This document shows positions 1 to 64,000 of a stretch of DNA of 64,000 nucleotides, piece by piece. The notes under the pieces are model-generated. The model was not told the DNA's origin. It did not search any database and saw only the letters and a program-made list of their open reading frames with translations. Source of the stretch: Flavobacterium sp. AED (GTDB lineage: Bacteria; Bacteroidota; Bacteroidia; Flavobacteriales; Flavobacteriaceae). Made by a program: the position numbers and the translations under genes. The stretch is from assembly GCF_000812945.1 (NCBI RefSeq), contig NZ_JSYM01000001.1:1860001-1924000 (forward strand), read 5' to 3'. Position 1 is the first letter of the stretch. Each line of letters opens with the position of its first letter.

Positions 1-298
1 TCTTGTTTTTCATTGCAAAAAGTTCATCACTAGTCGGTTTTTCCTGATTCGCTTTTCGCGCCGTTCTCATAGCTTCTCTTTTGGTACTTTGTTCAGCAAT
101 GATTTGTTTCATTTGTTCTTGCTGTTTGGCATTCAAGTCTAGGTCTAATGTCATTTTTTTTAACATTAATTGATTTCGTTGTTCTGGAGTGAATTTTTCC
201 ATCTCATCTCTACGAGGTCTTTTTTCCATTTCTTTTTTGTCCTGAGCAAAAGATGACATACCGACAACTAATAATGCGGCGATAATTAATTTTTTCAT
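1..298 (-). CDS. Small secreted Spy/CpxP-like or DUF4890-like protein (C-terminus outside window)
   Basis: The frame runs leftward from an ATG at 296-298 and is still open at base 1, so about 99 residues are visible. It begins with a signal peptide (KKLIIAALLVVGMSSFAQ), followed by a highly charged segment rich in Lys, Arg, Glu and Gln containing FTPEQRNQLMLKKMTLDLDL and LNAKQQEQMKQI. Short exported helical proteins of this make-up in Flavobacteria are usually placed with the Spy/CpxP/LTXXQ or DUF4890 groups, which act as periplasmic chaperones or stress sensors. That role is inferred from composition only. It is transcribed divergently from the gene starting at 518. Confidence 0.7.
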   Translation of the reverse strand, partial: MKKLIIAALLVVGMSSFAQDKKEMEKRPRRDEMEKFTPEQRNQLMLKKMTLDLDLNAKQQEQMKQIIAEQSTKREAMRTARKANQEKPTSDELFAMKNK

Positions 299-517
299 TT
301 CTATTGTTTTAAGTTATGGTTATAAGACAACAGAAGAAATGAAAAGTTTAATCGTTAACAAAAGTTTATCGTTTGGATAATGTGAGAAAACTCATTGTTC
401 AGCTACCTAAAAAGTATTATTGTTTTCAGCGTAGTAATTTATAGCGCATGATATTTATCAGCTTTTATGCCGTTTTGTTTCTCGACTTTTGTGGTTTATT
501 TATTAAATCATTTAGGC

Positions 518-2332
518 ATGACAACAATTAAACCACTTCATACATTTCATATTCCGGTAATGGGACTTGCATATACGATTGATAGTCCTATAAGAGTGGC
601 GAAGTATGGAATATCTTCTGTGATTTCAATTATGGATGATGAACTTATCGAAAAAATGAATGCATTTTATAGTAAGAAATTTGATCTTCCTTACCAAGAA
701 ATCACTCAAAAAATTCATGATTATAGGGCAGAACGAATTACTTCTTATTTGAATTTGGTAGACAAAATCGTAAAAGAAAAATTTGAAAATTTAAAAACTG
801 AGTTGTCCGAGAGCAAATTAGCATTGGAAAATTATATAGCAATGTTGCCCAATAAATCGGAAATTAAATTAGGCTTGCAAAATTTGTTGGAAGACGGTTT
901 TGCTTTCAAAGAAAACATCAAAAATTATCTGGAGAATAATCTTTATCCGGGTGCTATTGATGTGAATATAATGACCAAACTCGATAAGGACAATTTCATT
1001 AAGGATGAACAATTACCAATTGCTTTCAATGATGCGCATGCCGCTCTACGGGGCTTTGCCAATAGCACGTTAGAATCATCAGTAGTTTTATCTGCAGGAA
1101 TGAATCCCAGGTTGTACAGTTACTTTGAAAATTTTACGGCTTTCTTTCCTGATTTGAATAACACACTAAAAAAGAAAATTACGCTGAAAGTAAGCGATTT
1201 TCGTTCGGCGATGATTCAAGGGAATTTTTTAGCCAAGAAAGGACTTTGGGTTTCTGAATACCGAATAGAATCAGGACTAAATTGTGGCGGACATGCTTTT
1301 GCTACCGATGGGTATCTGTTGGGACCCATTTTAGAAGAATTCAAACAGAAAAAAGACCAATTGATTCAATCTGCCCATGATTTGATGGTGAAAGCTTTGG
1401 GACAAAAAGAAATGCATGTTCCGGAACAGCCATTGGATTTAAAAATCACCGTTCAAGGAGGTGTAGGAACTTCTGAAGAACACGATTTCCTATTGGATCA
1501 TTATAAAGTTGATGCTGTGGGTTGGGGTTCCCCATTTTTATTGGTTCCCGAAGCGACTTCCGTTAATAAACACACCAGAATATTATTGGCTGGAGCCAAA
1601 GAAGATGATTTGTATTTAAGTCATATTTCGCCGTTGGGAATTCCTTTTAATACGTTGCGAGGAACAACTAATGAAAAATTAAAACTGAAACGCATTGAGG
1701 AAAGTAAAGCGGGAAGTTCGTGTCCAAAGCGATTTTTGGCGTTAAGCAAAGAATACGATGTAAAAGGAATTTGCACTTCTTCCAAAAAATACCAAGATCT
1801 AAAACTGGAAGAATTATTGCAGCAAAAAGATATTCTATCAGCAGATGTTTATAATAAAAAGAAAAGCAGCATTACTGAAAAAGCATGTCTTTGTGTAGGT
1901 TTGGCCAATGCTTCGTATCTCGAAAATGATATTAAAATTAAAGGGCAGGCACAAGGCGTAATTATTTGTCCTGGACCCAATATGGCTTATTTTGACCAAG
2001 AAGTTTCACTTTCTAAAATGGTGCAACATATTTATGGAAACGCTTCTGTATTAACGGCTGCGAATCGTCCTAATCTCTTTGTCAAAGAATTAAAAATGTA
2101 TTTGGATTACTTGACAAATGAAATCGCGGCAGTTTCTGATGAAATTACTGCGGCGCAAATAAAAAAATGGCATTCATTCCAAAAGAATTTGATGGAAGGA
2201 ATCGCATATTATGAAGATTTATTTTCAGCAACGCCTTTTTTCGAAAGCACTAAAAAAGAGATTCTAAATCAATTTAATAGTTATAAAACTACATTGATTG
2301 AAATTCAAATTCCGGAATTAGTTTTGGTTTAA
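518..2332 (+). CDS. Conserved uncharacterised protein, possible FMN-binding TIM-barrel (NPD/IMPDH-like)
   Basis: I chose the ATG at 518 (604 aa) because the 17 residues upstream of it in the same frame look like translated leader; the product then starts MTTIKPLHTFHIPVMGLAYT. The N-terminal HIPVMG...DSPIRVAKYGISSVIS resembles the first strand-loop of nitronate monooxygenase or IMPDH-type barrels. SGLNCGGHAF (near residue 256) and VQGGVGTSEEHDFLL followed by VDAVGWGSPFLLVPEA (about 312-345) look like the late glycine-rich phosphate-binding loops of FMN barrels. A C-terminal part holds Cys at about 402, 419, 457 and 459. The substrate is unknown, and the gene appears monocistronic with its own terminator. 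The flavoenzyme assignment is an inference from motif appearance; I do not recognise a named family. Confidence 0.6.
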   Translation: MTTIKPLHTFHIPVMGLAYTIDSPIRVAKYGISSVISIMDDELIEKMNAFYSKKFDLPYQEITQKIHDYRAERITSYLNLVDKIVKEKFENLKTELSESKLALENYIAMLPNKSEIKLGLQNLLEDGFAFKENIKNYLENNLYPGAIDVNIMTKLDKDNFIKDEQLPIAFNDAHAALRGFANSTLESSVVLSAGMNPRLYSYFENFTAFFPDLNNTLKKKITLKVSDFRSAMIQGNFLAKKGLWVSEYRIESGLNCGGHAFATDGYLLGPILEEFKQKKDQLIQSAHDLMVKALGQKEMHVPEQPLDLKITVQGGVGTSEEHDFLLDHYKVDAVGWGSPFLLVPEATSVNKHTRILLAGAKEDDLYLSHISPLGIPFNTLRGTTNEKLKLKRIEESKAGSSCPKRFLALSKEYDVKGICTSSKKYQDLKLEELLQQKDILSADVYNKKKSSITEKACLCVGLANASYLENDIKIKGQAQGVIICPGPNMAYFDQEVSLSKMVQHIYGNASVLTAANRPNLFVKELKMYLDYLTNEIAAVSDEITAAQIKKWHSFQKNLMEGIAYYEDLFSATPFFESTKKEILNQFNSYKTTLIEIQIPELVLV

Positions 2333-2337
2333 TACTA

Positions 2338-2372
2338 AATAGGCTTGACGTTTTTCAAGCCTATTTTTTTAT
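2338..2372 (+). terminator. Intrinsic terminator after the 604-aa gene
   Basis: Perfect 11-bp stem AATAGGCTTGA/TCAAGCCTATT with a short loop, followed by a run of T. It starts 6 bases after the stop codon. Confidence 0.85.
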
Positions 2373-2454
2373 TTTCTGTAACCGAGGAAATAATAATAAA
2401 ATAAAAAAGGTCTTTTAATTTTTCAAATTAGATTTACTTTAAAAAATTATAATC

Positions 2455-2462
2455 TACCTTTG
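2455..2462 (+). promoter_or_regulatory. Bacteroidota -7 promoter element TACCTTTG
   Basis: Exact match to the Bacteroidota -7 consensus TAnnTTTG. It ends only four bases before the GTG start at 2467, so the transcript from it should begin at or within a few bases of the start codon (leaderless mRNA). No clear -33 TTG is visible at the usual spacing. Confidence 0.6.
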
Positions 2463-2466
2463 CCCC

Positions 2467-2841
2467 GTGAAAAAAATAGCATTCATAATAGTATTGTTCA
2501 TGTTTTTAAAGCCACTATTTCCGGTTTTAGAATATGCAATTAATTATGAATATATTTCAAAAGTGCTGTGTGTTAACAAGGCAAAACCGATGATGCATTG
2601 TAATGGGAAGTGCCATTTGATGAAAGAATTAGCCAAAGCACAAGAAGAAGAAAAACAAACATCTTCTAACAAAAAGAATACAACATTCGATACTGTTGAT
2701 TTAATTTTGGACATCAAAAACGACTTCTCCTTATTAGTTTATAACGGAAATACCAAAACACCAATACATTCAAAATATAGTAATCTATATTCCCACCTGA
2801 ATTTATATTCCATTTTTCATCCGCCCATTTTTATTTCTTAA
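2467..2841 (+). CDS. Small membrane-anchored protein with C-x8-HC-x3-CH motif, first gene of copper-type cassette
   Basis: 124 aa with a GTG start. A hydrophobic N-terminus (KKIAFIIVLFMFLKPLFPVL) serves as signal anchor. It is followed by VLCVNKAKPMMHCNGKCHLM, where Cys35, His44, Cys45, Cys49 and His50 form a possible metal site, with two Met at 42-43 next to it. The rest is Lys/Glu-rich and ends in a Tyr/Ser/Leu tail. I do not recognise a named family. Its place upstream of an MbnP-like lipoprotein and a MauG-type enzyme suggests a role in handling copper at the inner membrane, which is inference. The GTG is preferred because no other start preserves the signal segment. Confidence 0.75.
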   Translation: MKKIAFIIVLFMFLKPLFPVLEYAINYEYISKVLCVNKAKPMMHCNGKCHLMKELAKAQEEEKQTSSNKKNTTFDTVDLILDIKNDFSLLVYNGNTKTPIHSKYSNLYSHLNLYSIFHPPIFIS

Positions 2842-2878
2842 ATTTTAGTTGAAACACTTTTACGTGTATTTTTTCATT

Positions 2879-2890
2879 TGACAAATGTCA
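2879..2890. promoter_or_regulatory. Dyad TGACA-AA-TGTCA upstream of the MbnP-like gene
   Basis: Five-base inverted repeat with a two-base spacer in the 113-bp gap before the lipoprotein gene. Its core ACAnnTGT is like that of CopY-type copper operators (TACAnnTGTA), but the outer bases differ. A second palindrome, TACGCGTA, lies at 2906-2913. Either may be an operator; neither is proven. Confidence 0.3.
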
Positions 2891-2954
2891 TTTGAAACCA
2901 GCTTGTACGCGTAATTATTTCAAAACAAATAAGAAGAAATATACAATCATATAA

Positions 2955-3752
2955 ATGAAAAATTTACGGAATAAAGCAATAGCAATTATTGCATTAAGCG
3001 CTGTCTTTGCAGGCTGTACTAATAATGATGAGGTAATCTCAGGAACAGGAAACTTAGGGGTTGAATTCGATAATTCTTTTGGGTCAAATGACTTGATATT
3101 AAACACGCAAGCCAATACAACTTCCAACGGGGAAGTGTTAAAAATCAATACAGTTAAATACATTATCAGCAACATCGTCTTGACCAAAGAGGATGGAACT
3201 ACTTTTACCTATCCAAAAAGCGAAAGCTATTTTATAGTTGATGAAGCTACTGAAGCCAGTCATTTATTGGAATTAACGAATGTTCCTGCGGCAAATTATA
3301 CCAAAGTAAAATTTGGAATAGGAGTTGACAAAGCGCAATGGGAATTGGGTGCAGCGGGTCAAGGAAATTTCCTGGCTACAGCCCAAGCTGCTGATATGTT
3401 GTGGAGTTGGTCTGCGGGATATAAATTCCTGGCTTTCGAGGGGACATTTACGTCCCCAACAGTAGCTAACAGTACCTCATTTATGGTTCATACGGGACAA
3501 ACGGGAACAAATTATAACTATACCGAAGTAACACTTGATTTGCCTACAAAAGCGATGGTACGAACTACTATTGCTCCAGAAATTCATGTTGTGGCGGATG
3601 TGTCTAAAATTATTGACGGAACAAACAAAATCAAATTGTCTGACAATAACATGGGCGGAATGGGAGCCATGATTATGGGTGGAACAAATTTGCCTTTAAT
3701 CACAGCAAACCTTAACGGAATGTTTACGGTAGCGCACGTTCATAACGATTAA
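2955..3752 (+). CDS. MbnP-like copper-binding lipoprotein
   Basis: 265 aa. The N-terminus ends in a lipobox (LSAVFAGC, Cys21), so the protein is probably an outer-membrane or periplasmic lipoprotein. The fold-defining segment is AADMLWSWSAGYKFLAFEG, with Trp150 and Trp152; this matches the MbnP family signature, in which a Trp is oxidised to kynurenine by the partner di-heme enzyme and helps bind Cu(I). A Met-rich loop (NNMGGMGAMIMGG, about 230-243) and the C-terminal AHVHND add candidate copper ligands. The next enzyme gene encodes an MbnH/MauG-type protein, the expected partner. The match is recalled from family knowledge; which Trp is modified cannot be settled here. No methanobactin precursor or biosynthesis gene is visible nearby. 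Confidence 0.85.
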   Translation: MKNLRNKAIAIIALSAVFAGCTNNDEVISGTGNLGVEFDNSFGSNDLILNTQANTTSNGEVLKINTVKYIISNIVLTKEDGTTFTYPKSESYFIVDEATEASHLLELTNVPAANYTKVKFGIGVDKAQWELGAAGQGNFLATAQAADMLWSWSAGYKFLAFEGTFTSPTVANSTSFMVHTGQTGTNYNYTEVTLDLPTKAMVRTTIAPEIHVVADVSKIIDGTNKIKLSDNNMGGMGAMIMGGTNLPLITANLNGMFTVAHVHND

Positions 3753-3766
3753 TACGTGCTGAATTA

Positions 3767-3909
3767 GAAGCTATTTCCTGCTATACATTGCAAGTCCTCG
3801 CTAAAAAATGTGGTTTTCTAAGCTGGAAAAAGAGCTTCCTTTGGTCGCTTTTTTCCAGCAAGAAAAACTACATTTTTCTGCTGTGGGCTTTCCATTACTA
3901 TCAGGGCTA
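3767..3909. repeat. Dispersed hairpin repeat, copy A
   Basis: Begins GAAGCTATTTCCTGCT and ends CTTTCCATTACTATCAGGGCTA, the same edges as the copies at 7772 and 60069. The interior folds into a long stem: AAAAATGTGGTTTTCTAAGCTGG pairs imperfectly with CCAGCAAGAAAAACTACATTTTT around a loop containing AGCTTCCTTTGGTCGCT. It lies inside the cassette between the lipoprotein and di-heme enzyme genes, and its chance open frame gives the enzyme a spurious N-terminal extension. Confidence 0.75.
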
Positions 3910-3921
3910 AAAAACGTGAAG

Positions 3922-4959
3922 ATGTACAAATTAATACTGTTATTTCTTTTTTTGACTTTGCTTTCCAGTTGTTCGGATCAAGATGATGTTTATGTCAATA
4001 AACCTTTAGATTTCGAAGTGCCATCTAATTTTCCAGATTTGGCTTATAATATCGCATTGAATCCACCAACAGAGAAAGGATTTGAACTGGGAAAAAAGTT
4101 GTTCTACGATGGAAGATTATCTTCGGACGGTCTTATTTCTTGCGGTTTTTGTCACATTCAGGAAAATGCATTTACACATCATGGGCATACTTTCAGTCAC
4201 GGAGTTGGGGATAATATCGGAACCAGAAACACGCCTCCGATTCAAAATTTAGGCTATCAAACGGCATTTATGTACGATGGAGCAACAACGCATCTGGATT
4301 TGCAACCTATTATTCCGTTGACAAGTGCGATTGAAATGAATGGAAATTTGACGGCAATTGTTGCCATGATGAAAGCCGATAAAACCTATCAAAAGCTTTT
4401 TCAGCAAGCATTTACTGATGGAGCCATAAATACCGAAAATATGCTGAAAGCACTTTCTCAATTTATGTTAATGGTGACGTCATCCAATTCTAAATTTGAT
4501 AAATACCGACGTAATGAAACGGGCGGTACTTTAACTTCGGAGGAATTAGCGGGTTATACACTTTTCAATGCTAAGTGTGCTTCTTGTCATGCAACGGATT
4601 TGATGACTGATAATTCCTATCGGAATAATGGTTTGGCAGTCAATCCGCAAATAAATGATGTGGGAAGATTTCGTGTGACACAATTGGCAGCGGATTATTA
4701 TAAATTCAAAGTGCCTAGTTTGCGAAATATTGAAAAAACTGCACCTTATATGCACGATGGAAGATTCGGGACATTAGAATCTGTTTTGAATCATTATGCT
4801 TCCGGAGTTGTAAATGGAGCCACTTTAGACCCGATTCTAAATCAAAACGGAAATTTAGGAATTCCGCTTTCTGATACTGAAAAAACAAGATTAATTGCCT
4901 TCCTAAAAACACTAACCGATAATCAATATCTCACCGATAAACGATTCTCAGAATATTAA
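3922..4959 (+). CDS. MbnH/MauG-family di-heme c-type peroxidase lipoprotein
   Basis: 345 aa from the ATG at 3922. This start puts the signal LILLFLFLTLLSSC directly at the N-terminus with Cys17 as lipid anchor; an upstream ATG at 3808 would only translate the repeat. Two haem-binding motifs are present, CGFCH (74-78) and CASCH (219-223), as in the CcpA/MauG family, whose usual length is similar. PSLRNIEKTAPYMHDGRFGTL (about 265-285) is the conserved region near the second haem, where MauG-type enzymes have a Tyr ligand. The predicted role is high-valent iron oxidation of a Trp in the adjacent MbnP-like protein. An ordinary cytochrome c peroxidase is the alternative, but the partner gene favours MbnH. 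The next gene starts 5 bases after the stop. Confidence 0.85.
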   Translation: MYKLILLFLFLTLLSSCSDQDDVYVNKPLDFEVPSNFPDLAYNIALNPPTEKGFELGKKLFYDGRLSSDGLISCGFCHIQENAFTHHGHTFSHGVGDNIGTRNTPPIQNLGYQTAFMYDGATTHLDLQPIIPLTSAIEMNGNLTAIVAMMKADKTYQKLFQQAFTDGAINTENMLKALSQFMLMVTSSNSKFDKYRRNETGGTLTSEELAGYTLFNAKCASCHATDLMTDNSYRNNGLAVNPQINDVGRFRVTQLAADYYKFKVPSLRNIEKTAPYMHDGRFGTLESVLNHYASGVVNGATLDPILNQNGNLGIPLSDTEKTRLIAFLKTLTDNQYLTDKRFSEY

Positions 4960-4963
4960 AACC

Positions 4964-5935
4964 ATGAAAAATAAAATTTTAATTATTGTTTTAGTTCTTT
5001 TTGTAAACCAGTTTGTTTTTGCCAAAACAGAAAAAGACAGCATTTCGAGATTTACCTTCCAGAAAATGCAATTGCTTGAAGATTTCGAAGATGATTGTGA
5101 TGCCTGTGGTTGTTCTGCAAGTGGAGGTAGTATGGGATTTAGTTCTATGCTGAATAATAATTTTGTAGGCTTGCGCTATTTCAATCAAAGTTATACCAGT
5201 AGAGACGGGATTTTCGCCAATTCACCGTGGATTGACGAAAATTTCAATACAATCCAAATTTGGACTAAAATACCAATTACAGAAAAAATCCAGATTTCGG
5301 CATTGGTTCCGTATCACTTTCACACTCGGGAACGTTCCACCGGAACAGAAAACATTCAAGGATTGGGCGATATCTCCGTTATGGCGATGTATTCTGTATA
5401 TCAAACGCAAAAAGACAGCACAGTTTTTACCCATAAACTGCAATTGGGAGGAGGAGTAAAAATACCTACAGGAAAATTTGATGAAGCTAACAATACCGGA
5501 AGTGTCAACCAGAGTTTCCAAGTGGGAACAGGAAGTTGGGATTATCTTTTGGTTTCGGAATATGTTGTCAAAAAGAAAAATTTAGGATTAAGCACGATGC
5601 TGAATTATACTTTCAAAACCGAAAACCAAAAGCAATACCAATTTGGAAATCAATTTAATTACGGCAGTACACTGTTTTATCTTTTTGATTTACCCGCTGT
5701 AAAACTGGTTCCGCAATTGGGTTTGGCGGGCGAAGTCTATGAAACCAATAAGCAATATGGAGAAAAGTTACCGGATACTTCTGGAGATATTCTTTTTAGT
5801 AAATTTGGAATTGAAGCTGGAAAAGGGGACTTTTCCATCGGTGTTAATGCCATGCTTCCCATCAATCAACATTTGTCCAATTCAAAAATCGAAGCCAATT
5901 ACCGTTGGAGTGTCAATTTAAATTATACGTTGTAA
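4964..5935 (+). CDS. Outer-membrane beta-barrel (transporter-like) protein with CxxCxC motif
   Basis: 323 aa with a signal peptide (KNKILIIVLVLFVNQFVFA). The mature N-terminus carries DDCDACGCSASGGSMG, with Cys45, Cys48 and Cys50 next to Ser/Gly/Met, a plausible metal-capture tail. The rest alternates aromatic and polar residues in beta strands and ends in NLNYTL, as outer-membrane barrels do. It starts 5 bases after the di-heme enzyme gene, so it is surely co-transcribed. The family is probably one of the barrels annotated simply as transporter next to MbnP/MbnH pairs. Copper passage or sensing is inferred from context and the Cys motif. Confidence 0.7.
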   Translation: MKNKILIIVLVLFVNQFVFAKTEKDSISRFTFQKMQLLEDFEDDCDACGCSASGGSMGFSSMLNNNFVGLRYFNQSYTSRDGIFANSPWIDENFNTIQIWTKIPITEKIQISALVPYHFHTRERSTGTENIQGLGDISVMAMYSVYQTQKDSTVFTHKLQLGGGVKIPTGKFDEANNTGSVNQSFQVGTGSWDYLLVSEYVVKKKNLGLSTMLNYTFKTENQKQYQFGNQFNYGSTLFYLFDLPAVKLVPQLGLAGEVYETNKQYGEKLPDTSGDILFSKFGIEAGKGDFSIGVNAMLPINQHLSNSKIEANYRWSVNLNYTL

Positions 5936-5941
5936 AAACAG

Positions 5942-5973
5942 AAAAAGGAGCTTCAATTGAAGCTCCTTTTTTA
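5942..5973. terminator. Bidirectional terminator between the copper-type cassette and lysS
   Basis: AAAAAGGAGCTTC pairs with GAAGCTCCTTTTT around AATT. It has A/T tracts on both sides and sits between convergent genes. Confidence 0.85.
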
Positions 5974-5992
5974 TATAATCAAACGGAATAAA

Positions 5993-7702
5993 CTATTCAG
6001 CTAATTCCACCACTTTACTATCACCTACTAAAGCGACTTTCACTAAACCATGTTTTGCCAAACCTTTCATGGCAGCATCCCATTTCTTTCCGCTTAAATC
6101 TGATTTTACTTTCAATAATCCCAAATCCATTTTGCTTTCATTGGTTTTCAAAAGAGCAATGATTAATTTCTCTTCGTCTAGCAATTCAATTTGAACTTGT
6201 TTTTTCTCTGGTCGCATTTGTGGGAACAACAATACTTCTTGAATAGAAGCATTATTAGTTAAATACATAATCAATCGATCCATTCCAATTCCCATTCCAG
6301 ATGTTGGAGGCATTCCGTATTCTAAAGCTCTCAAGAAATCTTCATCGATAATTCCTGTGGCTTCATCATCTCCTTTTTCAGCCAATCTCATTTGGTCTTC
6401 AAAACGTTCTCTTTGGTCAATTGGGTCATTCAATTCAGAATAAGCGTTTGCTACTTCTTTACCACAAACCATTAATTCAAAACGTTCTGTCAATTCCGGA
6501 TTGTCACGGTGTTGTTTACATAATGGTGACATTTCCTTTGGATAATCCGTGATATAAGTGGGTTGGATGTAATTTCCTTCACATTTTGCTCCAAAAATCT
6601 CATCAATCAGTTTTCCTTTACCCATTGTGGCATCTACATCAATTCCCATGCCTCTGGCAGCGTCAAATAACTCTACTTCACTTTTTCCAGAAATATCAAA
6701 TCCTGTAAAATGTTTGATAGAATCGGTCATCGTAACTCGTGCATAAGGTGCTTTAAAGTTGATGGTATGTTCTCCAAAAGTCACTTCTGATGTCCCATTT
6801 ACGGCAATCGCGCAATGCTCCAAAAGATCTTCGGCAAATTTCATCATCCAGTTGTAGTCTTTGTAGGCTACATATATTTCCATGGCAGTAAATTCCGGAT
6901 TGTGCGTACGGTCCATTCCTTCATTACGGAAGTTTTTCGAAAACTCATAAACCCCTTCAAAACCACCAACAATTAATCTTTTTAAGTACAACTCATTCGC
7001 AATACGCATGTATAAAGGCATATCAAGCGAGTTGTGGTGCGTGATAAAAGGACGCGCTGCAGCTCCACCAGGAATTGGTTGTAAAACAGGAGTTTCTACC
7101 TCTAAATATCCTTTGTCATTAAAGAAAGAACGCATTGCATTGAACAATTTTGTTCTCTTGATAAACGTTTCTTTGACATGATCGTTCACTGTTAAATCTA
7201 CATAACGACGACGGTATCTTTGTTCTGGATCAGCAAAAGCATCGTGCGTTTTTCCGTCAGCATCCGTTTTTACAACTGGTAGTGGTTTCAAGGCTTTTGC
7301 CAAAACCGTCAATCCATAAACATGAACGGAAATTTCCCCAACTTGCGTTTTGAAAACCGTTCCACGAATCCCAATAAAATCGCCAATATCCAATAGTTTT
7401 TTGAAAACTACATTGTACATTGTTTTCTCCTCATCAGTCGAAATATCATCTCTCGAAACATAGATTTGAATACGTCCTTCAGCATCTTTCAATTCTGCAA
7501 ATGACGCCTTTCCCATGATACGCTTACCCATCAAACGTCCTGCTAAAACAACTTCTTTTCCTTCGTACTTCTCGAAATCGGCTAGGATTTCGCTCGAATA
7601 AGCGGTTGTGATAAATTCGGCTGCTGGATAAGGCTCAATGCCTAAATTGCGTAATTCGGTAAGTGCTTCTCTACGTAATATTTCTTGTTCGGATAATGCC
7701 AT
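5993..7702 (-). CDS. lysS: Lysyl-tRNA synthetase, class II
   Basis: 569 aa. It charges tRNA-Lys with lysine in the cytoplasm. The OB-fold anticodon-binding part is N-terminal (VVLAGRLMGKRIMGKASFAE, then GEISVHV). The class II core follows, with motif 2 FRNEGMDRTHNPEFTAMEIY and motif 3 SGMGIGMDRLIMYLT. The end (about 500-569) is a flavobacterial C-terminal extension, about 60 residues longer than the E. coli enzyme. Start MALSEQEILRREALTELRNLG is typical. A good promoter lies upstream at 7724-7755. Confidence 0.97.
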   Translation of the reverse strand: MALSEQEILRREALTELRNLGIEPYPAAEFITTAYSSEILADFEKYEGKEVVLAGRLMGKRIMGKASFAELKDAEGRIQIYVSRDDISTDEEKTMYNVVFKKLLDIGDFIGIRGTVFKTQVGEISVHVYGLTVLAKALKPLPVVKTDADGKTHDAFADPEQRYRRRYVDLTVNDHVKETFIKRTKLFNAMRSFFNDKGYLEVETPVLQPIPGGAAARPFITHHNSLDMPLYMRIANELYLKRLIVGGFEGVYEFSKNFRNEGMDRTHNPEFTAMEIYVAYKDYNWMMKFAEDLLEHCAIAVNGTSEVTFGEHTINFKAPYARVTMTDSIKHFTGFDISGKSEVELFDAARGMGIDVDATMGKGKLIDEIFGAKCEGNYIQPTYITDYPKEMSPLCKQHRDNPELTERFELMVCGKEVANAYSELNDPIDQRERFEDQMRLAEKGDDEATGIIDEDFLRALEYGMPPTSGMGIGMDRLIMYLTNNASIQEVLLFPQMRPEKKQVQIELLDEEKLIIALLKTNESKMDLGLLKVKSDLSGKKWDAAMKGLAKHGLVKVALVGDSKVVELAE

Positions 7703-7723
7703 TTTATGCTGTTTTTAAGAGCG

Positions 7724-7755
7724 CAAAGATACTGTATAAGTAGCAAAGTAGCAAA
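7724..7755 (-). promoter_or_regulatory. lysS promoter: TTTG-N20-TATCTTTG
   Basis: On the minus strand, the -33 TTTG (plus-strand CAAA 7752-7755) and the -7 TATCTTTG (7724-7731) are separated by 20 bases, the canonical Bacteroidota arrangement. Confidence 0.7.
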
Positions 7756-7771
7756 GTGCTAACCGTTTTTT

Positions 7772-7851
7772 GGAGCTATTTCCAGCTTTCCGTTATAATC
7801 TTTTTATTTTTAAAGAAAAAATAAAAAGGATTTCCACTTTAATCTGGGCTA
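7772..7851. repeat. Dispersed hairpin repeat, copy B (short form)
   Basis: Has the same left edge, GGAGCTATTTCC, and right edge, TTTCCACTTTAATCTGGGCTA, as copies A and C. The interior is only a short A/T stem (CTTTTTATTTTTAAAG, then AAAAATAAAAAGG), so it is 80 bases instead of about 143. Confidence 0.65.
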
Positions 7852-7908
7852 GGAATTGTAGTTATTATTTTACATTTGGTAAAAAATCATCATTCAAAAT
7901 CATAAAAA

Positions 7909-8640
7909 TTGAAAAATAAAATTTACGCTTTTTTGCTTTTAGGGCTACTCGCTACAAGCTGCCAAATCACCGAAACCATCCATTTAAACCAGGACGGAAC
8001 GGGAAGAATAGAAACCGAATCACTTCGCGATGAACACAGTTACATGCAACTAGCGGGAGAAAATTATTCCAAAGAAGAAAAATTCGAGGATACAACTTAC
8101 GTTTTCAAGGATTTTATAACGAAATATTCGGAAACATTTTCAAAACTTCCAGCATCCGAAAAAGCTATTTTTCAAAAATATGCAACCGTAAATGTTCACA
8201 TCAAGAAAAGTTCCTATGAGAAAGAATTTCGAACAAAAATCAATCAAAACTTCGATAAAATTTCAGCAGTTCCGGATTTATACAAAACTCAGGAATATGC
8301 GGATGATTTAGAACATAATTATGCCTTGACAGCCGAAGAACATTATTATAGTGTAAGTTATGCTTTTGACGGAAGTCTTTTTAAAAGAATAGTGAAAATT
8401 ACTGATGAAGTCGAATTGAAAAAACAACAGGATAAAATTTCAGAATTGAAAACCCGAGTAGCCAATTTTAAAATCAATCAATCCTATGTTTTAAAATATT
8501 ATTTTCCTCGAAAAATAAAATCAGTTTCAAATGCAAATGCAAAAATCAGCGAAGACAAAAAAGCATTGGAATTGCAATTCCTTTTATCGGATTGTTTGCA
8601 AAATCCAGAAAGCACAAATTTAGAGGTGATTTTGGAATAA
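7909..8640 (+). CDS. Hypothetical lipoprotein
   Basis: 243 aa starting at TTG; the in-frame codon just upstream is a stop two codons away, so TTG is the only start that keeps the signal. MKNKIYAFLLLGLLATSC is a lipoprotein signal with Cys18. The next residues, QITETIHLNQDGTGRIE, resemble small outer-membrane lipoproteins of Flavobacteria that open with a beta hairpin. The middle is charged and helical (LKKQQDKISELKTRVANF). No catalytic motif or named domain is recognised. It stands alone between lysS and lipB, downstream of repeat copy B. Confidence 0.7.
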   Translation: MKNKIYAFLLLGLLATSCQITETIHLNQDGTGRIETESLRDEHSYMQLAGENYSKEEKFEDTTYVFKDFITKYSETFSKLPASEKAIFQKYATVNVHIKKSSYEKEFRTKINQNFDKISAVPDLYKTQEYADDLEHNYALTAEEHYYSVSYAFDGSLFKRIVKITDEVELKKQQDKISELKTRVANFKINQSYVLKYYFPRKIKSVSNANAKISEDKKALELQFLLSDCLQNPESTNLEVILE

Positions 8641-8697
8641 GAATTTTAAACTATAAGATGTAAGGGAACACTGTATTATTCATTCTTGAAAACTTTG

Positions 8698-8705
8698 TAC
8701 CTTTG
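8698..8705 (+). promoter_or_regulatory. Putative lipB promoter -7 element TACCTTTG
   Basis: Exact TAnnTTTG match 53 bases before the lipB start. No TTG is seen at the right upstream distance. Confidence 0.45.
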
Positions 8706-8730
8706 CCAATCAAAAATAAGGGGACGAAAT

Positions 8731-8757
8731 AGGATTGCTTCGTTCCTCGCAATGACA
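8731..8757. repeat. Short dispersed motif abutting the lipB start
   Basis: AGGATTGCTTCGTTCCTCGC followed by AATGACA is a motif I know as a common dispersed intergenic sequence in many bacteria (its reverse reads TCATTGCGAGGAACGAAGC). It ends directly at the lipB start codon and contributes an out-of-frame ATG at 8752. Confidence 0.45.
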
Positions 8758-8758
8758 A

Positions 8759-9463
8759 ATGAACAAAACCATCCAACTTCAAGATTTAGGAAACAAAGAT
8801 TACAAGGAAACTTGGGAATACCAAGAAGAATTGTTCAAAGAAATAGTTGACTTAAAAATTAAAAATAGGAGAGAGGAAACGAGTTTACAAACTCCTAATT
8901 ATTTCCTTTTTGTGGAACATCCTCACGTTTATACTTTGGGTAAAAGTGGCGATTTAAGTAATTTGCTTTTATCCGAAAAACAACTGGAATCCAAAGGAGC
9001 GACGTTCTATAAAATCAATCGTGGTGGCGATATTACGTATCATGGACCCGGACAAATTGTGGGTTATCCAATTATAGACTTAGAAAATTTCTTTACGGAT
9101 ATTCATAAATACTTGCGTTTTCTAGAAGAAGCCATTATTCTTACACTTCAAGAATATGGAATTTCTTGTGGCAGAAGTGAAGGTGAAACTGGAGTTTGGT
9201 TAGGTGCAGGAACTCCATTTGCAAGAAAAATTTGTGCTATGGGCGTACGTGCTTCCCGTTGGGTAACCATGCATGGATTTGCACTAAACGTAAATGCTGA
9301 TTTGGGTTATTTTGACAATATTATTCCGTGTGGAATTCGCGGTAAAGCCGTAACTACATTAAACGTAGAACTTGGAGTTGAAAGAGTAAACGAAGAAGAA
9401 GTCAAAGAGAAAATCCTAAAACATTTCTCCCATTTATTCGAAGCTACATTTGAGAAATCTTAA
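8759..9463 (+). CDS. lipB: Octanoyl-[acyl carrier protein]-protein N-octanoyltransferase (lipoate-protein ligase B)
   Basis: 234 aa. It moves octanoyl from acyl carrier protein to lipoyl domains of 2-oxoacid dehydrogenases and the glycine cleavage system, the first step of lipoate synthesis. Signatures are NRGGDITYHGPGQIVGYPII, ARKICAMGVRASRWVTMHGF with the conserved Lys, and NIIPCGIRGKAVTTL with the acyl-thioester Cys. Length fits the family. The stop codon is one base away from the end of the convergent rnhB. Confidence 0.96.
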   Translation: MNKTIQLQDLGNKDYKETWEYQEELFKEIVDLKIKNRREETSLQTPNYFLFVEHPHVYTLGKSGDLSNLLLSEKQLESKGATFYKINRGGDITYHGPGQIVGYPIIDLENFFTDIHKYLRFLEEAIILTLQEYGISCGRSEGETGVWLGAGTPFARKICAMGVRASRWVTMHGFALNVNADLGYFDNIIPCGIRGKAVTTLNVELGVERVNEEEVKEKILKHFSHLFEATFEKS

Positions 9464-9464
9464 A

Positions 9465-10124
9465 TCAAAAATCAAAAGAATATTGTTCCGGTAACAATCG
9501 AAACGTCATTCGGTGGTATTTCGTAATCCCGTATTTCCGTATTGCTTCACGATGTTCTTTGGTAGGATAACCTTTATTTTGTTTCCAATTGTACATAGGG
9601 AATTCCTCGTGAATGCGGTTCATATAGTCATCCCGATACGTTTTTGCCAACACTGAGGCAGCAGCGATACTCATAAATTTAGAGTCCCCTTTTACAATAC
9701 TGGTATTTGGAATCGAATTAAGAATTTCGAGTTCAGCATCAGTAAAGATTTTCCCTCCACGGTTTTTTATCCCTTTTTTGTGAATTAATGGTGCATTCCC
9801 ATCCACAATAATATATTCGGGTCTGGGATGGAGTTTTAGAATACTTTCCTGCATCGCTTTTATCGATGCGTTCAGAATATTAATCTCGTCAATTACCAAA
9901 GGCTCAAGATGCGTTACAGCAAAGGAAATGGCTTGCTGCTCAATAATAGGTCTTAACTTTTCTCGGACTTTTTCGGATAATTGTTTACTGTCATTCAGTA
10001 TAGCGTTTTCAAAATCAAAAGGTAATATAACGGCTGCTGCAGTTACAGGACCGGCAAGACAGCCACGACCTGCTTCATCAGTTCCGCTTTCGAGGATAAT
10101 TTTCGAAAAATTGTTTTCGAGCAT
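9465..10124 (-). CDS. rnhB: Ribonuclease HII
   Basis: 219 aa. It cleaves the RNA strand of RNA-DNA hybrids, including single ribonucleotides in [22 protein letters not shown] carries the first acidic pair, [10 protein letters not shown] the third acid, and [17 protein letters not shown] the fourth. [13 protein letters not shown] near the C-terminus is the family's substrate-binding end. It is convergent with lipB with only one base between the stops and no hairpin, so both transcripts must run into each other. Confidence 0.95.
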
Positions 10125-10244
10125 GTTCTGTTTTTTAAAGAAACAAATATTATAAAATTTTCGCTGTAAAAACCCGTTAGTTACCTATTTGTTATAACAA
10201 TCCTATAAAATGCTGTGTTTTTTTATTTATATGTTTTTATAAAT

Positions 10245-10252
10245 TACCTTTG
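10245..10252 (+). promoter_or_regulatory. Putative porin promoter -7 element TACCTTTG
   Basis: Exact TAnnTTTG match 47 bases before the ATG at 10299, giving a short A/T-rich leader. Confidence 0.55.
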
Positions 10253-10298
10253 CTTGATTAAAATTGTAAAAATAATTGCCTAATTATACCCCATTCAA

Positions 10299-12257
10299 AT
10301 GAGAATTTTCTTTTTTTTTATTTTTATATCATTCTCCACTTTGCTGTTTTCTCAAGAAAGGAATAGTAAAGAATTAGATTACAATAGCAAATACAACGGT
10401 TCCGATTCTATCAAAAAGGTAAAACAACCCGTTGCTACCATAGATATGTATCGCGTGATTACTTTGGATCGAGACACAACTTACATAGATACTTCACTTA
10501 CTATCCAAAAAGAGTACAGCCATAATTATTTGCGAAAAGACATTTTTGGACTTTTGCCTTTTGCAAATGAAGGCCAAACGTATAATACGTTGCAATATAG
10601 TTTAACTGATTTTTCGCCTTTACCAGAATTTGGTTTCAAAGCAAAACATTTTAATTTTCTGGAGGCAAACCAAATACGATATAGTTCAGTCGCCACTCCA
10701 GTTACCGAATTATATTTTAAAAGTGTCATGCAAAAAGGACAATCGACTGATGCATTCATTACTTTAAACACGTCTGAAAATCTTAATTTTTCTATAGCCT
10801 ACAGAGGATTGCGCTCTCAGGGAGAATATTTAAATCAATTGGCAAGTACAGGAAATTTTAGATTCACAGTAAGTTATAACACTAAAAATAAACGCTATTA
10901 TTCTAATGCACATTTTACATCGCAAGATATTCTAAATGAAGAAAACGGCGGAATTACAACCATTAGTGATTTCGAAAGTGAAGACCCAAAATACAATAAC
11001 AGACAACGATTTGAAGTCTTTTTTTTAGATGCTAAATCATTTCTGAAGGGGAAAAGAATATTCTTAGATCACAATTTTAGAATAAATGCAAATAAAGGAG
11101 CAAATAATTTATATGTAACGCACCAATTTAATTATGAAAATAAGTTTTTCGAATACAATCAGCTAACCGTTCCTTCTACCGTGGGTTCGGAAATTGTATA
11201 TCGATTTGGGGCTTCTTTCAAAGACAGTGGAATTAATGATCAAACCCGGTACAATAAAATGTATAATAGAGCTGGATTGATTTATGAGAATACAACTTTA
11301 GGAAAATTTCAGTTTTTTGTAGATGATTTTAGGTCTAATTATTACTACAACCAGATATTAATTTTTGATAATAAAACGGTTCCGGGTTCTTTGGCTCAAA
11401 AAATAAATAATGCAGGAGGGCAATATGAGTATCAAAAAAATAAATGGAATGGGAAATTCTTGTATTCAAGATCGATTACAAATCAATCTTTATCAAATTT
11501 GGATGCTAAAGTTAAATATGATTTTAATGAGGAAACGCAGTTGTCATTTCAATATCAAAACATAAATAAGCTACCAAATAATAATTACAATCTGTATCAG
11601 AGTAGTTATGTTCAGTACAACTGGTCAAATGATTTCAAGAATGAGAAAATAAACTCAATTAGTGCTAATGCAATTACACCGTGGTTTAATGCCTCGTTAC
11701 AGTATTCCGTTCTAAACGATCATTTGTATTTTAATGATGTTTCAACCGATGCACAAATATTGGCACGTACTCAAATCGTTGCTCCGGCACAATACGCTAA
11801 TACCATAAATTATTTGTCCGTGAAAGTGAACAAAGAATTGAAATTTGGTAGTTTCGCATTAGATAATACTGTTTTGTATCAAAAAGTTGATCAGCAAGAT
11901 AATGTATTAAACGTTCCTGAAATTGTGACTAGAAATACATTCTATTACTCGGGTTCTTTTTTCAAAAAGAAAGCTTTGTTTTTGCAAACTGGTATTTCTT
12001 TGAATTATTTTACGAAATATTTTGCCAATGATTATAATCCGGTTATTGGTGAGTTTTTCGTTCAAGACAAAAAGGAAATTGGAAATTCTCCAAACTTTGA
12101 TTTCTTTATTAATGCCAAGATTCAAAGAACCAGAATTTACTTTAAAGCAGAGCATTTTAATTCGTCTTTATCGGGTAATAATTTTTACGCGTCACCTAAT
12201 AATCCGTCTCGTGATTTTACAATCCGTTTTGGACTGGTTTGGAATTTCTTCAATTAA
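10299..12257 (+). CDS. Putative porin (outer-membrane beta-barrel)
   Basis: 652 aa with signal peptide MRIFFFFIFISFSTLLFSQ. The N-terminal region contains ATIDMYRVITLDRDTTYIDTSLTIQKEYSHNYLRKD and FGLLPFANEGQTYNTLQYS, the conserved opening of the Bacteroidota putative porin family. The remainder is a long series of amphipathic strands (about 200-650) and ends DFTIRFGLVWNFFN, a C-terminal aromatic as expected for barrel assembly. It presumably lets small solutes through the outer membrane; the substrate is unknown. It has its own promoter-like -7 box upstream. Confidence 0.85.
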   Translation: MRIFFFFIFISFSTLLFSQERNSKELDYNSKYNGSDSIKKVKQPVATIDMYRVITLDRDTTYIDTSLTIQKEYSHNYLRKDIFGLLPFANEGQTYNTLQYSLTDFSPLPEFGFKAKHFNFLEANQIRYSSVATPVTELYFKSVMQKGQSTDAFITLNTSENLNFSIAYRGLRSQGEYLNQLASTGNFRFTVSYNTKNKRYYSNAHFTSQDILNEENGGITTISDFESEDPKYNNRQRFEVFFLDAKSFLKGKRIFLDHNFRINANKGANNLYVTHQFNYENKFFEYNQLTVPSTVGSEIVYRFGASFKDSGINDQTRYNKMYNRAGLIYENTTLGKFQFFVDDFRSNYYYNQILIFDNKTVPGSLAQKINNAGGQYEYQKNKWNGKFLYSRSITNQSLSNLDAKVKYDFNEETQLSFQYQNINKLPNNNYNLYQSSYVQYNWSNDFKNEKINSISANAITPWFNASLQYSVLNDHLYFNDVSTDAQILARTQIVAPAQYANTINYLSVKVNKELKFGSFALDNTVLYQKVDQQDNVLNVPEIVTRNTFYYSGSFFKKKALFLQTGISLNYFTKYFANDYNPVIGEFFVQDKKEIGNSPNFDFFINAKIQRTRIYFKAEHFNSSLSGNNFYASPNNPSRDFTIRFGLVWNFFN

Positions 12258-12454
12258 TAAATAGTAGCGCACTATTTAGTAAAAAAAAAGCCCTTTTTTC
12301 AATGCTAATCGATATGCTTTTACTCGCTTGGGAATAAGCTAGTGATGGATATTGTTTTAAATGAAATTCTAGGAACTCCCAATAAAATAAAAGTATAGCG
12401 AATTAATAAGGAGTGTAAAATTCTTTAATCAAGATTTTTTTTGTAACAATATGC

Positions 12455-12462
12455 TATCTTTG
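12455..12462 (+). promoter_or_regulatory. Putative promoter -7 element TATCTTTG upstream of the PLP enzyme gene
   Basis: Exact TAnnTTTG match, 32 bases before the ATG at 12494. The 236-bp gap after the porin otherwise shows no clear gene. Confidence 0.55.
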
Positions 12463-12493
12463 TGTTGTGATTTATAACAACGAACACTCTTAA

Positions 12494-13867
12494 ATGAATA
12501 ATAAAATGCACTACGCAGAAAATATATTAGGCACAATAGGCAACACACCATTAGTTAAACTTAATAAAGTTGTTGCTGGTATAGATGCTTTGGTACTTGC
12601 TAAAGTAGAAACCTTCAATCCTGGAAATTCCGTAAAAGACAGAATGGCCGTTAAAATGATTGAAGATGCCGAAGCGGATGGAAGACTAAAACCAGGAGGA
12701 ACCATTATCGAAGGGACTTCAGGAAATACAGGAATGGGATTGGCATTAGTGGCTATCATAAAAGGGTACAAACTTATTTGTGTGATTTCGGATAAGCAGT
12801 CTAAAGAAAAAATGGATATTCTTCGTGCTGTAGGCGCAAAAGTGGTAGTTTGTCCTACTGATGTAGAACCTACCGATCCACGTTCGTATTATTCTGTTTC
12901 TAAAAGATTAGCAGAGGAAACAACTAATTCTTGGTATGTAAACCAATACGATAATCCATCTAATTCTTTAGCGCATTATGAGCAAACCGGACCTGAAATT
13001 TGGGAACAAACTGGCGGTAAAATCACTCATTTTGTATCGGGTGTAGGAACTGGAGGAACGATTTCAGGTGTTGGGAAATATTTGAAAGAAAGAAATCCGA
13101 ATATTAAAATTTGGGGAATTGATACCTATGGTTCTGTATTTAAAAAGTACCATGAAACAGGTATTTTCGATGAAAATGAAATTTATTCTTATATTACAGA
13201 AGGAATTGGTGAGGACATATTGCCAAAGAATGTTGACTTCTCTTTGATTGATGGTTTTACAAAAGTAACGGATAAAGATGCAGCGGTTTATACCCGAAAA
13301 ATTGCATTGGAAGAAGGGATTTTTGTTGGGAATTCAGCAGGTGCAGCGGTAAAAGGATTGTTGCAACTTAAGGAGCATTTCAAACCGGAAGATGTGGTGG
13401 TTGTTTTGTTTCATGATTCCGGAAGCCGTTATGTAGGCAAAATGTTCAATGACGATTGGATGCGTGAAAGAGGATTTTTGGATGAGGAAATCAAAAAAGC
13501 AGAAGATGTTATCAAAGATCATATCGACAAACCATTGATTGTAGTTCGTACAGAAGAATTAGTTTCACACGCTATAGAAAGAATGCGTAAATACAAGATT
13601 TCTCAAATTCCGGTGATTGACGTCACAGGATTTGTAGGTTCTGTTGATGAAAGTGATTTGTTCCAAAGTTACGTTGCCGATAAAAATGTTGCAGACAGAC
13701 CCATTAAAGAAATTATGGGAAAACCATTTCCAATCGTAAAATTAGGAACCTCAATAGAAGAAGTTTCGAAATTATTTACCAAAGAAAACGATGCGGTTTT
13801 GGTTGAATTAGAAAATGGAAATCACCATATAATTACCAAATATGATATTATTGGGTCGATAAAATAA
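12494..13867 (+). CDS. PLP-dependent cystathionine beta-synthase / cysteine synthase-like protein with CBS domains
   Basis: 457 aa. Residues 1-330 form a fold-type II PLP enzyme: ILGTIGNTPLVKL, NPGNSVKDRMAV with the Schiff-base Lys48, the phosphate and substrate loop EGTSGNTGMGLA, and VSGVGTGGTISGVGKYLK. GIFVGNSAGAAVKG is the C-terminal cofactor region. Residues about 340-457 are two CBS motifs (VRTEELVSHAIERMRKYKIS; VKLGTSIEEVSKLFTKEN), which usually bind adenosyl ligands. It may act in transsulfuration or make cysteine from O-acetylserine; the domain order is that of cystathionine beta-synthase. No haem-binding N-terminal extension is present. Confidence 0.9.
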   Translation: MNNKMHYAENILGTIGNTPLVKLNKVVAGIDALVLAKVETFNPGNSVKDRMAVKMIEDAEADGRLKPGGTIIEGTSGNTGMGLALVAIIKGYKLICVISDKQSKEKMDILRAVGAKVVVCPTDVEPTDPRSYYSVSKRLAEETTNSWYVNQYDNPSNSLAHYEQTGPEIWEQTGGKITHFVSGVGTGGTISGVGKYLKERNPNIKIWGIDTYGSVFKKYHETGIFDENEIYSYITEGIGEDILPKNVDFSLIDGFTKVTDKDAAVYTRKIALEEGIFVGNSAGAAVKGLLQLKEHFKPEDVVVVLFHDSGSRYVGKMFNDDWMRERGFLDEEIKKAEDVIKDHIDKPLIVVRTEELVSHAIERMRKYKISQIPVIDVTGFVGSVDESDLFQSYVADKNVADRPIKEIMGKPFPIVKLGTSIEEVSKLFTKENDAVLVELENGNHHIITKYDIIGSIK

Positions 13868-13900
13868 TAATATATTTTTCAAGTATTAAAATTTTCATAA

Positions 13901-13945
13901 CCACAAATTTGACGAATTAAATTCGTTAAATTTGTGGTTTTTTAG
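13901..13945 (+). terminator. Intrinsic terminator after the PLP enzyme
   Basis: A 37-base near-perfect palindrome, CCACAAATTTGACGAATT then AATTCGTTAAATTTGTGG with one G-T pair, followed by a T run. It ends 20 bases before the next start. Confidence 0.85.
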
Positions 13946-13966
13946 TTTTATAAAAATGCAAATTTA

Positions 13967-14449
13967 ATGACCTTTACTGCTATAGATTTTGAAACCGCAA
14001 CAGCATTCCATCCTTGCTCAGTTGGTATTGTTACCGTAGAAAACGGAATAATTGTAGATGAATTTGTCAGTCTAATAAAGCCGCCAAATAATCTATATTC
14101 TCCTTTTACCATTCAAGTTCACGGAATTTATCCACGTGATACAGTAAATGCAAAATCATTTGCACAAGTATATCCTGAAATACAAAAACGGTTACAAAAC
14201 AGAGTGATTGTGGCGCATAATGAGAGTTTTGACAGAAATGTTCTGGCTAAATCAATGGCGCTTTATAATTTGGATTATGCTGATTTGAATATCGCTTCTC
14301 GTTGGGAATGTACCGTGAAAATTTATAAAGCCAAAGGATTAAAACCTACCAAATTAAGTGATTGCTGTCGGGAAATGAATATTTCATTAAATCATCACGA
14401 AGCGTTATCTGATGCTCGTGCTTGCGCTAAATTGTATTTATTGAAATAA
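13967..14449 (+). CDS. DnaQ-like 3'-5' exonuclease
   Basis: 160 aa, a stand-alone DEDDh exonuclease. Exo I is FTAIDFETA, Exo II is VIVAHNESFDRNVL, and Exo III is NHHEALSDARACAKLYL with the His and Asp of the DEDDh type. It resembles the epsilon subunit family but has no polymerase or helicase partner next to it. Substrate could be DNA or RNA ends; the function in repair or RNA turnover is unassigned. Confidence 0.9.
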   Translation: MTFTAIDFETATAFHPCSVGIVTVENGIIVDEFVSLIKPPNNLYSPFTIQVHGIYPRDTVNAKSFAQVYPEIQKRLQNRVIVAHNESFDRNVLAKSMALYNLDYADLNIASRWECTVKIYKAKGLKPTKLSDCCREMNISLNHHEALSDARACAKLYLLK

Positions 14450-14503
14450 ATTTCTTTCATTTCTGTTTTTTCCTTACTTTAGTCTTTCATCTAAAATATC
14501 AAA

Positions 14504-15775
14504 ATGAAAGAAGATTTCCTCCATTACCTCTGGAAATTCAAAAAGTTCGACACTTTGAATTTAAAAACGTTCAACAATGAGGGAGTCACAATTATCAATG
14601 TAGGTCAATATCTTGAATTGGCAGGTCCTGATTTCTTTAATGCTCAAATTACTATTGGTGATCAGAAATGGGCTGGAAACGTTGAAATTCATCTTAAATC
14701 TTCAGATTGGTATGTGCATCATCACGAAAAAGATTCGGGTTATGAAAATGTAATTTTGCATGTAGTTTGGGAACATGACACAGAGATTTTTAGAAACAAC
14801 AATACTGAAATTCCGGTTTTGGAACTTAAAAAATATGTTGAAAAAGAGACTGTCGAAAATTACCAATCTTTAATGGCTCCTAAATCTTGGATTTTTTGCG
14901 AAAAGCAACTAAAAGAGATTGACGAATTTGCTTTTAAAAACTGGCAAGAGCGTTTGTTCTTTGAACGTTTAGAAAGGAAATCCAAGCCTATATTTGATTT
15001 ACTGGAACAAACCAACCAAGATTGGGAAGCGGTTTTGTTTTCTCTTTTAGCGAAGAATTTTGGTCTAAATACGAATGGAGAAATCTTTTTAAAAATAGCG
15101 CAATCTATTCCCTTTTCGATTATAAGAAAAGAAAGTTTTGAAGTGGAGAATCTAGAAGCTTTGATTTTTGGAGCTTCGGGATTGCTGGATTTAGAAAAGG
15201 AAGATAATTATTTCAAAGATTTAAAATTCAGGTATTTCTACTTGTTGCATAAATATCAAATAGAGAAAGTGTGTATAGAACCCGTTCAGTTTTTTAAGCA
15301 CCGTCCTGATAATTTCCCTACGATACGACTTTCTCAATTGGCCAATTTATATCACAGTCAGCAAAATTTATTTTCTAAAATAAGCACTCTAAATTCATTA
15401 AAAGATATTTACGGAGTGTTTCAAGTATCCGCTTCTGAATATTGGTTAAATCATTACCAATTTGACAAAGAAAGTCCGAAGAAAAAGAGATCGCTTTCTA
15501 AATCTTTTATCGATTTGATTGTTATAAATACGATCATTCCACTTCAGTTTGCTTTCGCAAAAAGTCAAGGAAAGGAAATTTCAGAGGATTTAATAGGTCT
15601 TTTAAATGAAGTTGCTCCAGAGAAAAATGCGGTTATGGAAAAATTTAGTTCTTTCGGAATACAACCAAAAAGTGCTTTTGAAACACAATCTTTGTTGCAA
15701 CTCAAAAATGAGTATTGTAATAAAAGTAAATGTTTAGAATGTGTTGTAGGAATGGAATTGCTAAAAAGAAGTTGA
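14504..15775 (+). CDS. DUF2851 family protein
   Basis: 423 aa. The N-terminus MKEDFLHYLWKFKKFDTLNL and the block AGPDFFNAQITIGDQKWAGNVEIHLKSSDW with VILHVVWEHD match DUF2851, a family found across Bacteroidota and of unknown function. The NVEIH...SDW...H block looks nuclease-like (restriction-endonuclease-type strands with acidic residues), but this is inference. The C-terminal Cys cluster EYCNKSKCLECVVG (about 405-418) may bind metal. It follows the exonuclease by 54 bases. Confidence 0.85.
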   Translation: MKEDFLHYLWKFKKFDTLNLKTFNNEGVTIINVGQYLELAGPDFFNAQITIGDQKWAGNVEIHLKSSDWYVHHHEKDSGYENVILHVVWEHDTEIFRNNNTEIPVLELKKYVEKETVENYQSLMAPKSWIFCEKQLKEIDEFAFKNWQERLFFERLERKSKPIFDLLEQTNQDWEAVLFSLLAKNFGLNTNGEIFLKIAQSIPFSIIRKESFEVENLEALIFGASGLLDLEKEDNYFKDLKFRYFYLLHKYQIEKVCIEPVQFFKHRPDNFPTIRLSQLANLYHSQQNLFSKISTLNSLKDIYGVFQVSASEYWLNHYQFDKESPKKKRSLSKSFIDLIVINTIIPLQFAFAKSQGKEISEDLIGLLNEVAPEKNAVMEKFSSFGIQPKSAFETQSLLQLKNEYCNKSKCLECVVGMELLKRS

Positions 15776-15820
15776 TTCAGTTATTTTTAAATTAGTTAAC
15801 TGGAGCATGTAGTAATGTTG

Positions 15821-15828
15821 TAAATTTG
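15821..15828 (+). promoter_or_regulatory. Putative promoter -7 element TAAATTTG upstream of the PspC gene
   Basis: Exact TAnnTTTG match 36 bases before the ATG at 15865. Confidence 0.45.
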
Positions 15829-15864
15829 TTTTTCGAATTAACGAATAATCAATTTAACTAAAAG

Positions 15865-16092
15865 ATGTCAGTAGTAATCAAACTCAAATTTTTTTTTGAG
15901 AAACACGGTTTTCATGTTTCTTCCCGTATGGCTGATACACTAGGAATGCGGGCCAGTAGCGTGCGATTGTTTTTTATCTACTTGTCGTTTGTTACTGTTG
16001 GATTGTGGTTTGCCGTTTATTTGACATTGGCTTTTTGGATTCGTTTGAAAGATTTAATTCGGGCTAAACGCACTTCTGTTTTTGATTTGTAA
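15865..16092 (+). CDS. PspC domain protein
   Basis: 75 aa. A single PspC-like domain: a short N-terminal region with FHVSSRMADTLGMRASSVRLFFIY, then a membrane segment SFVTVGLWFAVYLTLAFWI and a basic tail. PspC proteins belong to the envelope-stress phage-shock response. Here it stands alone without pspA, so the role is inferred from family only. A bidirectional terminator follows. Confidence 0.8.
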   Translation: MSVVIKLKFFFEKHGFHVSSRMADTLGMRASSVRLFFIYLSFVTVGLWFAVYLTLAFWIRLKDLIRAKRTSVFDL

Positions 16093-16106
16093 AATCATAT
16101 AAATAA

Positions 16107-16156
16107 GAAAAAGGGATTATAAAGTATTTAAGCACTTTATAATCCCTTTTTTATTT
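16107..16156. terminator. Bidirectional terminator
   Basis: A 17-bp perfect stem, AAAAGGGATTATAAAGT/ACTTTATAATCCCTTTT, with T-rich flanks. It serves the PspC gene on one side and the permease on the other. Confidence 0.9.
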
Positions 16157-16170
16157 TTGAAAAAATAAAT

Positions 16171-17649
16171 TTATTCTTTAGTATTGTTTAATACACTATT
16201 TTTCTTTCCATAAGCAAAATAGAAAATAACACCTATTGCCATCCATGCAAAAAGTCTAAGCCAGTTTGTCCAACCTAAACCTGCCATCATCAAGACGCAA
16301 GTGATAACTCCTAAAATTGGAACTAAAGGTACGAATGGTGTTTTGAATTCGCGAATCATGTTTGGTTCTTTTTTTCTTAGAATTATTACGGATACACATA
16401 CTAATGAAAAAGCAAACAATGTTCCAATACTAGTCATGTCTCCTACAATGTCTCCAGGAATAAAAGCGGCAAATGCACCAACGATTATTAAAATAGCGAT
16501 ATTAGCTTTGTATGGTGTTTTGTATTTTGGATGTAAGTCACTAAACATTTTAGGTAATAAACCATCTTTACCCATCGCATAAAATACTCTGGATTGTCCT
16601 AATAGCATCACTAAAATTACAGAAGAAAATCCTGCCAAAATAGCTACAGTTACTAATTGACCTAACCAAGCATATCCAATCATGTATTTGTTAATTGCAA
16701 ATGCTACAGAAGCTTCTTTTCCACCAGTTCTAAAATCTTCTATAGTTGCTACTCCAGTAAGTACATGAGCAAATAAAATATATAATACGGTGCAGATAGC
16801 TAATGAACCCAAGATTCCTATAGGCATATTTCTTTTTGGGTTTATCGTTTCCTGTGCAGCTGTACTTACAGCATCGAATCCTATAAAAGCAAAGAAAACG
16901 GTTCCGGCTGCTCCAATTATTCCCCAAAAGCCTCCAAATTTATGATCGATCCCATGTTCATCTGTGAAAATTGAACTTGCTGGAATATAAGGGGTATGAT
17001 TTGCTGGATTTACAAAATGCCATCCTATAACAATGATCATTATTACAATAGCAACTTTTACAATTACAATGATTCCATTAACAAAAGCTGATTCTTGAAT
17101 CCCTTTTATTAATAATAAACTAATAACCCCAACTATAAATAATGCTGGTAAGTTGATCATTCCATGTTCACCAGTTATTGGATCAGTTTGAAATGGGGAA
17201 TGTGACAACGAAAAGGGTATTGGACTCATGTGGAGTACATTGACCAGTAAATTGTTAAGGTATTCACTCCAGGCAATTCCTACAGTGGCTGCTCCTACGG
17301 CATATTCAAGAATTAAATCCCAACCAATGATCCAAGCTAAAAATTCACCCATTGTTGCGTAAGTATAGGTGTAAGCACTACCAGAAATAGGTATTGAAGA
17401 AGAAAGCTCTGCATAACACAATCCGGCTAATGCGCAACCTATTGCAGCAACAATAAATGCTATTGTTACAGATGGTCCTGCATTTTGTGAAGCAGCCATA
17501 GCGGTTCTTACAAACAATCCTGCGCCAATTATGGCACCAATGCCTAATGCAATTAGAGTCCAAGCGGTTAATGTTCTTTTTAATCCCTTTTCAGAATCAG
17601 CGGCCTCTGCTAAAAGCTGAGCTAATGGTTTTCTTTTCCAAATAGACAT
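16171..17649 (-). CDS. APC-family amino acid permease (cationic amino acid transporter-like)
   Basis: 492 aa integral membrane protein with about 12-13 hydrophobic spans. The N-terminus RTLTAWTLIALGIGAIIGAGLFV carries the APC GIGxIIGAG motif of TM1. IPISGSAYTYTYATMGEFLAWIIGWDLILEYAVG is the family's TM3 region, and FFAFIGFDAVSTAAQET is TM6. Similar proteins import amino acids such as Arg, Lys or branched residues by proton symport; the specific substrate is not readable. It is monocistronic, with a very A/T-rich upstream region. Confidence 0.92.
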   Translation of the reverse strand: MSIWKRKPLAQLLAEAADSEKGLKRTLTAWTLIALGIGAIIGAGLFVRTAMAASQNAGPSVTIAFIVAAIGCALAGLCYAELSSSIPISGSAYTYTYATMGEFLAWIIGWDLILEYAVGAATVGIAWSEYLNNLLVNVLHMSPIPFSLSHSPFQTDPITGEHGMINLPALFIVGVISLLLIKGIQESAFVNGIIVIVKVAIVIMIIVIGWHFVNPANHTPYIPASSIFTDEHGIDHKFGGFWGIIGAAGTVFFAFIGFDAVSTAAQETINPKRNMPIGILGSLAICTVLYILFAHVLTGVATIEDFRTGGKEASVAFAINKYMIGYAWLGQLVTVAILAGFSSVILVMLLGQSRVFYAMGKDGLLPKMFSDLHPKYKTPYKANIAILIIVGAFAAFIPGDIVGDMTSIGTLFAFSLVCVSVIILRKKEPNMIREFKTPFVPLVPILGVITCVLMMAGLGWTNWLRLFAWMAIGVIFYFAYGKKNSVLNNTKE

Positions 17650-17960
17650 GTTTTGTGTGTTTTTTTGTTATTAAGCTCCAAATGTATTCTTTTTTATAAA
17701 AAATAAAAACAATAATTTAAATAAATTTTATAAAATAAAAAAACCTAACAATATTTTAATAAATGCATAATAATTATTTTAACGGCTTAATTTTATTAAT
17801 TACATAAAAAATATAATGTTATTTTTTTAAATTCTTATTTTAAAGTTGTAAAATTTTCGATAAGAAAATATAAGTTGAATTGATTTTTATTATATTTTTA
17901 AATTTAAATAGTTTTCTTATTTTTAACTATTAAAATAAGGTTTTTAATCAAATTAAAATA
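17650..17960. other. A/T-rich divergent intergenic region
   Basis: About 310 bases, almost all A/T, between the permease and the helix-hairpin-helix gene. I see no ORF, hairpin or clear TAnnTTTG box. It must hold promoters for both divergent genes. Confidence 0.6.
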
Positions 17961-18845
17961 ATGAATTTCAGAACGATGGTTGTCTATTTTAAATTTTCTC
18001 GTGAACAACGTAATGGTTTGTTTTTATTATTTGCGATTATCATTGTTTTGCAATTGGTTTATTTTTTTGTTGATTTTAGTGCTGTCGTAAAGAATTATCC
18101 AGAGAAACAGAAATGGCTTTCACTACAATCTCAAATTGATTCCATGAAAACTGATAATTCTAAGGCTTTCCCTAAAATATATCCTTTCAATCCTAATTTT
18201 ATAACAGACTATAAAGGATATAAGCTAGGAATGTCAGTTCAGGAAATTGACCGCTTGTTGGCTTTTAGAAAAGAAAATAAATATGTCAATTCTGCAGCGG
18301 AATTTCAAAACGTGACTAAAGTTTCGGATTCGTTATTAAATGCAATAGCTCCCTTTTTTAAATTTCCAGATTGGGTGAAAAATAAAAAAGAATTCAAAGC
18401 ATATAAAAATGATCCAGATCAGGCTTTCGCCAAAAAAGAAAAAAATGTTTTAATCGACATCAATCAGGCAACCAAGGAGGATTTGGTAAAAATTTACGGG
18501 ATAGGTGAGGCAATTTCTTTGCGAATTTTAAAACAAAAAGAAAGTTTAGGCGGGTTTGTTTCAATGGAACAAATGAAAGATGTTTGGGGATTATCTCCTG
18601 AAGTTATTGAAAATTTGAATACTCATTTTAAAATTTCAGTGCTCCCAAATTTTAAAAAGATAGATATTAATAATGCTTCTTTAAAGGAGCTTTCTCAGTT
18701 TTATTATTTTAAATATACTTTAGCCAAAGAAATTGTCACTTATAGAAGTATGACAGGAAATATTAAGAATATTGAGGATTTAACAAAAATTAAGGGATTT
18801 CCTGTTGATAAAGCAAATATAATTGGCTTATATTTGGACTTTTAA
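17961..18845 (+). CDS. Membrane-anchored helix-hairpin-helix (ComEA-like) protein
   Basis: 294 aa. An N-terminal TM segment, RNGLFLLFAIIIVLQLVYFF (about 17-36), is followed by three HhH-type units: YKLGMSVQEIDRLLAFRKENK (about 90), LIDINQATKEDLVKIYGIGE (about 155) and IDINNASLKELSQFYYFKYT (about 233). ComEA-type modules bind DNA in uptake or repair. Here the protein is anchored in the inner membrane, so a DNA-binding envelope role is likely but unproven. The acyl-CoA dehydrogenase starts 17 bases after its stop. Confidence 0.85.
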   Translation: MNFRTMVVYFKFSREQRNGLFLLFAIIIVLQLVYFFVDFSAVVKNYPEKQKWLSLQSQIDSMKTDNSKAFPKIYPFNPNFITDYKGYKLGMSVQEIDRLLAFRKENKYVNSAAEFQNVTKVSDSLLNAIAPFFKFPDWVKNKKEFKAYKNDPDQAFAKKEKNVLIDINQATKEDLVKIYGIGEAISLRILKQKESLGGFVSMEQMKDVWGLSPEVIENLNTHFKISVLPNFKKIDINNASLKELSQFYYFKYTLAKEIVTYRSMTGNIKNIEDLTKIKGFPVDKANIIGLYLDF

Positions 18846-18862
18846 AATAAAACACTGTCACA

Positions 18863-20005
18863 ATGAACTTTGATTACAACGAAACGCAATCTATGATTGC
18901 ACAATCTATAAGAGATTTTGCTGAAAAAGAAATTCGTCCAAATATAATGGAGTGGGATGAAGCGCAAACATTTCCTGTGCCTTTGTTTAAAAAATTAGGT
19001 GAAATGGGATTTATGGGTGTTTTAGTCCCGGAAGAACTTGGAGGTTCCGGATTAGGATATCATGAGTACATTACCATTGTAGAAGAAATATCAAAAGTGG
19101 ATCCATCCATTGGGCTATCAGTAGCCGCACATAATTCTTTATGTACCAATCATATTTTGACTTTTGGAAACGAAGAGCAAAAGAAGAGATGGATTCCTAA
19201 GTTAGCCACCGCAGAACATATAGGTGCTTGGGGATTGACAGAACATGATACAGGATCAGATGCTGGAGGAATGAATACTACAGCAAAAAAAGATGGAGAT
19301 TTCTGGATTGTCAATGGAGCTAAGAATTTCATTACACATGCCATTTCTGGAGATATAGCTGTGGTTATTGTTCGTACAGGTGAAAAAGGAGATTCGAAAG
19401 GAATGACTGCTTTTGTATTCGAAAAAGGGATGCCAGGTTTTGCTTCAGGAAAAAAAGAAAATAAATTAGGGATGCGCGCCAGCGAAACTGCTGAATTGAT
19501 ATTTGATAATTGTCGTATTCCTGATGCTAACAGATTAGGGGAAGTAGGACAAGGTTTTATTCAAGCGATGAAAGTTTTAGATGGAGGAAGAATATCCATT
19601 GGAGCATTGTCATTAGGGATTGCGAAAGGTGCTTATGAAGCTGCATTAAAATATTCGAAAGAAAGACATCAGTTTGGGCAGCCAATTTGTGAATTTCAAG
19701 GAATTTCATTCAAGTTAGCTGATATGGCAACTGAAATTGAAGCTTCGGAATTATTGTTGCATAAAGCGGCCTTCTTAAAACAACAACACAAACCAGTTAC
19801 CACGATGGGAGCTATGGCTAAAATGTATGCTTCAGAAGTTTGTGTAAAAGTAGCGAATGAAGCGTTGCAAATTCATGGAGGATATGGTTATATTAAAGAT
19901 TATCCAGTGGAGAAATTCTATAGAGATTCTAAATTGTGTACCATTGGGGAAGGAACTACTGAAATTCAAAAAATAGTAATTTCCAGAAATTTGTTGAAAG
20001 CATAG
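18863..20005 (+). CDS. Acyl-CoA dehydrogenase (short/medium-chain type)
   Basis: 380 aa flavoenzyme that oxidises acyl-CoA to trans-2-enoyl-CoA. GAWGLTEHDTGSDAGGMNTTA and NGAKNFITHA are the FAD-contact loops, and ERHQFGQPICEFQGISFKLADMA and QIHGGYGYIKDYPVEKFYRD are the C-terminal signatures. The catalytic base should be the Glu of IGEGTTEIQK near residue 363, as in butyryl-CoA dehydrogenases. It is likely used in fatty-acid or branched-chain amino-acid breakdown. No electron-transfer flavoprotein genes are in the window. Confidence 0.95.
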   Translation: MNFDYNETQSMIAQSIRDFAEKEIRPNIMEWDEAQTFPVPLFKKLGEMGFMGVLVPEELGGSGLGYHEYITIVEEISKVDPSIGLSVAAHNSLCTNHILTFGNEEQKKRWIPKLATAEHIGAWGLTEHDTGSDAGGMNTTAKKDGDFWIVNGAKNFITHAISGDIAVVIVRTGEKGDSKGMTAFVFEKGMPGFASGKKENKLGMRASETAELIFDNCRIPDANRLGEVGQGFIQAMKVLDGGRISIGALSLGIAKGAYEAALKYSKERHQFGQPICEFQGISFKLADMATEIEASELLLHKAAFLKQQHKPVTTMGAMAKMYASEVCVKVANEALQIHGGYGYIKDYPVEKFYRDSKLCTIGEGTTEIQKIVISRNLLKA

Positions 20006-20030
20006 TTTTTGAAAATTTGAATATAGTATA

Positions 20031-20072
20031 AAGAGTCAAAATACATTAAATTGTAGATTGGCTCTTTTTTTT
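20031..20072 (+). terminator. Terminator after the acyl-CoA dehydrogenase
   Basis: AAGAGTCAA pairs with TTGGCTCTT (one G-T) across a 22-base loop, then a T8 run. Confidence 0.6.
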
Positions 20073-20197
20073 GCGTGAAGGATGGAAGAGGAAAGCCCGG
20101 AATGCAATGAGGACTTGTAACGGAAAGCCTGACGGCGGACGAATTAACGTTTTGTGAATGATAAAAGTGGTGTCCGCCGGCACGCCCAAAAATAATC
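20073..20197. repeat. Structured, locally G/C-rich intergenic element
   Basis: About 120 bases much richer in G+C than the surroundings, with GGCGGAC (20134-20140) facing GTCCGCC (20172-20178), and GCGTG near the left edge facing CACGC near the right edge. It lies between a terminator and the rpsU promoter. It could be a dispersed repeat or a small RNA; no other copy is in the window. Confidence 0.45.
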
Positions 20198-20230
20198 TAT
20201 AATTCATGGCTCGTAATTCAAAATAATGTT

Positions 20231-20238
20231 TACTTTTG
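20231..20238 (+). promoter_or_regulatory. rpsU promoter -7 element TACTTTTG
   Basis: Exact TAnnTTTG match 29 bases upstream of the chosen rpsU ATG. Transcription should start about 20243-20246, giving a leader of roughly 22-25 bases made almost entirely of the Shine-Dalgarno region. Confidence 0.6.
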
Positions 20239-20247
20239 CACACTTAA

Positions 20248-20259
20248 AGAAAGGGGGTG
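20248..20259 (+). promoter_or_regulatory. Extended Shine-Dalgarno of rpsU
   Basis: AGAAAGGGGGTG ends 8 bases before the ATG at 20268. It matches the complement of the conserved 16S rRNA 3' end (AGAAAGGAGGTG) at 11 of 12 positions, and the single difference still allows G-U pairing. Almost no other gene in this window has such a site. This site also decides the start codon of rpsU. Confidence 0.75.
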
Positions 20260-20267
20260 TCTATATT

Positions 20268-20462
20268 ATGTTAATTATACCAATTAAAGACGGAGAAAAT
20301 ATCGATAGAGCGTTAAAACGTTACAAAAGAAAATTTGATAAAACAGGAACTGTTCGTCAATTAAGAGCACGTACTGCTTTTATTAAGCCTTCAGTTACAA
20401 ATAGAATCAAAATTCAAAAAGCGGCTTATATCCAAAATATGAGAGATAACTTAGAGAGTTAG
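20268..20462 (+). CDS. rpsU: 30S ribosomal protein S21 (bS21)
   Basis: 64 aa: MLIIPIKDGENIDRALKRY, then KRKFDKTGTVRQLRARTAFI and a basic tail, the standard bS21. The longer frame from 20226 would translate the promoter and Shine-Dalgarno, so I reject it. In Flavobacteriia, bS21 with bS18 and bS6 helps hide the anti-Shine-Dalgarno on the ribosome, and rpsU itself keeps a strong Shine-Dalgarno that allows autogenous control. The site at 20248 fits that published picture. The gene is ended by the terminator at 20484. Confidence 0.95.
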   Translation: MLIIPIKDGENIDRALKRYKRKFDKTGTVRQLRARTAFIKPSVTNRIKIQKAAYIQNMRDNLES

Positions 20463-20483
20463 TCAATATCTATTAGAATAAAG

Positions 20484-20532
20484 TACCGTTAGTCATTAAA
20501 GTTTTATAACTTTGATGCTAACGGTTTTTTTA
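20484..20532 (+). terminator. rpsU terminator running into the xerC start codon
   Basis: ACCGTTAG/CTAACGGT outer stem and CATTAAAGT/ACTTTGATG inner stem, followed by seven T. The ATG of the recombinase gene begins at 20532, directly after the T-tract. Confidence 0.85.
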
Positions 20533-21428
20533 TGGCTACTAATAAAGATGCATTTCGGGATTATCTACAGTTGGAGAAAAAATATTCTTCACATACCGTA
20601 ACTGCGTATTGTAATGACGTCGCTTCTTTTGAATTATTTAATACGATTCATTTTGAACAAGAGGGCATAGAGCAGGTTAATTATAGTCAAATTAGAACAT
20701 GGATTGTTTCTCTTGTCGATAATGATATATCAAATACCTCGGTTAATAGAAAAATTGCATCCTTAAAAGCATTTTATAAATTTCTATTAAAAACAAAACA
20801 AATAAAGGGGAGTCCGCTATTGAAACACAAAGCGCTAAAGACTCCTAAAATAATACAAATTCCGTTTTCTGAAAAAGAAGTTGAGGATGCATTAGGTCAT
20901 TTGCAAAATCCTGTAGGCTTTGAGGAAATAAGAAATAAGCTTATAGTTGATTTGTTTTATACTACCGGCATGCGAAGAACGGAGTTGATTCATTTAAAAG
21001 TAGTTAATGTCAATTTATCTGGAGGTACAATCAAAGTGCTGGGAAAAAGGAATAAGGAGCGGATATTGCCAGTTTTGCCGATAATTATAAATCGGTTTTC
21101 TTTATATTTAAACGAGCGCTCTTTCATGCTGTCAATAGTAGATGACGATTATTTTTTTCTCACAAAAAAAGGGTTAAAATTAAATGATTCTTTTGTGTAT
21201 CGATTAATAAATTCTTACTTTAGTGCTGTCTCCGAGAAAGTAAAAAAGAGTCCGCATATATTGCGACATACGTTTGCAACTCATCTATTAAATAACGGAG
21301 CCGATTTGAACTCAGTAAAAGAATTATTAGGACATTCCAGTTTGGCGTCAACGCAGATATATACGCATAATAGTTTGGCAGAACTAAAAAAAGTATATGG
21401 AGATGCGCATCCAAGGAATCAGAAGTAA
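20532..21428 (+). CDS. xerC: Tyrosine recombinase XerC/XerD
   Basis: 298 aa. An N-terminal SAM-like core-binding domain (FRDYLQLEKKYSSHTVTAYCNDV...NRKIASLKAFYKFLLK) precedes a catalytic domain with the Arg of TTGMRRTELIHLK, the Lys of VLGKRNKERILP, HILRHTFATHLLNNGADLNSVKELLGHSSLASTQIYTH with the HxxR and the His, and the nucleophilic Tyr in QIYTH. It resolves chromosome dimers at dif with a partner recombinase. The start codon sits in the U-tract of the upstream terminator. XerC versus XerD cannot be separated with certainty. Confidence 0.92.
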   Translation: MATNKDAFRDYLQLEKKYSSHTVTAYCNDVASFELFNTIHFEQEGIEQVNYSQIRTWIVSLVDNDISNTSVNRKIASLKAFYKFLLKTKQIKGSPLLKHKALKTPKIIQIPFSEKEVEDALGHLQNPVGFEEIRNKLIVDLFYTTGMRRTELIHLKVVNVNLSGGTIKVLGKRNKERILPVLPIIINRFSLYLNERSFMLSIVDDDYFFLTKKGLKLNDSFVYRLINSYFSAVSEKVKKSPHILRHTFATHLLNNGADLNSVKELLGHSSLASTQIYTHNSLAELKKVYGDAHPRNQK

Positions 21429-21462
21429 TTTGGAAATGTTTAACTATTAAAAAATAATGATT

Positions 21463-21765
21463 ATGAAGGTAAATGTTCATGCAGTTAACTTTACTGTTGA
21501 CAAAAAGCTAGTTGATTTTGTTCAAGAAAGAATGGACAAGTTAGAAAAATATTACGATAAGGTAGTGTCCGTGGATGTTTTTTTAAAAGTTGAAAAGACA
21601 AGTGATAAAGAGAATAAAATTGCTGAGATAAAAATTAATGTTCCGGGTGATGATTTTGTGGTTAAAAAGCAGTGTAAAATTTTTGAAGAAGCAGTGGAGC
21701 TTTGTGCTGAATCTTTAGAACGATTGTTGGTAAAAAGGAAAGAAAAAATAAGTTCGCACATTTAA
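21463..21765 (+). CDS. hpf: Ribosome hibernation promoting factor, short form (HPF/RaiA family)
   Basis: 100 aa from the ATG at 21463; the ATG at 21457 is an equal alternative. MKVNVHAVNFTVDKKLVDFV and EKYYDKVVSVDVFLKVEK...AEIKINVPGDDFVVKKQ match the beta-alpha-beta fold that sits in the 30S decoding channel. The basic C-terminus KRKEKISSHI ends the domain, and the long-form dimerisation tail is absent. It inactivates ribosomes in stationary phase. It lies between xerC and the tRNA/tuf cluster, an order usual in Flavobacteria. Confidence 0.92.
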   Translation: MKVNVHAVNFTVDKKLVDFVQERMDKLEKYYDKVVSVDVFLKVEKTSDKENKIAEIKINVPGDDFVVKKQCKIFEEAVELCAESLERLLVKRKEKISSHI

Positions 21766-21788
21766 TATAAATTTTTTTCAAAAAATGT

Positions 21789-21818
21789 TTTGATTGAGAG
21801 ATAAAATCTCTACATTTG
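21789..21818 (+). promoter_or_regulatory. Promoter of the tRNA-tuf cluster: TTTG-N18-TACATTTG
   Basis: The -7 TACATTTG is at 21811-21818, with TTTG at 21789-21792. It lies between the hpf stop and the hairpin at 21821. Confidence 0.6.
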
Positions 21819-21820
21819 CA

Positions 21821-21846
21821 GTCCGTTAGAAATAGCGGACTTTTTT
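21821..21846 (+). terminator. Hairpin-T6 between hpf and tRNA-Thr
   Basis: GTCCGTTA/TAGCGGAC with loop GAAA, one G-T pair, then six T. It can end the hpf transcript, but it begins just 3 bases after the -7 box of the tRNA promoter, so the start of tRNA transcription falls inside it. Confidence 0.7.
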
Positions 21847-21855
21847 ATTGATATT

Positions 21856-21929
21856 GCCAGCGTAGCTCAGTTGGCTAGAGCAGCTGATTTGTAATCAGCA
21901 GGTCGTGGGTTCGAGTCCCTCCGCCGGCT
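21856..21929 (+). tRNA. tRNA-Thr (anticodon TGT)
   Basis: 74 bases, cloverleaf complete. Anticodon stem GCTGA/TCAGC with loop TTTGTAA; TpsiC arm GTGGG-TTCGAGT-CCCTC. Acceptor GCCAGCG against CGCCGGC has an A-C mismatch at pair 4-69. No CCA is encoded. Confidence 0.95.
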
Positions 21930-21991
21930 CTAAAAATTTGTTTTCAAAGCGTTTGGAAATAGTTCTTTTAAAGTACTGGAAATCAATAAAA

Positions 21992-22072
21992 GGGGAGATA
22001 CTCAAGCGGCCAACGAGGGCAGACTGTAAATCTGCTGTGTAAACTTCGCAGGTTCGAATCCTGCTCTCCCCA
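21992..22072 (+). tRNA. tRNA-Tyr (anticodon GTA)
   Basis: 81 bases with the long variable arm of class II tRNAs. Acceptor GGGGAGA/TCTCCCC, anticodon stem GCAGA/TCTGC with loop CTGTAAA, T arm GCAGG-TTCGAAT-CCTGC. Confidence 0.95.
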
Positions 22073-22136
22073 CAAAATAAAGTTTGAAAAATCGAATTTT
22101 AAATTTGAATATTGAACTTGTAATGAAGATTTCTCT

Positions 22137-22208
22137 GCCGGTGTAGCTCAGGGGTAGAGTGCTTCCTTGGTAAGGAAGAGGTCTCGGGTTCAATTCCCGA
22201 CATTGGCT
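22137..22208 (+). tRNA. tRNA-Thr (anticodon GGT)
   Basis: 72 bases. Acceptor GCCGGTG/CATTGGC with two G-T pairs, anticodon stem CTTCC/GGAAG with loop TTGGTAA, T arm CTCGGGTTCAATTCCCGA. It is 59 bases upstream of tuf. Confidence 0.93.
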
Positions 22209-22267
22209 CAAAATGAAATATTTGAACACTAATAAATTATAATAACTAAGATTAAAAATTAAGTAAA

Positions 22268-23455
22268 ATGGCAAAAGAAAATTTTAATCGTTCCAAACCG
22301 CACTTAAATATAGGTACAATTGGACACGTAGATCACGGAAAAACTACTTTAACTGCAGCAATAACGAAAGTATTATCTGATGCTGGTTACTGTCAAGCAA
22401 AATCATTTGATCAAATTGATAATGCTCCTGAAGAAAAAGAAAGAGGTATTACAATTAATACATCTCACGTTGAGTATGAAACAGCTAATCGTCATTACGC
22501 TCACGTTGACTGTCCAGGTCACGCGGATTACGTAAAAAACATGGTTACAGGTGCTGCTCAAATGGATGGTGCTATTCTTGTTGTAGCTGCTACTGATGGA
22601 CCAATGCCACAAACACGTGAGCATATCCTTTTAGGGCGTCAGGTGGGTATTCCTAGAATGGTTGTATTCATGAATAAAGTGGATATGGTTGATGATGAGG
22701 AATTACTTGAATTAGTTGAGATGGAAATCAGAGACTTGTTATCTTTCTACGAATATGATGGAGATAATGGTCCTGTTGTTCAAGGTTCAGCTTTAGGTGG
22801 ATTGAATAATGATCCAGTTTGGGTACCAAAAATTCTTGAATTGATGGAAGCTGTTGATGCTTGGATCGAAGAGCCTGTAAGAGACGTTGCAAAACCTTTC
22901 TTGATGCCTGTTGAAGATGTATTCTCAATCACTGGTCGTGGAACTGTTGCTACAGGTCGTATCGAAACAGGTGTTGCTAATACTGGAGATCCAGTTGAAA
23001 TCATTGGTATGGGAGCTGAAAAATTAACTTCTACTATTACAGGAGTTGAGATGTTCCGTAAAATCCTTGATAGAGGAGAAGCTGGAGATAACGTAGGTAT
23101 TCTTTTAAGAGGTATTCAAAAAGAAGACATCAAAAGAGGAATGGTTATTTGTAAGCCAGGTTCAGTTAAACCACACGCTACTTTCAAAGCTGAGGTTTAT
23201 ATCTTGAAAAAAGAAGAAGGTGGTCGTCACACACCATTTCATAATAACTACCGTCCACAGTTCTACGTGCGTACAACTGACGTAACAGGTATCATTACTT
23301 TGCCAGCAGGTGTAGAGATGGTTATGCCTGGGGATAACTTAACTATTGATGTTGTATTGCTTAGTGCAATTGCATTAAATGTTGGTTTACGTTTTGCTAT
23401 CCGTGAAGGTGGTAGAACAGTTGGTGCAGGTCAGGTAACTGAGATTGTAGCATAA
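22268..23455 (+). CDS. tuf: Elongation factor Tu
   Basis: 395 aa. It delivers aminoacyl-tRNA to the ribosome. G1 GHVDHGKTT, switch I around [14 protein letters not shown]3 DCPGH, G4 NKVD and G5 GSAL are all intact, followed by the two beta-barrel domains, ending [15 protein letters not shown]. It follows three tRNA genes in the same direction, as in many bacteria where a tRNA cluster leads into tuf. A stem-loop lies just downstream. Confidence 0.99.
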
Positions 23456-23474
23456 TCCTATAAATAAAATTATG

Positions 23475-23511
23475 AAGCCAGTAACTTCTTAGGTTGTTAC
23501 TGGCTTTTATT
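23475..23511 (+). terminator. Hairpin after tuf
   Basis: A perfect 11-bp stem, AAGCCAGTAAC/GTTACTGGCTT, followed by a weak T tract (TTATT). It may be a partial terminator or an RNA-processing site before tRNA-Trp. Confidence 0.7.
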
Positions 23512-23516
23512 AACAG

Positions 23517-23587
23517 ACGGGCGTAGTTCAAGGGTAGAATAGCGGTCTCCAAAACCGTTGATGGGGGTTCGAATCCCTCCGCCCGTG
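23517..23587 (+). tRNA. tRNA-Trp (anticodon CCA)
   Basis: 71 bases. Acceptor ACGGGCG/CGCCCGT, anticodon loop CTCCAAA with stem GCGGT/ACCGT, then T arm around GGTTCGAATCC. It lies directly before secE, the usual place for this tRNA in many bacteria. Confidence 0.95.
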
Positions 23588-23605
23588 CAAATAAACTAAA
23601 TCATA

Positions 23606-23803
23606 ATGACAAAAGTTGTTAATTACATATCAGAAGCATTTGAAGAATTAAAGTCAAATGTAACTTGGCCAGCTTGGGCTGAGGTGCAACGTCTAACGAT
23701 TGTTGTTGCTGTTTTTTCAGTATTATTCGCTTTGGCAACTTGGGGAGTAGATGAAATTTTCGCAAAAGCTTTGGCTGGATTTTTTAACTGGATAAAAGCA
23801 TAA
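23606..23803 (+). CDS. secE: Preprotein translocase subunit SecE
   Basis: 65 aa single-span form. FEELKSNVTWPAWAEVQRLT is the conserved amphipathic helix with the WP motif, and VVVAVFSVLFALATWGVDEIF is the membrane segment that clamps SecY. nusG starts 11 bases after its stop, the standard order. Confidence 0.93.
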   Translation: MTKVVNYISEAFEELKSNVTWPAWAEVQRLTIVVAVFSVLFALATWGVDEIFAKALAGFFNWIKA

Positions 23804-23813
23804 TTTTTTTGTT

Positions 23814-24365
23814 ATGGCAGATAATAATATTAAAAAGTGGTATGTAGTTAGAGCAGTAAGCGGACAAGAAAATAAAGTGAAAGCATATATCGAAACCGAA
23901 ATCGCAAGATTAGGGATGGGTGACTATGTTTCGCAAGTTCTCGTTCCTACTGAAAAAGTAGTTACTGTAAAAGAAGGAAAGAAGATAATCAAAGATAAAG
24001 TTTATTTCCCTGGTTATGTTATGATTGAGGCGAATCTAATAGGTGAAATACCTCATATTATCAAGTCTATAACAAGTGTTATTGGTTTTTTAGGTGAGAT
24101 TAAAGGTGGTGAGCCTGTGCCGTTAAGACTTTCTGAAGTTAACAGAATGTTAGGTAAAGTAGATGAGTTAGCTGTGAATACGGATACTCGTTCTATACCT
24201 TTCAATATTGGAGAAACTATTAAAGTTGTTGATGGTCCTTTCAATGGTTTTAATGGAACGGTTGAGAAAATCAATGAAGAAAAGCGTAAACTAGAAGTAA
24301 TGGTTAAGATTTTCGGAAGAAAAACACCATTGGAGTTGAGTTTTATGCAAGTTGAAAAAGTATAA
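23814..24365 (+). CDS. nusG: Transcription termination/antitermination protein NusG
   Basis: 183 aa. The N-terminal NGN domain (KWYVVRAVSGQENKVKAYIE...VYFPGYVMIEA) binds RNA polymerase, and the C-terminal KOW (IGETIKVVDGPFNGFNGTVEKINEEKRKLEVMVKIFGR) contacts Rho or ribosomal S10. Length is usual for the family with no insert domain. Confidence 0.97.
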   Translation: MADNNIKKWYVVRAVSGQENKVKAYIETEIARLGMGDYVSQVLVPTEKVVTVKEGKKIIKDKVYFPGYVMIEANLIGEIPHIIKSITSVIGFLGEIKGGEPVPLRLSEVNRMLGKVDELAVNTDTRSIPFNIGETIKVVDGPFNGFNGTVEKINEEKRKLEVMVKIFGRKTPLELSFMQVEKV

Positions 24366-24390
24366 TTTTTTGTTACATCTATAATATCCA

Positions 24391-24416
24391 TTACAATCGC
24401 TTCCAATGATTGTAGT
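24391..24416 (+). promoter_or_regulatory. Stem-loop in the rplK leader
   Basis: TTACAATC faces GATTGTAG across GCTTCCAAT, in the 68-base gap between nusG and rplK. It is a candidate site for L1 autoregulation of the rplKA pair, by position only. Confidence 0.35.
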
Positions 24417-24433
24417 GTTAAATTTTTTAAAAA

Positions 24434-24871
24434 ATGGCTAAAGAAATTAGTAAGGTAGTTAAACTACAAGTTAAGGGAGGTGCTGCGAACCCGTCGCCAC
24501 CGGTTGGACCTGCTTTAGGAGCTGCTGGGGTAAACATCATGGAATTCTGTAAGCAATTTAATGCTAGAACTCAAGATAAACCCGGCAAAATATGCCCAGT
24601 ACAAATTACTGTGTATAAAGACAAATCATTTGATTTTGTTGTAAAAACTCCTCCTGCTGCTGTCCAGTTATTGGAAGCTGCAAAGCTAAAGTCCGGATCA
24701 GGTGAACCAAATCGTAAAAAAGTAGCTAGTGTTACTTGGGATGTTATCAAAGCAATTGCTGAAGATAAAATGGTAGATTTAAATGCATTCACAATCGAAT
24801 CTGCTATGAGCATGATCGCTGGAACAGCTAGATCTATGGGTATAACTGTATCAGGAGATTCTCCTTTTTAA
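24434..24871 (+). CDS. rplK: 50S ribosomal protein L11
   Basis: 145 aa. [36 protein letters not shown] and the C-terminal [10 protein letters not shown] are typical. It sits at the GTPase-associated centre and binds 23S rRNA. It is followed by rplA after 13 bases. Confidence 0.98.
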
Positions 24872-24884
24872 TTAAGAGAAAGAC

Positions 24885-25574
24885 ATGGCAAAATTGACAA
24901 AAAAGCAAAAAGAGGCTGCTTCAAAGATTGAAAAGAACAAACTATATTCTCTTAAAGATGCTGCGGCATTGATAAAAGTAGTTGCTTCTGCAAAATTTGA
25001 TGAGTCTGTTGATATCGCAGTTCGTTTGGGCGTAGATCCAAGAAAAGCGAATCAAATGGTTAGAGGTGTGGTAACATTACCTCATGGAACTGGTAAAGAC
25101 GTTAAAGTATTAGCATTAGTTACTCCAGACAAAGAAGCGGAAGCTTTAGCAGCTGGTGCAGACTATGTAGGTCTTGACGATTATTTACAAAAAATTAAAG
25201 ACGGTTGGACAGATGTTGATGTAATTATCACTATGCCTTCTGTTATGGGTAAATTAGGTCCATTAGGTCGTATTTTAGGACCTAGAGGTTTAATGCCTAA
25301 CCCTAAAACAGGTACTGTAACTATGGATGTTGCTAAAGCTGTTCAAGAGGTTAAAGCTGGTAAAATTGACTTTAAAGTTGATAAAACTGGTATTGTGCAT
25401 GCAGGAATTGGTAAAATTTCTTTTGGAAGCGAACAAATCGTTGACAATGCACACGAAATTATTCAAACATTAATCAAACTTAAGCCAACTGCTGCTAAAG
25501 GAACTTACATCAAAAGTATTTACCTAACTAGCACTATGAGTCCAGCAATTGCTTTGGACCCTAAAGCAGTATAA
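24885..25574 (+). CDS. rplA: 50S ribosomal protein L1
   Basis: 229 aa. It binds the L1 stalk and, in many bacteria, represses its own mRNA. ATGs and motifs [20 protein letters not shown] and [10 protein letters not shown] are intact. The gap to rplJ is only 22 bases. Confidence 0.98.
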
Positions 25575-25596
25575 TTGGTAGTTAAAAATTTTTAGT

Positions 25597-26109
25597 ATGA
25601 CTAGAGAAGAAAAATCAATCGCGATTGAAGTTTTAACTGCACAGTTAGCTGGTACAAACATTGTTTATGTATCTGATATTTCTGGAATGAATGCAGAAAC
25701 AACTTCAAACTTGAGAAGAGCTTGCTTTAAAGCAGGTATAAAATTAGAAGTGGTTAAAAATACTTTGCTTGCAAAAGCAATGGAAGCTTCAGCTAATGAT
25801 TATGGAGATTTACCTTCAGTTTTGACTGGTAATAGTGCTATATTCATTTCTGAGATAGCAAACGCTCCTGGTAAAATAATCAAAGATTTCAGAAAAAAAT
25901 CAGCTAAACCTGTATTAAAAGGAGCTTTTATTAACTCTGAAATTTATATTGGAGATGATCAATTAGATGCATTAGCAACTATTAAATCTAAAGAAGAGCT
26001 TATCGGCGAACTTATTGGATTATTGCAATCACCAGCACAAAGAGTTATTTCTGCTCTTCAAAACCAATTCGCAAAAAGCGAAGAGGCAACAGAAGAAGTG
26101 GAAGCATAA
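25597..26109 (+). CDS. rplJ: 50S ribosomal protein L10
   Basis: 170 aa stalk base that binds L7/L12 dimers. MTREEKSIAIEVLTAQLAG, then GMNAETTSNLRRACFKAG and KVVKNTLLAKA-type core, with the helical C-terminus IGLLQSPAQRVISALQNQF that binds L12. It is preceded by only 22 bases, so the long L10-binding leader seen in E. coli is absent. Confidence 0.97.
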   Translation: MTREEKSIAIEVLTAQLAGTNIVYVSDISGMNAETTSNLRRACFKAGIKLEVVKNTLLAKAMEASANDYGDLPSVLTGNSAIFISEIANAPGKIIKDFRKKSAKPVLKGAFINSEIYIGDDQLDALATIKSKEELIGELIGLLQSPAQRVISALQNQFAKSEEATEEVEA

Positions 26110-26111
26110 TA

Positions 26112-26138
26112 AAAATAGAGTCTTACTCTATTTTATTT
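26112..26138 (+). promoter_or_regulatory. Small hairpin between rplJ and rplL
   Basis: AAAATAGAGT/ACTCTATTTT with a 3-base loop, then ATTT. It is a weak terminator or processing site that could help set the L12:L10 ratio. Confidence 0.5.
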
Positions 26139-26198
26139 AAAAAACGCGCACAATAAATAAATTATATTTTTACAAATCATTTTAAAACGATAGAAAAA

Positions 26199-26567
26199 AT
26201 GGCAGATTTGAAACAATTCGCAGAACAATTAGTTAACCTAACAGTAAAAGAAGTTAACGAATTAGCAACAATATTAAAAGATGAGTACGGAATCGAACCA
26301 GCTGCTGCAGCTGTAGTAGTTTCAGGTGGTGGTGAAGCTGCTGCTGAAGATGTTCAAACAGAATTTACAGTTGTATTAAAAGCAGCAGGTGCTTCTAAAT
26401 TAGCAGTTGTAAAATTAGTTAAAGAACTTACAGGTTTAGGTTTGAAAGAAGCTAAAGATGTAGTTGATAGCGCACCAAGTAATGTAAAAGAAGGTGTTTC
26501 TAAAGAAGAAGCTGAAGGGCTTAAAAAATCTTTAGAAGAAGCTGGAGCTGAGGTTGAACTTAAATAG
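26199..26567 (+). CDS. rplL: 50S ribosomal protein L7/L12
   Basis: 122 aa. The N-terminal dimerisation helices ([19 protein letters not shown]), an Ala-rich hinge and the C-terminal domain with [20 protein letters not shown]...[15 protein letters not shown] are all present. It is the multi-copy stalk protein that recruits translation GTPases. Confidence 0.98.
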
Positions 26568-26589
26568 TTAAACTCGGTTTAAAGAATTA

Positions 26590-26635
26590 GGTTTAGGTCT
26601 TGGGTTTAGTCACCCAATGACCTAAACCATTTTTC
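26590..26635 (+). terminator. Attenuator-like hairpin between rplL and rpoB
   Basis: GGTTTAGGTC/GACCTAAACC plus inner TTGGGT/ACCCAA with one bulged T, followed by ATTTTT. It lies 22 bases after rplL and more than 200 bases before rpoB, where other bacteria have a partial terminator. Confidence 0.75.
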
Positions 26636-26843
26636 GTATAACAAAAGTCTACCTTGTATAATTACATAATAGCCTTTTAAAACAAATTCATTTTGCCCAT
26701 TACGAGGAAAAAAAATTAACAGATAATAAGAAAGTAGTTATCTTAAATTGATTTTTAAAGATGTAATGGTTGTAAAAAGAAAGTATAAATAAATCAATAT
26801 TTGTACAAAAAAATTACTTTTTTAATCAAAATTTTGTCCATTG

Positions 26844-29800
26844 ATGATAACAAATCAGACTGAAAGATTGAATTTTGCCTCTACAAAAAATATTCCTGAT
26901 TATCCAGATTTTCTAGATGTTCAGGTAAAATCGTTTAAAGATTTTTTTCAATTAGAAACTAAATCTGACGAAAGAGGCGACGAAGGGCTTTACAATACCT
27001 TCATGGAAAATTTCCCAATTACTGATACAAGAAATAACTTTGTATTGGAATTTCTTGATTATTTTGTAGATCCACCACGTTACACAATTCAAGAATGTAT
27101 AGAAAGAGGTCTTACTTATAGTGTGCCCTTAAAAGCAAGGTTAAAACTATATTGTACTGATCCAGAACATGAAGATTTTGAAACAATTGTTCAGGATGTA
27201 TATCTTGGTACAATTCCTTATATGACACCAAGTGGTACCTTTGTTATTAATGGTGCTGAGCGTGTTGTTGTATCTCAATTACACAGATCGCCGGGTGTTT
27301 TCTTTGGTCAATCATTCCATGCAAATGGTACAAAATTGTATTCTGCCAGAGTAATTCCTTTTAAAGGTTCATGGATAGAATTTTCTACAGATATTAATAG
27401 CGTAATGTATGCTTATATCGATAGAAAGAAAAAATTACCAGTTACCACTCTTTTTAGAGCAATTGGTTTTGAAAGAGATAAAGATATTCTAGAAATTTTT
27501 GACCTTGCTGAAGAAATTAAGGTTTCTAAAACAGGTCTAAAAAAATATGTTGGTAGAAAATTAGCTGCCCGTGTATTGAATACATGGCATGAAGATTTCG
27601 TAGATGAAGATACTGGTGAAGTAGTTTCTATCGAACGTAACGAAATAATCCTTGATAGAGATACAATTATCGATAAAGATAATGTGGAAGAAATCATTGA
27701 TTCTAACGTTAAATCTATTTTGTTGCATAAAGAAGATGCTAATCAAGGTGATTATGCCATCATTCATAATACGCTTCAAAAAGATCCAACAAACTCTGAA
27801 AAAGAAGCTGTTGAGCATATCTACAGACAATTGCGTAACGCAGAACCGCCTGATGAAGAAACTGCTCGTGGTATTATAGATAAATTATTCTTCTCTGACC
27901 AACGTTACAACTTAGGTGAAGTAGGTCGTTATAGAATGAATAAAAAACTTGGTTTAGATATCCCAATGGAAAAGCAAGTGCTTACCAAAGAAGATATCAT
28001 TACCATTGTAAAATATTTGATTGAATTGATCAACTCTAAAGCTGAGATTGATGATATTGATCACTTATCAAACCGTCGTGTTAGAACAGTTGGTGAACAA
28101 TTGTCTCAACAATTCGGTGTTGGTTTAGCTCGTATGGCTAGAACTATTAGAGAGCGTATGAACGTTAGAGATAACGAGGTGTTTACACCAATAGATTTGA
28201 TTAATGCTAAAACATTATCATCTGTTATCAACTCTTTCTTTGGAACAAACCAGTTGTCTCAGTTTATGGATCAAACGAATCCACTTGCCGAGATTACACA
28301 CAAAAGAAGATTATCTGCACTAGGACCAGGTGGACTTTCGAGAGAAAGAGCAGGTTTTGAGGTACGTGACGTTCACTATACGCATTACGGACGTTTATGT
28401 CCAATTGAAACTCCTGAGGGACCAAACATTGGTTTGATATCTTCTCTTGGTGTTTATGCTAAAGTAAACGGAATGGGTTTCATCGAAACACCTTACCGTA
28501 AAGTAACTAACGGAACTGTAGATTTAGAGTCTACTCCAATTTACTTAAGCGCAGAAGAAGAAGAAGGAATGATGATTGCTCAGGCAAATATTCAAATGGA
28601 TGCTACAGGAAAAATTACTGCCGAAGACGTAATTGCACGTCAAGAAGGTGATTTCCCGGTAATTGAACCAACAAGAGTTGATTATACTGATGTTGCTCCA
28701 AATCAAATTGCTTCAATTTCAGCTTCTTTGATTCCTTTCTTAGAACATGATGATGCGAATAGAGCCTTGATGGGATCTAACATGATGCGTCAGGCCGTAC
28801 CATTAATTCGTCCTGAAGCTCCAATTGTTGGAACTGGTTTAGAGCGTCAAGTAGCTTCTGATTCTAGAGTTTTAATTAACGCTGAAGGAGATGGAGTTAT
28901 TGAATATGTAGATGCTAATATTATCACTATCAAATACGATCGTTCTGAGGAAGAAAGAATGGTAAGTTTTGAGCCTGATGAAAAAACATACAATTTAATT
29001 AAATTTAGAAAAACCAATCAAGGAACAAGTATCAACTTGAAACCTATCGTAAGAAAAGGGGACAGAGTGATTCTTGGTCAAGTATTATCGGAAGGATATG
29101 CAACTCAAAATGGTGAATTAGCTTTAGGTCGTAACCTAAAAGTTGCATTTATGCCATGGAAAGGATATAACTTCGAGGATGCGATTGTAATTTCTGAAAA
29201 AGTAGTTCGTGACGATATTTTTACCTCTATTCACGTTGATGATTATTCATTGGAAGTTAGAGATACTAAATTAGGTAACGAAGAACTAACGAATGATATA
29301 CCAAACGTTTCTGAAGAAGCTACTAAAGATTTAGATGAAAATGGTATGATCAGAATTGGAGCCGAAGTTAAACCTGGCGACATTCTTATCGGAAAAATTA
29401 CTCCAAAAGGAGAATCAGATCCTACTCCGGAAGAGAAATTGCTTCGCGCAATCTTCGGGGATAAAGCAGGTGATGTAAAAGATGCTTCATTAAAAGCTTC
29501 TCCTTCTTTACATGGTGTTGTTTTAGACAAAAAATTGTTCGCAAGAGCAGTAAAAGATAAACGCAAACGTACTCAAGACAAAGATGCTTTAGGCGCTTTA
29601 GAAATGGAATTCGAAACTAAATTTGTTGAATTAAAAGATAAATTAGTAGAGAAACTTTTCTTAATCGTTAACGGAAAAACATCTCAAGGTGTAATGAATG
29701 ATTTGGGTGAAGAAGTTTTACCAAAAGGTAAAAAATACACACAAAAAATGCTTTATGCAGTTGAAGATTTTGCTCACTTAAGTAAAGGTCAATGGGTTGC

Positions 29801-30656
29801 TGATGATGCAACTAATAAAATGGTTAATGATTTAATTCATAACTATAAAATTAAATTGAACGATTTACAAGGTGCATTACGTAGAGAGAAATTCACTATT
29901 ACTGTTGGAGATGAATTGCCAGCAGGAATCTTGAAATTAGCGAAAGTATATATTGCGAAAAAACGTAAACTGAAAGTTGGGGATAAAATGGCTGGACGTC
30001 ACGGTAACAAAGGTATTGTTGCTCGTATCGTTCGTCATGAAGATATGCCTTTCCTTGAAGATGGAACGCCAGTAGATATCGTGTTGAACCCACTTGGTGT
30101 ACCTTCACGTATGAACATTGGTCAAATTTATGAAACTGTTCTTGGCTGGGCTGGAATGAACTTGGGTAGAAAATTTGCTACACCAATTTTTGACGGAGCA
30201 ACTCTTGATCAAATCAATGAATTGACTGACGAAGCTGGAATACCACGTTTTGGACATACACATTTATATGATGGTGGTACAGGAGAGCGTTTCCATCAAG
30301 CAGCAACAGTAGGTGTTATCTACATGTTGAAACTTGGACACATGGTTGACGATAAAATGCACGCACGTTCTATAGGTCCATACTCGTTGATTACACAACA
30401 ACCACTTGGAGGTAAAGCTCAATTTGGAGGTCAACGTTTTGGAGAGATGGAGGTTTGGGCACTTGAAGCTTATGGAGCATCAAGTACACTTAGAGAAATC
30501 TTGACTGTGAAGTCTGATGATGTTATTGGTAGAGCAAAAACTTACGAAGCAATCGTTAAGGGTGAATCTATGCCAGAACCAGGATTACCAGAATCATTCA
30601 ATGTATTAATGCATGAATTGAAAGGTCTTGGACTTGACATTCGTTTAGAAGAATAA
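26844..30656 (+). CDS. rpoB: DNA-directed RNA polymerase subunit beta
   Basis: 1270 aa from the ATG at 26844; the TTG codon at 26841 can be discarded. The rifampicin pocket, [19 protein letters not shown] then [14 protein letters not shown] (about residues 465-500), has the drug-sensitive consensus residues (Asp, His and Ser in the key places). The C-terminal block [20 protein letters not shown] is standard. A 276-base gap with an attenuator-like hairpin separates it from rplL, and 249 bases separate it from rpoC, longer than usual. Confidence 0.99.
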
Positions 30657-30671
30657 TATAATATTTGTCTC

Positions 30672-30704
30672 AAGTAGAGGCGTTGCATTGCAACGTCTCT
30701 ACTT
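30672..30704. repeat. Palindromic dispersed repeat in the rpoB-rpoC gap
   Basis: 33-base palindrome: AAGTAGAGGCGTTGCA and TGCAACGTCTCTACTT pair with one G-T. I know closely similar GTAGAGACGTTGCATGCAACGTC-type palindromes as dispersed repeats in Bacteroidota and cyanobacteria. It starts 15 bases after the rpoB stop. Confidence 0.7.
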
Positions 30705-30905
30705 TGGCATTTATAAAAGTTTTTAGGATTTAGACCCGTAACCCGTTCCGATTTTTTATAAAATTTCAAAAGATTTTATAACTAGCACTTCAAAAAAATT
30801 GTTTGAAGTTTAGAGAAGTAATCCGAGGTAATATGTAGAGAAGTAGTATGGCTAAGTCTCCATAAAATCAATTTTTTAATTGCAAATAAATCAATAGTAA
30901 AAACT

Positions 30906-33900
30906 ATGATGAATAATAGAAATAATAACAATAAAGATAAAAACCCTGTAAAAAGGTTTAATAAAATCTCAATAGGACTTGCTTCTCCTGAATCTATTTT
31001 GAAAGAATCAAGAGGTGAAGTATTGAAGCCGGAAACTATCAACTACAGAACACACAAACCAGAACGTGATGGTCTTTTCTGCGAAAGAATTTTCGGACCA
31101 GTAAAAGATTTTGAATGTGCTTGTGGTAAGTATAAAAGAATACGTTACAAAGGGATCATCTGTGACCGTTGTGGTGTAGAAGTTACAGAGAAAAAAGTAC
31201 GTAGAGACAGAGTAGGTCACATCAATCTTGTTGTGCCAATTGCTCATATCTGGTATTTCCGTTCTCTTCCAAACAAAATTGGTTATATCCTTGGTCTTCC
31301 ATCTAAGAAATTAGATATGATTATCTACTACGAAAGATACGTAGTTATCCAAGCTGGTATTGCTAAAAATGCAGATGGTGAATCATTACAAAGATTAGAC
31401 TTTTTGACAGAAGAAGAATATTTAAATATCTTAGATACACTTCCTGCAGACAATCAATATCTTGATGATTTTGATCCTAATAAATTTGTTGCCAAAATGG
31501 GAGCAGAATGTATTATGGATTTATTGGCAAGAATTGATCTAGATGCATTGTCTTACCAATTGAGACACAATGCTAATAATGAAACGTCTAAGCAACGTAA
31601 AACTGAAGCATTAAAAAGATTACAAGTTGTTGAATCTTTCCGTGAGTCTAACTTGAACCGTGAGAATCGTCCGGAATGGATGATTATGAAAGTGGTACCT
31701 GTTATTCCGCCAGAATTACGTCCACTTGTGCCACTTGATGGAGGTCGTTTTGCAACTTCAGATTTGAATGATTTATACCGTCGTGTAATTATACGTAACA
31801 ACCGTTTGAAAAGATTAATGGAGATTAAAGCTCCAGAAGTTATCTTGAGAAACGAAAAACGTATGTTGCAGGAATCTGTAGATTCACTTTTCGATAATAC
31901 ACGTAAAGCTTCTGCAGTAAAAACAGAATCAAACAGACCATTAAAATCATTATCTGATTCCCTTAAAGGTAAACAAGGACGTTTCCGTCAAAATTTACTT
32001 GGAAAACGTGTGGATTATTCTGCTCGTTCGGTAATTGTTGTTGGACCTGAATTGAAATTATCTGAGTGTGGTATCCCAAAAGATATGGCAGCAGAATTAT
32101 ACAAGCCTTTCGTTATCCGTAAATTGATAGAAAGAGGAATTGTAAAAACTGTAAAATCAGCTAAGAAAATAATAGATAAAAAAGAGCCTGTAGTTTGGGA
32201 TATCCTTGAAAATGTAATCAAAGGTCACCCAATATTACTGAATCGTGCTCCTACTTTGCACAGATTAGGTATCCAAGCATTCCAACCGAAATTAATTGAA
32301 GGAAAAGCAATCCAATTGCACCCTTTAGTTTGTACTGCATTTAATGCGGATTTTGATGGGGATCAAATGGCAGTTCACTTGCCTTTAGGACCAGAAGCTA
32401 TTTTGGAAGCACAACTATTAATGTTGGGTTCTCACAATATTCTGAATCCTGCAAATGGTGCTCCAATCACGGTACCTTCTCAGGATATGGTTTTGGGTCT
32501 ATATTATATGACCAAAGAACGTTTATCTACTCCTGAGCTTAAAATTTTAGGAGAAGGAATCACTTTCTATTCTGCTGAAGAAGTAAATATTGCTTTGAAT
32601 GAAGGAAGATTAGAATTGAATGCTCGTGTGAAAATTAGAGCTAAAGATTTTAATGATGCTGGAGAATTAGTGTATCAAATTATCCAAACTACTGCGGGTC
32701 GTGTATTATTTAATGAAGTAGTACCGGAAGCAGCTGGATATATCAATGATGTATTGACTAAGAAAAACCTTAGAGACATTATCGGACACGTTTTGAGTTC
32801 TACTGATGTACCTACAACTGCGGCTTTCTTGGATAACATGAAAGATATGGGTTACAAATTTGCCTTTAAAGGTGGATTGTCATTCTCTCTTGGGGATATT
32901 AGAATTCCAGATCAAAAACCTAAATTAATTGCAGACGCCAGAGAACAAGTTCAAGGTATTTCTGCTAATTATAACATGGGTCTTATCACTAATAACGAAC
33001 GTTACAACCAAGTTATTGATGTATGGACTTCAGCGAATGCTCAACTTACAGAGTTAGCAATGAAAAACATTAGAGAAGACCAACAAGGTTTCAACTCTGT
33101 GTATATGATGCTTGATTCTGGAGCGAGGGGTTCCAAAGAACAAATTCGTCAGTTAACCGGTATGCGTGGTTTGATGGCTAAGCCAAAAAAATCTACTGCT
33201 GGTGGTGGTGAAATTATTGAAAACCCGATTCTTTCTAACTTTAAAGAAGGTCTTTCTATCCTTGAGTACTTTATATCTACTCACGGTGCGCGTAAAGGTC
33301 TTGCGGATACGGCTTTGAAAACGGCCGATGCAGGATATTTAACAAGAAGATTGCACGATGTATCTCAAGATGTTATTGTTAATATCGAAGATTGTGGTAC
33401 ATTAAGAGGTGTTGAAGTATCAGCATTGAAAAAGAATGAGGAAATAGTTGAATCTCTAGGAGAAAGAATTTTAGGACGTGTTGCATTGCAAGACTTAATC
33501 AATCCTTTAACTAGTGAGATTTTAGTTAAATCTGGTGAGCAAATTACAGAAGTTATAATGAAAGCAATTGACGCTTCTCCTATCGAGAAAGTGGAAGTTC
33601 GTTCCCCATTGACTTGTGAAGCGTTGAAAGGTATTTGTGCAAAATGTTACGGTAGAAATTTAGCTACTGGTAAAATGACACAAAGAGGTGAAGCGGTTGG
33701 TGTAATTGCAGCACAATCTATTGGAGAACCTGGTACACAGTTGACATTACGTACATTCCACGTTGGTGGGGTTGCGGGTGGTATATCTGAAGAGTCTAGT
33801 ATTGTTACCAAATTTAATGGTAAACTAGAAATTGAAGATTTAAAAACGGTTAAAGGAGAAGATAGTGAAGGTAATGCAGTTGATATTGTAGTTTCTCGTT

Positions 33901-35219
33901 CAACTGAATTAAAATTGATTGATGAGAGAACAGGTATTTTATTAAGTACTAATAACATTCCTTACGGTTCTAGTATCTTCGTTAAAGACGGTCAATCTGT
34001 TGTTAAAGGAGATGTGATTTGTAAATGGGATCCATATAATGGAGTTATCGTTTCTGAGTTTACTGGTAAAATTGCTTACGAAGATTTAGAGCAAGGTCAA
34101 TCATTCATGGTTGAAATTGATGAGCAAACTGGTTTCCAAGAAAAAGTAATTTCTGAATCTAGAGCTAAAAAATTAATTCCAACTTTATTGGTTTACGGTA
34201 AAGACAATGAATTAATTCGTTCTTATAACTTACCAGTTGGAGCCCACTTGATGGTTGAAAACGGTGAGAAAATTAAAGCAGGTAAAGTATTGGTAAAAAT
34301 TCCACGTCGTTCTTCTAAATCAGGAGATATTACAGGAGGTTTACCTAGAATTACAGAGTTGTTAGAGGCTCGTAATCCTTCAAACCCAGCTGTTGTTTCT
34401 GAAATCGATGGTGTTGTTTCTTTTGGGAAAATCAAAAGAGGAAACCGTGAGATTGTTATCGAATCTAAATTTGGTGATATTAGAAAATACTTGGTTAAAT
34501 TATCAAGCCAAATTTTAGTTCAAGAAAATGACTTCGTAAGAGCAGGGGTACCTTTATCTGATGGTGCAATTACTCCAGACGATATTTTAAGAATCCAAGG
34601 ACCAGCAGCTGTTCAACAGTATTTGGTAAATGAAATTCAAGAAGTATACCGTTTACAAGGGGTAAAAATCAATGACAAACACTTTGAAGTAGTAATACGT
34701 CAAATGATGCGTAAAGTAAGAGTACAAGATCCAGGTGATACTTTATTTTTAGAAGATCAATTGATTCATACTAAAGACTTTATCGTTCAAAACGATAAGT
34801 TATATGGTATGAAAGTAGTTGAAGATGCTGGAGATTCTAGTGCTTTAAAAGAAGGACAAATTATTACGCCTCGTGAGTTGCGTGATGAAAACTCTCTTTT
34901 GAAACGTACTGATAAAAATCTTGTTGTAGCTCGTGATGTTGTTACTGCAACAGCAACACCAGTTTTACAAGGTATTACAAGAGCATCACTTCAAACGAAA
35001 TCATTTATTTCTGCTGCATCTTTCCAAGAAACTACTAAAGTATTGAATGAAGCTGCTGTTGCAGGTAAAATCGATTACTTAGAAGGATTGAAAGAAAATG
35101 TAATTGTAGGACATAGAATCCCTGCCGGAACTGGTATGAGAGAATATGATAATACGATTGTAGGTTCGAAAGAAGATTATAATGATATGATGGCTAATAA
35201 AGAGGAATACATTTATTAA
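30906..35219 (+). CDS. rpoC: DNA-directed RNA polymerase subunit beta'
   Basis: 1437 aa. N-terminal zinc ribbon [20 protein letters not shown], the catalytic [13 protein letters not shown] with the three Mg-binding Asp, and the second zinc site with [13 protein letters not shown] (about 900) are intact. It ends [15 protein letters not shown]. Start ATG 30906 is used (the next codon is also ATG). The DUF3467 gene follows after 9 bases. Confidence 0.99.
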
Positions 35220-35228
35220 TAATAGGAT

Positions 35229-35540
35229 ATGAGCAATTCAAATCAACAACAAGAACAAATCAACATTGAGTTGGATGAAAAAACTGCCGAAGGAATTTAT
35301 TCTAATTTGGCTATAATCAATCATTCTTCATCTGAATTTGTTTTAGATTTTGTAAGTATCATGCCTGGTATTCCTAAAGCTAAAGTAAAATCAAGAATTG
35401 TCTTGACACCGCAACATGCCAAAAGATTGTTGAAAGCGATTGGAGAAAATATTCACCGATTTGAAGTCGCTCACGGCGAAATAAAAGATAGTGAACAACC
35501 TTCAATACCACTTAATTTTGGTCCTGCAGGACAAGCATAA
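35229..35540 (+). CDS. DUF3467 family protein
   Basis: 103 aa. INIELDEKTAEGIYSNLAII, SEFVLDFVSIMPGIPKAKVKSRIVLTPQHAKRLLKAI and a Pro/Gly-rich C-terminus match DUF3467, a small conserved family found right after rpoC in Bacteroidota. The role is unknown; the fixed position 9 bases after rpoC suggests a link to RNA polymerase, which is inference. A strong terminator follows. Confidence 0.9.
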   Translation: MSNSNQQQEQINIELDEKTAEGIYSNLAIINHSSSEFVLDFVSIMPGIPKAKVKSRIVLTPQHAKRLLKAIGENIHRFEVAHGEIKDSEQPSIPLNFGPAGQA

Positions 35541-35556
35541 TTCTAAGTTAAAGATA

Positions 35557-35586
35557 AAAGGCTCCAGAAATGGAGCCTTTTTTTTG
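35557..35586 (+). terminator. Terminator of the rpo operon
   Basis: AAAGGCTCC/GGAGCCTTT around AGAAAT, with eight T after the stem. Confidence 0.9.
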
Positions 35587-35845
35587 TCTTTTTTTTAATG
35601 AAAAGCCTTTTTTAAATTATTATAATTCAATCTTTTTCTTTGTTTTTATTTAAAAAGTTAAAAAGGGAAATGGTTGATTACCTCATATTAATACTATAAA
35701 ATAAATTGAGTTTTTATTGAGATTTTGTCGCTTTGACGAGTATTAAGGCGATTCATCGAAAATATTTTTTATTAGAAATTTAATGGTATAGTTTCGTATC
35801 AGAATAAGAGAAACATCTTATTAATTTTAAAAAAAAAATACACAA

Positions 35846-36211
35846 ATGAATCATTTTTCAAAACATACTAATAATAAAATAAACAACAACTTTTTTATGT
35901 TGCTAGTAATTATTTTATTGTCTAATGTTTCTGTTTTTAGTCAATCTACTGAAAATACTGTAGCAACTAATAATACTACTGAAGTTTTGAATGTAGTAAA
36001 ACAAGAAAATGTTTCAACAAATAGTTCTTCTTCAAATACTATGAATTTTGTACTTTGGTTTATGGGGTCAAAACAAGATCCTAATAGCTCTATTTCAAAA
36101 GAAGGAATAAATACAAAAAAACAAATTATGACTTCTGGATTGGCTCCTAATAGATTGTTAATTAAAGCATTTTTAAAGAAAGCAGTAAGTTTAGAAAGTA
36201 CAATTGCCTAA
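35846..36211 (+). CDS. Small secreted protein of unknown function
   Basis: 121 aa. A charged N-terminus, then a hydrophobic stretch NNFFMLLVIILLSNVSVFSQ that would be cleaved after SQ, then an Asn/Ser/Thr-rich region, FVLWFMGSKQDPNSS, and a basic C-terminal helix LLIKAFLKKAVSLESTIA. I do not recognise it. It is flanked on both sides by non-coding DNA and has its own terminator. It could be a small envelope-stress protein; this is only a guess. Confidence 0.65.
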   Translation: MNHFSKHTNNKINNNFFMLLVIILLSNVSVFSQSTENTVATNNTTEVLNVVKQENVSTNSSSSNTMNFVLWFMGSKQDPNSSISKEGINTKKQIMTSGLAPNRLLIKAFLKKAVSLESTIA

Positions 36212-36238
36212 ATTTAAATTGATTTTATAAAATATAAA

Positions 36239-36272
36239 AAAAACGCTAATTTTTAATTAGCGTTTTTTTTTA
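36239..36272 (+). terminator. Terminator after the small secreted protein
   Basis: AAAACGCTAATT/AATTAGCGTTTT with a two-base loop, then a T-tract. Confidence 0.9.
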
Positions 36273-36448
36273 TGTGTGTCGTCCTGAAATAACGGTGCAC
36301 AATTTATGTCTAGCCTAAATTATTGTTACAGTTAATAGACAAATTATCATTAAATGTGATAATTTTAATTTGTCAGTATAATTTAAATTATTTATAAAAT
36401 TTTAGTGTTAATTTTATCCACATTTAGTTTAAAAATGGGTTTTGTAAT

Positions 36449-39400
36449 ATGAAAAATTTTTTTTGTGTTTGTTGTTTAGTGTTGTTTTCCATAGCTGTTT
36501 GGTCTCAAAAACCAATTGAAAAATATAGATTTGTTAATATAAAAGAAAACATTTCCCAAATTGGCGTACATACAATAATTCAAGACCACTACGGTTTTAT
36601 TTGGCTAGGTACCAGTGGAGCTGGATTAAATAAATTTGACGGAAGTGATTACAAAACATATAAATTCAAACCAAACGATCCTACCTCATTAAGTAATAAT
36701 ATTATCAATTGTTCTTATCTTGACAATATGAACAGATTATGGTTTGGTACAGACGAAGGACTCAACTTATACGACTACAAGAATGATTGTTTTAAAAGAA
36801 TTCTTTTATCTGAATTCAAAAAAAATAAAAGAAATGTTTCGGTTAAGAGTTTGATAGGAGATAAGAAGGGGAACTTATTTATTGGTACTGTAGAACTAGG
36901 ATTATTCAAGATGGATTTAAATAATTTTAAGGTTGAAAAAATATTATGTCAAGAATCTAACTTAACTTCAACTATTACGATAAATGCGCTTCAGGCAGAT
37001 GCTAAGGGAAAGGTATATGCTGGAACTGATAGAGGTCTTAAAGAGTTTGACGCTAAAACAAATACACTTAAACGTTCTGTTTTTAAAAATAAAGAAGGGC
37101 TTAAGTCCATCAATGACCCTATTCAATGTTTATTAATAGAAAAAAATAATATATGGATTGGAACTATGTCTACAGGCTTATTTAAAATTAAGAGCAATGA
37201 TAATAGTAAAGATCATTTATTAGAGATAAATCATTTTCAAATTTCTCAAAATCGTCTTTTATCAATTATTACTTTACCGGACAAAACCTTAATGTGTGGT
37301 ACGGAGAATGAAGGGTTATTTCATATTGACTCCAATGGTAAAATTTTAAATCATTATCTATCAAGTAAATACGAAAGAAAAAATATTCTGTCTAATTCTA
37401 TTTGGTCTTTATTTTTGGATCGTAATGAACGTATATGGATGGGATATTACAATGCAGGAATTGGTGTTTACGACAAGTTATATGATAAGTTTGAAAATCT
37501 AGAAAGTATACCTGGCATTCCTAATTCATTACAAATAAATTCTGTTACTGCTATTGTAAAAGATCATTTTAATAAATTTTGGTTAGCTATGGATGGAGGA
37601 GGTATTGATGTTTTTGATCCTAAATCGAGTCAGTATACTCATATTGGCCCTACAGAAAACAAGGTGTTTTCGGGGCTGACCAATAATTACGTAGAAGCAT
37701 TATTTATTGACAGTAAACAAAATATATGGGCTGGTACTTGGAATGGAGGGGTATATTTTTTAAAGAATGGCGATAAAAAATTCATTAATTTCACAGTAAA
37801 TAATTCAGGTGGAGGTTTAACCTCCAATAATATCATCAGTATTACGGAAGATTTAGAAGGAACTATTTGGTTTGCTAGCTGGGACAAAGGTCTGCATTCG
37901 TTCAATCCGGAAACAGGAAAATTTACAAATTACAGGTCAGGGCTGTTTTTAAAACACGGTATTTCAGATAGTTACGTGTCTAAAATATTAGTTGACAAAA
38001 AAGGTAATCTTTGGGTAGCGACAACAAGTTTAGGTTTGTTTAAGATTAAAAAGTTAGCAGGGAATACGTTTTCTATTGTATCAATGGCTAATAGGATGTC
38101 TAAAGAACTTAAAAATTACGCAAAAACTGACGCCGTTTGGTCACTATATGAAGGAGAAGACGGTTCAATATGGATTGGAACAAGAGGTGGTGGTTTGTGT
38201 AAATACAACGGTAAAACTGATAGTTTTAAATGGTATAACAGACTAAATGGTTTAGAAGCCGATAATATAGTGGGTATTATTGGAGATTTAAAAGGAAATA
38301 TTTGGCTTAGCTCAAATTCAGGAATTATAAGATTAGACGTTAAAACCAATAGGTTTACTAGTTATACAAAAAATGATGGACTTCTTTCTAATGATTTTAA
38401 CCGAAATGCTACTTTTAGAGATGAACAAGGAATTATTTATTTTGGTAATTATTTTGGATTAGATTATTTCAATCCTTCAAATATTTTAGTTAATAATGTT
38501 TTACCATCTTTATATTTAACTGACTTTAAGATATTTAATAAAACGGTTACCACTAATCAGAAAGGGTCGCCTCTTCAAAGTGCTATTGGTGAGACGAAGA
38601 GTATTACTTTAAATAGTACTCAATCTGTATTTACAATTGAATATACAGGCATTAACTATACAAGACCCGAAAAAAATCAATATGCTTATTATCTTGAAGG
38701 TTTAGAAAAATCATGGAATTATGTTGGTAGATTAAAAAGTGCCACTTATACAAATTTGGAACAGGGTAATTATATATTCAAATTAAAATCAGCCAATAGT
38801 GATGGTAAATGGAATAAAGAAGTATTAGAACTAAAAATAACTGTTTTACCACCTTGGTGGAAGTCAAATATGGCTTTGTTCTCTTATGTTGTTTTGTTAC
38901 TTTTAGGGGGCTATTATTTTAATAGGATGATGCTTATTAGGTTGAATAAAAATAAAGAAATAATTATAGAACAAAATATAAGATTGCAAGAAAAGGCTTT
39001 AAATGAAAAAAAGTTTCAGTTTTTTACTAACATATCCCATGAATTAAGAACACCTCTTACCTTAATTATGAACTCTATTGACGATATTATTAGAGATGAT
39101 ACCTTAAACCTCGCAACACGAACAAAAGGAAAGCTTAATATTATTAATAAAAACACCAACAGACTTTATAGGTTGATAAACGAGCTATTAGATTTTAAAA
39201 AACTTGAATCAAATAAATTAAAGGTTAAAGCTGTGAAATTAAATTTAGTAGATTTTATTAAAGATGTTGTAATCCATTTTAGAGAAGAATTATCTATAAA
39301 AGGAATAGAATTTGATCTAGATTCAGATGTAGCAGATCTGTCAATTTGGAGTGATGCAGATATGTTGGAAAAGATTATTTTCAATATCCTATCAAATGCT

Positions 39401-40615
39401 ATTAAGGTTACACCAAATGGTGGGACAATCAACATCAACCTTCAATCAACGGATAAGTTATTCCATTTACCTTTAGTAAGTAAAACTGAGGGGGTAAAAG
39501 CGGTAGAGATTATTATTTCTGATACGGGTCCGGGTATTGAAAAAGGAGAATTGGGAAAAATATTTGAGCGTTTTTATCAAGTTGAAAATTTAAATAAAAG
39601 TTATTACGGAGGTACAGGAATTGGTTTAGAATTGGTTCGAGATTTTGTTAGGTTACATAAAGGCGAAATTGAAGTTGACAGTAAAGTAGGAGAAGGAACT
39701 ACTTTTACAATCATATTGCCAATAGGCAAGTCTCATTTTGATGATAATGAAATACTTTTAGATAGTATAGAGGTTCAAGTTAAAAAGAAACAAGCACTTA
39801 CATATCTTGAAATAGAAAAGGAAAAGGGAATTGATATAGATGAAAATCTACATAAATATACATTGTTAATAGTAGAAGATAATTATGAACTTAGAGATTA
39901 TTTAAAAAAAGAACTTGAAAATGAGTACAAGGTTTTAGTTGCTAATAATGGAAAAAGTGGAATTGATTTAGCTAATGAGTTCCTTCCGGATATTATATTA
40001 ACAGATGTCATGATGCCAGAAATGGACGGGTTCGATTTTTGTAAAAATATAAAGAGAGATTTAAGAACAAGTCATATTCCTGTATTAATGCTTACTGCCA
40101 AAACTGAAATCGAAGATAGAATAGAAGGTATTGAAGTGGGTGCTGATGCTTATATGGTTAAGCCTTTTGATATGAGGCTATTAAGGTTGCGCTTGTCCCA
40201 GTTAATAACCAGCAGGCAGTTAATTTTTAATAAATATTTTAGTTTAATTAGTGAAGTGCCTGAGGGAATTAAAACATTATCCTTAGATAAAGAATTTATT
40301 GAGAAAGTGTTAAACTATATTAAAGAGAATATAAGTAATCCGGATTTAAATGTAGAATCACTTGCTACTCAATTAAAATTGAGTAGGAGCCAGTTTTATA
40401 GAAAAATTAAAGTGCTCACAAACCAGACCGCTAATGAGTTTTTAAGAAATGTTCGACTTCAAAAAGCAAAACAAATTTTGGAAAACGACAATGTAAGTAT
40501 AAGCGAAGTATGTTATAAAACTGGATTTTCTTCCCCTTCCTATTTTACAAAATGCTTTAAGAGTTATTTTGGTATATTACCTACAGATGTTAAAATCAAA
40601 AAAAACGAGCTTTGA
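36449..40615 (+). CDS. Hybrid two-component system regulator (HTCS)
   Basis: 1388 aa one-protein phosphorelay. Signal peptide (1-20); about 14 two-component propeller repeats (LDRNERIWMGYYNAGIG-type blades) to about residue 730; Y_Y_Y domain about 735-800 (YAYYLEGLEKSWN); TM about 808-828; HisKA with FFTNISHELRTPLTLI (His864); HATPase with SDTGPGIEKGELGKIFERFY and GGTGIGLELV; REC with phospho-acceptor Asp1186 in LTDVMMPEMDGFDF; C-terminal AraC HTH (about 1290-1385). It senses a sugar in the periplasm and drives transcription of a nearby polysaccharide locus, most likely the susC/susD pair 1.2 kb downstream. Confidence 0.95.
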   Translation: MKNFFCVCCLVLFSIAVWSQKPIEKYRFVNIKENISQIGVHTIIQDHYGFIWLGTSGAGLNKFDGSDYKTYKFKPNDPTSLSNNIINCSYLDNMNRLWFGTDEGLNLYDYKNDCFKRILLSEFKKNKRNVSVKSLIGDKKGNLFIGTVELGLFKMDLNNFKVEKILCQESNLTSTITINALQADAKGKVYAGTDRGLKEFDAKTNTLKRSVFKNKEGLKSINDPIQCLLIEKNNIWIGTMSTGLFKIKSNDNSKDHLLEINHFQISQNRLLSIITLPDKTLMCGTENEGLFHIDSNGKILNHYLSSKYERKNILSNSIWSLFLDRNERIWMGYYNAGIGVYDKLYDKFENLESIPGIPNSLQINSVTAIVKDHFNKFWLAMDGGGIDVFDPKSSQYTHIGPTENKVFSGLTNNYVEALFIDSKQNIWAGTWNGGVYFLKNGDKKFINFTVNNSGGGLTSNNIISITEDLEGTIWFASWDKGLHSFNPETGKFTNYRSGLFLKHGISDSYVSKILVDKKGNLWVATTSLGLFKIKKLAGNTFSIVSMANRMSKELKNYAKTDAVWSLYEGEDGSIWIGTRGGGLCKYNGKTDSFKWYNRLNGLEADNIVGIIGDLKGNIWLSSNSGIIRLDVKTNRFTSYTKNDGLLSNDFNRNATFRDEQGIIYFGNYFGLDYFNPSNILVNNVLPSLYLTDFKIFNKTVTTNQKGSPLQSAIGETKSITLNSTQSVFTIEYTGINYTRPEKNQYAYYLEGLEKSWNYVGRLKSATYTNLEQGNYIFKLKSANSDGKWNKEVLELKITVLPPWWKSNMALFSYVVLLLLGGYYFNRMMLIRLNKNKEIIIEQNIRLQEKALNEKKFQFFTNISHELRTPLTLIMNSIDDIIRDDTLNLATRTKGKLNIINKNTNRLYRLINELLDFKKLESNKLKVKAVKLNLVDFIKDVVIHFREELSIKGIEFDLDSDVADLSIWSDADMLEKIIFNILSNAIKVTPNGGTININLQSTDKLFHLPLVSKTEGVKAVEIIISDTGPGIEKGELGKIFERFYQVENLNKSYYGGTGIGLELVRDFVRLHKGEIEVDSKVGEGTTFTIILPIGKSHFDDNEILLDSIEVQVKKKQALTYLEIEKEKGIDIDENLHKYTLLIVEDNYELRDYLKKELENEYKVLVANNGKSGIDLANEFLPDIILTDVMMPEMDGFDFCKNIKRDLRTSHIPVLMLTAKTEIEDRIEGIEVGADAYMVKPFDMRLLRLRLSQLITSRQLIFNKYFSLISEVPEGIKTLSLDKEFIEKVLNYIKENISNPDLNVESLATQLKLSRSQFYRKIKVLTNQTANEFLRNVRLQKAKQILENDNVSISEVCYKTGFSSPSYFTKCFKSYFGILPTDVKIKKNEL

Positions 40616-40779
40616 TGATTGGTTTATTCGATTAGAAAATCAGTATAGAATCCTCATTTTTAAATCCACCAAATACACTATTCCAAAAAGGGTGTAAGTT
40701 GAAATGGATATGTAATAAAAACGACACGCTCCCCAAAAGGTTGTAAGTTAAAAAGTTAGGTTTCGATTTTATAATCGGA

Positions 40780-41460
40780 GCCTTTTTTTTAATATAATGG
40801 TAAATTGGTTTAAAACAATTTACCAATTTTGAATCGGCCTGGACTATTTTTTGGGTGCTTCCCTTAAAGCCAAAAAATATTGATTTTAGAACTGTCTCAT
40901 CTGTGAGGAATGACAATTTATTTTTGGTGTATTTTCGAATTTTACCAGTAAGATTTTCAATTAAATTGTGGCATAAATGATTTTTAGGATTACAATTGGA
41001 AAGTCAAAAAATACCGTTAGCTCCTCCCATTTATCGAGCCGGAATTTGAGAACATAAAAATATTCACTTTCCCGTTTGTTGGTAAAATGTTTTAAAGCCA
41101 GCTCTGCGGCTTTTTTGGTTGGAGCTTTATGATAGTTTCATATCGGCAGTAAATTGCTTCCGGTTCTTCCAAACAACGAGTTTACAAGCGTTTCTAATTT
41201 GATGAACCATGCCTATTTGTGTTTTGGATTTCGGAAAAACAATTCTTTCTTCAACAACACAAGCTTTTAAGTCGGTTAAGACATTCATCCAAAAAACTGC
41301 TGCTTTCGTATTTGCCAAGCCGCATCCCCAAATCTTCTTTTTATCCTTTTCTGTTGTGGCCTAAGGCTAAAAAGATGGTTTTGTTGATGACTTTTGAGCC
41401 ATCTCTAACTTTAATAACAATGCTATTCATACAAACAATTAAATAAAGGTCTTCTGAGGA
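40780..41460 (-). pseudogene. Decayed IS256-family transposase
   Basis: Read on the minus strand in several frames it gives IVIKVRDGSKVINKTIFLAL (about 41370-41425), FWMNVLTDLKACVVEERIV and MVHQIRNACKLVVWKNRKQF (41127-41318), then NLTGKIRKYTKNKLSF and TDETVLKSIFFGFKGST (about 40830-40940). These are ordered pieces of an IS256/Mutator transposase with stops, frame changes and an internal deletion before VFPKSKTQIG. The N-terminal half is missing. It lies between the HTCS and susC genes. Terminal-repeat-like sequence follows at 40660-40770. Confidence 0.8.
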
Positions 41461-41823
41461 TCATTGGATATGTAAATAAATCAATTTTAGGATCGAAATT
41501 TCATAGTAGGTCATTTACAAAGAGATATTTCATAGTCAAATGGAATTTAAGACTATAAAAATTGTTGCATCGACTATAAAAATATCGCTTAAAAGGTAGC
41601 TAAATATGTAATAGCTTGAAAAATTATAGTTATTGCTTTAAAATTGATATTTAAATTTTTGGATTTTCTTAACATTTGTCAAACTATGGAATTTAAAATT
41701 TCTTAATGGAATCAATTTGTTGAAATACTACTATTTAGATGCTCTCATTGCATTTTTATTATTCATATTGATCCTTTTTTTTAAACTAAATCTCATAGTA
41801 CTAACTAACCAAAAAAAAATTTT
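41461..41823. other. A/T-rich region upstream of susC
   Basis: About 360 bases with no gene. It should hold the susC promoter and the HTCS binding site, but I cannot point to either. Confidence 0.5.
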
Positions 41824-44800
41824 ATGAAAAACAAACTACTAAAAAAACTAATACTTCCCGTATTTTTATTATTTGGAAGTATTATTTATGCTCAATCAGT
41901 ATCGGGTACTGTATCCGATAAAACAGGTCCAATTCCAGGTGTTAATGTATCGGTTAAAGGTACTGCTGCAGGAACACAAACAGATTTTAATGGGGCTTTT
42001 AAAATCAATGCTAAGAATGGAGATGTTTTAGTCTTCACTTTTGTAGGTTATAAATCCCAAGAGATTAATTACAAAGGGAATTCTCCAATTAATGTATTGT
42101 TGGAAGAGAATTCAAATGCTTTAGACGAAGTTGTGGTTGTAGGTTATGGGGCTAAGAAGAAAAGTTTAGTAACAGGGGCAATTTCTAGTATTAGTTCTGC
42201 TGATATTCAAAATTCTTCATCAGCACGTGTTGAGTCCGTGTTACAGGGTAAAACATCAGGTGTTACCGTTGTATCTTCTTCTGGGGCTCCAGGTTCTGGT
42301 TCTAAAGTTAGAATTAGAGGTGCTGGATCTAATGGAAATTCAGATCCATTATATATTGTTGATGGAATGAAAGTAAGTTCCATAGATAATATTTCTCCAA
42401 ATGACATTGCTAGCATGGAGGTTTTAAAAGATGCTGCATCTTCTGCAATTTATGGTACACAAGGAGCAAATGGAGTTATCATTATTACAACTAAACAAGG
42501 TAAGCCTGGAGAAACAATAGTTAGCTACAGTACGCAAATAGGTACTCAATCCGTTAGGTCTAATATGAAGTTGATGAATGCGTCTCAATTTGTAACCTAT
42601 TTCCAAGAGGCAGGAAGAACTAATGTAGTTGATAACGGTATTAATACAAATTGGATCGATGAAACTTTTAAAAATGCCGCTACACAAAGACATGATTTAA
42701 GTATCTCTGGAGCGAACGAGAAAACGTCTTTCTATTTTTCAAGCTCCTATATGGATCAAGATGGAGTTGTTGGTAAAGATTCAAATTATAAAAGATTTAC
42801 AGGAAGACTTAATCTTAAATCTCAAGTCAATGATTGGCTAGAAATAGGTTCTAATATGACCTATTCAAATATAGGGTCTTCGCCTATTACTGAAGATAAT
42901 TCAACAGCTGGAGTTGTAACTCAAGCTTTAGTTATGGATCCATTAACGCCCGTAATTTATACAGGAACTTTACCTGCACGAGCTTTAGCTGGAGTAGCTG
43001 CAGGAACAGCTATGACAGATGGTAATGGGAATGTTTACGGATACCCAACTTATGCAACGGGTGAGGCTGTCAACCCTGTGGGATTAGCAAATTACACATT
43101 TAGAGGAGGTATTGATACGGATAAAATTTTAACATCGGTGTTTGCTAAATTGAATTTAGCGGAAGGTTTATCATTTACCTCTAGATTCGGATATGAAAGA
43201 ACAAATACGTTTGATAATAGATGGAGTCCTATTTGGGTTGTATCGTCAGAAGCTCAAAATTCTACTGTAACATTAAACAATCAGATTTCAAGAAGTTCAA
43301 AATGGTTGTGGGAAAATTTTGCGAGCTACACTAAAGAATTTGGTAATCATAATATAACAGGATTATTGGGGTATTCATCTGAGAAAACTAAGAGTCCATT
43401 TTATTCTTTACGCGGGGCGCAAATTCATGATCAAACAGACCAGTTTGCATACTTTGACTTTGCAAACCGTAACAATGATGTAATTGGTGGTAGTATTGTT
43501 GAAAAAAGGGGAAGCTCAGTTTTTGGAAGAATTTCTTATGATTATATGGGTAAATATTTATTAGAAGGCTCGTTGCGTAACGATACTTCTAGTTATTTTC
43601 CGACTTCAAAAAAATCGGGGTATTTCCCTGCAGCTTCTGCTGGTTGGTTAGTATCTAAAGAAAATTTTTGGAAAGAAGGCTCGAAAATTGATTATCTAAA
43701 ACTACGAGCTAGTTGGGGACAAAATGGTAGTGATAACAATTTAAGCACTTACATAAACAGCTTAATATTCCAAACTGTAGCAACAGAAACCGCTTTAACA
43801 GTTCCAGTTGTTTACGAAGGTCAAACTGGTATTACTCCAGGGAATTTACCAAATACCAATTTAGAATGGGAACGTTCTGAGCAATTGGATTTAGGTTTAG
43901 ATTTACGAGCATTAAATAATAAATTGAATTTTTCAGTTGACTATTATGTTAAAACAACTAGAAATTTACTTCTTGTAAATGGAAATATCATTGCACCTCC
44001 ATCTTTAGGTGTAGGAGTTCCTTCTATTAATGCTGGAACAGTTGAAAATAAAGGATTTGAATTTGAAACAGGTTACAGTGATAAAACAGCGGGTGGTTTT
44101 AGTTATGGTATAGACCTTAATTTGTCAACCTTGCATAATGAAGTTACCGCTATTAATTATGTAGGTGACAATGGTTTTATAATAGGTGCACTGGCACCGC
44201 AAAACAATGATGGTGTAACTCGTTTCCAAAAAGGATTACCATTATGGTATTTCTATGGATATAAAACTGACGGTATAGATCCTGCGACAGGAAAAATAAA
44301 AATTGTAGATACCGATGGTGTTCCTGGAATTACATCAAACGATAAAACAAAAATCGGTTCTCCTCACCCTGATATTCTTTTTGGAGGAAATATTCAATTT
44401 GGATATAAAGGCATTGATTTAAATATTAGATTTCAAGGTACGCAAGGGAATGATATTTTTGAAGCTTACCACCAGACTTCAAGACCGCTTACCAATCACC
44501 CAATTGAATTTTTTACGGGTAGATGGCAACAAGAAGGAGATATTGCATCTTATCCAGCTGCGCAATATGCAACATCTGCATACGATACTGATTTAGTAGT
44601 AAAAGATGGTTCTTATATGAGAATTAAACAAATTCAATTAGGTTATAATTTCTCTAAGGATGTTTCTAATAAAATGAAATTGAAAAAACTAAGAACTTAT
44701 ATTTCTTTAGATGACTATTTCACCTTTACTAAATATAATGGTTTGGATCCTGAAGCAGGAAGTTTCTCTGATAATAGTATAGGAGTAGATAGAGGATATT

Positions 44801-44847
44801 ATCCAGTAGCTGCTAAAATATTACTTGGTTTGTCACTTGAATTTTAA
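41824..44847 (+). CDS. SusC/RagA-family TonB-dependent outer-membrane receptor
   Basis: 1007 aa. Signal peptide, then a carboxypeptidase-like domain (VSGTVSDKTGPIPGVNVSVKGT, about 22-100), TonB plug with VDEVVVVGYG-type Ton box (ALDEVVVVGYGAKKKS) and NGNSDPLYIVDGMKV, then a 22-strand barrel ending KILLGLSLEF. It imports oligosaccharides across the outer membrane with the SusD lipoprotein whose gene starts 18 bases downstream. The ligand is not readable. Confidence 0.96.
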   Translation: MKNKLLKKLILPVFLLFGSIIYAQSVSGTVSDKTGPIPGVNVSVKGTAAGTQTDFNGAFKINAKNGDVLVFTFVGYKSQEINYKGNSPINVLLEENSNALDEVVVVGYGAKKKSLVTGAISSISSADIQNSSSARVESVLQGKTSGVTVVSSSGAPGSGSKVRIRGAGSNGNSDPLYIVDGMKVSSIDNISPNDIASMEVLKDAASSAIYGTQGANGVIIITTKQGKPGETIVSYSTQIGTQSVRSNMKLMNASQFVTYFQEAGRTNVVDNGINTNWIDETFKNAATQRHDLSISGANEKTSFYFSSSYMDQDGVVGKDSNYKRFTGRLNLKSQVNDWLEIGSNMTYSNIGSSPITEDNSTAGVVTQALVMDPLTPVIYTGTLPARALAGVAAGTAMTDGNGNVYGYPTYATGEAVNPVGLANYTFRGGIDTDKILTSVFAKLNLAEGLSFTSRFGYERTNTFDNRWSPIWVVSSEAQNSTVTLNNQISRSSKWLWENFASYTKEFGNHNITGLLGYSSEKTKSPFYSLRGAQIHDQTDQFAYFDFANRNNDVIGGSIVEKRGSSVFGRISYDYMGKYLLEGSLRNDTSSYFPTSKKSGYFPAASAGWLVSKENFWKEGSKIDYLKLRASWGQNGSDNNLSTYINSLIFQTVATETALTVPVVYEGQTGITPGNLPNTNLEWERSEQLDLGLDLRALNNKLNFSVDYYVKTTRNLLLVNGNIIAPPSLGVGVPSINAGTVENKGFEFETGYSDKTAGGFSYGIDLNLSTLHNEVTAINYVGDNGFIIGALAPQNNDGVTRFQKGLPLWYFYGYKTDGIDPATGKIKIVDTDGVPGITSNDKTKIGSPHPDILFGGNIQFGYKGIDLNIRFQGTQGNDIFEAYHQTSRPLTNHPIEFFTGRWQQEGDIASYPAAQYATSAYDTDLVVKDGSYMRIKQIQLGYNFSKDVSNKMKLKKLRTYISLDDYFTFTKYNGLDPEAGSFSDNSIGVDRGYYPVAAKILLGLSLEF

Positions 44848-44865
44848 TAAAATAAAACATTAAAT

Positions 44866-46392
44866 ATGAAAAAAATAATATATAGTGTTGCGGTTATATT
44901 TTTAATAACTGTATCATGTAGTTCAGATTTTACGGAGGTAAAACCTGTTGGTGTACTGGAGAGTACAACTTTCTTTAATAGTGAAAGTAATACGGAAGAA
45001 GCTTTAATTGGATTGTATGACCTTGTACAATTTAATAATGATCAGGCTTGGAATTCAGCTTTTTTTATTAAAGTACTGCCGGGTGATGAGGCTAATGCCG
45101 GTGGTGGTACTGCAACAGATCAAAAGCAATTACAAGAAATTGATGATTATGCAAATATATCTATTTCTAATCCCTCTTTGGAAGGGGTTTGGAATAAGGA
45201 ATATAAAACAATTGCACTTGCAAACACTATTATAGAGAAGGTGGAAGCAGGAACCTTAAGCAATAAGGCCTTTGCAATTGCAGAAGCAAAGTTTATGAGA
45301 GCTTGGTGTTATTTTGAGCTAACAACTATGTGGGGAGATGTGCCTTTGCGTTTAGAAAATCCCACAACAATTAGCGCTGAAGCTTTTGCTAAAGCCAAAA
45401 GTCCAAGAGCAGAAATTTATGCTCAAATAGAAGCTGATTTAGCTGTTGCTATTGCAGGTTTGCCAGATAAAACTGCGGTTAAAAATAATTTTAGAGTTTC
45501 AAAAGGGGCTGCTCAAGCATTATTAGGGAAAGTTTTGGTTTTTCAAGGAAAAACGCTTGCTGCAATTCCTTATTTAAAAGCTGTAATAGATAATCCCGCT
45601 CATGGTTTAGAGTCAGACGTTTCAAAAGTTTGGTTAAAAGATTCAGAATTTGGAAAAGAGTCTTTATTCGAAGTAGGCTTTATTACTACAAAAGGTTACA
45701 ATTTTACTACTGCAAATCTTGCTGGTCGTGAAGAAAGTAACATATTTATACAATTAATGGGTCCTCGTGGTGATGGTTACTTTAATTTGACGGGTACTGG
45801 ATTGAGAAATGGATGGGGCTTTAACTTGCCAACAGCAAAAATATTAAGTGCGTTTGATGCTGCAGGAGATGTAAGTCGTAAAGCAGCTACAGTAATGAGT
45901 GAAGCAGAACTTGTTTCATTTGGTGGAAGTAAAGCAGGAACCCCTTGGGACTATGAAGGAGGTATTAGAACAAAATATGCTCCACGTGCTTCAGAAACAA
46001 GCGCTGGTGGTGTTGTAGAAGCAAATTATGGTACAAACTTGAGATTATTTAGATTTGCTGAAGTATTGTTGCTTGCAGCCGAAGCTTATAATAAGGAAGG
46101 ACAAGATGCCAATGCAAGAATAGAATTAAACAAAATTAGACAAAGAGCTGGATTAGCTGATGTGTCTTCGACCTTAACAGGTGCAAATTTGTTTAACGCT
46201 ATTGTAAATGAAAAATTCTTGGAGTTAGCTTTTGAAGGACAGCGTTTTTGGGATTTAGTTAGATGGGGAAGAGCTAATGCAGAGTTATCAAGTAAAGGAT
46301 ATACTGCTAAAAATGATTTATATCCAATTCCTGCATCAGAAATTGCTAAAAATAAAGCGCTAACAAGTGCGGATCAAAATCCAGGTTATTAA
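44866..46392 (+). CDS. SusD/RagB-family nutrient-binding lipoprotein
   Basis: 508 aa. Lipobox ITVSCSSDF (Cys18), N-terminal TPR-like helices with AEAKFMRAWCYFELTTMWGDVPL, the typical RFAEVLLLAAEAYNKEG and the C-terminal LAFEGQRFWDLVRWGRAN...YPIPASEIAKN. It sits on the cell surface as the lid of the SusC barrel and binds glycans. It is co-transcribed with susC. No glycoside hydrolase gene is adjacent. Confidence 0.95.
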   Translation: MKKIIYSVAVIFLITVSCSSDFTEVKPVGVLESTTFFNSESNTEEALIGLYDLVQFNNDQAWNSAFFIKVLPGDEANAGGGTATDQKQLQEIDDYANISISNPSLEGVWNKEYKTIALANTIIEKVEAGTLSNKAFAIAEAKFMRAWCYFELTTMWGDVPLRLENPTTISAEAFAKAKSPRAEIYAQIEADLAVAIAGLPDKTAVKNNFRVSKGAAQALLGKVLVFQGKTLAAIPYLKAVIDNPAHGLESDVSKVWLKDSEFGKESLFEVGFITTKGYNFTTANLAGREESNIFIQLMGPRGDGYFNLTGTGLRNGWGFNLPTAKILSAFDAAGDVSRKAATVMSEAELVSFGGSKAGTPWDYEGGIRTKYAPRASETSAGGVVEANYGTNLRLFRFAEVLLLAAEAYNKEGQDANARIELNKIRQRAGLADVSSTLTGANLFNAIVNEKFLELAFEGQRFWDLVRWGRANAELSSKGYTAKNDLYPIPASEIAKNKALTSADQNPGY

Positions 46393-46423
46393 TATAATTT
46401 GTTAAGTTTGTTTGTTAATGGTG

Positions 46424-46457
46424 ACTGCCCGAAAAGTGATTTTCGGGCAGTTTTTTA
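46424..46457 (+). terminator. Terminator after susD
   Basis: ACTGCCCGAAAA/TTTTCGGGCAGT with a 4-base loop, then six T. Confidence 0.9.
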
Positions 46458-46554
46458 TAAAAAAAAGTACACTTTTGTGTAAAATGATTATCCAATCTTT
46501 TAAAATTAGTTCCATTATTTTTTATTTTTAAATTAATACTCTAAAATATTTACT

Positions 46555-47508
46555 ATGAAACGTCGTCAATTTCTTCAAAGCACTGCTCTATTTTCTGTAG
46601 CATCCTTAATAAACGCAAATGAACTGTTTGCCAAAAATCCATTAATCAATAAAGTAGGCTTGGGGTTATTCTCTATACCAAAAATGTTAGAGAATGACTT
46701 TGATGGTGCTTTTGCTATGTTAGCTAAAATGGGGTACAAAGAAGTGGAATGTTTTGGTCCTTATGAGTTCAGTACTGAAAAAGCAAAAGCTTCATGGAAT
46801 GCTGTTACACCCCAACTTGGATTCAAAGGGAGCGGCTTCTTTAACAAAACTACTGCTGATTTTTTTAAAGCAGCAAAATCAAATGGCATTAGTATTCCAT
46901 CCATGCATACTGACTTAGATACGCTATCAAATAATATGGGGCAATTGGCGGAAGCCGCTCATTTAATCGGTGCGAAATACGTCGTACTTCCTTCCATTCC
47001 CGATAATGAAAGAAAAAACTTGGACGATTATAAACGAGTAGCAGAAAAATTCAACTCGATTGGCGCTGAAGCCAAGAAAGAAGGAATTCGTTTTGCCTAT
47101 CACAATCATGGTTATGGTTTAAACAATGTGAATGGCATTATGCCATTAAATATTATTTTTGACCAAACTGACCCTAACCTGGTTTATTTTGAAATGGATC
47201 TTTATTGGACAATAGCCGGTGGAGCAGATCCCGTTGAATTATTCAAAAAGCACAAAGACAGGTATAAAATGGTGCATATAAAAGACATGAAAGAAGCAAA
47301 AAGATTTGCAGGAGATGGTGGAGATGCATCACAATGGATTAGTCTTTTTCCGTACATGACTTCATGTGGCGAAGGTGTACTGGATTTGCCAACAATACTT
47401 ACTGCTGCAAAACAAAATGGTGTTGAGCATTTCTTTGTGGAACAAGATATGGTACAATCACCTGAAATAGCATTGAAAAAAAGTATCGATTATTTAAAGT
47501 CTCTTTAA
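46555..47508 (+). CDS. Sugar phosphate isomerase/epimerase-like TIM-barrel protein, Tat-exported
   Basis: 317 aa. MKRRQFLQSTALFSVASLIN has a twin-arginine motif (RRQFLQ). The body is an AP-endonuclease-2-type (xylose isomerase-like) barrel: LAKMGYKEVECFGPY, SIPSMHTDLD, FAYHNHGYG, VYFEMDLYW with a metal Glu/Asp, and VHIKDM. The C-terminus EHFFVEQDMVQSP closes the barrel with a last Glu. It lies downstream of susD after a terminator. It could process an imported sugar in the periplasm; the substrate is unknown. Confidence 0.85.
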   Translation: MKRRQFLQSTALFSVASLINANELFAKNPLINKVGLGLFSIPKMLENDFDGAFAMLAKMGYKEVECFGPYEFSTEKAKASWNAVTPQLGFKGSGFFNKTTADFFKAAKSNGISIPSMHTDLDTLSNNMGQLAEAAHLIGAKYVVLPSIPDNERKNLDDYKRVAEKFNSIGAEAKKEGIRFAYHNHGYGLNNVNGIMPLNIIFDQTDPNLVYFEMDLYWTIAGGADPVELFKKHKDRYKMVHIKDMKEAKRFAGDGGDASQWISLFPYMTSCGEGVLDLPTILTAAKQNGVEHFFVEQDMVQSPEIALKKSIDYLKSL

Positions 47509-47516
47509 ATAAATTG

Positions 47517-47551
47517 AAAAGCCTCTCCAGTAATGAAGAGGCTTCTTTTAT
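47517..47551. terminator. Bidirectional terminator between the isomerase and prfC
   Basis: AAGCCTCT/AGAGGCTT stem with A/T flanks on both sides. Confidence 0.75.
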
Positions 47552-47581
47552 GTTTGCTATTTCAAGCGTATATTTTGCTAT

Positions 47582-49171
47582 TTATTCAAATTCCGAGGTG
47601 AAAAACAACTTCACATTTGGATATTTATTTTGTGTCATCTGAATAGTAAAATCAGAATCGGCTAGAAATACCAATTGCCCGTACTTATCATGTGCCAAGA
47701 ATTTTTGTTTGATTCTTCTAAATTCTTTAAACTCATCACTTTTTATATCATTTGGCTTCACCCAACATGCTTTATGAACCGGAAAATTTTCATAGGTACA
47801 CTTGGCACCATATTCATGTTCTAAACGATATTGGATTACTTCATATTGAAGCGCACCTACAGTTCCAATGATTTTTCGGTTGTTCATTTCCAAAGTAAAT
47901 AACTGTGCAACCCCTTCGTCCATTAACTGATCGATTCCTTTGTCCAATTGTTTGGCTTTCATTGGATCGGCATTATTGATGTATCTGAAATGCTCTGGTG
48001 AGAAACTTGGAATTCCTTTGAAGCTCATGATTTCACCTTCGGTCAAAGTATCTCCAATTTTAAAATTTCCAGTATCATGTAATCCTACAATATCTCCAGG
48101 ATAGGAGATATCTACAATTTCTTTCTTTTCAGCAAAGAAAGCATTTGGACTGGAAAATTTTAAATTCTTTTTTTGTCGAACGTGATAATATGGTTTGTTT
48201 CTTTCGAAAGTTCCTGAAACAATTTTTATAAAAGCTAAACGGTCTCTGTGTTTTGGATCCATATTGGCATGGATTTTAAAAACGAAACCAGTCATTTTTT
48301 CTTCTTTAGGATCAACTAGTCGAGTTTCTGAATCTTTTGGTCTTGGTGATGGAGCAATTTGGACAAAACAATCCAATAACTCTCTAACTCCAAAATTATT
48401 TAAAGCAGAACCGAAAAATACAGGTTGCAATTTTCCATCTAAATAATCCTGACGATCAAATTTTGGATATACTTCGTCTATTAATTCTAATTCTTCACGT
48501 AATCTGTCAGCAGGTTTCTGTCCAATTATTTTTTCTAATTCTGGATTTTGAACATCAGAAAAAGCAATAGTCTCTTCGATGTTTTTACGACTGTCACCAC
48601 TAAATAAGTTGATGTTTTGTTCCCATAGATTATAAATTCCTTGAAAATCATATCCCATTCCTATTGGAAAACTTAATGGCGTAACGGTTAAACCCAGTTT
48701 TTGCTCCACTTCATCCATTAAATCAAAGGCGTCTTTTCCTTCTCGGTCTAATTTGTTTATGAAAACAATGATGGGTATTTTTCGCATTCTACAAACAGCC
48801 ACTAATTTTTCTGTTTGTTCCTCTACACCTTTGGCCACATCAATTACAACAATAACACTGTCAACTGCGGTTAATGTTCTAAAGGTATCTTCTGCAAAAT
48901 CCTTGTGTCCCGGAGTATCGAGAATGTTTATTTTTTTGTCTTTATAATTGAATGCCAAAACTGAAGTAGAAACCGAAATTCCTCTTTGACGTTCAATTTC
49001 CATAAAGTCACTGGTAGCGCCTTTCTTGATTTTGTTGTTTTTCACGGCACCTGCTTCTTGAATAGCACCACCAAAAAGGAGGAGTTTTTCAGTAAGTGTT
49101 GTTTTTCCAGCATCAGGATGTGAAATAATCCCGAAAGTTCTTCTGCGTTGTATTTCTTTTAAAAAGCTCAT
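47582..49171 (-). CDS. prfC: Peptide chain release factor 3
   Basis: 529 aa. GTPase that removes RF1/RF2 after termination. G1 GIISHPDAGKTTLTEKLL, switch I with IERQRGISVSTSV, G3 DTPGHKDFAEDT and G4 FINKLDR are intact, and the RF3 C-terminal domains (RLEHEYGAKCTYENFP) are present. Length matches E. coli RF3. Upstream is a short A/T-rich gap. Confidence 0.97.
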   Translation of the reverse strand: MSFLKEIQRRRTFGIISHPDAGKTTLTEKLLLFGGAIQEAGAVKNNKIKKGATSDFMEIERQRGISVSTSVLAFNYKDKKINILDTPGHKDFAEDTFRTLTAVDSVIVVIDVAKGVEEQTEKLVAVCRMRKIPIIVFINKLDREGKDAFDLMDEVEQKLGLTVTPLSFPIGMGYDFQGIYNLWEQNINLFSGDSRKNIEETIAFSDVQNPELEKIIGQKPADRLREELELIDEVYPKFDRQDYLDGKLQPVFFGSALNNFGVRELLDCFVQIAPSPRPKDSETRLVDPKEEKMTGFVFKIHANMDPKHRDRLAFIKIVSGTFERNKPYYHVRQKKNLKFSSPNAFFAEKKEIVDISYPGDIVGLHDTGNFKIGDTLTEGEIMSFKGIPSFSPEHFRYINNADPMKAKQLDKGIDQLMDEGVAQLFTLEMNNRKIIGTVGALQYEVIQYRLEHEYGAKCTYENFPVHKACWVKPNDIKSDEFKEFRRIKQKFLAHDKYGQLVFLADSDFTIQMTQNKYPNVKLFFTSEFE

Positions 49172-49320
49172 GTTTAATATAAATAGTCTGCAAAAGTACT
49201 ATTTATAAATGCCAATTAAAAAAATAGTATAATCTAAATAGAGTATGTAAATTTTGAATATGTATTCTGGTAGCTTTTGAATCAATTTTACTGTTTTTTA
49301 CTATTTAATAATGTAGTAAA

Positions 49321-49351
49321 AAAAAGTGGATGTCTTTTTGGACATCCACTA
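49321..49351 (-). terminator. Terminator of the alpha-amylase gene
   Basis: AGTGGATGTC/GACATCCACT around a T/A loop, with a T run downstream when read on the minus strand. It lies 13 bases after the amylase stop. Confidence 0.85.
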
Positions 49352-49363
49352 AAATATTATATT

Positions 49364-50806
49364 TTACATATTAATGGACCAAACGGAATAACCATTTGGA
49401 GGACATTGAATTTTTACCCATTTATCCGCTTGGGTTGTAGGATACCAAGTTGAGTTACCTGTGAAATCTTTAATTTGTGCATTGACCCAATTAGTCTGAA
49501 TCCATCTTTCTTGCCAAGTTGATGAGTTATTGATGTAAACCACTAATCCTGGATTTCCATTATATCCATTTCTTCGAGCAATGTATTCATCATTATCTGC
49601 ATATAAAATGGAAGTAGTACCGGTTGCTTTATTGTTATGAATCCAAATTAAATTATTCAATTTGGCTTTGTCTAGCCATTCTTCATAATCTCTGTAGAAA
49701 ATAGTTGGATATCCTTCATGAGTTAAAATATAAGCATATGCCAATTGTTTATTCCAAATTTCATCTGTATCATGATTAGTAACAAAAGTGACCGCTTTGT
49801 AAGGGTTTCTTTTCCACATCATATCATCATTCAATAAGGCAAGGTTGTTGCCGTCAAAAGCGTCATTCATTTTGTAATAGCAAGCAAAATCAAATACAGA
49901 ACTATTAGCGTTGTTCGCCCAATCATTCAATGTGTTTACGTTTGAATCCCATAATTCGCCAACAGAAAATCCGCCGACATTTGCATTCCAACTGTTGATA
50001 ACCCATGAACCAAAGCCTTTTACATAATCAAATCTCCATCCATCAAAATGCATGGTGTTTTTGTAATATTTACCTACACCGTCCGTTCTCAACCACAGCC
50101 AATTTTGAACATTTGAGGCGGCATGGCATAAATCAGGAAATCCTCCGAACGCACCTTCGTCGTTATTTCCGAATGAATTTTTATAAAAATCAGCACTGGT
50201 TCTAGGAAATTTTCCTGAGGCTACACCGGTAAAATTGGTATAAGTTTGTGTTCCTGTGAAAGGATTGTTTTCTAATTGTCCACCGCTATTGTGATTAATT
50301 ACGATATCAGCATATACTTGCATATTTTCATTATGTGCTTTTGTTATTAAACTTTCTAATTCAGTACGAGAACCAAATCTAGTTTCGATAGAACCATTTT
50401 GATTGTAATCTCCAAAATCAAAATAATCAGTAGGATCATATCCCATAGAAAAAGCACCATTTTGAGCTTTTGATGCTGGTGGAAGCCATATAGAACCGAT
50501 ACCGGCATTAGACCACTCCGTCACTTTGGTATTGATGGTATTCCACCAGTTTCCACCTGAAGGAACATCCCAATAAAATGCTTGCATCATAACACCGCCT
50601 CCGGGATTTGCAACATATTTTCCTGTTAATGAAGTAGTTGTTTTTCCGGTGCTAAAAGGATGTCCATCATGATGTGTTACATTAATTACTTTGAATTGGG
50701 AAGCAGCCGAAACGGAATCAGTAGCTACATCTTCATTTGAACTGCACGAGTAGAAGCCAATTAATAAGGCTGATAATAGATAAATTTTAAAATTTGATTT
50801 TTTCAT
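49364..50806 (-). CDS. GH13 alpha-amylase lipoprotein, archaeal-type (GH13_7-like)
   Basis: 480 aa. Lipobox LLIGFYSC (Cys21), then a (beta/alpha)8 barrel of family GH13. Catalytic residues: nucleophile Asp260 in DGWRFDYVKGFG, acid/base Glu284 in GGFSVGELWDSN, and Asp346 in TFVTNHDTDEIWNK. Blocks such as GGVMMQAFYWDVPSGG, GSIWLPPASKAQNGAFSMGYD and PTIFYRDYEEWL resemble Pyrococcus/Thermococcus alpha-amylases that I recall. It should hydrolyse internal alpha-1,4 bonds of starch at the cell surface or in the periplasm. No sus-type starch locus is adjacent; it stands alone beside prfC. Confidence 0.93.
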   Translation of the reverse strand: MKKSNFKIYLLSALLIGFYSCSSNEDVATDSVSAASQFKVINVTHHDGHPFSTGKTTTSLTGKYVANPGGGVMMQAFYWDVPSGGNWWNTINTKVTEWSNAGIGSIWLPPASKAQNGAFSMGYDPTDYFDFGDYNQNGSIETRFGSRTELESLITKAHNENMQVYADIVINHNSGGQLENNPFTGTQTYTNFTGVASGKFPRTSADFYKNSFGNNDEGAFGGFPDLCHAASNVQNWLWLRTDGVGKYYKNTMHFDGWRFDYVKGFGSWVINSWNANVGGFSVGELWDSNVNTLNDWANNANSSVFDFACYYKMNDAFDGNNLALLNDDMMWKRNPYKAVTFVTNHDTDEIWNKQLAYAYILTHEGYPTIFYRDYEEWLDKAKLNNLIWIHNNKATGTTSILYADNDEYIARRNGYNGNPGLVVYINNSSTWQERWIQTNWVNAQIKDFTGNSTWYPTTQADKWVKIQCPPNGYSVWSINM

Positions 50807-51535
50807 AAAAATGAATGGTTTAGGTTAGGTAATAGATTTGAGGTTGATTAATAGTAAAGTTTTGTTTTATGAATTTTAATGCTAATCATTAAAATAAATA
50901 GTATAAGTTTATTTTTTAATATTAATTATTGAATAAAATTTATATTTAGGGCTAATTTATATAAATTCTGATAGTTCCCATGTAAGTGAAATTTTATTTA
51001 ATCACGAAAACGTTGTAGTGTTGAGAACTTTCTATTATACTCTTGAAAATGATGATTTTAATTACTTTTTGAGTTGTTGTCTTAGTGCTTTTTATAAATA
51101 TATTTTTTTGAAGTCTAAAATCAGGATGAAAATGAATACTGTAAAGAGGCAGTAAACAAAAAAAATATAATAAAGGCGGATTTTAAAATAATAATAAGTT
51201 TGAGAGATAGTTGTTCTATATAGATTAGCAAAAGTTATTTTGTTGTCAATTAATTGATCTAAAAAGTAAGTTTCCAGAAGAATTAGGAAGTTAATAAGCC
51301 AATAAAGAAATGCGTTAATAAATTTTTGTTAATACTAGTACGTAAACTTGTATTATGTAATTGAATTGTTATTTTTGTTGGTTATAAGTTAAAAGAATAG
51401 TAAGTAATTGTATTATAAAATCAATTCATTTCTTGATTCTTAAAGTGTATATTTGGCCAAAATTAATGAGGCTTTTATAAAAAAGATTTAAAGCAAGAAA
51501 ACAACGATACGTTACGATAAAAATAAATTTAAAAA
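50807..51535. other. 729-bp A/T-rich intergenic region
   Basis: No ORF with a start codon was found. A start-less open frame lies on the minus strand at 51092-51328, and a TATATTTG -7-like box is near 51449. Otherwise I see nothing in it. Confidence 0.5.
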
Positions 51536-51553
51536 ATGCCATTAAAAAAAATA

Positions 51554-52963
51554 CAAATGAAGTCTATAAATAATAAAATTGCGCTTGCCTTTTTTCTTTT
51601 ACTTTTTTCATGTTCAATAGTAAAAGCGCAAGAGATTATAAAAGATAGTGCAGTTGTTTCTACTAAAAAAGTTCAATCCAATCAAAAACAAAAAATTGAC
51701 GGTGTCATTGCTACAGTTGGAGATTATATCATATTAGATTCAGATATTGACAAAGGCTATTTAGAAATATCAAGTCAAGGAGGTTCTATAAAAGATGTTA
51801 CAAGATGTCAGATGCTAGGAAAATTATTGGAAGACAAATTGTATGCACACCAGGCAATCCAAGATAGTATTAAGGTTACGGATACGGAAGTAAAAGGAAT
51901 GATGGATGATCGATTGAACTATATGGTAGAGCAATTAGGGTCTTTGGAAAAGGTGGTGAAGTATTACAAGAAAAATAATGAAGAAGAGTTTAAAACCTAT
52001 TTTTTTGATGTTTTGAAAGAACAGAAGTTGACTTCGGAAATGCAAAAAAAGATTGTTGATGCGGTAGAAATAACTCCAGAGGAAGTTCGTAATTTTTTCA
52101 AAACAATACCTACTGCAGATCTTCCTGTTTTTGGAGCCGAAATGGAAGTGGCACAAATTGTAATTACGCCAAAAGTTACTGATGCAGAAAAGCAAAAAGT
52201 GATTGACAAATTAAATGCTTTCAAAAAAGAGTGCATGGAAGGAGCTAGTTTTGCAACTAAAGCAGTTTTATACTCTCAAGATCCAGGTTCAAGTTCTAAT
52301 GGAGGTTTTTATAAAATGAATCGTAAGACCCCATTTGTAAAAGAGTTTAAAGATGTTGCATTTAGTCTTGCTGAAGGAGAAATATCAGCTCCATTTGAAA
52401 CAGATTTTGGATTTCATATTATATATGTAGAAAAAATAAAAGGTCAAGAGGTTGAATTGCGTCACATATTATTGACGCCAAGTGTTTCTGAGGAGTCATT
52501 GAAAGATGCCAAAGAAAAAATCACTTTGATTAGAAAAAAAATAATGGATAAGGAAATTACTTTTGCAGAAGCGGCAAGAACTCAATCTGATGAGAAGGAA
52601 ACCAGAGTAAATGGTGGAGCTTTAATCAATCCAAAAACACAAGACACTCGTTTTGAATTAACAAAGATGGATCCTAGCTTATATGGTCAAGTTTCAAATT
52701 TGAAAGAAGGAGAAATTACAGCGCCATTCATGGAAGATGTACAAGGAAAGAAAAAATACAAATTAATTACTGTAACCAATAGAATAAACGAACATACAGC
52801 TGACTATGCTAAGGATTATGTTAAGATAAAAGATTTAGCATTGAAAGAAAAACAAATCAAAGCTATCGGGAAATGGTTTGATGATAAAATCAAAGAAACG
52901 TATATTAAAATCATTGGAGAGTACAGGGATTGTACCTTTACAAACAACTGGTTGAAAAAATAA
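51554..52963 (+). CDS. SurA-like periplasmic peptidyl-prolyl isomerase
   Basis: 469 aa from the ATG at 51554, chosen because MKSINNKIALAFFLLLFSC is a clean signal (SPI or lipoprotein). A SurA N-terminal chaperone domain (IDGVIATVGDYIILDSDIDKG, about 47-160) is followed by two parvulin domains (VAQIVITPKVTD...GGFYKMNRKTPFVKEFKDVA; LRHILLTPSVSEESLKDAKE). It helps fold outer-membrane proteins. A hairpin terminator follows. Confidence 0.92.
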   Translation, partial: QMKSINNKIALAFFLLLFSCSIVKAQEIIKDSAVVSTKKVQSNQKQKIDGVIATVGDYIILDSDIDKGYLEISSQGGSIKDVTRCQMLGKLLEDKLYAHQAIQDSIKVTDTEVKGMMDDRLNYMVEQLGSLEKVVKYYKKNNEEEFKTYFFDVLKEQKLTSEMQKKIVDAVEITPEEVRNFFKTIPTADLPVFGAEMEVAQIVITPKVTDAEKQKVIDKLNAFKKECMEGASFATKAVLYSQDPGSSSNGGFYKMNRKTPFVKEFKDVAFSLAEGEISAPFETDFGFHIIYVEKIKGQEVELRHILLTPSVSEESLKDAKEKITLIRKKIMDKEITFAEAARTQSDEKETRVNGGALINPKTQDTRFELTKMDPSLYGQVSNLKEGEITAPFMEDVQGKKKYKLITVTNRINEHTADYAKDYVKIKDLALKEKQIKAIGKWFDDKIKETYIKIIGEYRDCTFTNNWLKK

Positions 52964-52978
52964 TTTTTATAAAATAAA

Positions 52979-53026
52979 TAAAAAGAGTTAGCTTTATGAA
53001 TTCATATCGCTAACTCTTTTTAATTT
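52979..53026 (+). terminator. Terminator after the SurA-like gene
   Basis: TAAAAAGAGTTAGC/GCTAACTCTTTTTA across a 16-base loop. Confidence 0.8.
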
Positions 53027-53041
53027 AAAATACATTCTAAA

Positions 53042-53995
53042 ATGTCTGACGTAGCAGCAATACATAACTTAGTTCAAAAAAGAAATGAACTAAAAAGCGA
53101 AATAGCAAAAATCATTGTAGGTCAGGATGCGGTGGTAGATCAAATTTTACTTTGTATTTTTTCTGGGGGGCATGCACTTTTAGTAGGAGTTCCCGGATTA
53201 GCAAAAACATTGATGGTAAATACTTTGGCGCAAGCCTTAGGTCTTGATTTTAAAAGAATTCAGTTTACTCCTGATTTGATGCCATCAGATATTCTTGGGA
53301 GTGAGATATTAGATGAAAGCCGAAAATTTAAATTTATAAAAGGGCCTATTTTTTCGAATATTATTCTGGCGGACGAAATCAATAGAACACCTCCTAAAAC
53401 GCAGGCAGCTTTGCTGGAAGCAATGCAGGAACGTTCCGTTACTATTGCTGGAGAGAATTATAAGTTGGATTTACCCTATTTTGTTTTGGCAACTCAAAAC
53501 CCTATTGAGCAGGAGGGAACCTATCCTTTGCCTGAAGCGCAATTAGACAGATTTATGTTTGCCATAAAACTCGAATATCCTTCTTTTTCGGAAGAAGTGC
53601 AAGTGGTAAAACGTACAACTTCTGATATAAAAAACACAATTAATCCATTATTTACGGCGCAGGAAATTATTGATTTTCAACAATTGATTCGTAGGATTCC
53701 TGTTGCGGATAATGTAATTGAATATGCAGTAACGCTGGTAAGCAAAACGCGCCCGGACAATCCGTTGTCGAATGAATTTGTGAAAAATTATTTGGATTGG
53801 GGAGCAGGACCTAGAGCTTCGCAAAATTTAATTTTGGCTGCCAAAGCCAATGCTGCTTTTAATGGAAAATTTTCACCGGATATTGAAGATGTAAAAGCGG
53901 TGGCTACAGGAATTTTGCGTCACAGAATAATCAAAAATTACAAAGCTGATGCCGAAGGGATTACTGAAGAAATGATTATTGATAAATTGATATAA
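53042..53995 (+). CDS. MoxR-family AAA+ ATPase
   Basis: 317 aa. Walker A GVPGLAKT and Walker B IILADEINRTPPKTQAALLEAMQE, sensor FVLATQNPIEQEGTYPLPEAQLDRFMF, and the C-terminal lid with WGAGPRASQNLILAAKANA. MoxR proteins act as chaperones for metal-enzyme or von Willebrand-domain partners. The DUF58/VWA genes that usually follow are not here, since the next gene is acnB. Confidence 0.92.
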   Translation: MSDVAAIHNLVQKRNELKSEIAKIIVGQDAVVDQILLCIFSGGHALLVGVPGLAKTLMVNTLAQALGLDFKRIQFTPDLMPSDILGSEILDESRKFKFIKGPIFSNIILADEINRTPPKTQAALLEAMQERSVTIAGENYKLDLPYFVLATQNPIEQEGTYPLPEAQLDRFMFAIKLEYPSFSEEVQVVKRTTSDIKNTINPLFTAQEIIDFQQLIRRIPVADNVIEYAVTLVSKTRPDNPLSNEFVKNYLDWGAGPRASQNLILAAKANAAFNGKFSPDIEDVKAVATGILRHRIIKNYKADAEGITEEMIIDKLI

Positions 53996-54329
53996 TCAGT
54001 ATTTCACTAATTTAGAAAGATAATGTGTTTAAAATAGTCATTTAACATCGTATTGTTGTAACATTCAATTTCGACTTTGTTAGAAAAAAGAAGCTATATT
54101 GTTGATTTTTTATTATTTGACATAAAAAACTATTGTTTTCTCAATTTAATGCAGTGTAATCTGTTTTTTTGCAATAATAATTTTTCAAAAGGCTGTGTCC
54201 ATTAAATTTTTTTTAATTCTCATCTTTAATTCTTAAATTTGCGCTACAAATAAAAAAAACTAATATTATGGCTTTTTTATTTTGAAATAATCAAGGAAAT
54301 ATGCCATATAACATTGAAAATACATCATT
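53996..54329. other. Intergenic region upstream of acnB
   Basis: 334 A/T-rich bases with no gene. The only signal is a TAAATTTG -7 box at 54234-54241. Confidence 0.5.
54234..54241 (+). promoter_or_regulatory. Putative acnB promoter -7 element TAAATTTG
   Basis: Exact TAnnTTTG match, 88 bases before the acnB ATG. No clear -33 TTG; the upstream DNA is T-rich. Confidence 0.45.
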
Positions 54330-57101
54330 ATGAACACTTATAACGATTACATCAAGGAGATCGAAGAACGAAAAATTCAGGGACTTCATCCCAAGCCAAT
54401 TGATGGTGCCGAATTGTTAAGCGAAATCATTGCGCAAATTAAAGATTTAAATAACGAGTACAGAGCAGATTCTCTTAACTTCTTTATTTACAATGTTGTT
54501 CCAGGAACTACTCCTGCGGCCAATGTAAAAGCTAATTTTTTAAAAGAAATTATTCTAGGTGAATCAGTAGTTGCTGAAATTTCGCCTGTTTTTGCTTTAG
54601 AATTATTGTCACATATGAAAGGTGGAACTTCTATAGCCGTATTGCTTGATTTAGCTTTAGGTAATGATGTTGCTATTGCAAAAGATGCTGCGGAAGTTTT
54701 AAAGACACAAGTTTTTCTTTATGAAGCAGATACAGATCGTTTAGAAGCTGCTTTCAAAAGCGGTAATGGAATAGCGACAGCAATTCTAGAGAGCTATGCT
54801 AAGGCTGAGTTCTTTACTAAATTACCAGAAATAGCAGAAGAAATTAAGGTAGTTACTTTTATTGCTGGTGAAGGAGATATTTCAACTGATTTACTTTCTC
54901 CAGGAAATCAAGCACATTCACGTTCAGATCGTGAATTGCATGGAAAATGTTTAATTTCTCCTGAAGCACAAGCTGAAATCAAAGCATTAGCAGCAGCTAA
55001 TCCAGATAAGAGCGTAATGTTAATCGCTGAAAAAGGTACGATGGGTGTTGGTTCTTCAAGAATGTCAGGTGTAAACAACGTGGCGCTTTGGAGTGGAAAA
55101 CAAGCAAGTCCTTATGTTCCATTTATTAATATTGCTCCAATCGTGGCAGGAACAAACGGTATTTCTCCGATTTTCCTAACGACTGTTGATGTTACTGGTG
55201 GTATTGGTCTTGACCTTAAAAACTGGGTAAAAAAATTAGATGAAAATGGTAACGTTCTTCGTAATGAAAGCGGTGACCCTATTCTAGAGGAGGTTTATTC
55301 TGTTGCTACTGGTACAGTTCTTACAATCAATACAAAGACAAAAAAACTTTATAACGGTGATAAAGAATTAATTGATATTTCTAAAGCATTCACGCCTCAG
55401 AAAATTGAATTTATAAAAGCTGGTGGGTCTTATGCTATTGTTTTTGGAAAAAAATTGCAAACATTTGCATCAAAGACTCTTGGTATTGATATTGTACCTG
55501 TATATGCTCCGTCAAAAGAAGTTTCTGTTGAAGGACAAGGTCTTACAGCTGTAGAAAAAATATTTAATAAAAATGCGGTTGGTACAACTCCAGGTAAAGT
55601 TTTGCACGCTGGTTCTGATGTTCGTGTTACCGTAAATATTGTTGGTTCACAAGATACAACTGGTTTGATGACTTCTCAGGAATTAGAGTCTATGGCTGCT
55701 ACTGTGATTTCTCCAATCGTTGACGGTGCTTACCAATCAGGTTGTCACACTGCTTCAGTTTGGGATAATAAATCCAAAGCAAATATTCCTAGATTAATGA
55801 AATTTATGAACGATTTCGGATTGATCACAGCTCGTGACCCGGAAGGCGTTTATCACTCCATGACTGATGTAATTCACAAAGTACTTAATGATATTACTGT
55901 AAACGAGTGGGCTATCATCATTGGTGGTGACTCTCATACAAGAATGTCCAAAGGTGTTGCTTTTGGTGCTGACTCAGGAACAGTTGCTCTTGCATTGGCT
56001 ACAGGAGAAGCTTCAATGCCAATTCCGGAATCTGTGAAAGTAACTTTCAAAGGAGATATGAAAGGGTATATGGATTTCCGTGATGTGGTTCATGCTACAC
56101 AATCTCAAATGCTTAAAACATTTGGTGGAGAAAATGTATTCCAAGGAAGAATTATTGAAGTTCACTTAGGAACTCTTAATGCGGATCAAGCCTTTACATT
56201 TACAGACTGGACTGCAGAAATGAAAGCAAAAGCTTCTATCTGTATTTCTGAGGATTACACCTTGATTGAATCTTTAGAGATTGCGAAGGGTAGAATTCAG
56301 ATCATGATTGACAAGGGAATGGATAATAAAAATCAAGTTCTTAAAGGATTGATTGCTATAGCTGATAAGAGAATCGCCGAGATTATATCAGGTGAGAAAC
56401 CAGCCCTAAGACCTGATGCAAACGCTAAATATTACGCTGAAGTTGTTGTTGATTTGGATCAGATTGCTGAGCCAATGATTGCAGATCCAGATGTTAATAA
56501 TGCGGATGTTTCTAAAAGATATACGCACGATACCATCAGACCTTTATCTTTCTATGGAGGAGTTAAAAAAGTAGATCTTGGATTTATTGGTTCTTGTATG
56601 GTTCACAAGGGAGATATGAAAATTCTAGCGCATATGCTTAAGAATATTGATGAACAAGAAGGTAAAGTAGAGTTCAAAGCGCCACTAGTTGTAGCTCCTC
56701 CTACTTATAACATTGTTGATGAATTAAAAGCAGAAGGTGATTGGGAAATTTTACAAAAATACTCTGGTTTCGAATTCGACGATAATGTTCCTAAAGCGGC
56801 AGCACGTACGTCATACGAAAACATGCTATATCTAGAGCGTCCTGGTTGTAACCTTTGTATGGGTAACCAAGAAAAAGCGGCAAAAGGAGATACTGTAATG
56901 GCAACATCTACTCGTCTTTTCCAAGGAAGAGTCGTAGAAGATACTGAAGGTAAAAAAGGAGAATCATTACTTTCCTCTACACCGGTTGTAGTTTTATCTA
57001 CAATCCTTGGTAGAACTCCAACAATAGAAGAATATAAAACTGCTGTGGAAGGTATCAATCTAACTAAGTTTGCGCCTTCTCATAAGTTATTAGTTAAATA
57101 A
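54330..57101 (+). CDS. acnB: Bifunctional aconitate hydratase 2 / 2-methylisocitrate dehydratase (AcnB)
   Basis: 923 aa. It isomerises citrate to isocitrate, and in many bacteria also acts on 2-methylisocitrate. The HEAT-like N-terminus (about 1-160), the swivel domain, and the catalytic core with VTGGIGLDLKNWVKKL, NEWAIIIGGDSHTRMSKG and the [4Fe-4S] cysteines (GSCMVHKGD; PGCNLCMGNQ) identify AcnB. It is followed by an unrelated AcnA-type gene. Confidence 0.97.
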   Translation: MNTYNDYIKEIEERKIQGLHPKPIDGAELLSEIIAQIKDLNNEYRADSLNFFIYNVVPGTTPAANVKANFLKEIILGESVVAEISPVFALELLSHMKGGTSIAVLLDLALGNDVAIAKDAAEVLKTQVFLYEADTDRLEAAFKSGNGIATAILESYAKAEFFTKLPEIAEEIKVVTFIAGEGDISTDLLSPGNQAHSRSDRELHGKCLISPEAQAEIKALAAANPDKSVMLIAEKGTMGVGSSRMSGVNNVALWSGKQASPYVPFINIAPIVAGTNGISPIFLTTVDVTGGIGLDLKNWVKKLDENGNVLRNESGDPILEEVYSVATGTVLTINTKTKKLYNGDKELIDISKAFTPQKIEFIKAGGSYAIVFGKKLQTFASKTLGIDIVPVYAPSKEVSVEGQGLTAVEKIFNKNAVGTTPGKVLHAGSDVRVTVNIVGSQDTTGLMTSQELESMAATVISPIVDGAYQSGCHTASVWDNKSKANIPRLMKFMNDFGLITARDPEGVYHSMTDVIHKVLNDITVNEWAIIIGGDSHTRMSKGVAFGADSGTVALALATGEASMPIPESVKVTFKGDMKGYMDFRDVVHATQSQMLKTFGGENVFQGRIIEVHLGTLNADQAFTFTDWTAEMKAKASICISEDYTLIESLEIAKGRIQIMIDKGMDNKNQVLKGLIAIADKRIAEIISGEKPALRPDANAKYYAEVVVDLDQIAEPMIADPDVNNADVSKRYTHDTIRPLSFYGGVKKVDLGFIGSCMVHKGDMKILAHMLKNIDEQEGKVEFKAPLVVAPPTYNIVDELKAEGDWEILQKYSGFEFDDNVPKAAARTSYENMLYLERPGCNLCMGNQEKAAKGDTVMATSTRLFQGRVVEDTEGKKGESLLSSTPVVVLSTILGRTPTIEEYKTAVEGINLTKFAPSHKLLVK

Positions 57102-57127
57102 TTCACATAATTAGTTAATTATAATGT

Positions 57128-57160
57128 AAAAGCCTGAGTCTAATGACTCAGGCTTTTTTT
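57128..57160 (+). terminator. Terminator between acnB and acnA
   Basis: AAAGCCTGAGTC/GACTCAGGCTTT with loop TAAT, followed by T. Confidence 0.9.
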
Positions 57161-57223
57161 ATACTCTATTTTTTTGTATCTTGTATGTTTAAAATAGAAT
57201 AGTAACAATTATATATAAATCTT

Positions 57224-59491
57224 ATGGCTTTTGATATTGAAATGATTAAAAAAGTGTATGCGAACATGACTAGTCGTGTTGATGCAGCACGTGAGATAGT
57301 TGGTCGTCCACTTACTTTAACAGAGAAAATTTTATATAGTCATCTTTGGGATGGCGTTGCTAAGCAAGCATACGGAAGAGGAGTTGATTATGTTGATTTT
57401 GCTCCAGACAGAGTTGCTTGTCAAGATGCAACAGCTCAAATGGCATTATTGCAATTTATGCATGCAGGAAAGAAAACGGTGGCAGTTCCTACAACGGTTC
57501 ACTGTGATCATTTGATTTTGGCTAAAAATGGAGCTGAATTTGATTTAGCTGCAGCAAATAAACAATCTAAAGAGGTTTTTGATTTTCTTTCTTCAGTATC
57601 TGATAAATACGGAATTGGTTTTTGGAAACCGGGTTCAGGAATTATTCACCAAATCGTTTTGGAGAATTATGCATTCCCTGGAGGTTTGATGATTGGTACT
57701 GATTCACATACTGTAAATGCAGGTGGATTAGGGATGCTGGCAATTGGTGTTGGTGGAGCTGATGCAGTAGATGTAATGTCAGGAATGTCTTGGGAATTAA
57801 AATTTCCAAAATTAATAGGTGTAAAATTAACTGGAAAACTTTCTGGTTGGACTGCACCAAAAGACGTTATCCTTAAAGTAGCTGATATTCTTACTGTAAA
57901 AGGTGGAACAGGAGCTATTGTTGAATATTTTGGAGAAGGAGCTACTTCAATGTCTTGTACCGGAAAAGGAACTATTTGTAATATGGGTGCCGAAATTGGA
58001 GCTACCACATCTACATTTGGTTATGACGAGTCAATGAGAAGATACCTTTCTGCAACAGGTCGTCAAGATGTAGTAGATGCTGCTGATAAAGTAGCTTCTT
58101 ACTTAACTGCTGACCCAGAAGTATATGCTGATCCAGCAACTTATTTTGATCAAGTTATCGAAATTAACCTTTCTGAATTAGAGCCACACATTAATGGTCC
58201 TTTTACTCCGGACAGAGGTACGCCGGTTTCTAAAATGAAAGAAGAGGCTGCTGCTAACGGATGGCCAATTAAAGTTGAATGGGGATTAATCGGTTCTTGT
58301 ACGAACTCTTCTTACGAAGATATGGCTCGTGCTGCGTCTATCGTAAATCAAGCTGTTGAATTAGGAATCAGTCCAAAAGCTGAATTCGGTATCAACCCAG
58401 GTTCGGAGCAAATTAGATATACTATTGAAAGAGATGGAATCATCGCTACTTTCGAAAAAATGGGAACCAAAGTATTTACAAATGCTTGTGGACCATGTAT
58501 CGGACAGTGGGATAGAGCTGGAGCTGATAAAGGAGAAAAAAACACAATCGTTCACTCTTTCAACCGTAACTTTTCTAAACGTGCAGATGGTAACCCAAAC
58601 ACACACGCTTTTGTAACGTCACCAGAAATGGTTGCTGCTTTAGCAATTTCAGGGCGTTTGGATTTCAATCCTATTACTGATACTTTAATCAACGATAATG
58701 GGGAAGAAGTGAAATTGAGCGCTCCTTATGGTGATGAATTGCCTAAAAAAGGATTTGCTGTAGAAGATGCAGGATTTCAAGCACCAGCTGCTGATGGATC
58801 AGGAGTTCAAATCGTAGTTAGCGAAACCTCAGATCGTTTGCAATTATTGGCGCCATTCCAACCTTGGGACGGTAAAAATATTTCAGGAGCTAAATTATTG
58901 ATCAAAGCTTTCGGAAAATGTACTACAGATCATATTTCTATGGCTGGACCTTGGTTGCGTTTTCGTGGTCACTTAGATAATATTTCTAACAATATGTTGA
59001 TTGGAGCAGTTAATGCTTTCAATGATAAAACCAATTCGGTTAAAAACCAATTAACTGGTGCGTATGATGCAGTCCCTGCAGTTGCACGTGCTTACAAAGC
59101 AGCTGGAGTTCCATCTATTGTTGTGGGAGATCACAATTATGGAGAAGGTTCTTCTCGTGAGCATGCAGCTATGGAGCCTCGTTTCTTAGGTGTTCAAGCG
59201 GTATTAGTAAAATCATTTGCTCGTATCCACGAAACAAACCTTAAAAAACAAGGTCTTTTAGGATTGACATTTGCTAACGAAGCAGATTACGATAAAATCC
59301 AAGAAGATGACGTTATCAACTTCACAGATTTAGTAGATTTTGCTCCAGGAAAACCATTAACATTAGAATTCGTTCACGCGGATGGAACCAAAGATATCAT
59401 CTTGGCAAACCATACTTATAACGAAGGGCAAATTGGTTGGTTCGTTGCTGGTTCAGCATTAAACTTAATTGCTGCTGCTAGTAATGCATAA
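57224..59491 (+). CDS. acnA: Aconitate hydratase, mitochondrial-type (AcnA family)
   Basis: 755 aa. [44 protein letters not shown] and [13 protein letters not shown] hold the [4Fe-4S] ligands, and [21 protein letters not shown] is the swivel-domain signature. The length matches the mitochondrial-type AcnA. It has its own start 122 bases after acnB, behind a terminator. Confidence 0.97.
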
Positions 59492-59514
59492 GTAAATTAA
59501 AATATTTTATATTC

Positions 59515-59545
59515 AAAACTCTCAAGGCAACTTGGGAGTTTTTTG
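59515..59545 (+). terminator. Terminator after acnA
   Basis: AAAACTCTCAAG/CTTGGGAGTTTT with loop GCAA and a T tail. Confidence 0.85.
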
Positions 59546-59692
59546 TTTCATGGAGTTTTCTTCGAAGAGCGGTATTCTTTATTTTAAAACCTATTAAATG
59601 TAAGTTAAAATATTGATAATAAGTATGTTGATGTTTAAAGTAATTGCGCTATTTTGTATCTTTAGTCACTATTAATTTTAAATCTAATTGCG

Positions 59693-60013
59693 ATGAGAAT
59701 GTTAGTTAATGTTATCTTCCCTATTGAGCCTTTCAACTCAATGGCTAGAAATGGTACAGCAGGTGAGATCATCAGTCGAGTGATTGAAGATATTAAACCA
59801 GAGAGTATTTATTTTTCTGAACAAGACGGTAATCGAGGTGCAGTTATGGTAGTTGAAGTTCCTGATGCTTCCGCTATTCCATCAATTGCTGAACCTTGGT
59901 TTTTAAATTTTGAAGCGAATTGCGAGTTTAGGATTGCAATGACTCCTGATGATTTAATGCGGGCTAACCTCAGTAAACTTGCAGAAAAATGGCATGATGT
60001 TCATGTAATGTAA
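59693..60013 (+). CDS. Conserved hypothetical protein
   Basis: 106 aa, cytosolic, no signal. MLVNVIFPIEPFNSMARNGT, PESIYFSEQDGNRGAVMVVEV and FEANCEFRIAMTPDDLMRA suggest a small dimeric alpha/beta-barrel (ferredoxin-like) fold of the kind in DUF3303-like proteins. No catalytic residues are recognised. It stands alone after acnA and has its own terminator. Confidence 0.65.
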   Translation: MRMLVNVIFPIEPFNSMARNGTAGEIISRVIEDIKPESIYFSEQDGNRGAVMVVEVPDASAIPSIAEPWFLNFEANCEFRIAMTPDDLMRANLSKLAEKWHDVHVM

Positions 60014-60035
60014 AGAAAGCGAAAGAATTAAAAGC

Positions 60036-60068
60036 ACCACTTCATATAAAATGAGGTGGTTTTTTTTT
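60036..60068 (+). terminator. Terminator of the 106-aa gene
   Basis: ACCACTTCAT/ATGAGGTGGT with one G-T pair and eight T. Repeat copy C starts at the next base. Confidence 0.85.
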
Positions 60069-60212
60069 GGAGCTATTTCCTGCTGACCGCTTCAAGCTTT
60101 TTCATGGAATTGCTTTTTTCCTGAGAAAAAAGGAGCTTCCGCCGGTCGCTCTTTTTTCTCAGGAAAAAAATGCAATTCTATTTCAAAAGGCTTTCCACTT
60201 TCATCAGGGCTA
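60069..60212. repeat. Dispersed hairpin repeat, copy C
   Basis: Same edges as copies A and B (GGAGCTATTTCCTGCT...; TTTCCACTTTCATCAGGGCTA). The long internal stem TGGAATTGCTTTTTTCCTGAG pairs with CTCAGGAAAAAAATGCAATTC around a loop with AGCTTCCGCCGGTCGCT. The loop is nearly the same as in copy A while the stems differ in sequence, so base pairing is kept. Confidence 0.75.
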
Positions 60213-60720
60213 GAAATCGGGGAGGCGATTTCTTTTGGATTTTACGATTTAAAAAAAAAGAAGTGAATAGTATCATTTTAAATAAAATGGAATTTTTTGT
60301 TCTAAAAAGACCAAAAAAATGTTGAAAAATAGGCGTTTTCTTTTTTTTACACGTTAAAATCAAAAAAAAATATTGTTTTTTAAATTTTATAACTTAAATT
60401 AGCTTTTTTGAAGATAAATTTTTCAGTGAAGCCTTTTTTGATTGTAAATACAAATCATCACTTCATTAGAATATTTATTTTTAGCGCAACAATACATTAG
60501 GATTGTACCGCGTTAGTGTTTAAGTTGCTTTCGCAATTCGAACAAAAATTCAATTATATTTTAAAATGATCTTATTCTTGCCCTCTTTTTTGAAAAGAGC
60601 TAAGAATTTTTTACACATTTTTTAAAAATTAAAAATAGTTGAAAACAGACCTAGCGAGATTTAATAATTATATCCCGAAATTGCTAAGGAGAATAAAATG
60701 GGGTAAGTAATTTGAAATAA
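60213..60720. other. A/T-rich region upstream of the LysM/NlpC gene
   Basis: About 500 bases with homopolymer A/T runs and no credible gene. It should contain the promoter for the gene at 60721. Confidence 0.5.
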
Positions 60721-62211
60721 ATGAATATGAGTTTAAGATTAGTTGTAACATTATTTTTATTGAATTGTATGGTACTTTTTTCTCAGGAAAGTACTAAGAA
60801 ACATACCATCGTAAAAGGGGAGACCATTTCGAGCATTGCAGAGAAATATGATGTAAAACAAAGTGAAATCTATAAACTGAATCCAAAAGCCAAGAATCTA
60901 TTAAAACTCAATTCAGTATTATTAATCCCTGTTACTGCTACAAAAAATACCAATACCAAATCTAAGATTGCGATAAATTATCAAGAGAAAGAACACGAAG
61001 TACTTGCCAAAGAAACACTTTACGGAATCGCAAAACAATACGGAGTTACAGTAAAAGAATTAAACGAAGTTAATCCTACATTAGAAACTTCAGGATTAAA
61101 AATAGGTCAAAAAATTGCAATCCCCGCCAACGCAATTTCAACTGAAATAGCAGTTGCTCCCCAAACAAAAAAGTCTTCACAAAAAGCATCAGTACCAGTA
61201 GAACCTCAGATTACTGAAACTGAAAATCCCATTACAGAAGTTACATCAATTGAAGTACTACCAAAAGAATCTAAATATTCTATCGCAAGAAAATACGGAA
61301 TCACAATCAAGGAATTAGATAAAGCCAATCCAACAATAGGAGTCAAATCACTAAGAGTGGGGCAAAAAATCAATATTCCTGCAAACGCAATTTTAAAAAC
61401 TGAAATAGCAGTTGTACCTAAAGAAGAGAAAGTATTGGTTCAAGAAGAGCCTAAAGTTATTCCTCAGCCGATAATTTCACCAAAGTCAGAATTAGTAGTT
61501 GCACCGCAACAAATCGAAACTTCTAGTGCTACATCTGAAAATATTGTACGGGAAGTGATGCCTAAAGAAACTAAGTATGGGATTGCTAAACAATATGGGA
61601 TTACGGTTAAAGAACTAGAAAAGCAAAATCCAGAAATTAAAAATAATTTTCCAGTTGGTTATAAATTAAGCATTCATCCAGCTAATTCTTCGGGTGAAAA
61701 TGCAGTAGTTTTAAACTCAGAAAAGAAGAAAATAGAATTCAAAAATCCGGAGATTACTAATGAGGACAATCAAACTGCGGATAATAATAGTGAATTTAAA
61801 AGTTTTATAAAACCAGCTTCTAATCCAGATTTTTTAGATCAATTGATAGAAACCGCTTCGGCTAATATTGGAACACGATACCAATCAGGTGGCACTTCAA
61901 AATCAGGTTTTGACTGTTCCGGTTTGATGTGTACTACTTTTGGTGCTTTCGATATTAAATTGCCTAGAACTTCCTTAGAGCAATCTCGTTTAGGAGTCGT
62001 AGTCAATACTGAAGATGCTCAAAAAGGCGATTTAATTTTCTTTAAAACTAATGGCAGAAGCCGTATCAATCATGTTGGGATGGTAGTTGAAGTTTGCGAT
62101 GGAGAAATTAAATTCATTCATGCCTCAGTAGGTGGAGGAGTAGTGATTTCATCTGTTAAAGAGAAATATTATGAAAAAAAATTAACTCAAATCAATCGTG
62201 TTCTGCAATAA
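60721..62211 (+). CDS. LysM-repeat NlpC/P60 cell-wall hydrolase
   Basis: 496 aa. Signal peptide (RLVVTLFLLNCMVLFSQ), then four LysM repeats separated by Pro/Thr/Glu linkers (KHTIVKGETISSIAEKYDVK; LAKETLYGIAKQYGVTVKEL; LPKESKYSIARKYGITIKEL; MPKETKYGIAKQYGITVKEL). The C-terminal NlpC/P60 domain (about 375-496) has catalytic Cys399 in SGFDCSGLM, His451 in INHVGMV and His467 in FIHAS. It should cut peptide cross-links in the cell wall, bound by the LysM units. Confidence 0.93.
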   Translation: MNMSLRLVVTLFLLNCMVLFSQESTKKHTIVKGETISSIAEKYDVKQSEIYKLNPKAKNLLKLNSVLLIPVTATKNTNTKSKIAINYQEKEHEVLAKETLYGIAKQYGVTVKELNEVNPTLETSGLKIGQKIAIPANAISTEIAVAPQTKKSSQKASVPVEPQITETENPITEVTSIEVLPKESKYSIARKYGITIKELDKANPTIGVKSLRVGQKINIPANAILKTEIAVVPKEEKVLVQEEPKVIPQPIISPKSELVVAPQQIETSSATSENIVREVMPKETKYGIAKQYGITVKELEKQNPEIKNNFPVGYKLSIHPANSSGENAVVLNSEKKKIEFKNPEITNEDNQTADNNSEFKSFIKPASNPDFLDQLIETASANIGTRYQSGGTSKSGFDCSGLMCTTFGAFDIKLPRTSLEQSRLGVVVNTEDAQKGDLIFFKTNGRSRINHVGMVVEVCDGEIKFIHASVGGGVVISSVKEKYYEKKLTQINRVLQ

Positions 62212-62249
62212 TCAAACTTTAGAAAAGATAATTACTTCTTATATAATGG

Positions 62250-62280
62250 AAACTCTTCAGGTAACTGAGGAGTTTTTTGT
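62250..62280 (+). terminator. Terminator after the LysM/NlpC gene
   Basis: AAACTCTTCAG/CTGAGGAGTTT with loop GTAA, then TTT. Confidence 0.85.
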
Positions 62281-62520
62281 TTCTTATTATTCCTATGTTT
62301 ATTCACTTTATTTAGTTCAAAAGAAAACTGAAATCTATGATACAAAGTTGCACAACATACACGAAGAAAACATTACATAATTTAAAAGAAAAGTATCATC
62401 TTTCACACATCTAGTTAAAAGAGGTGTGTGGTTTTTGTGATAATGGTAGTGAAGTAACGATTTTTATAGCTTCTCTTGGCTGTATTTTCTAATAAGGAGA
62501 AAAGGTATGGATTTTACTGT

Positions 62521-62973
62521 TTACTCCTGTTTTACACTGTTTACTTCAATCCAATAGCCATCAGGATCCTGGAAATAAACTTGTTTGATGTCATCAGCGC
62601 GAACCATGATTTTATGAAGCTCTCCGGGCCAGTCAGAATAAGTGATGTTTCTATTTTCGAGTACTTTTACCAATGCGTCAAAGTTGACGGTTTTAAAAGC
62701 AAGATGCACTGCTTTGTTTATTGTGACAGGTTCTTTAATAGTAGAAACGAGATGCAGCTCTTTTCCATCTCCTAAAGAAATCCAACGAATGCCTTCTTTT
62801 CTGGTAAGATTAGTAATTTCTTTTAATTTTAGAACATTGGTGTAAAAATCTACAGAGCGATCCAAGTCTTTTACTGAAAGTGCCGCGTGATCCATTTTCA
62901 AAGTAAAAGAATCCTGCGCCCAGATCGATCCGGTAAATATAAAGGCAAGTACTAAGAATGTTAGTTTTTTCAT
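62521..62973 (-). CDS. Exported VOC (glyoxalase-like) protein
   Basis: 150 aa. A signal peptide (MKKLTFLVLAFIFTGSIWAQ) precedes a single VOC domain: DHAALSVKDLDRSVDFYTNVL, HLVSTI, KAVHLAFKTVNFDALVKVL and YFQDPDGYWIEVNSV. His and Glu positions fit metal binding (His29 region, His at HLV, Glu in WIEV). VOC proteins are usually cytosolic; a periplasmic one is less common. Function unknown, probably a small metal-dependent enzyme or binding protein. Confidence 0.85.
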   Translation of the reverse strand: MKKLTFLVLAFIFTGSIWAQDSFTLKMDHAALSVKDLDRSVDFYTNVLKLKEITNLTRKEGIRWISLGDGKELHLVSTIKEPVTINKAVHLAFKTVNFDALVKVLENRNITYSDWPGELHKIMVRADDIKQVYFQDPDGYWIEVNSVKQE

Positions 62974-63418
62974 TGGTTATTTAATTTTGGTTTTTCGTTA
63001 GATAGCTTTTTGACTTTGTGTCAGCAGCTAAAAGTACGTAATAAATTATTCCTGCTAAAATTTTAAAATACTAAACCTAGTATTAAGTTTAGTCGTCTGG
63101 CAGATTAAATAAATTAATAATTCAATATTTTGATTTTATGGTTTCTTGTTAGGTAATTTACTATACCCAAACAATCCATGTTCTCCTTGCAGTGAAATAT
63201 ATTTGGTTGTGTGCTGTCATATCCGTGCGACCTGGTTGTAATCGATTTGGTATCAGATTTAATTTGTTTCAGTTGGCGACTATTGCTTCCTAATTTGCAT
63301 TTTACATAATATAGAATTAATGTAAATTAGCCTTTTGCATCATAAAAAAAAGCACTATTTCTAAACCGTAAGGATATATTTTGCAATCTTTGAACTCAAA
63401 AAAATTAAAAAAGACTTT
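62974..63418. other. Intergenic region between the VOC and CDGSH genes
   Basis: 445 bases, divergent, no gene seen. TATATTTTG at about 63374-63382 is close to a -7 box for the CDGSH gene. Confidence 0.45.
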
Positions 63419-63646
63419 ATGAGTAAGACTAAATTAATAGTTAATCGCAATGGATCTATAAAAATAGAAGGTGATTTCGAAATAATGGACAGTGAAGGAA
63501 ATGTTTATGGACTGGAAGGAAGAACCGCATTGGGTCTTTGTCGTTGTGGGTTGTCATCCAACAAGCCTTTTTGTGATGGTTCACACCGAAACAATTTTGA
63601 ACATGAAGCAGCAGCTTTTGACTTGCCACCAATGAAAACTAAATAA
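63419..63646 (+). CDS. CDGSH-type iron-sulfur domain protein
   Basis: 75 aa. LCRCGLSSNKPFCDGSHRNN has the C-x-C-x2-(S/T)-x3-P-x-C-D-G-x-H pattern of mitoNEET-like [2Fe-2S] proteins. The N-terminal half is a beta-rich region (IVNRNGSIKIEGDFEIMDSE). It probably carries or senses a redox-labile cluster. No redox partner is adjacent. Confidence 0.9.
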   Translation: MSKTKLIVNRNGSIKIEGDFEIMDSEGNVYGLEGRTALGLCRCGLSSNKPFCDGSHRNNFEHEAAAFDLPPMKTK

Positions 63647-63674
63647 GAAATACTGTTTTTTACTTTCAATCAAT

Positions 63675-63705
63675 AAAAAAAGCTACTTCATTGTAGCTTT
63701 TTTTA
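63675..63705. terminator. Terminator between the CDGSH gene and the XRE-type gene
   Basis: AAAAAGCTAC/GTAGCTTTTT around TTCATT, between convergent genes. Confidence 0.85.
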
Positions 63706-63789
63706 TGTTTTGCGTTTCTTCATTGTGGACACGGAAAAGATTTTCGGGCTATCGAATAAGGAAGTATATCTTCATGGTCGGATACTGTT

Positions 63790-64000
63790 TTATGCGAAAA
63801 TTAAATCGTCAGTTGTCAATTTTATTTTTGGTTTATTCAATTTTAAAATTGCGTTTTTCACTCTAATTTGTTCGCTTTTAGGTAAGAAAACGGGGATTAA
63901 TTCACTAATGTCAATTTTTAATAATCGATTAATCAGAATTAAGTCTTTTAAAGAAAAAGGGCTAATTCCATTCATTAATTCTGACATGTGAGTTTTACTT
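63790..64000 (-). CDS. Probable XRE-type helix-turn-helix regulator, N-terminus outside window
   Basis: The frame runs rightward from a stop at 63790 and is still open at base 64000. SKTHMSELMNGISPFSLKDL followed by LINRLLKIDISELIPVF resembles the second half of a Cro/C1-type HTH, and the basic tail KSEQIRVKNAILKLNKPKIK follows. About 70 residues are visible. The target is unknown. Confidence 0.65.
   Translation of the reverse strand, partial: SKTHMSELMNGISPFSLKDLILINRLLKIDISELIPVFLPKSEQIRVKNAILKLNKPKIKLTTDDLIFA

Follow-up and report, generated by a model that had tools for sequence, protein, structure and literature searches.

A putative copper-acquisition operon of Flavobacterium combining an MbnP/MbnH pair, an outer-membrane barrel and a candidate copper-sensing arrest peptide

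A 64,000-nucleotide stretch of the genome of Flavobacterium sp. AED, a soil- and water-type bacterium, was analysed (contig NZ_JSYM01000001.1, positions 1,860,001 to 1,924,000; hereafter the window, numbered from its first letter). Four open reading frames are found on the forward strand at 2467-2841, 2955-3752, 3922-4959 and 4964-5935 (genes 1 to 4), in the order and with the motifs that a preliminary description of this DNA had given. A Bacteroidota-type -7 box, whose consensus we take to be TAnnTTTG, is present as TACCTTTG at 2455-2462 on the forward strand, 4 nt 5' of the GTG start codon of gene 1. The upstream border is marked by a terminator-like hairpin following the preceding, unrelated gene (2337-2366, forward strand; a 12-bp stem and then a T-run, a pattern match only). 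The downstream border, common with the convergent lysS, is an inverted repeat with T-rich ends found by a pattern scan (5942-5971), which calls a terminator there on the reverse strand only. With these borders, the common strand and the box 5' of gene 1, the four genes at 2455-5971 look like one transcription unit, in agreement with the earlier proposal. An Rfam search of 2300-6050 gave no match. It had also been claimed that methanobactin genes are absent; this stands for the MbnB family only, as no MbnB-family gene (PF05114) was found in the whole genome.

Gene 2 encodes an MbnP carrying a lipobox, which is followed by C-TNNDE, and the motifs MLWSW and MVHTG. Its score against PF20243 was 154 bits (curated cut-off, 27), though it fell below the cut-off of the equivalog model TIGR04052 (MbnP_like_WxW; 40 against 140 bits). 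The AF2 model (pLDDT 87.1) matched 7L6G with a VIA-align Z of 16.7 and an rmsd of 3.4 over 218 residues, the next entry giving a Z of 5.2. MLWSW (3396-3410; M148-x-W150-x-W152) and MVHTG (3483-3497, including H179) align to MAWNW and MVHVG of 7L6G, respectively, and the Met and both Trp of M-x-W-x-W, as well as the His of VH-x-G, are invariant in 20 of 20 MbnPs. A 2021 PNAS paper is said to assign ligand roles in MbnP to the WxW motif together with a nearby Met and His. We expect Trp-to-kynurenine conversion at the first motif of gene 2 and regard H179 as a putative copper ligand. The four-Cys motif of TIGR04052 and methanotroph MbnPs is not present in gene 2, whose sole Cys is C21 of the lipobox. 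A further MbnP candidate of the genome, at C7:44453, scored 21.9 bits, under the cut-off. It was rejected as a member of such a pair, as the open reading frame in its 3.2-kb locus (L002) has no WxW in translation and none of the proteins of the window was matched there.

Concerning gene 3, the start at 3922 was favoured over the longer, less likely one at 3808 because it begins a lipoprotein signal, with CSDQDD after the lipobox. Two CxxCH heme sites are present at residues 74 (CGFCH) and 219 (CASCH). In MbnH/MauG di-heme enzymes, Tyr replaces Met as the sixth ligand of one heme, and Tyr292 of gene 3 aligns with the Tyr of 6E1C, the best PDB match, and with the Met of cytochrome c peroxidase 4AAL. 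The Tyr at this position is invariant in 19 of 19 MbnHs, and an inter-heme Trp is present in 15 of the 19 and is replaced by Tyr in the window. TIGR04039 (MbnH family di-heme enzyme) was the best model at 218.7 bits, below its cut-off of 362.85. The identities first suggested for genes 2 and 3 are upheld, though both proteins remain below the respective TIGR cut-offs. At least two acidic residues between positions +2 and +6 after the lipobox were found in 83 of 90 MbnPs and 60 of 88 MbnHs, compared to 52 of 219 in the background. As these residues resemble the SDDFE lipoprotein-export signal (PMC5080379), we argue for a cell-surface location of both proteins, more so for MbnP.

Gene 4 carries CDACGC (CxxCxC) at residue 45. 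Its AF2 model (pLDDT 74.5) had as top Foldseek matches FapF (5O67) and the COG4313 channel 4RL8 (TM about 0.6 on the query, 11-14% identity), and the modelled protein is an outer-membrane channel resembling FapF and COG4313, with CxxCxC at the N-terminus. We found that the presence of this barrel is linked to the C-terminus of MbnP, which in the window ends in an H-V-H-N tail (3735-3746). An H-x-H tail was present in 73 of 75 MbnPs with a barrel gene downstream and in none of 16 without one, so that the two features are concordant in 89 of 91 MbnPs.

Gene 1 encodes a protein of 124 residues, predicted from its hydrophobic N-terminal segment to be exported. It harbours a putative metal site, C35-x9-C45-x3-C49 followed by H50 (2569-2613), first read as C35-x8-H-C45-x3-C49-H, and a candidate arrest site, F-H-P-P (2815-2826), located 4 residues before the stop codon and 69 past C49. 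No Pfam or NCBIfam family was matched over its cut-off; the weak matches (RecD-like SH3, YodN and others) were taken as chance, since they lie far below the cut-offs and differ among members. DUF2946 (PF11162) matched neither the window protein nor any of 47 family members at E values up to 1. The family occurs in 147 of 395 Bacteroidota genomes. All 178 distinct homologs examined contain C-x(5-10)-C-x3-C (exactly x9 in 174, variant spacing in 4) and a Pro-Pro among the last 15 residues, mostly as [HRK]PP (134 of 178) and not RAPP. The distance from the Cys motif to Pro-Pro is 62-73 residues (mean 67.4, s.d. 2.1), and the intervening linker (residues 58-112) is only 28% conserved. Searching the fetched loci with a model restricted to the first 60 residues likewise gave 178 distinct members, each of which has Pro-Pro. 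As background, Pro-Pro occurs in the last ten residues of 6 of 443 other genes of these loci; inspected by eye, these were four fasciclin-like proteins, one SSB-like protein and one 93-residue membrane protein, and they were rejected as leaders. Judged from its sequence, gene 1 is built like CruR and CutF, nascent-chain regulators that sense copper, the family combining a Cys motif, a C-terminal Pro-Pro at fixed spacing and a place at the head of gene sets.

The promoter box is a feature of the family as well. In 130 of 177 homologs a box lies no more than 230 nt 5' of the codon for the first Cys, compared to 19% of shuffled sequences. It was not enriched in the gap following gene 1 (8 of 162 gaps, 15.5 expected), and none was seen by eye in the gap of the window (2842-2954). 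This intergenic region of 113 nt is structured (z of -4.4 for 2815-2960). Across the family the gaps fold only slightly more strongly than other gaps (z of -2.77 against -2.18, P 0.02), and strong folding by itself was thus discarded as a distinguishing feature. With the 3'-terminal 30 nt of gene 1 blocked in silico, the next start region opened further than it did for control gaps (0.104 against 0.022 as mean change, P 8e-4), with changes above 0.2 in 27 of 90 gene-1 gaps and 5 of 90 controls. The other 63 gene-1 gaps showed no such change, and in the window the mbnP start was not opened (0.61 to 0.55). Terminator-like hairpins (31 of 169 gaps, about 10 in shuffles) and T-runs (65 against 24) are enriched after gene 1. 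An intrinsic attenuator was rejected, as no single element is conserved and an alignment of nine gaps was divergent beyond close relatives.

The four genes occurred in this order in all 40 loci found by MbnP similarity, all from Flavobacterium or Flavobacteriaceae, which argues against a chance arrangement. The same order was seen in 25 of the 29 best-scoring further loci from Flavobacteriaceae; in the other four, genes 1 and 4 were absent within their 3.6 kb (L007, L020, L025, L027). Some loci contain a copy of gene 1 also after the barrel gene (L048, L051, L057, L064). Of 118 MbnP matches in the phylum, 71 had none of the listed gene-1 matches within 4.5 kb upstream, and the linkage so estimated is a lower bound. 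The gene-1 family in turn heads gene sets with TonB receptors, PepSY_TM, YtkA-like, MbnP/MbnH and barrel genes. In loci picked to show such other contexts, the first gene after gene 1 encoded a TonB receptor (Plug domain) in 32 of 58 cases, and the second a PepSY_TM protein in 16 and a YtkA-like protein in 11 of 51. TonB-copper was the best model for six of nine hand-picked receptors, all below its cut-off. The remaining three (721-828 residues; L130, L132, L123) matched siderophore models best, and some of these operons may therefore handle iron.

Taking the four genes together, the set probably captures copper at the cell surface, and the envelope copper role suggested in the preliminary description appears sound. 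We consider it probable, with some reserve, that the locus is a copper-acquisition operon in which surface capture of the kynurenine type is run by an arrest-peptide copper gauge. Gene 1 would be exported during its translation, and Pro-Pro near the stop codon would pause the ribosome at a point where the three-Cys site, about 69 residues out, has emerged beyond the translocon. Under copper scarcity this pause would last, and the stalled ribosome would open the downstream start site and/or block termination, allowing expression of the downstream genes; copper bound at the three-Cys site would relieve the pause and lower expression. MbnH would oxidise MbnP at Trp150, yielding kynurenine, and MbnP so modified would bind Cu(I) on the outside of the cell. 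The barrel would receive the copper at its CxxCxC N-terminus, perhaps via the H-x-H tail, and admit it into the periplasm. More tentatively, at slightly less than even confidence, we propose that Bacteroidota own a phylum-wide class of co-translational copper gauges with no detectable relation to DUF2946. The spacing of about 67 residues would leave the metal site beyond the translocon, facing the periplasm, and the class would run several types of copper-import operon, including surface kynurenine capture with its own metal-handover channel.

The preliminary description had taken gene 1 for a copper-handling partner of the other three proteins. It could be a stable chaperone, anchored in the inner membrane or periplasmic, that partners MbnP, MbnH and the barrel, with Pro-Pro serving folding, partner binding or turnover; the hydrophobic N-terminus, the plausible Cys/His metal site and the company of copper-type genes agree with this. 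We find it rather unlikely, since the C-terminal half is barely conserved save for a Pro-Pro fixed in distance from the Cys motif and adjacent to the stop codon, the promoter box lies close to the start codon as expected for a leader, and gene 1 by position heads very different gene sets. A nascent-chain copper regulator therefore fits gene 1 better.

The sign and the ligand of such a regulator can also be read otherwise. CutF responds to copper with a longer pause, which switches its operon on, and it likewise uses a stem-loop that covers the following start (PMC9973294). Gene 1 might act likewise, for detoxification or supply of copper enzymes, and the in silico opening of the next start by a stalled ribosome is consistent with this. 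It is nonetheless an unlikely reading, as the family heads TonB receptor gene sets, which is a mark of import, and copper represses CorA, a comparable copper protein of the kynurenine type at the cell surface (PMC3912023). We consider it decidedly improbable that the family senses another metal, such as iron, zinc or nickel, copper having been assigned only through MbnP/MbnH. The three siderophore-type receptors point in that direction, and not every CutF-like protein is specific for copper (PMC9973294). On the other hand, MbnP/MbnH, the TonB-copper-like receptors and PepSY_TM in a CruR-like order indicate copper for part of the family, and MbnP retains the residues of the copper site. We favour a copper gauge that lowers expression when copper is bound.

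Gene 1 would be a variant of a catalogued type of regulator and not a new kind, because CutF-like proteins, including those of Bacteroidota, were catalogued in 2023 (Ozturk et al. 2023, PMC9973294). List D of that paper is 19% Bacteroidota (40% when normalised), and members of the gene-1 family may therefore be among its entries. In the parts covered, the paper contains no individual description of the Bacteroidota members, and its main text does not mention MbnP. It was the only match for 'CutF-like' among those listed in the copper/Bacteroidota literature. A 2025 survey did not find copper-related RAPP/RGPP uORFs in groups such as Bacteroidota (PMC12992588), a gap that the gene-1 family could fill with a different motif. 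The peptides provide a ready set for studying how a metal on a nascent chain alters ribosome pausing. In addition, the locus would bring a copper site of the kynurenine type to a phylum beyond the methanotrophs and connect this site with a candidate entry channel in the outer membrane, bacterial copper uptake at this step being poorly known.

The preliminary description had called the pairing of MbnP/MbnH with the two Cys proteins little described. This stands in part: operons combining CruR/DUF2946 proteins with MbnP/MbnH are published (PMC9426467), but from other phyla. No title among the matches listed described an MbnP/MbnH system of Bacteroidota, a weak absence, as the literature covered takes in few subscription papers; within the same scope, we found neither a flavobacterial kynurenine/di-heme system nor a Flavobacterium copper uORF with a TonB-dependent receptor. 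In Bordetella, CruR controls an operon of a TonB receptor and PepSY_TM, and its relatives head MbnP/MbnH operons (PMC9426467). Gene 1, predicted to be exported and to bind metal at its Cys motif, resembles CruR of Bordetella pertussis (DUF2946, PF11162), a small exported protein with a Cys metal motif, in its size, its rank as first gene, a C-terminal Pro-Pro a few residues before the stop, a long following gap and the same two kinds of operon behind it (PMC9426467). Where CruR has CxxC, RAPP and a Cys-to-Pro-Pro spacing of 45 residues, gene 1 and its family show three Cys (C-x9-C-x3-C), mostly [HRK]PP and a spacing of 62-73 residues; they also lack a DUF2946 match and belong to Bacteroidota. 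Of 395 genomes of this phylum, 5 gave a DUF2946 match above the cut-off and 11 one reaching E 0.001; in one genome (G479), the position of gene 1 is taken by a true DUF2946 leader, which has RGPP at its end and lies 362 nt upstream of MbnP. Compared with CutF, the sign of regulation would be opposite.

Genes 2 and 3 share with MbnP/MbnH of Methylosinus trichosporium OB3b (7L6G, 6E1C) the fold (Z 16.7), M-x-W-x-W, VH-x-G and, next to MbnP, a di-heme partner of the MauG type in which the Tyr aligns. Unlike that pair, they score below the TIGR04052/TIGR04039 cut-offs, are lipoproteins with export-type acidic signals, lack the four-Cys motif and an accompanying MbnB-family gene, and include an MbnP with a barrel-linked H-x-H tail. 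CorA/MopE of methanotrophs, with a di-heme partner, is likewise a surface kynurenine copper protein and is copper-repressed (PMC3912023), but MbnP has no marked sequence similarity to it (PMC3621798). To the channel type represented by FapF and COG4313, gene 4 adds an N-terminal segment with CxxCxC.

The four genes lie in the order given in the preliminary description, gene 1 at 2467-2841, mbnP (gene 2) at 2955-3752, mbnH (gene 3) at 3922-4959 and the barrel gene (gene 4) at 4964-5935. They apparently form one unit between an upstream element, TACCTTTG (2455-2462), which fits the consensus of a Bacteroidota-type -7 box, and an inverted repeat after the barrel gene (5942-5971), which our scan lists on the minus strand only. 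The cassette is preceded by a gene for a 621-residue cysteine-containing protein (467-2332), to which the terminator-like hairpin in between (2337-2366) belongs. This protein matched no family above cut-off in Pfam or NCBIfam, and a relative is found 3' of the cassette in loci L038 and L040. A further inverted repeat, GCTGGAAAAA ... TTTTTCCAGC (3822-3859), lies inside the 169-nt mbnP-mbnH gap and is a possible RNA processing or attenuation element. The genome is that of a 3.93 Mb Flavobacterium (window, G000:C1:1860001-1924000), and among the named matches listed, the closest to the MbnP is from F. gawalongense (97%). In the gene-order survey proposed beforehand, the four-gene order was kept in 40/40 loci from named genomes and in 25 of the 29 best-scoring loci from other Flavobacteriaceae; as both sets were collected by MbnP similarity, these counts measure linkage, not frequency. 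The same order recurs in remoter families of the phylum (loci L199, L220, L224, L226, L227 and L238).

Profile searches had also been proposed for the MbnP and MbnH assignments. Gene 2 scored 154 bits against Pfam MbnP (cut-off 27) and 40 bits against TIGR04052 (cut-off 140), and the best model for gene 3 was MbnH (218.7 bits, cut-off 362.85). The assignments thus stood with the Pfam MbnP model and by best match for MbnH, and both proteins fell short of the TIGR-type cut-offs. Taking into account the low TIGR04052 score and that gene 2 has no Cys besides the one in its lipobox, we read it from its sequence as a divergent, lipoprotein branch. Its AF2 model (pLDDT 87.1) matched 7L6G with a Z of 16.7 and an rmsd of 3.4 over 218 residues; the runner-up had a Z of 5.2. 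Gene 2 retains the residues that align with the 7L6G site, namely M-x-W-x-W (148-152) and MVH-x-G (H179), and all 20 sequences compared share M148, W150, W152 and H179. According to a 2021 PNAS paper, the first Trp of MbnP is reportedly converted to kynurenine, and the Met and His bind Cu(I). In gene 3, Tyr292 aligns with a Tyr of MbnH and a Met of a bacterial cytochrome c peroxidase. At the inter-heme position, 15 of 19 members have Trp and 4, gene 3 of the window among them, have Tyr.

A lipobox was present in 90/91 MbnPs and 88/93 MbnHs, and only these were scored for at least two acidic residues at +2 to +6 after the lipid-bearing Cys. This signal occurred in 83/90 MbnPs and 60/88 MbnHs, against 52/219 other lipobox-like ORFs. 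The residues resemble SDDFE and SDDDD, the signals worked out for lipoprotein export to the cell surface in F. johnsoniae and B. fragilis (PMC5080379), a resemblance that makes surface exposure of MbnP and MbnH likely.

Gene 4 matched no family in Pfam or NCBIfam profile searches. Its model (pLDDT 74.5, N-terminal part below 50) is a barrel, nearest to FapF and a COG4313 channel, and the CxxCxC is absent from one of the 40 barrels of named genomes (L060). We compared 91 distinct MbnPs. Of the 75 followed by a barrel at a distance of up to 3.4 kb, 73 have an H-x-H among their last 14 residues, against none of the 16 without a barrel. The sequence downstream of these 16 extends for 2.6 kb or more in 7 and for 1.2-2.0 kb in the others, where a barrel farther on could have been missed. 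The two barrel-linked MbnPs without H-x-H are that of the second pair in L058 and that of L199, where the barrel match is weak. This tracking suggests that tail and barrel work together. Locus L058 has two MbnPH pairs in succession, placed between one gene 1 and one barrel, with the tail on the first MbnP only.

In gene 1, three Cys are found in all 178 distinct members (C-x9-C-x3-C in 174). All 178 also carry Pro-Pro no more than 15 residues from the stop (2-4 residues before it in 167), a count possibly biased because the collecting models contain Pro-Pro; an N-terminal 60-residue model, applied to the already fetched loci only, gave 178 distinct members, all with Pro-Pro. Conservation between the two motifs averages 28%. 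A -7 box lies upstream of 130/177 homologs, against 19% of shuffles, and in 123 of these 130 it is 100-149 nt 5' of the first Cys codon, that is, about 50 nt or less from the start codon. It was not enriched in the gap after gene 1 (8/162, 15.5 expected).

The gene-1 family is present in 153/249 Flavobacteriaceae genomes and 147/395 genomes across Bacteroidota. MbnP is rarer (119/249 and 97/395), as is the barrel, even including weaker relatives (50/249 Flavobacteriaceae genomes). In the loci read, gene 1 leads differing same-strand gene sets. In loci mostly chosen for contexts other than an adjacent MbnP, the first gene after it carried a TonB Plug domain in 32/58 and matched a MetA-type barrel model in 9/58 (58 of 59 scanned), and the second was PepSY_TM in 16/51 and YtkA-like in 11/51 (51 of 56 scanned). 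For nine hand-picked receptors the best model was TonB-copper in six and siderophore in three, every score being under cut-off. Another type of MbnPH operon is seen in Flavobacteriaceae loci L110, L111 and L113-L117, with gene 1, a ~307-aa protein (weakly YtkA-like in L110), a ~661-aa TonB receptor (TonB-copper-like in L110), MbnP and MbnH; these MbnPs lack the H-x-H tail, and no barrel was seen in these loci. In L119, L125, L135, L145, L149, L152 and L153, gene 1 is followed by a ~340-aa MetA-type barrel, a distant relative of gene 4, without MbnPH. Gene-1 copies are tandem or repeated in L113, L117, L212, L226, L227, L230, L231 and L233, some preceding two successive gene sets, and some Flavobacterium loci have a second copy 3' of the barrel.

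In the window, the RNA from the end of gene 1 to the mbnP start folds with -28.5 kcal/mol (z -4.4); across loci, the fold strength of gene-1 gaps is barely above that of control gaps. When the final 30 nt of gene 1 were blocked in silico, the start region of the following gene gained 0.104 in unpaired fraction (0.021 with the gap shuffled), compared with 0.022 (0.019) in control gaps, and the rise exceeded 0.2 in 27/90 gene-1 gaps and 5/90 control gaps. As blocking opens the next start more than in controls, the modelling supports a switch in which a stalled ribosome would turn the next gene on. In the window itself, the block does not open the mbnP start (0.61 to 0.55). Terminator-like hairpins were found in 31/169 gene-1 gaps against ~10 expected, and a switch by transcription termination is possible.

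As for the sign of regulation, the TonB receptors indicate import, and copper is reported to repress CorA, a copper protein of the cell surface that uses kynurenine (PMC3912023). On these grounds we predict that gene 1 would stall, and the downstream genes be expressed, at low copper. Two heme-copper-type oxidase subunits (PF00115) encoded in the genome could be the copper users. The claim that methanobactin genes are absent held for the one family covered, PF05114 (MbnB), which a profile search did not find in the genome. The pairing had also been considered little described. MbnP-MbnH pairs far outside methanobactin producers are already published (PMC3621798), and relatives of CruR, a DUF2946 copper-sensing nascent-chain regulator, lead MbnPH operons (PMC9426467), so that the claim holds only in part. 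For the gene-1 motif, its spacing, the barrel link and the tail-barrel relation, we found no description in the literature searched. A catalogue of CutF-like proteins, in which Bacteroidota have a share of 19%, or 40% normalised, is also in print and may include the gene-1 family (PMC9973294).

By comparison with CruR and CutF, we read gene 1 as a candidate copper-sensing arrest peptide. With CruR of Bordetella pertussis, copper relieves stalling and Rho then ends transcription (PMC9426467), and the arrest has been demonstrated in vitro (PMC12992588). The latter paper also states that no copper-related RAPP/RGPP uORFs turned up in groups such as Bacteroidota. DUF2946 was above cut-off in only 5/395 Bacteroidota genomes, among them G479, where the same-strand gene 362 nt 5' of MbnP encodes a DUF2946 protein with RGPP at its end (L242). 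Genome G626 has a weaker, sub-cut-off match 300 nt 5' of MbnP (C51:24866-26055). These leaders apparently stand in for gene 1, and as they precede MbnP in both genomes, DUF2946 leaders and gene 1 can fill one position. CutF of Rhodobacter is described as using a CxxxC and a C-terminal Pro motif to open a stem-loop that covers the start of the following gene; there, the pause lasts longer with copper (PMC9973294). The distance from Cys to Pro is given as 45 residues for CruR and CutF, whereas that from the third Cys to Pro in gene 1 is 62-73 (178 distinct members); if the ribosome holds ~30 residues and the membrane takes up 17, as in PMC9973294, we infer that the gene-1 Cys site would be past the translocon at the pause.
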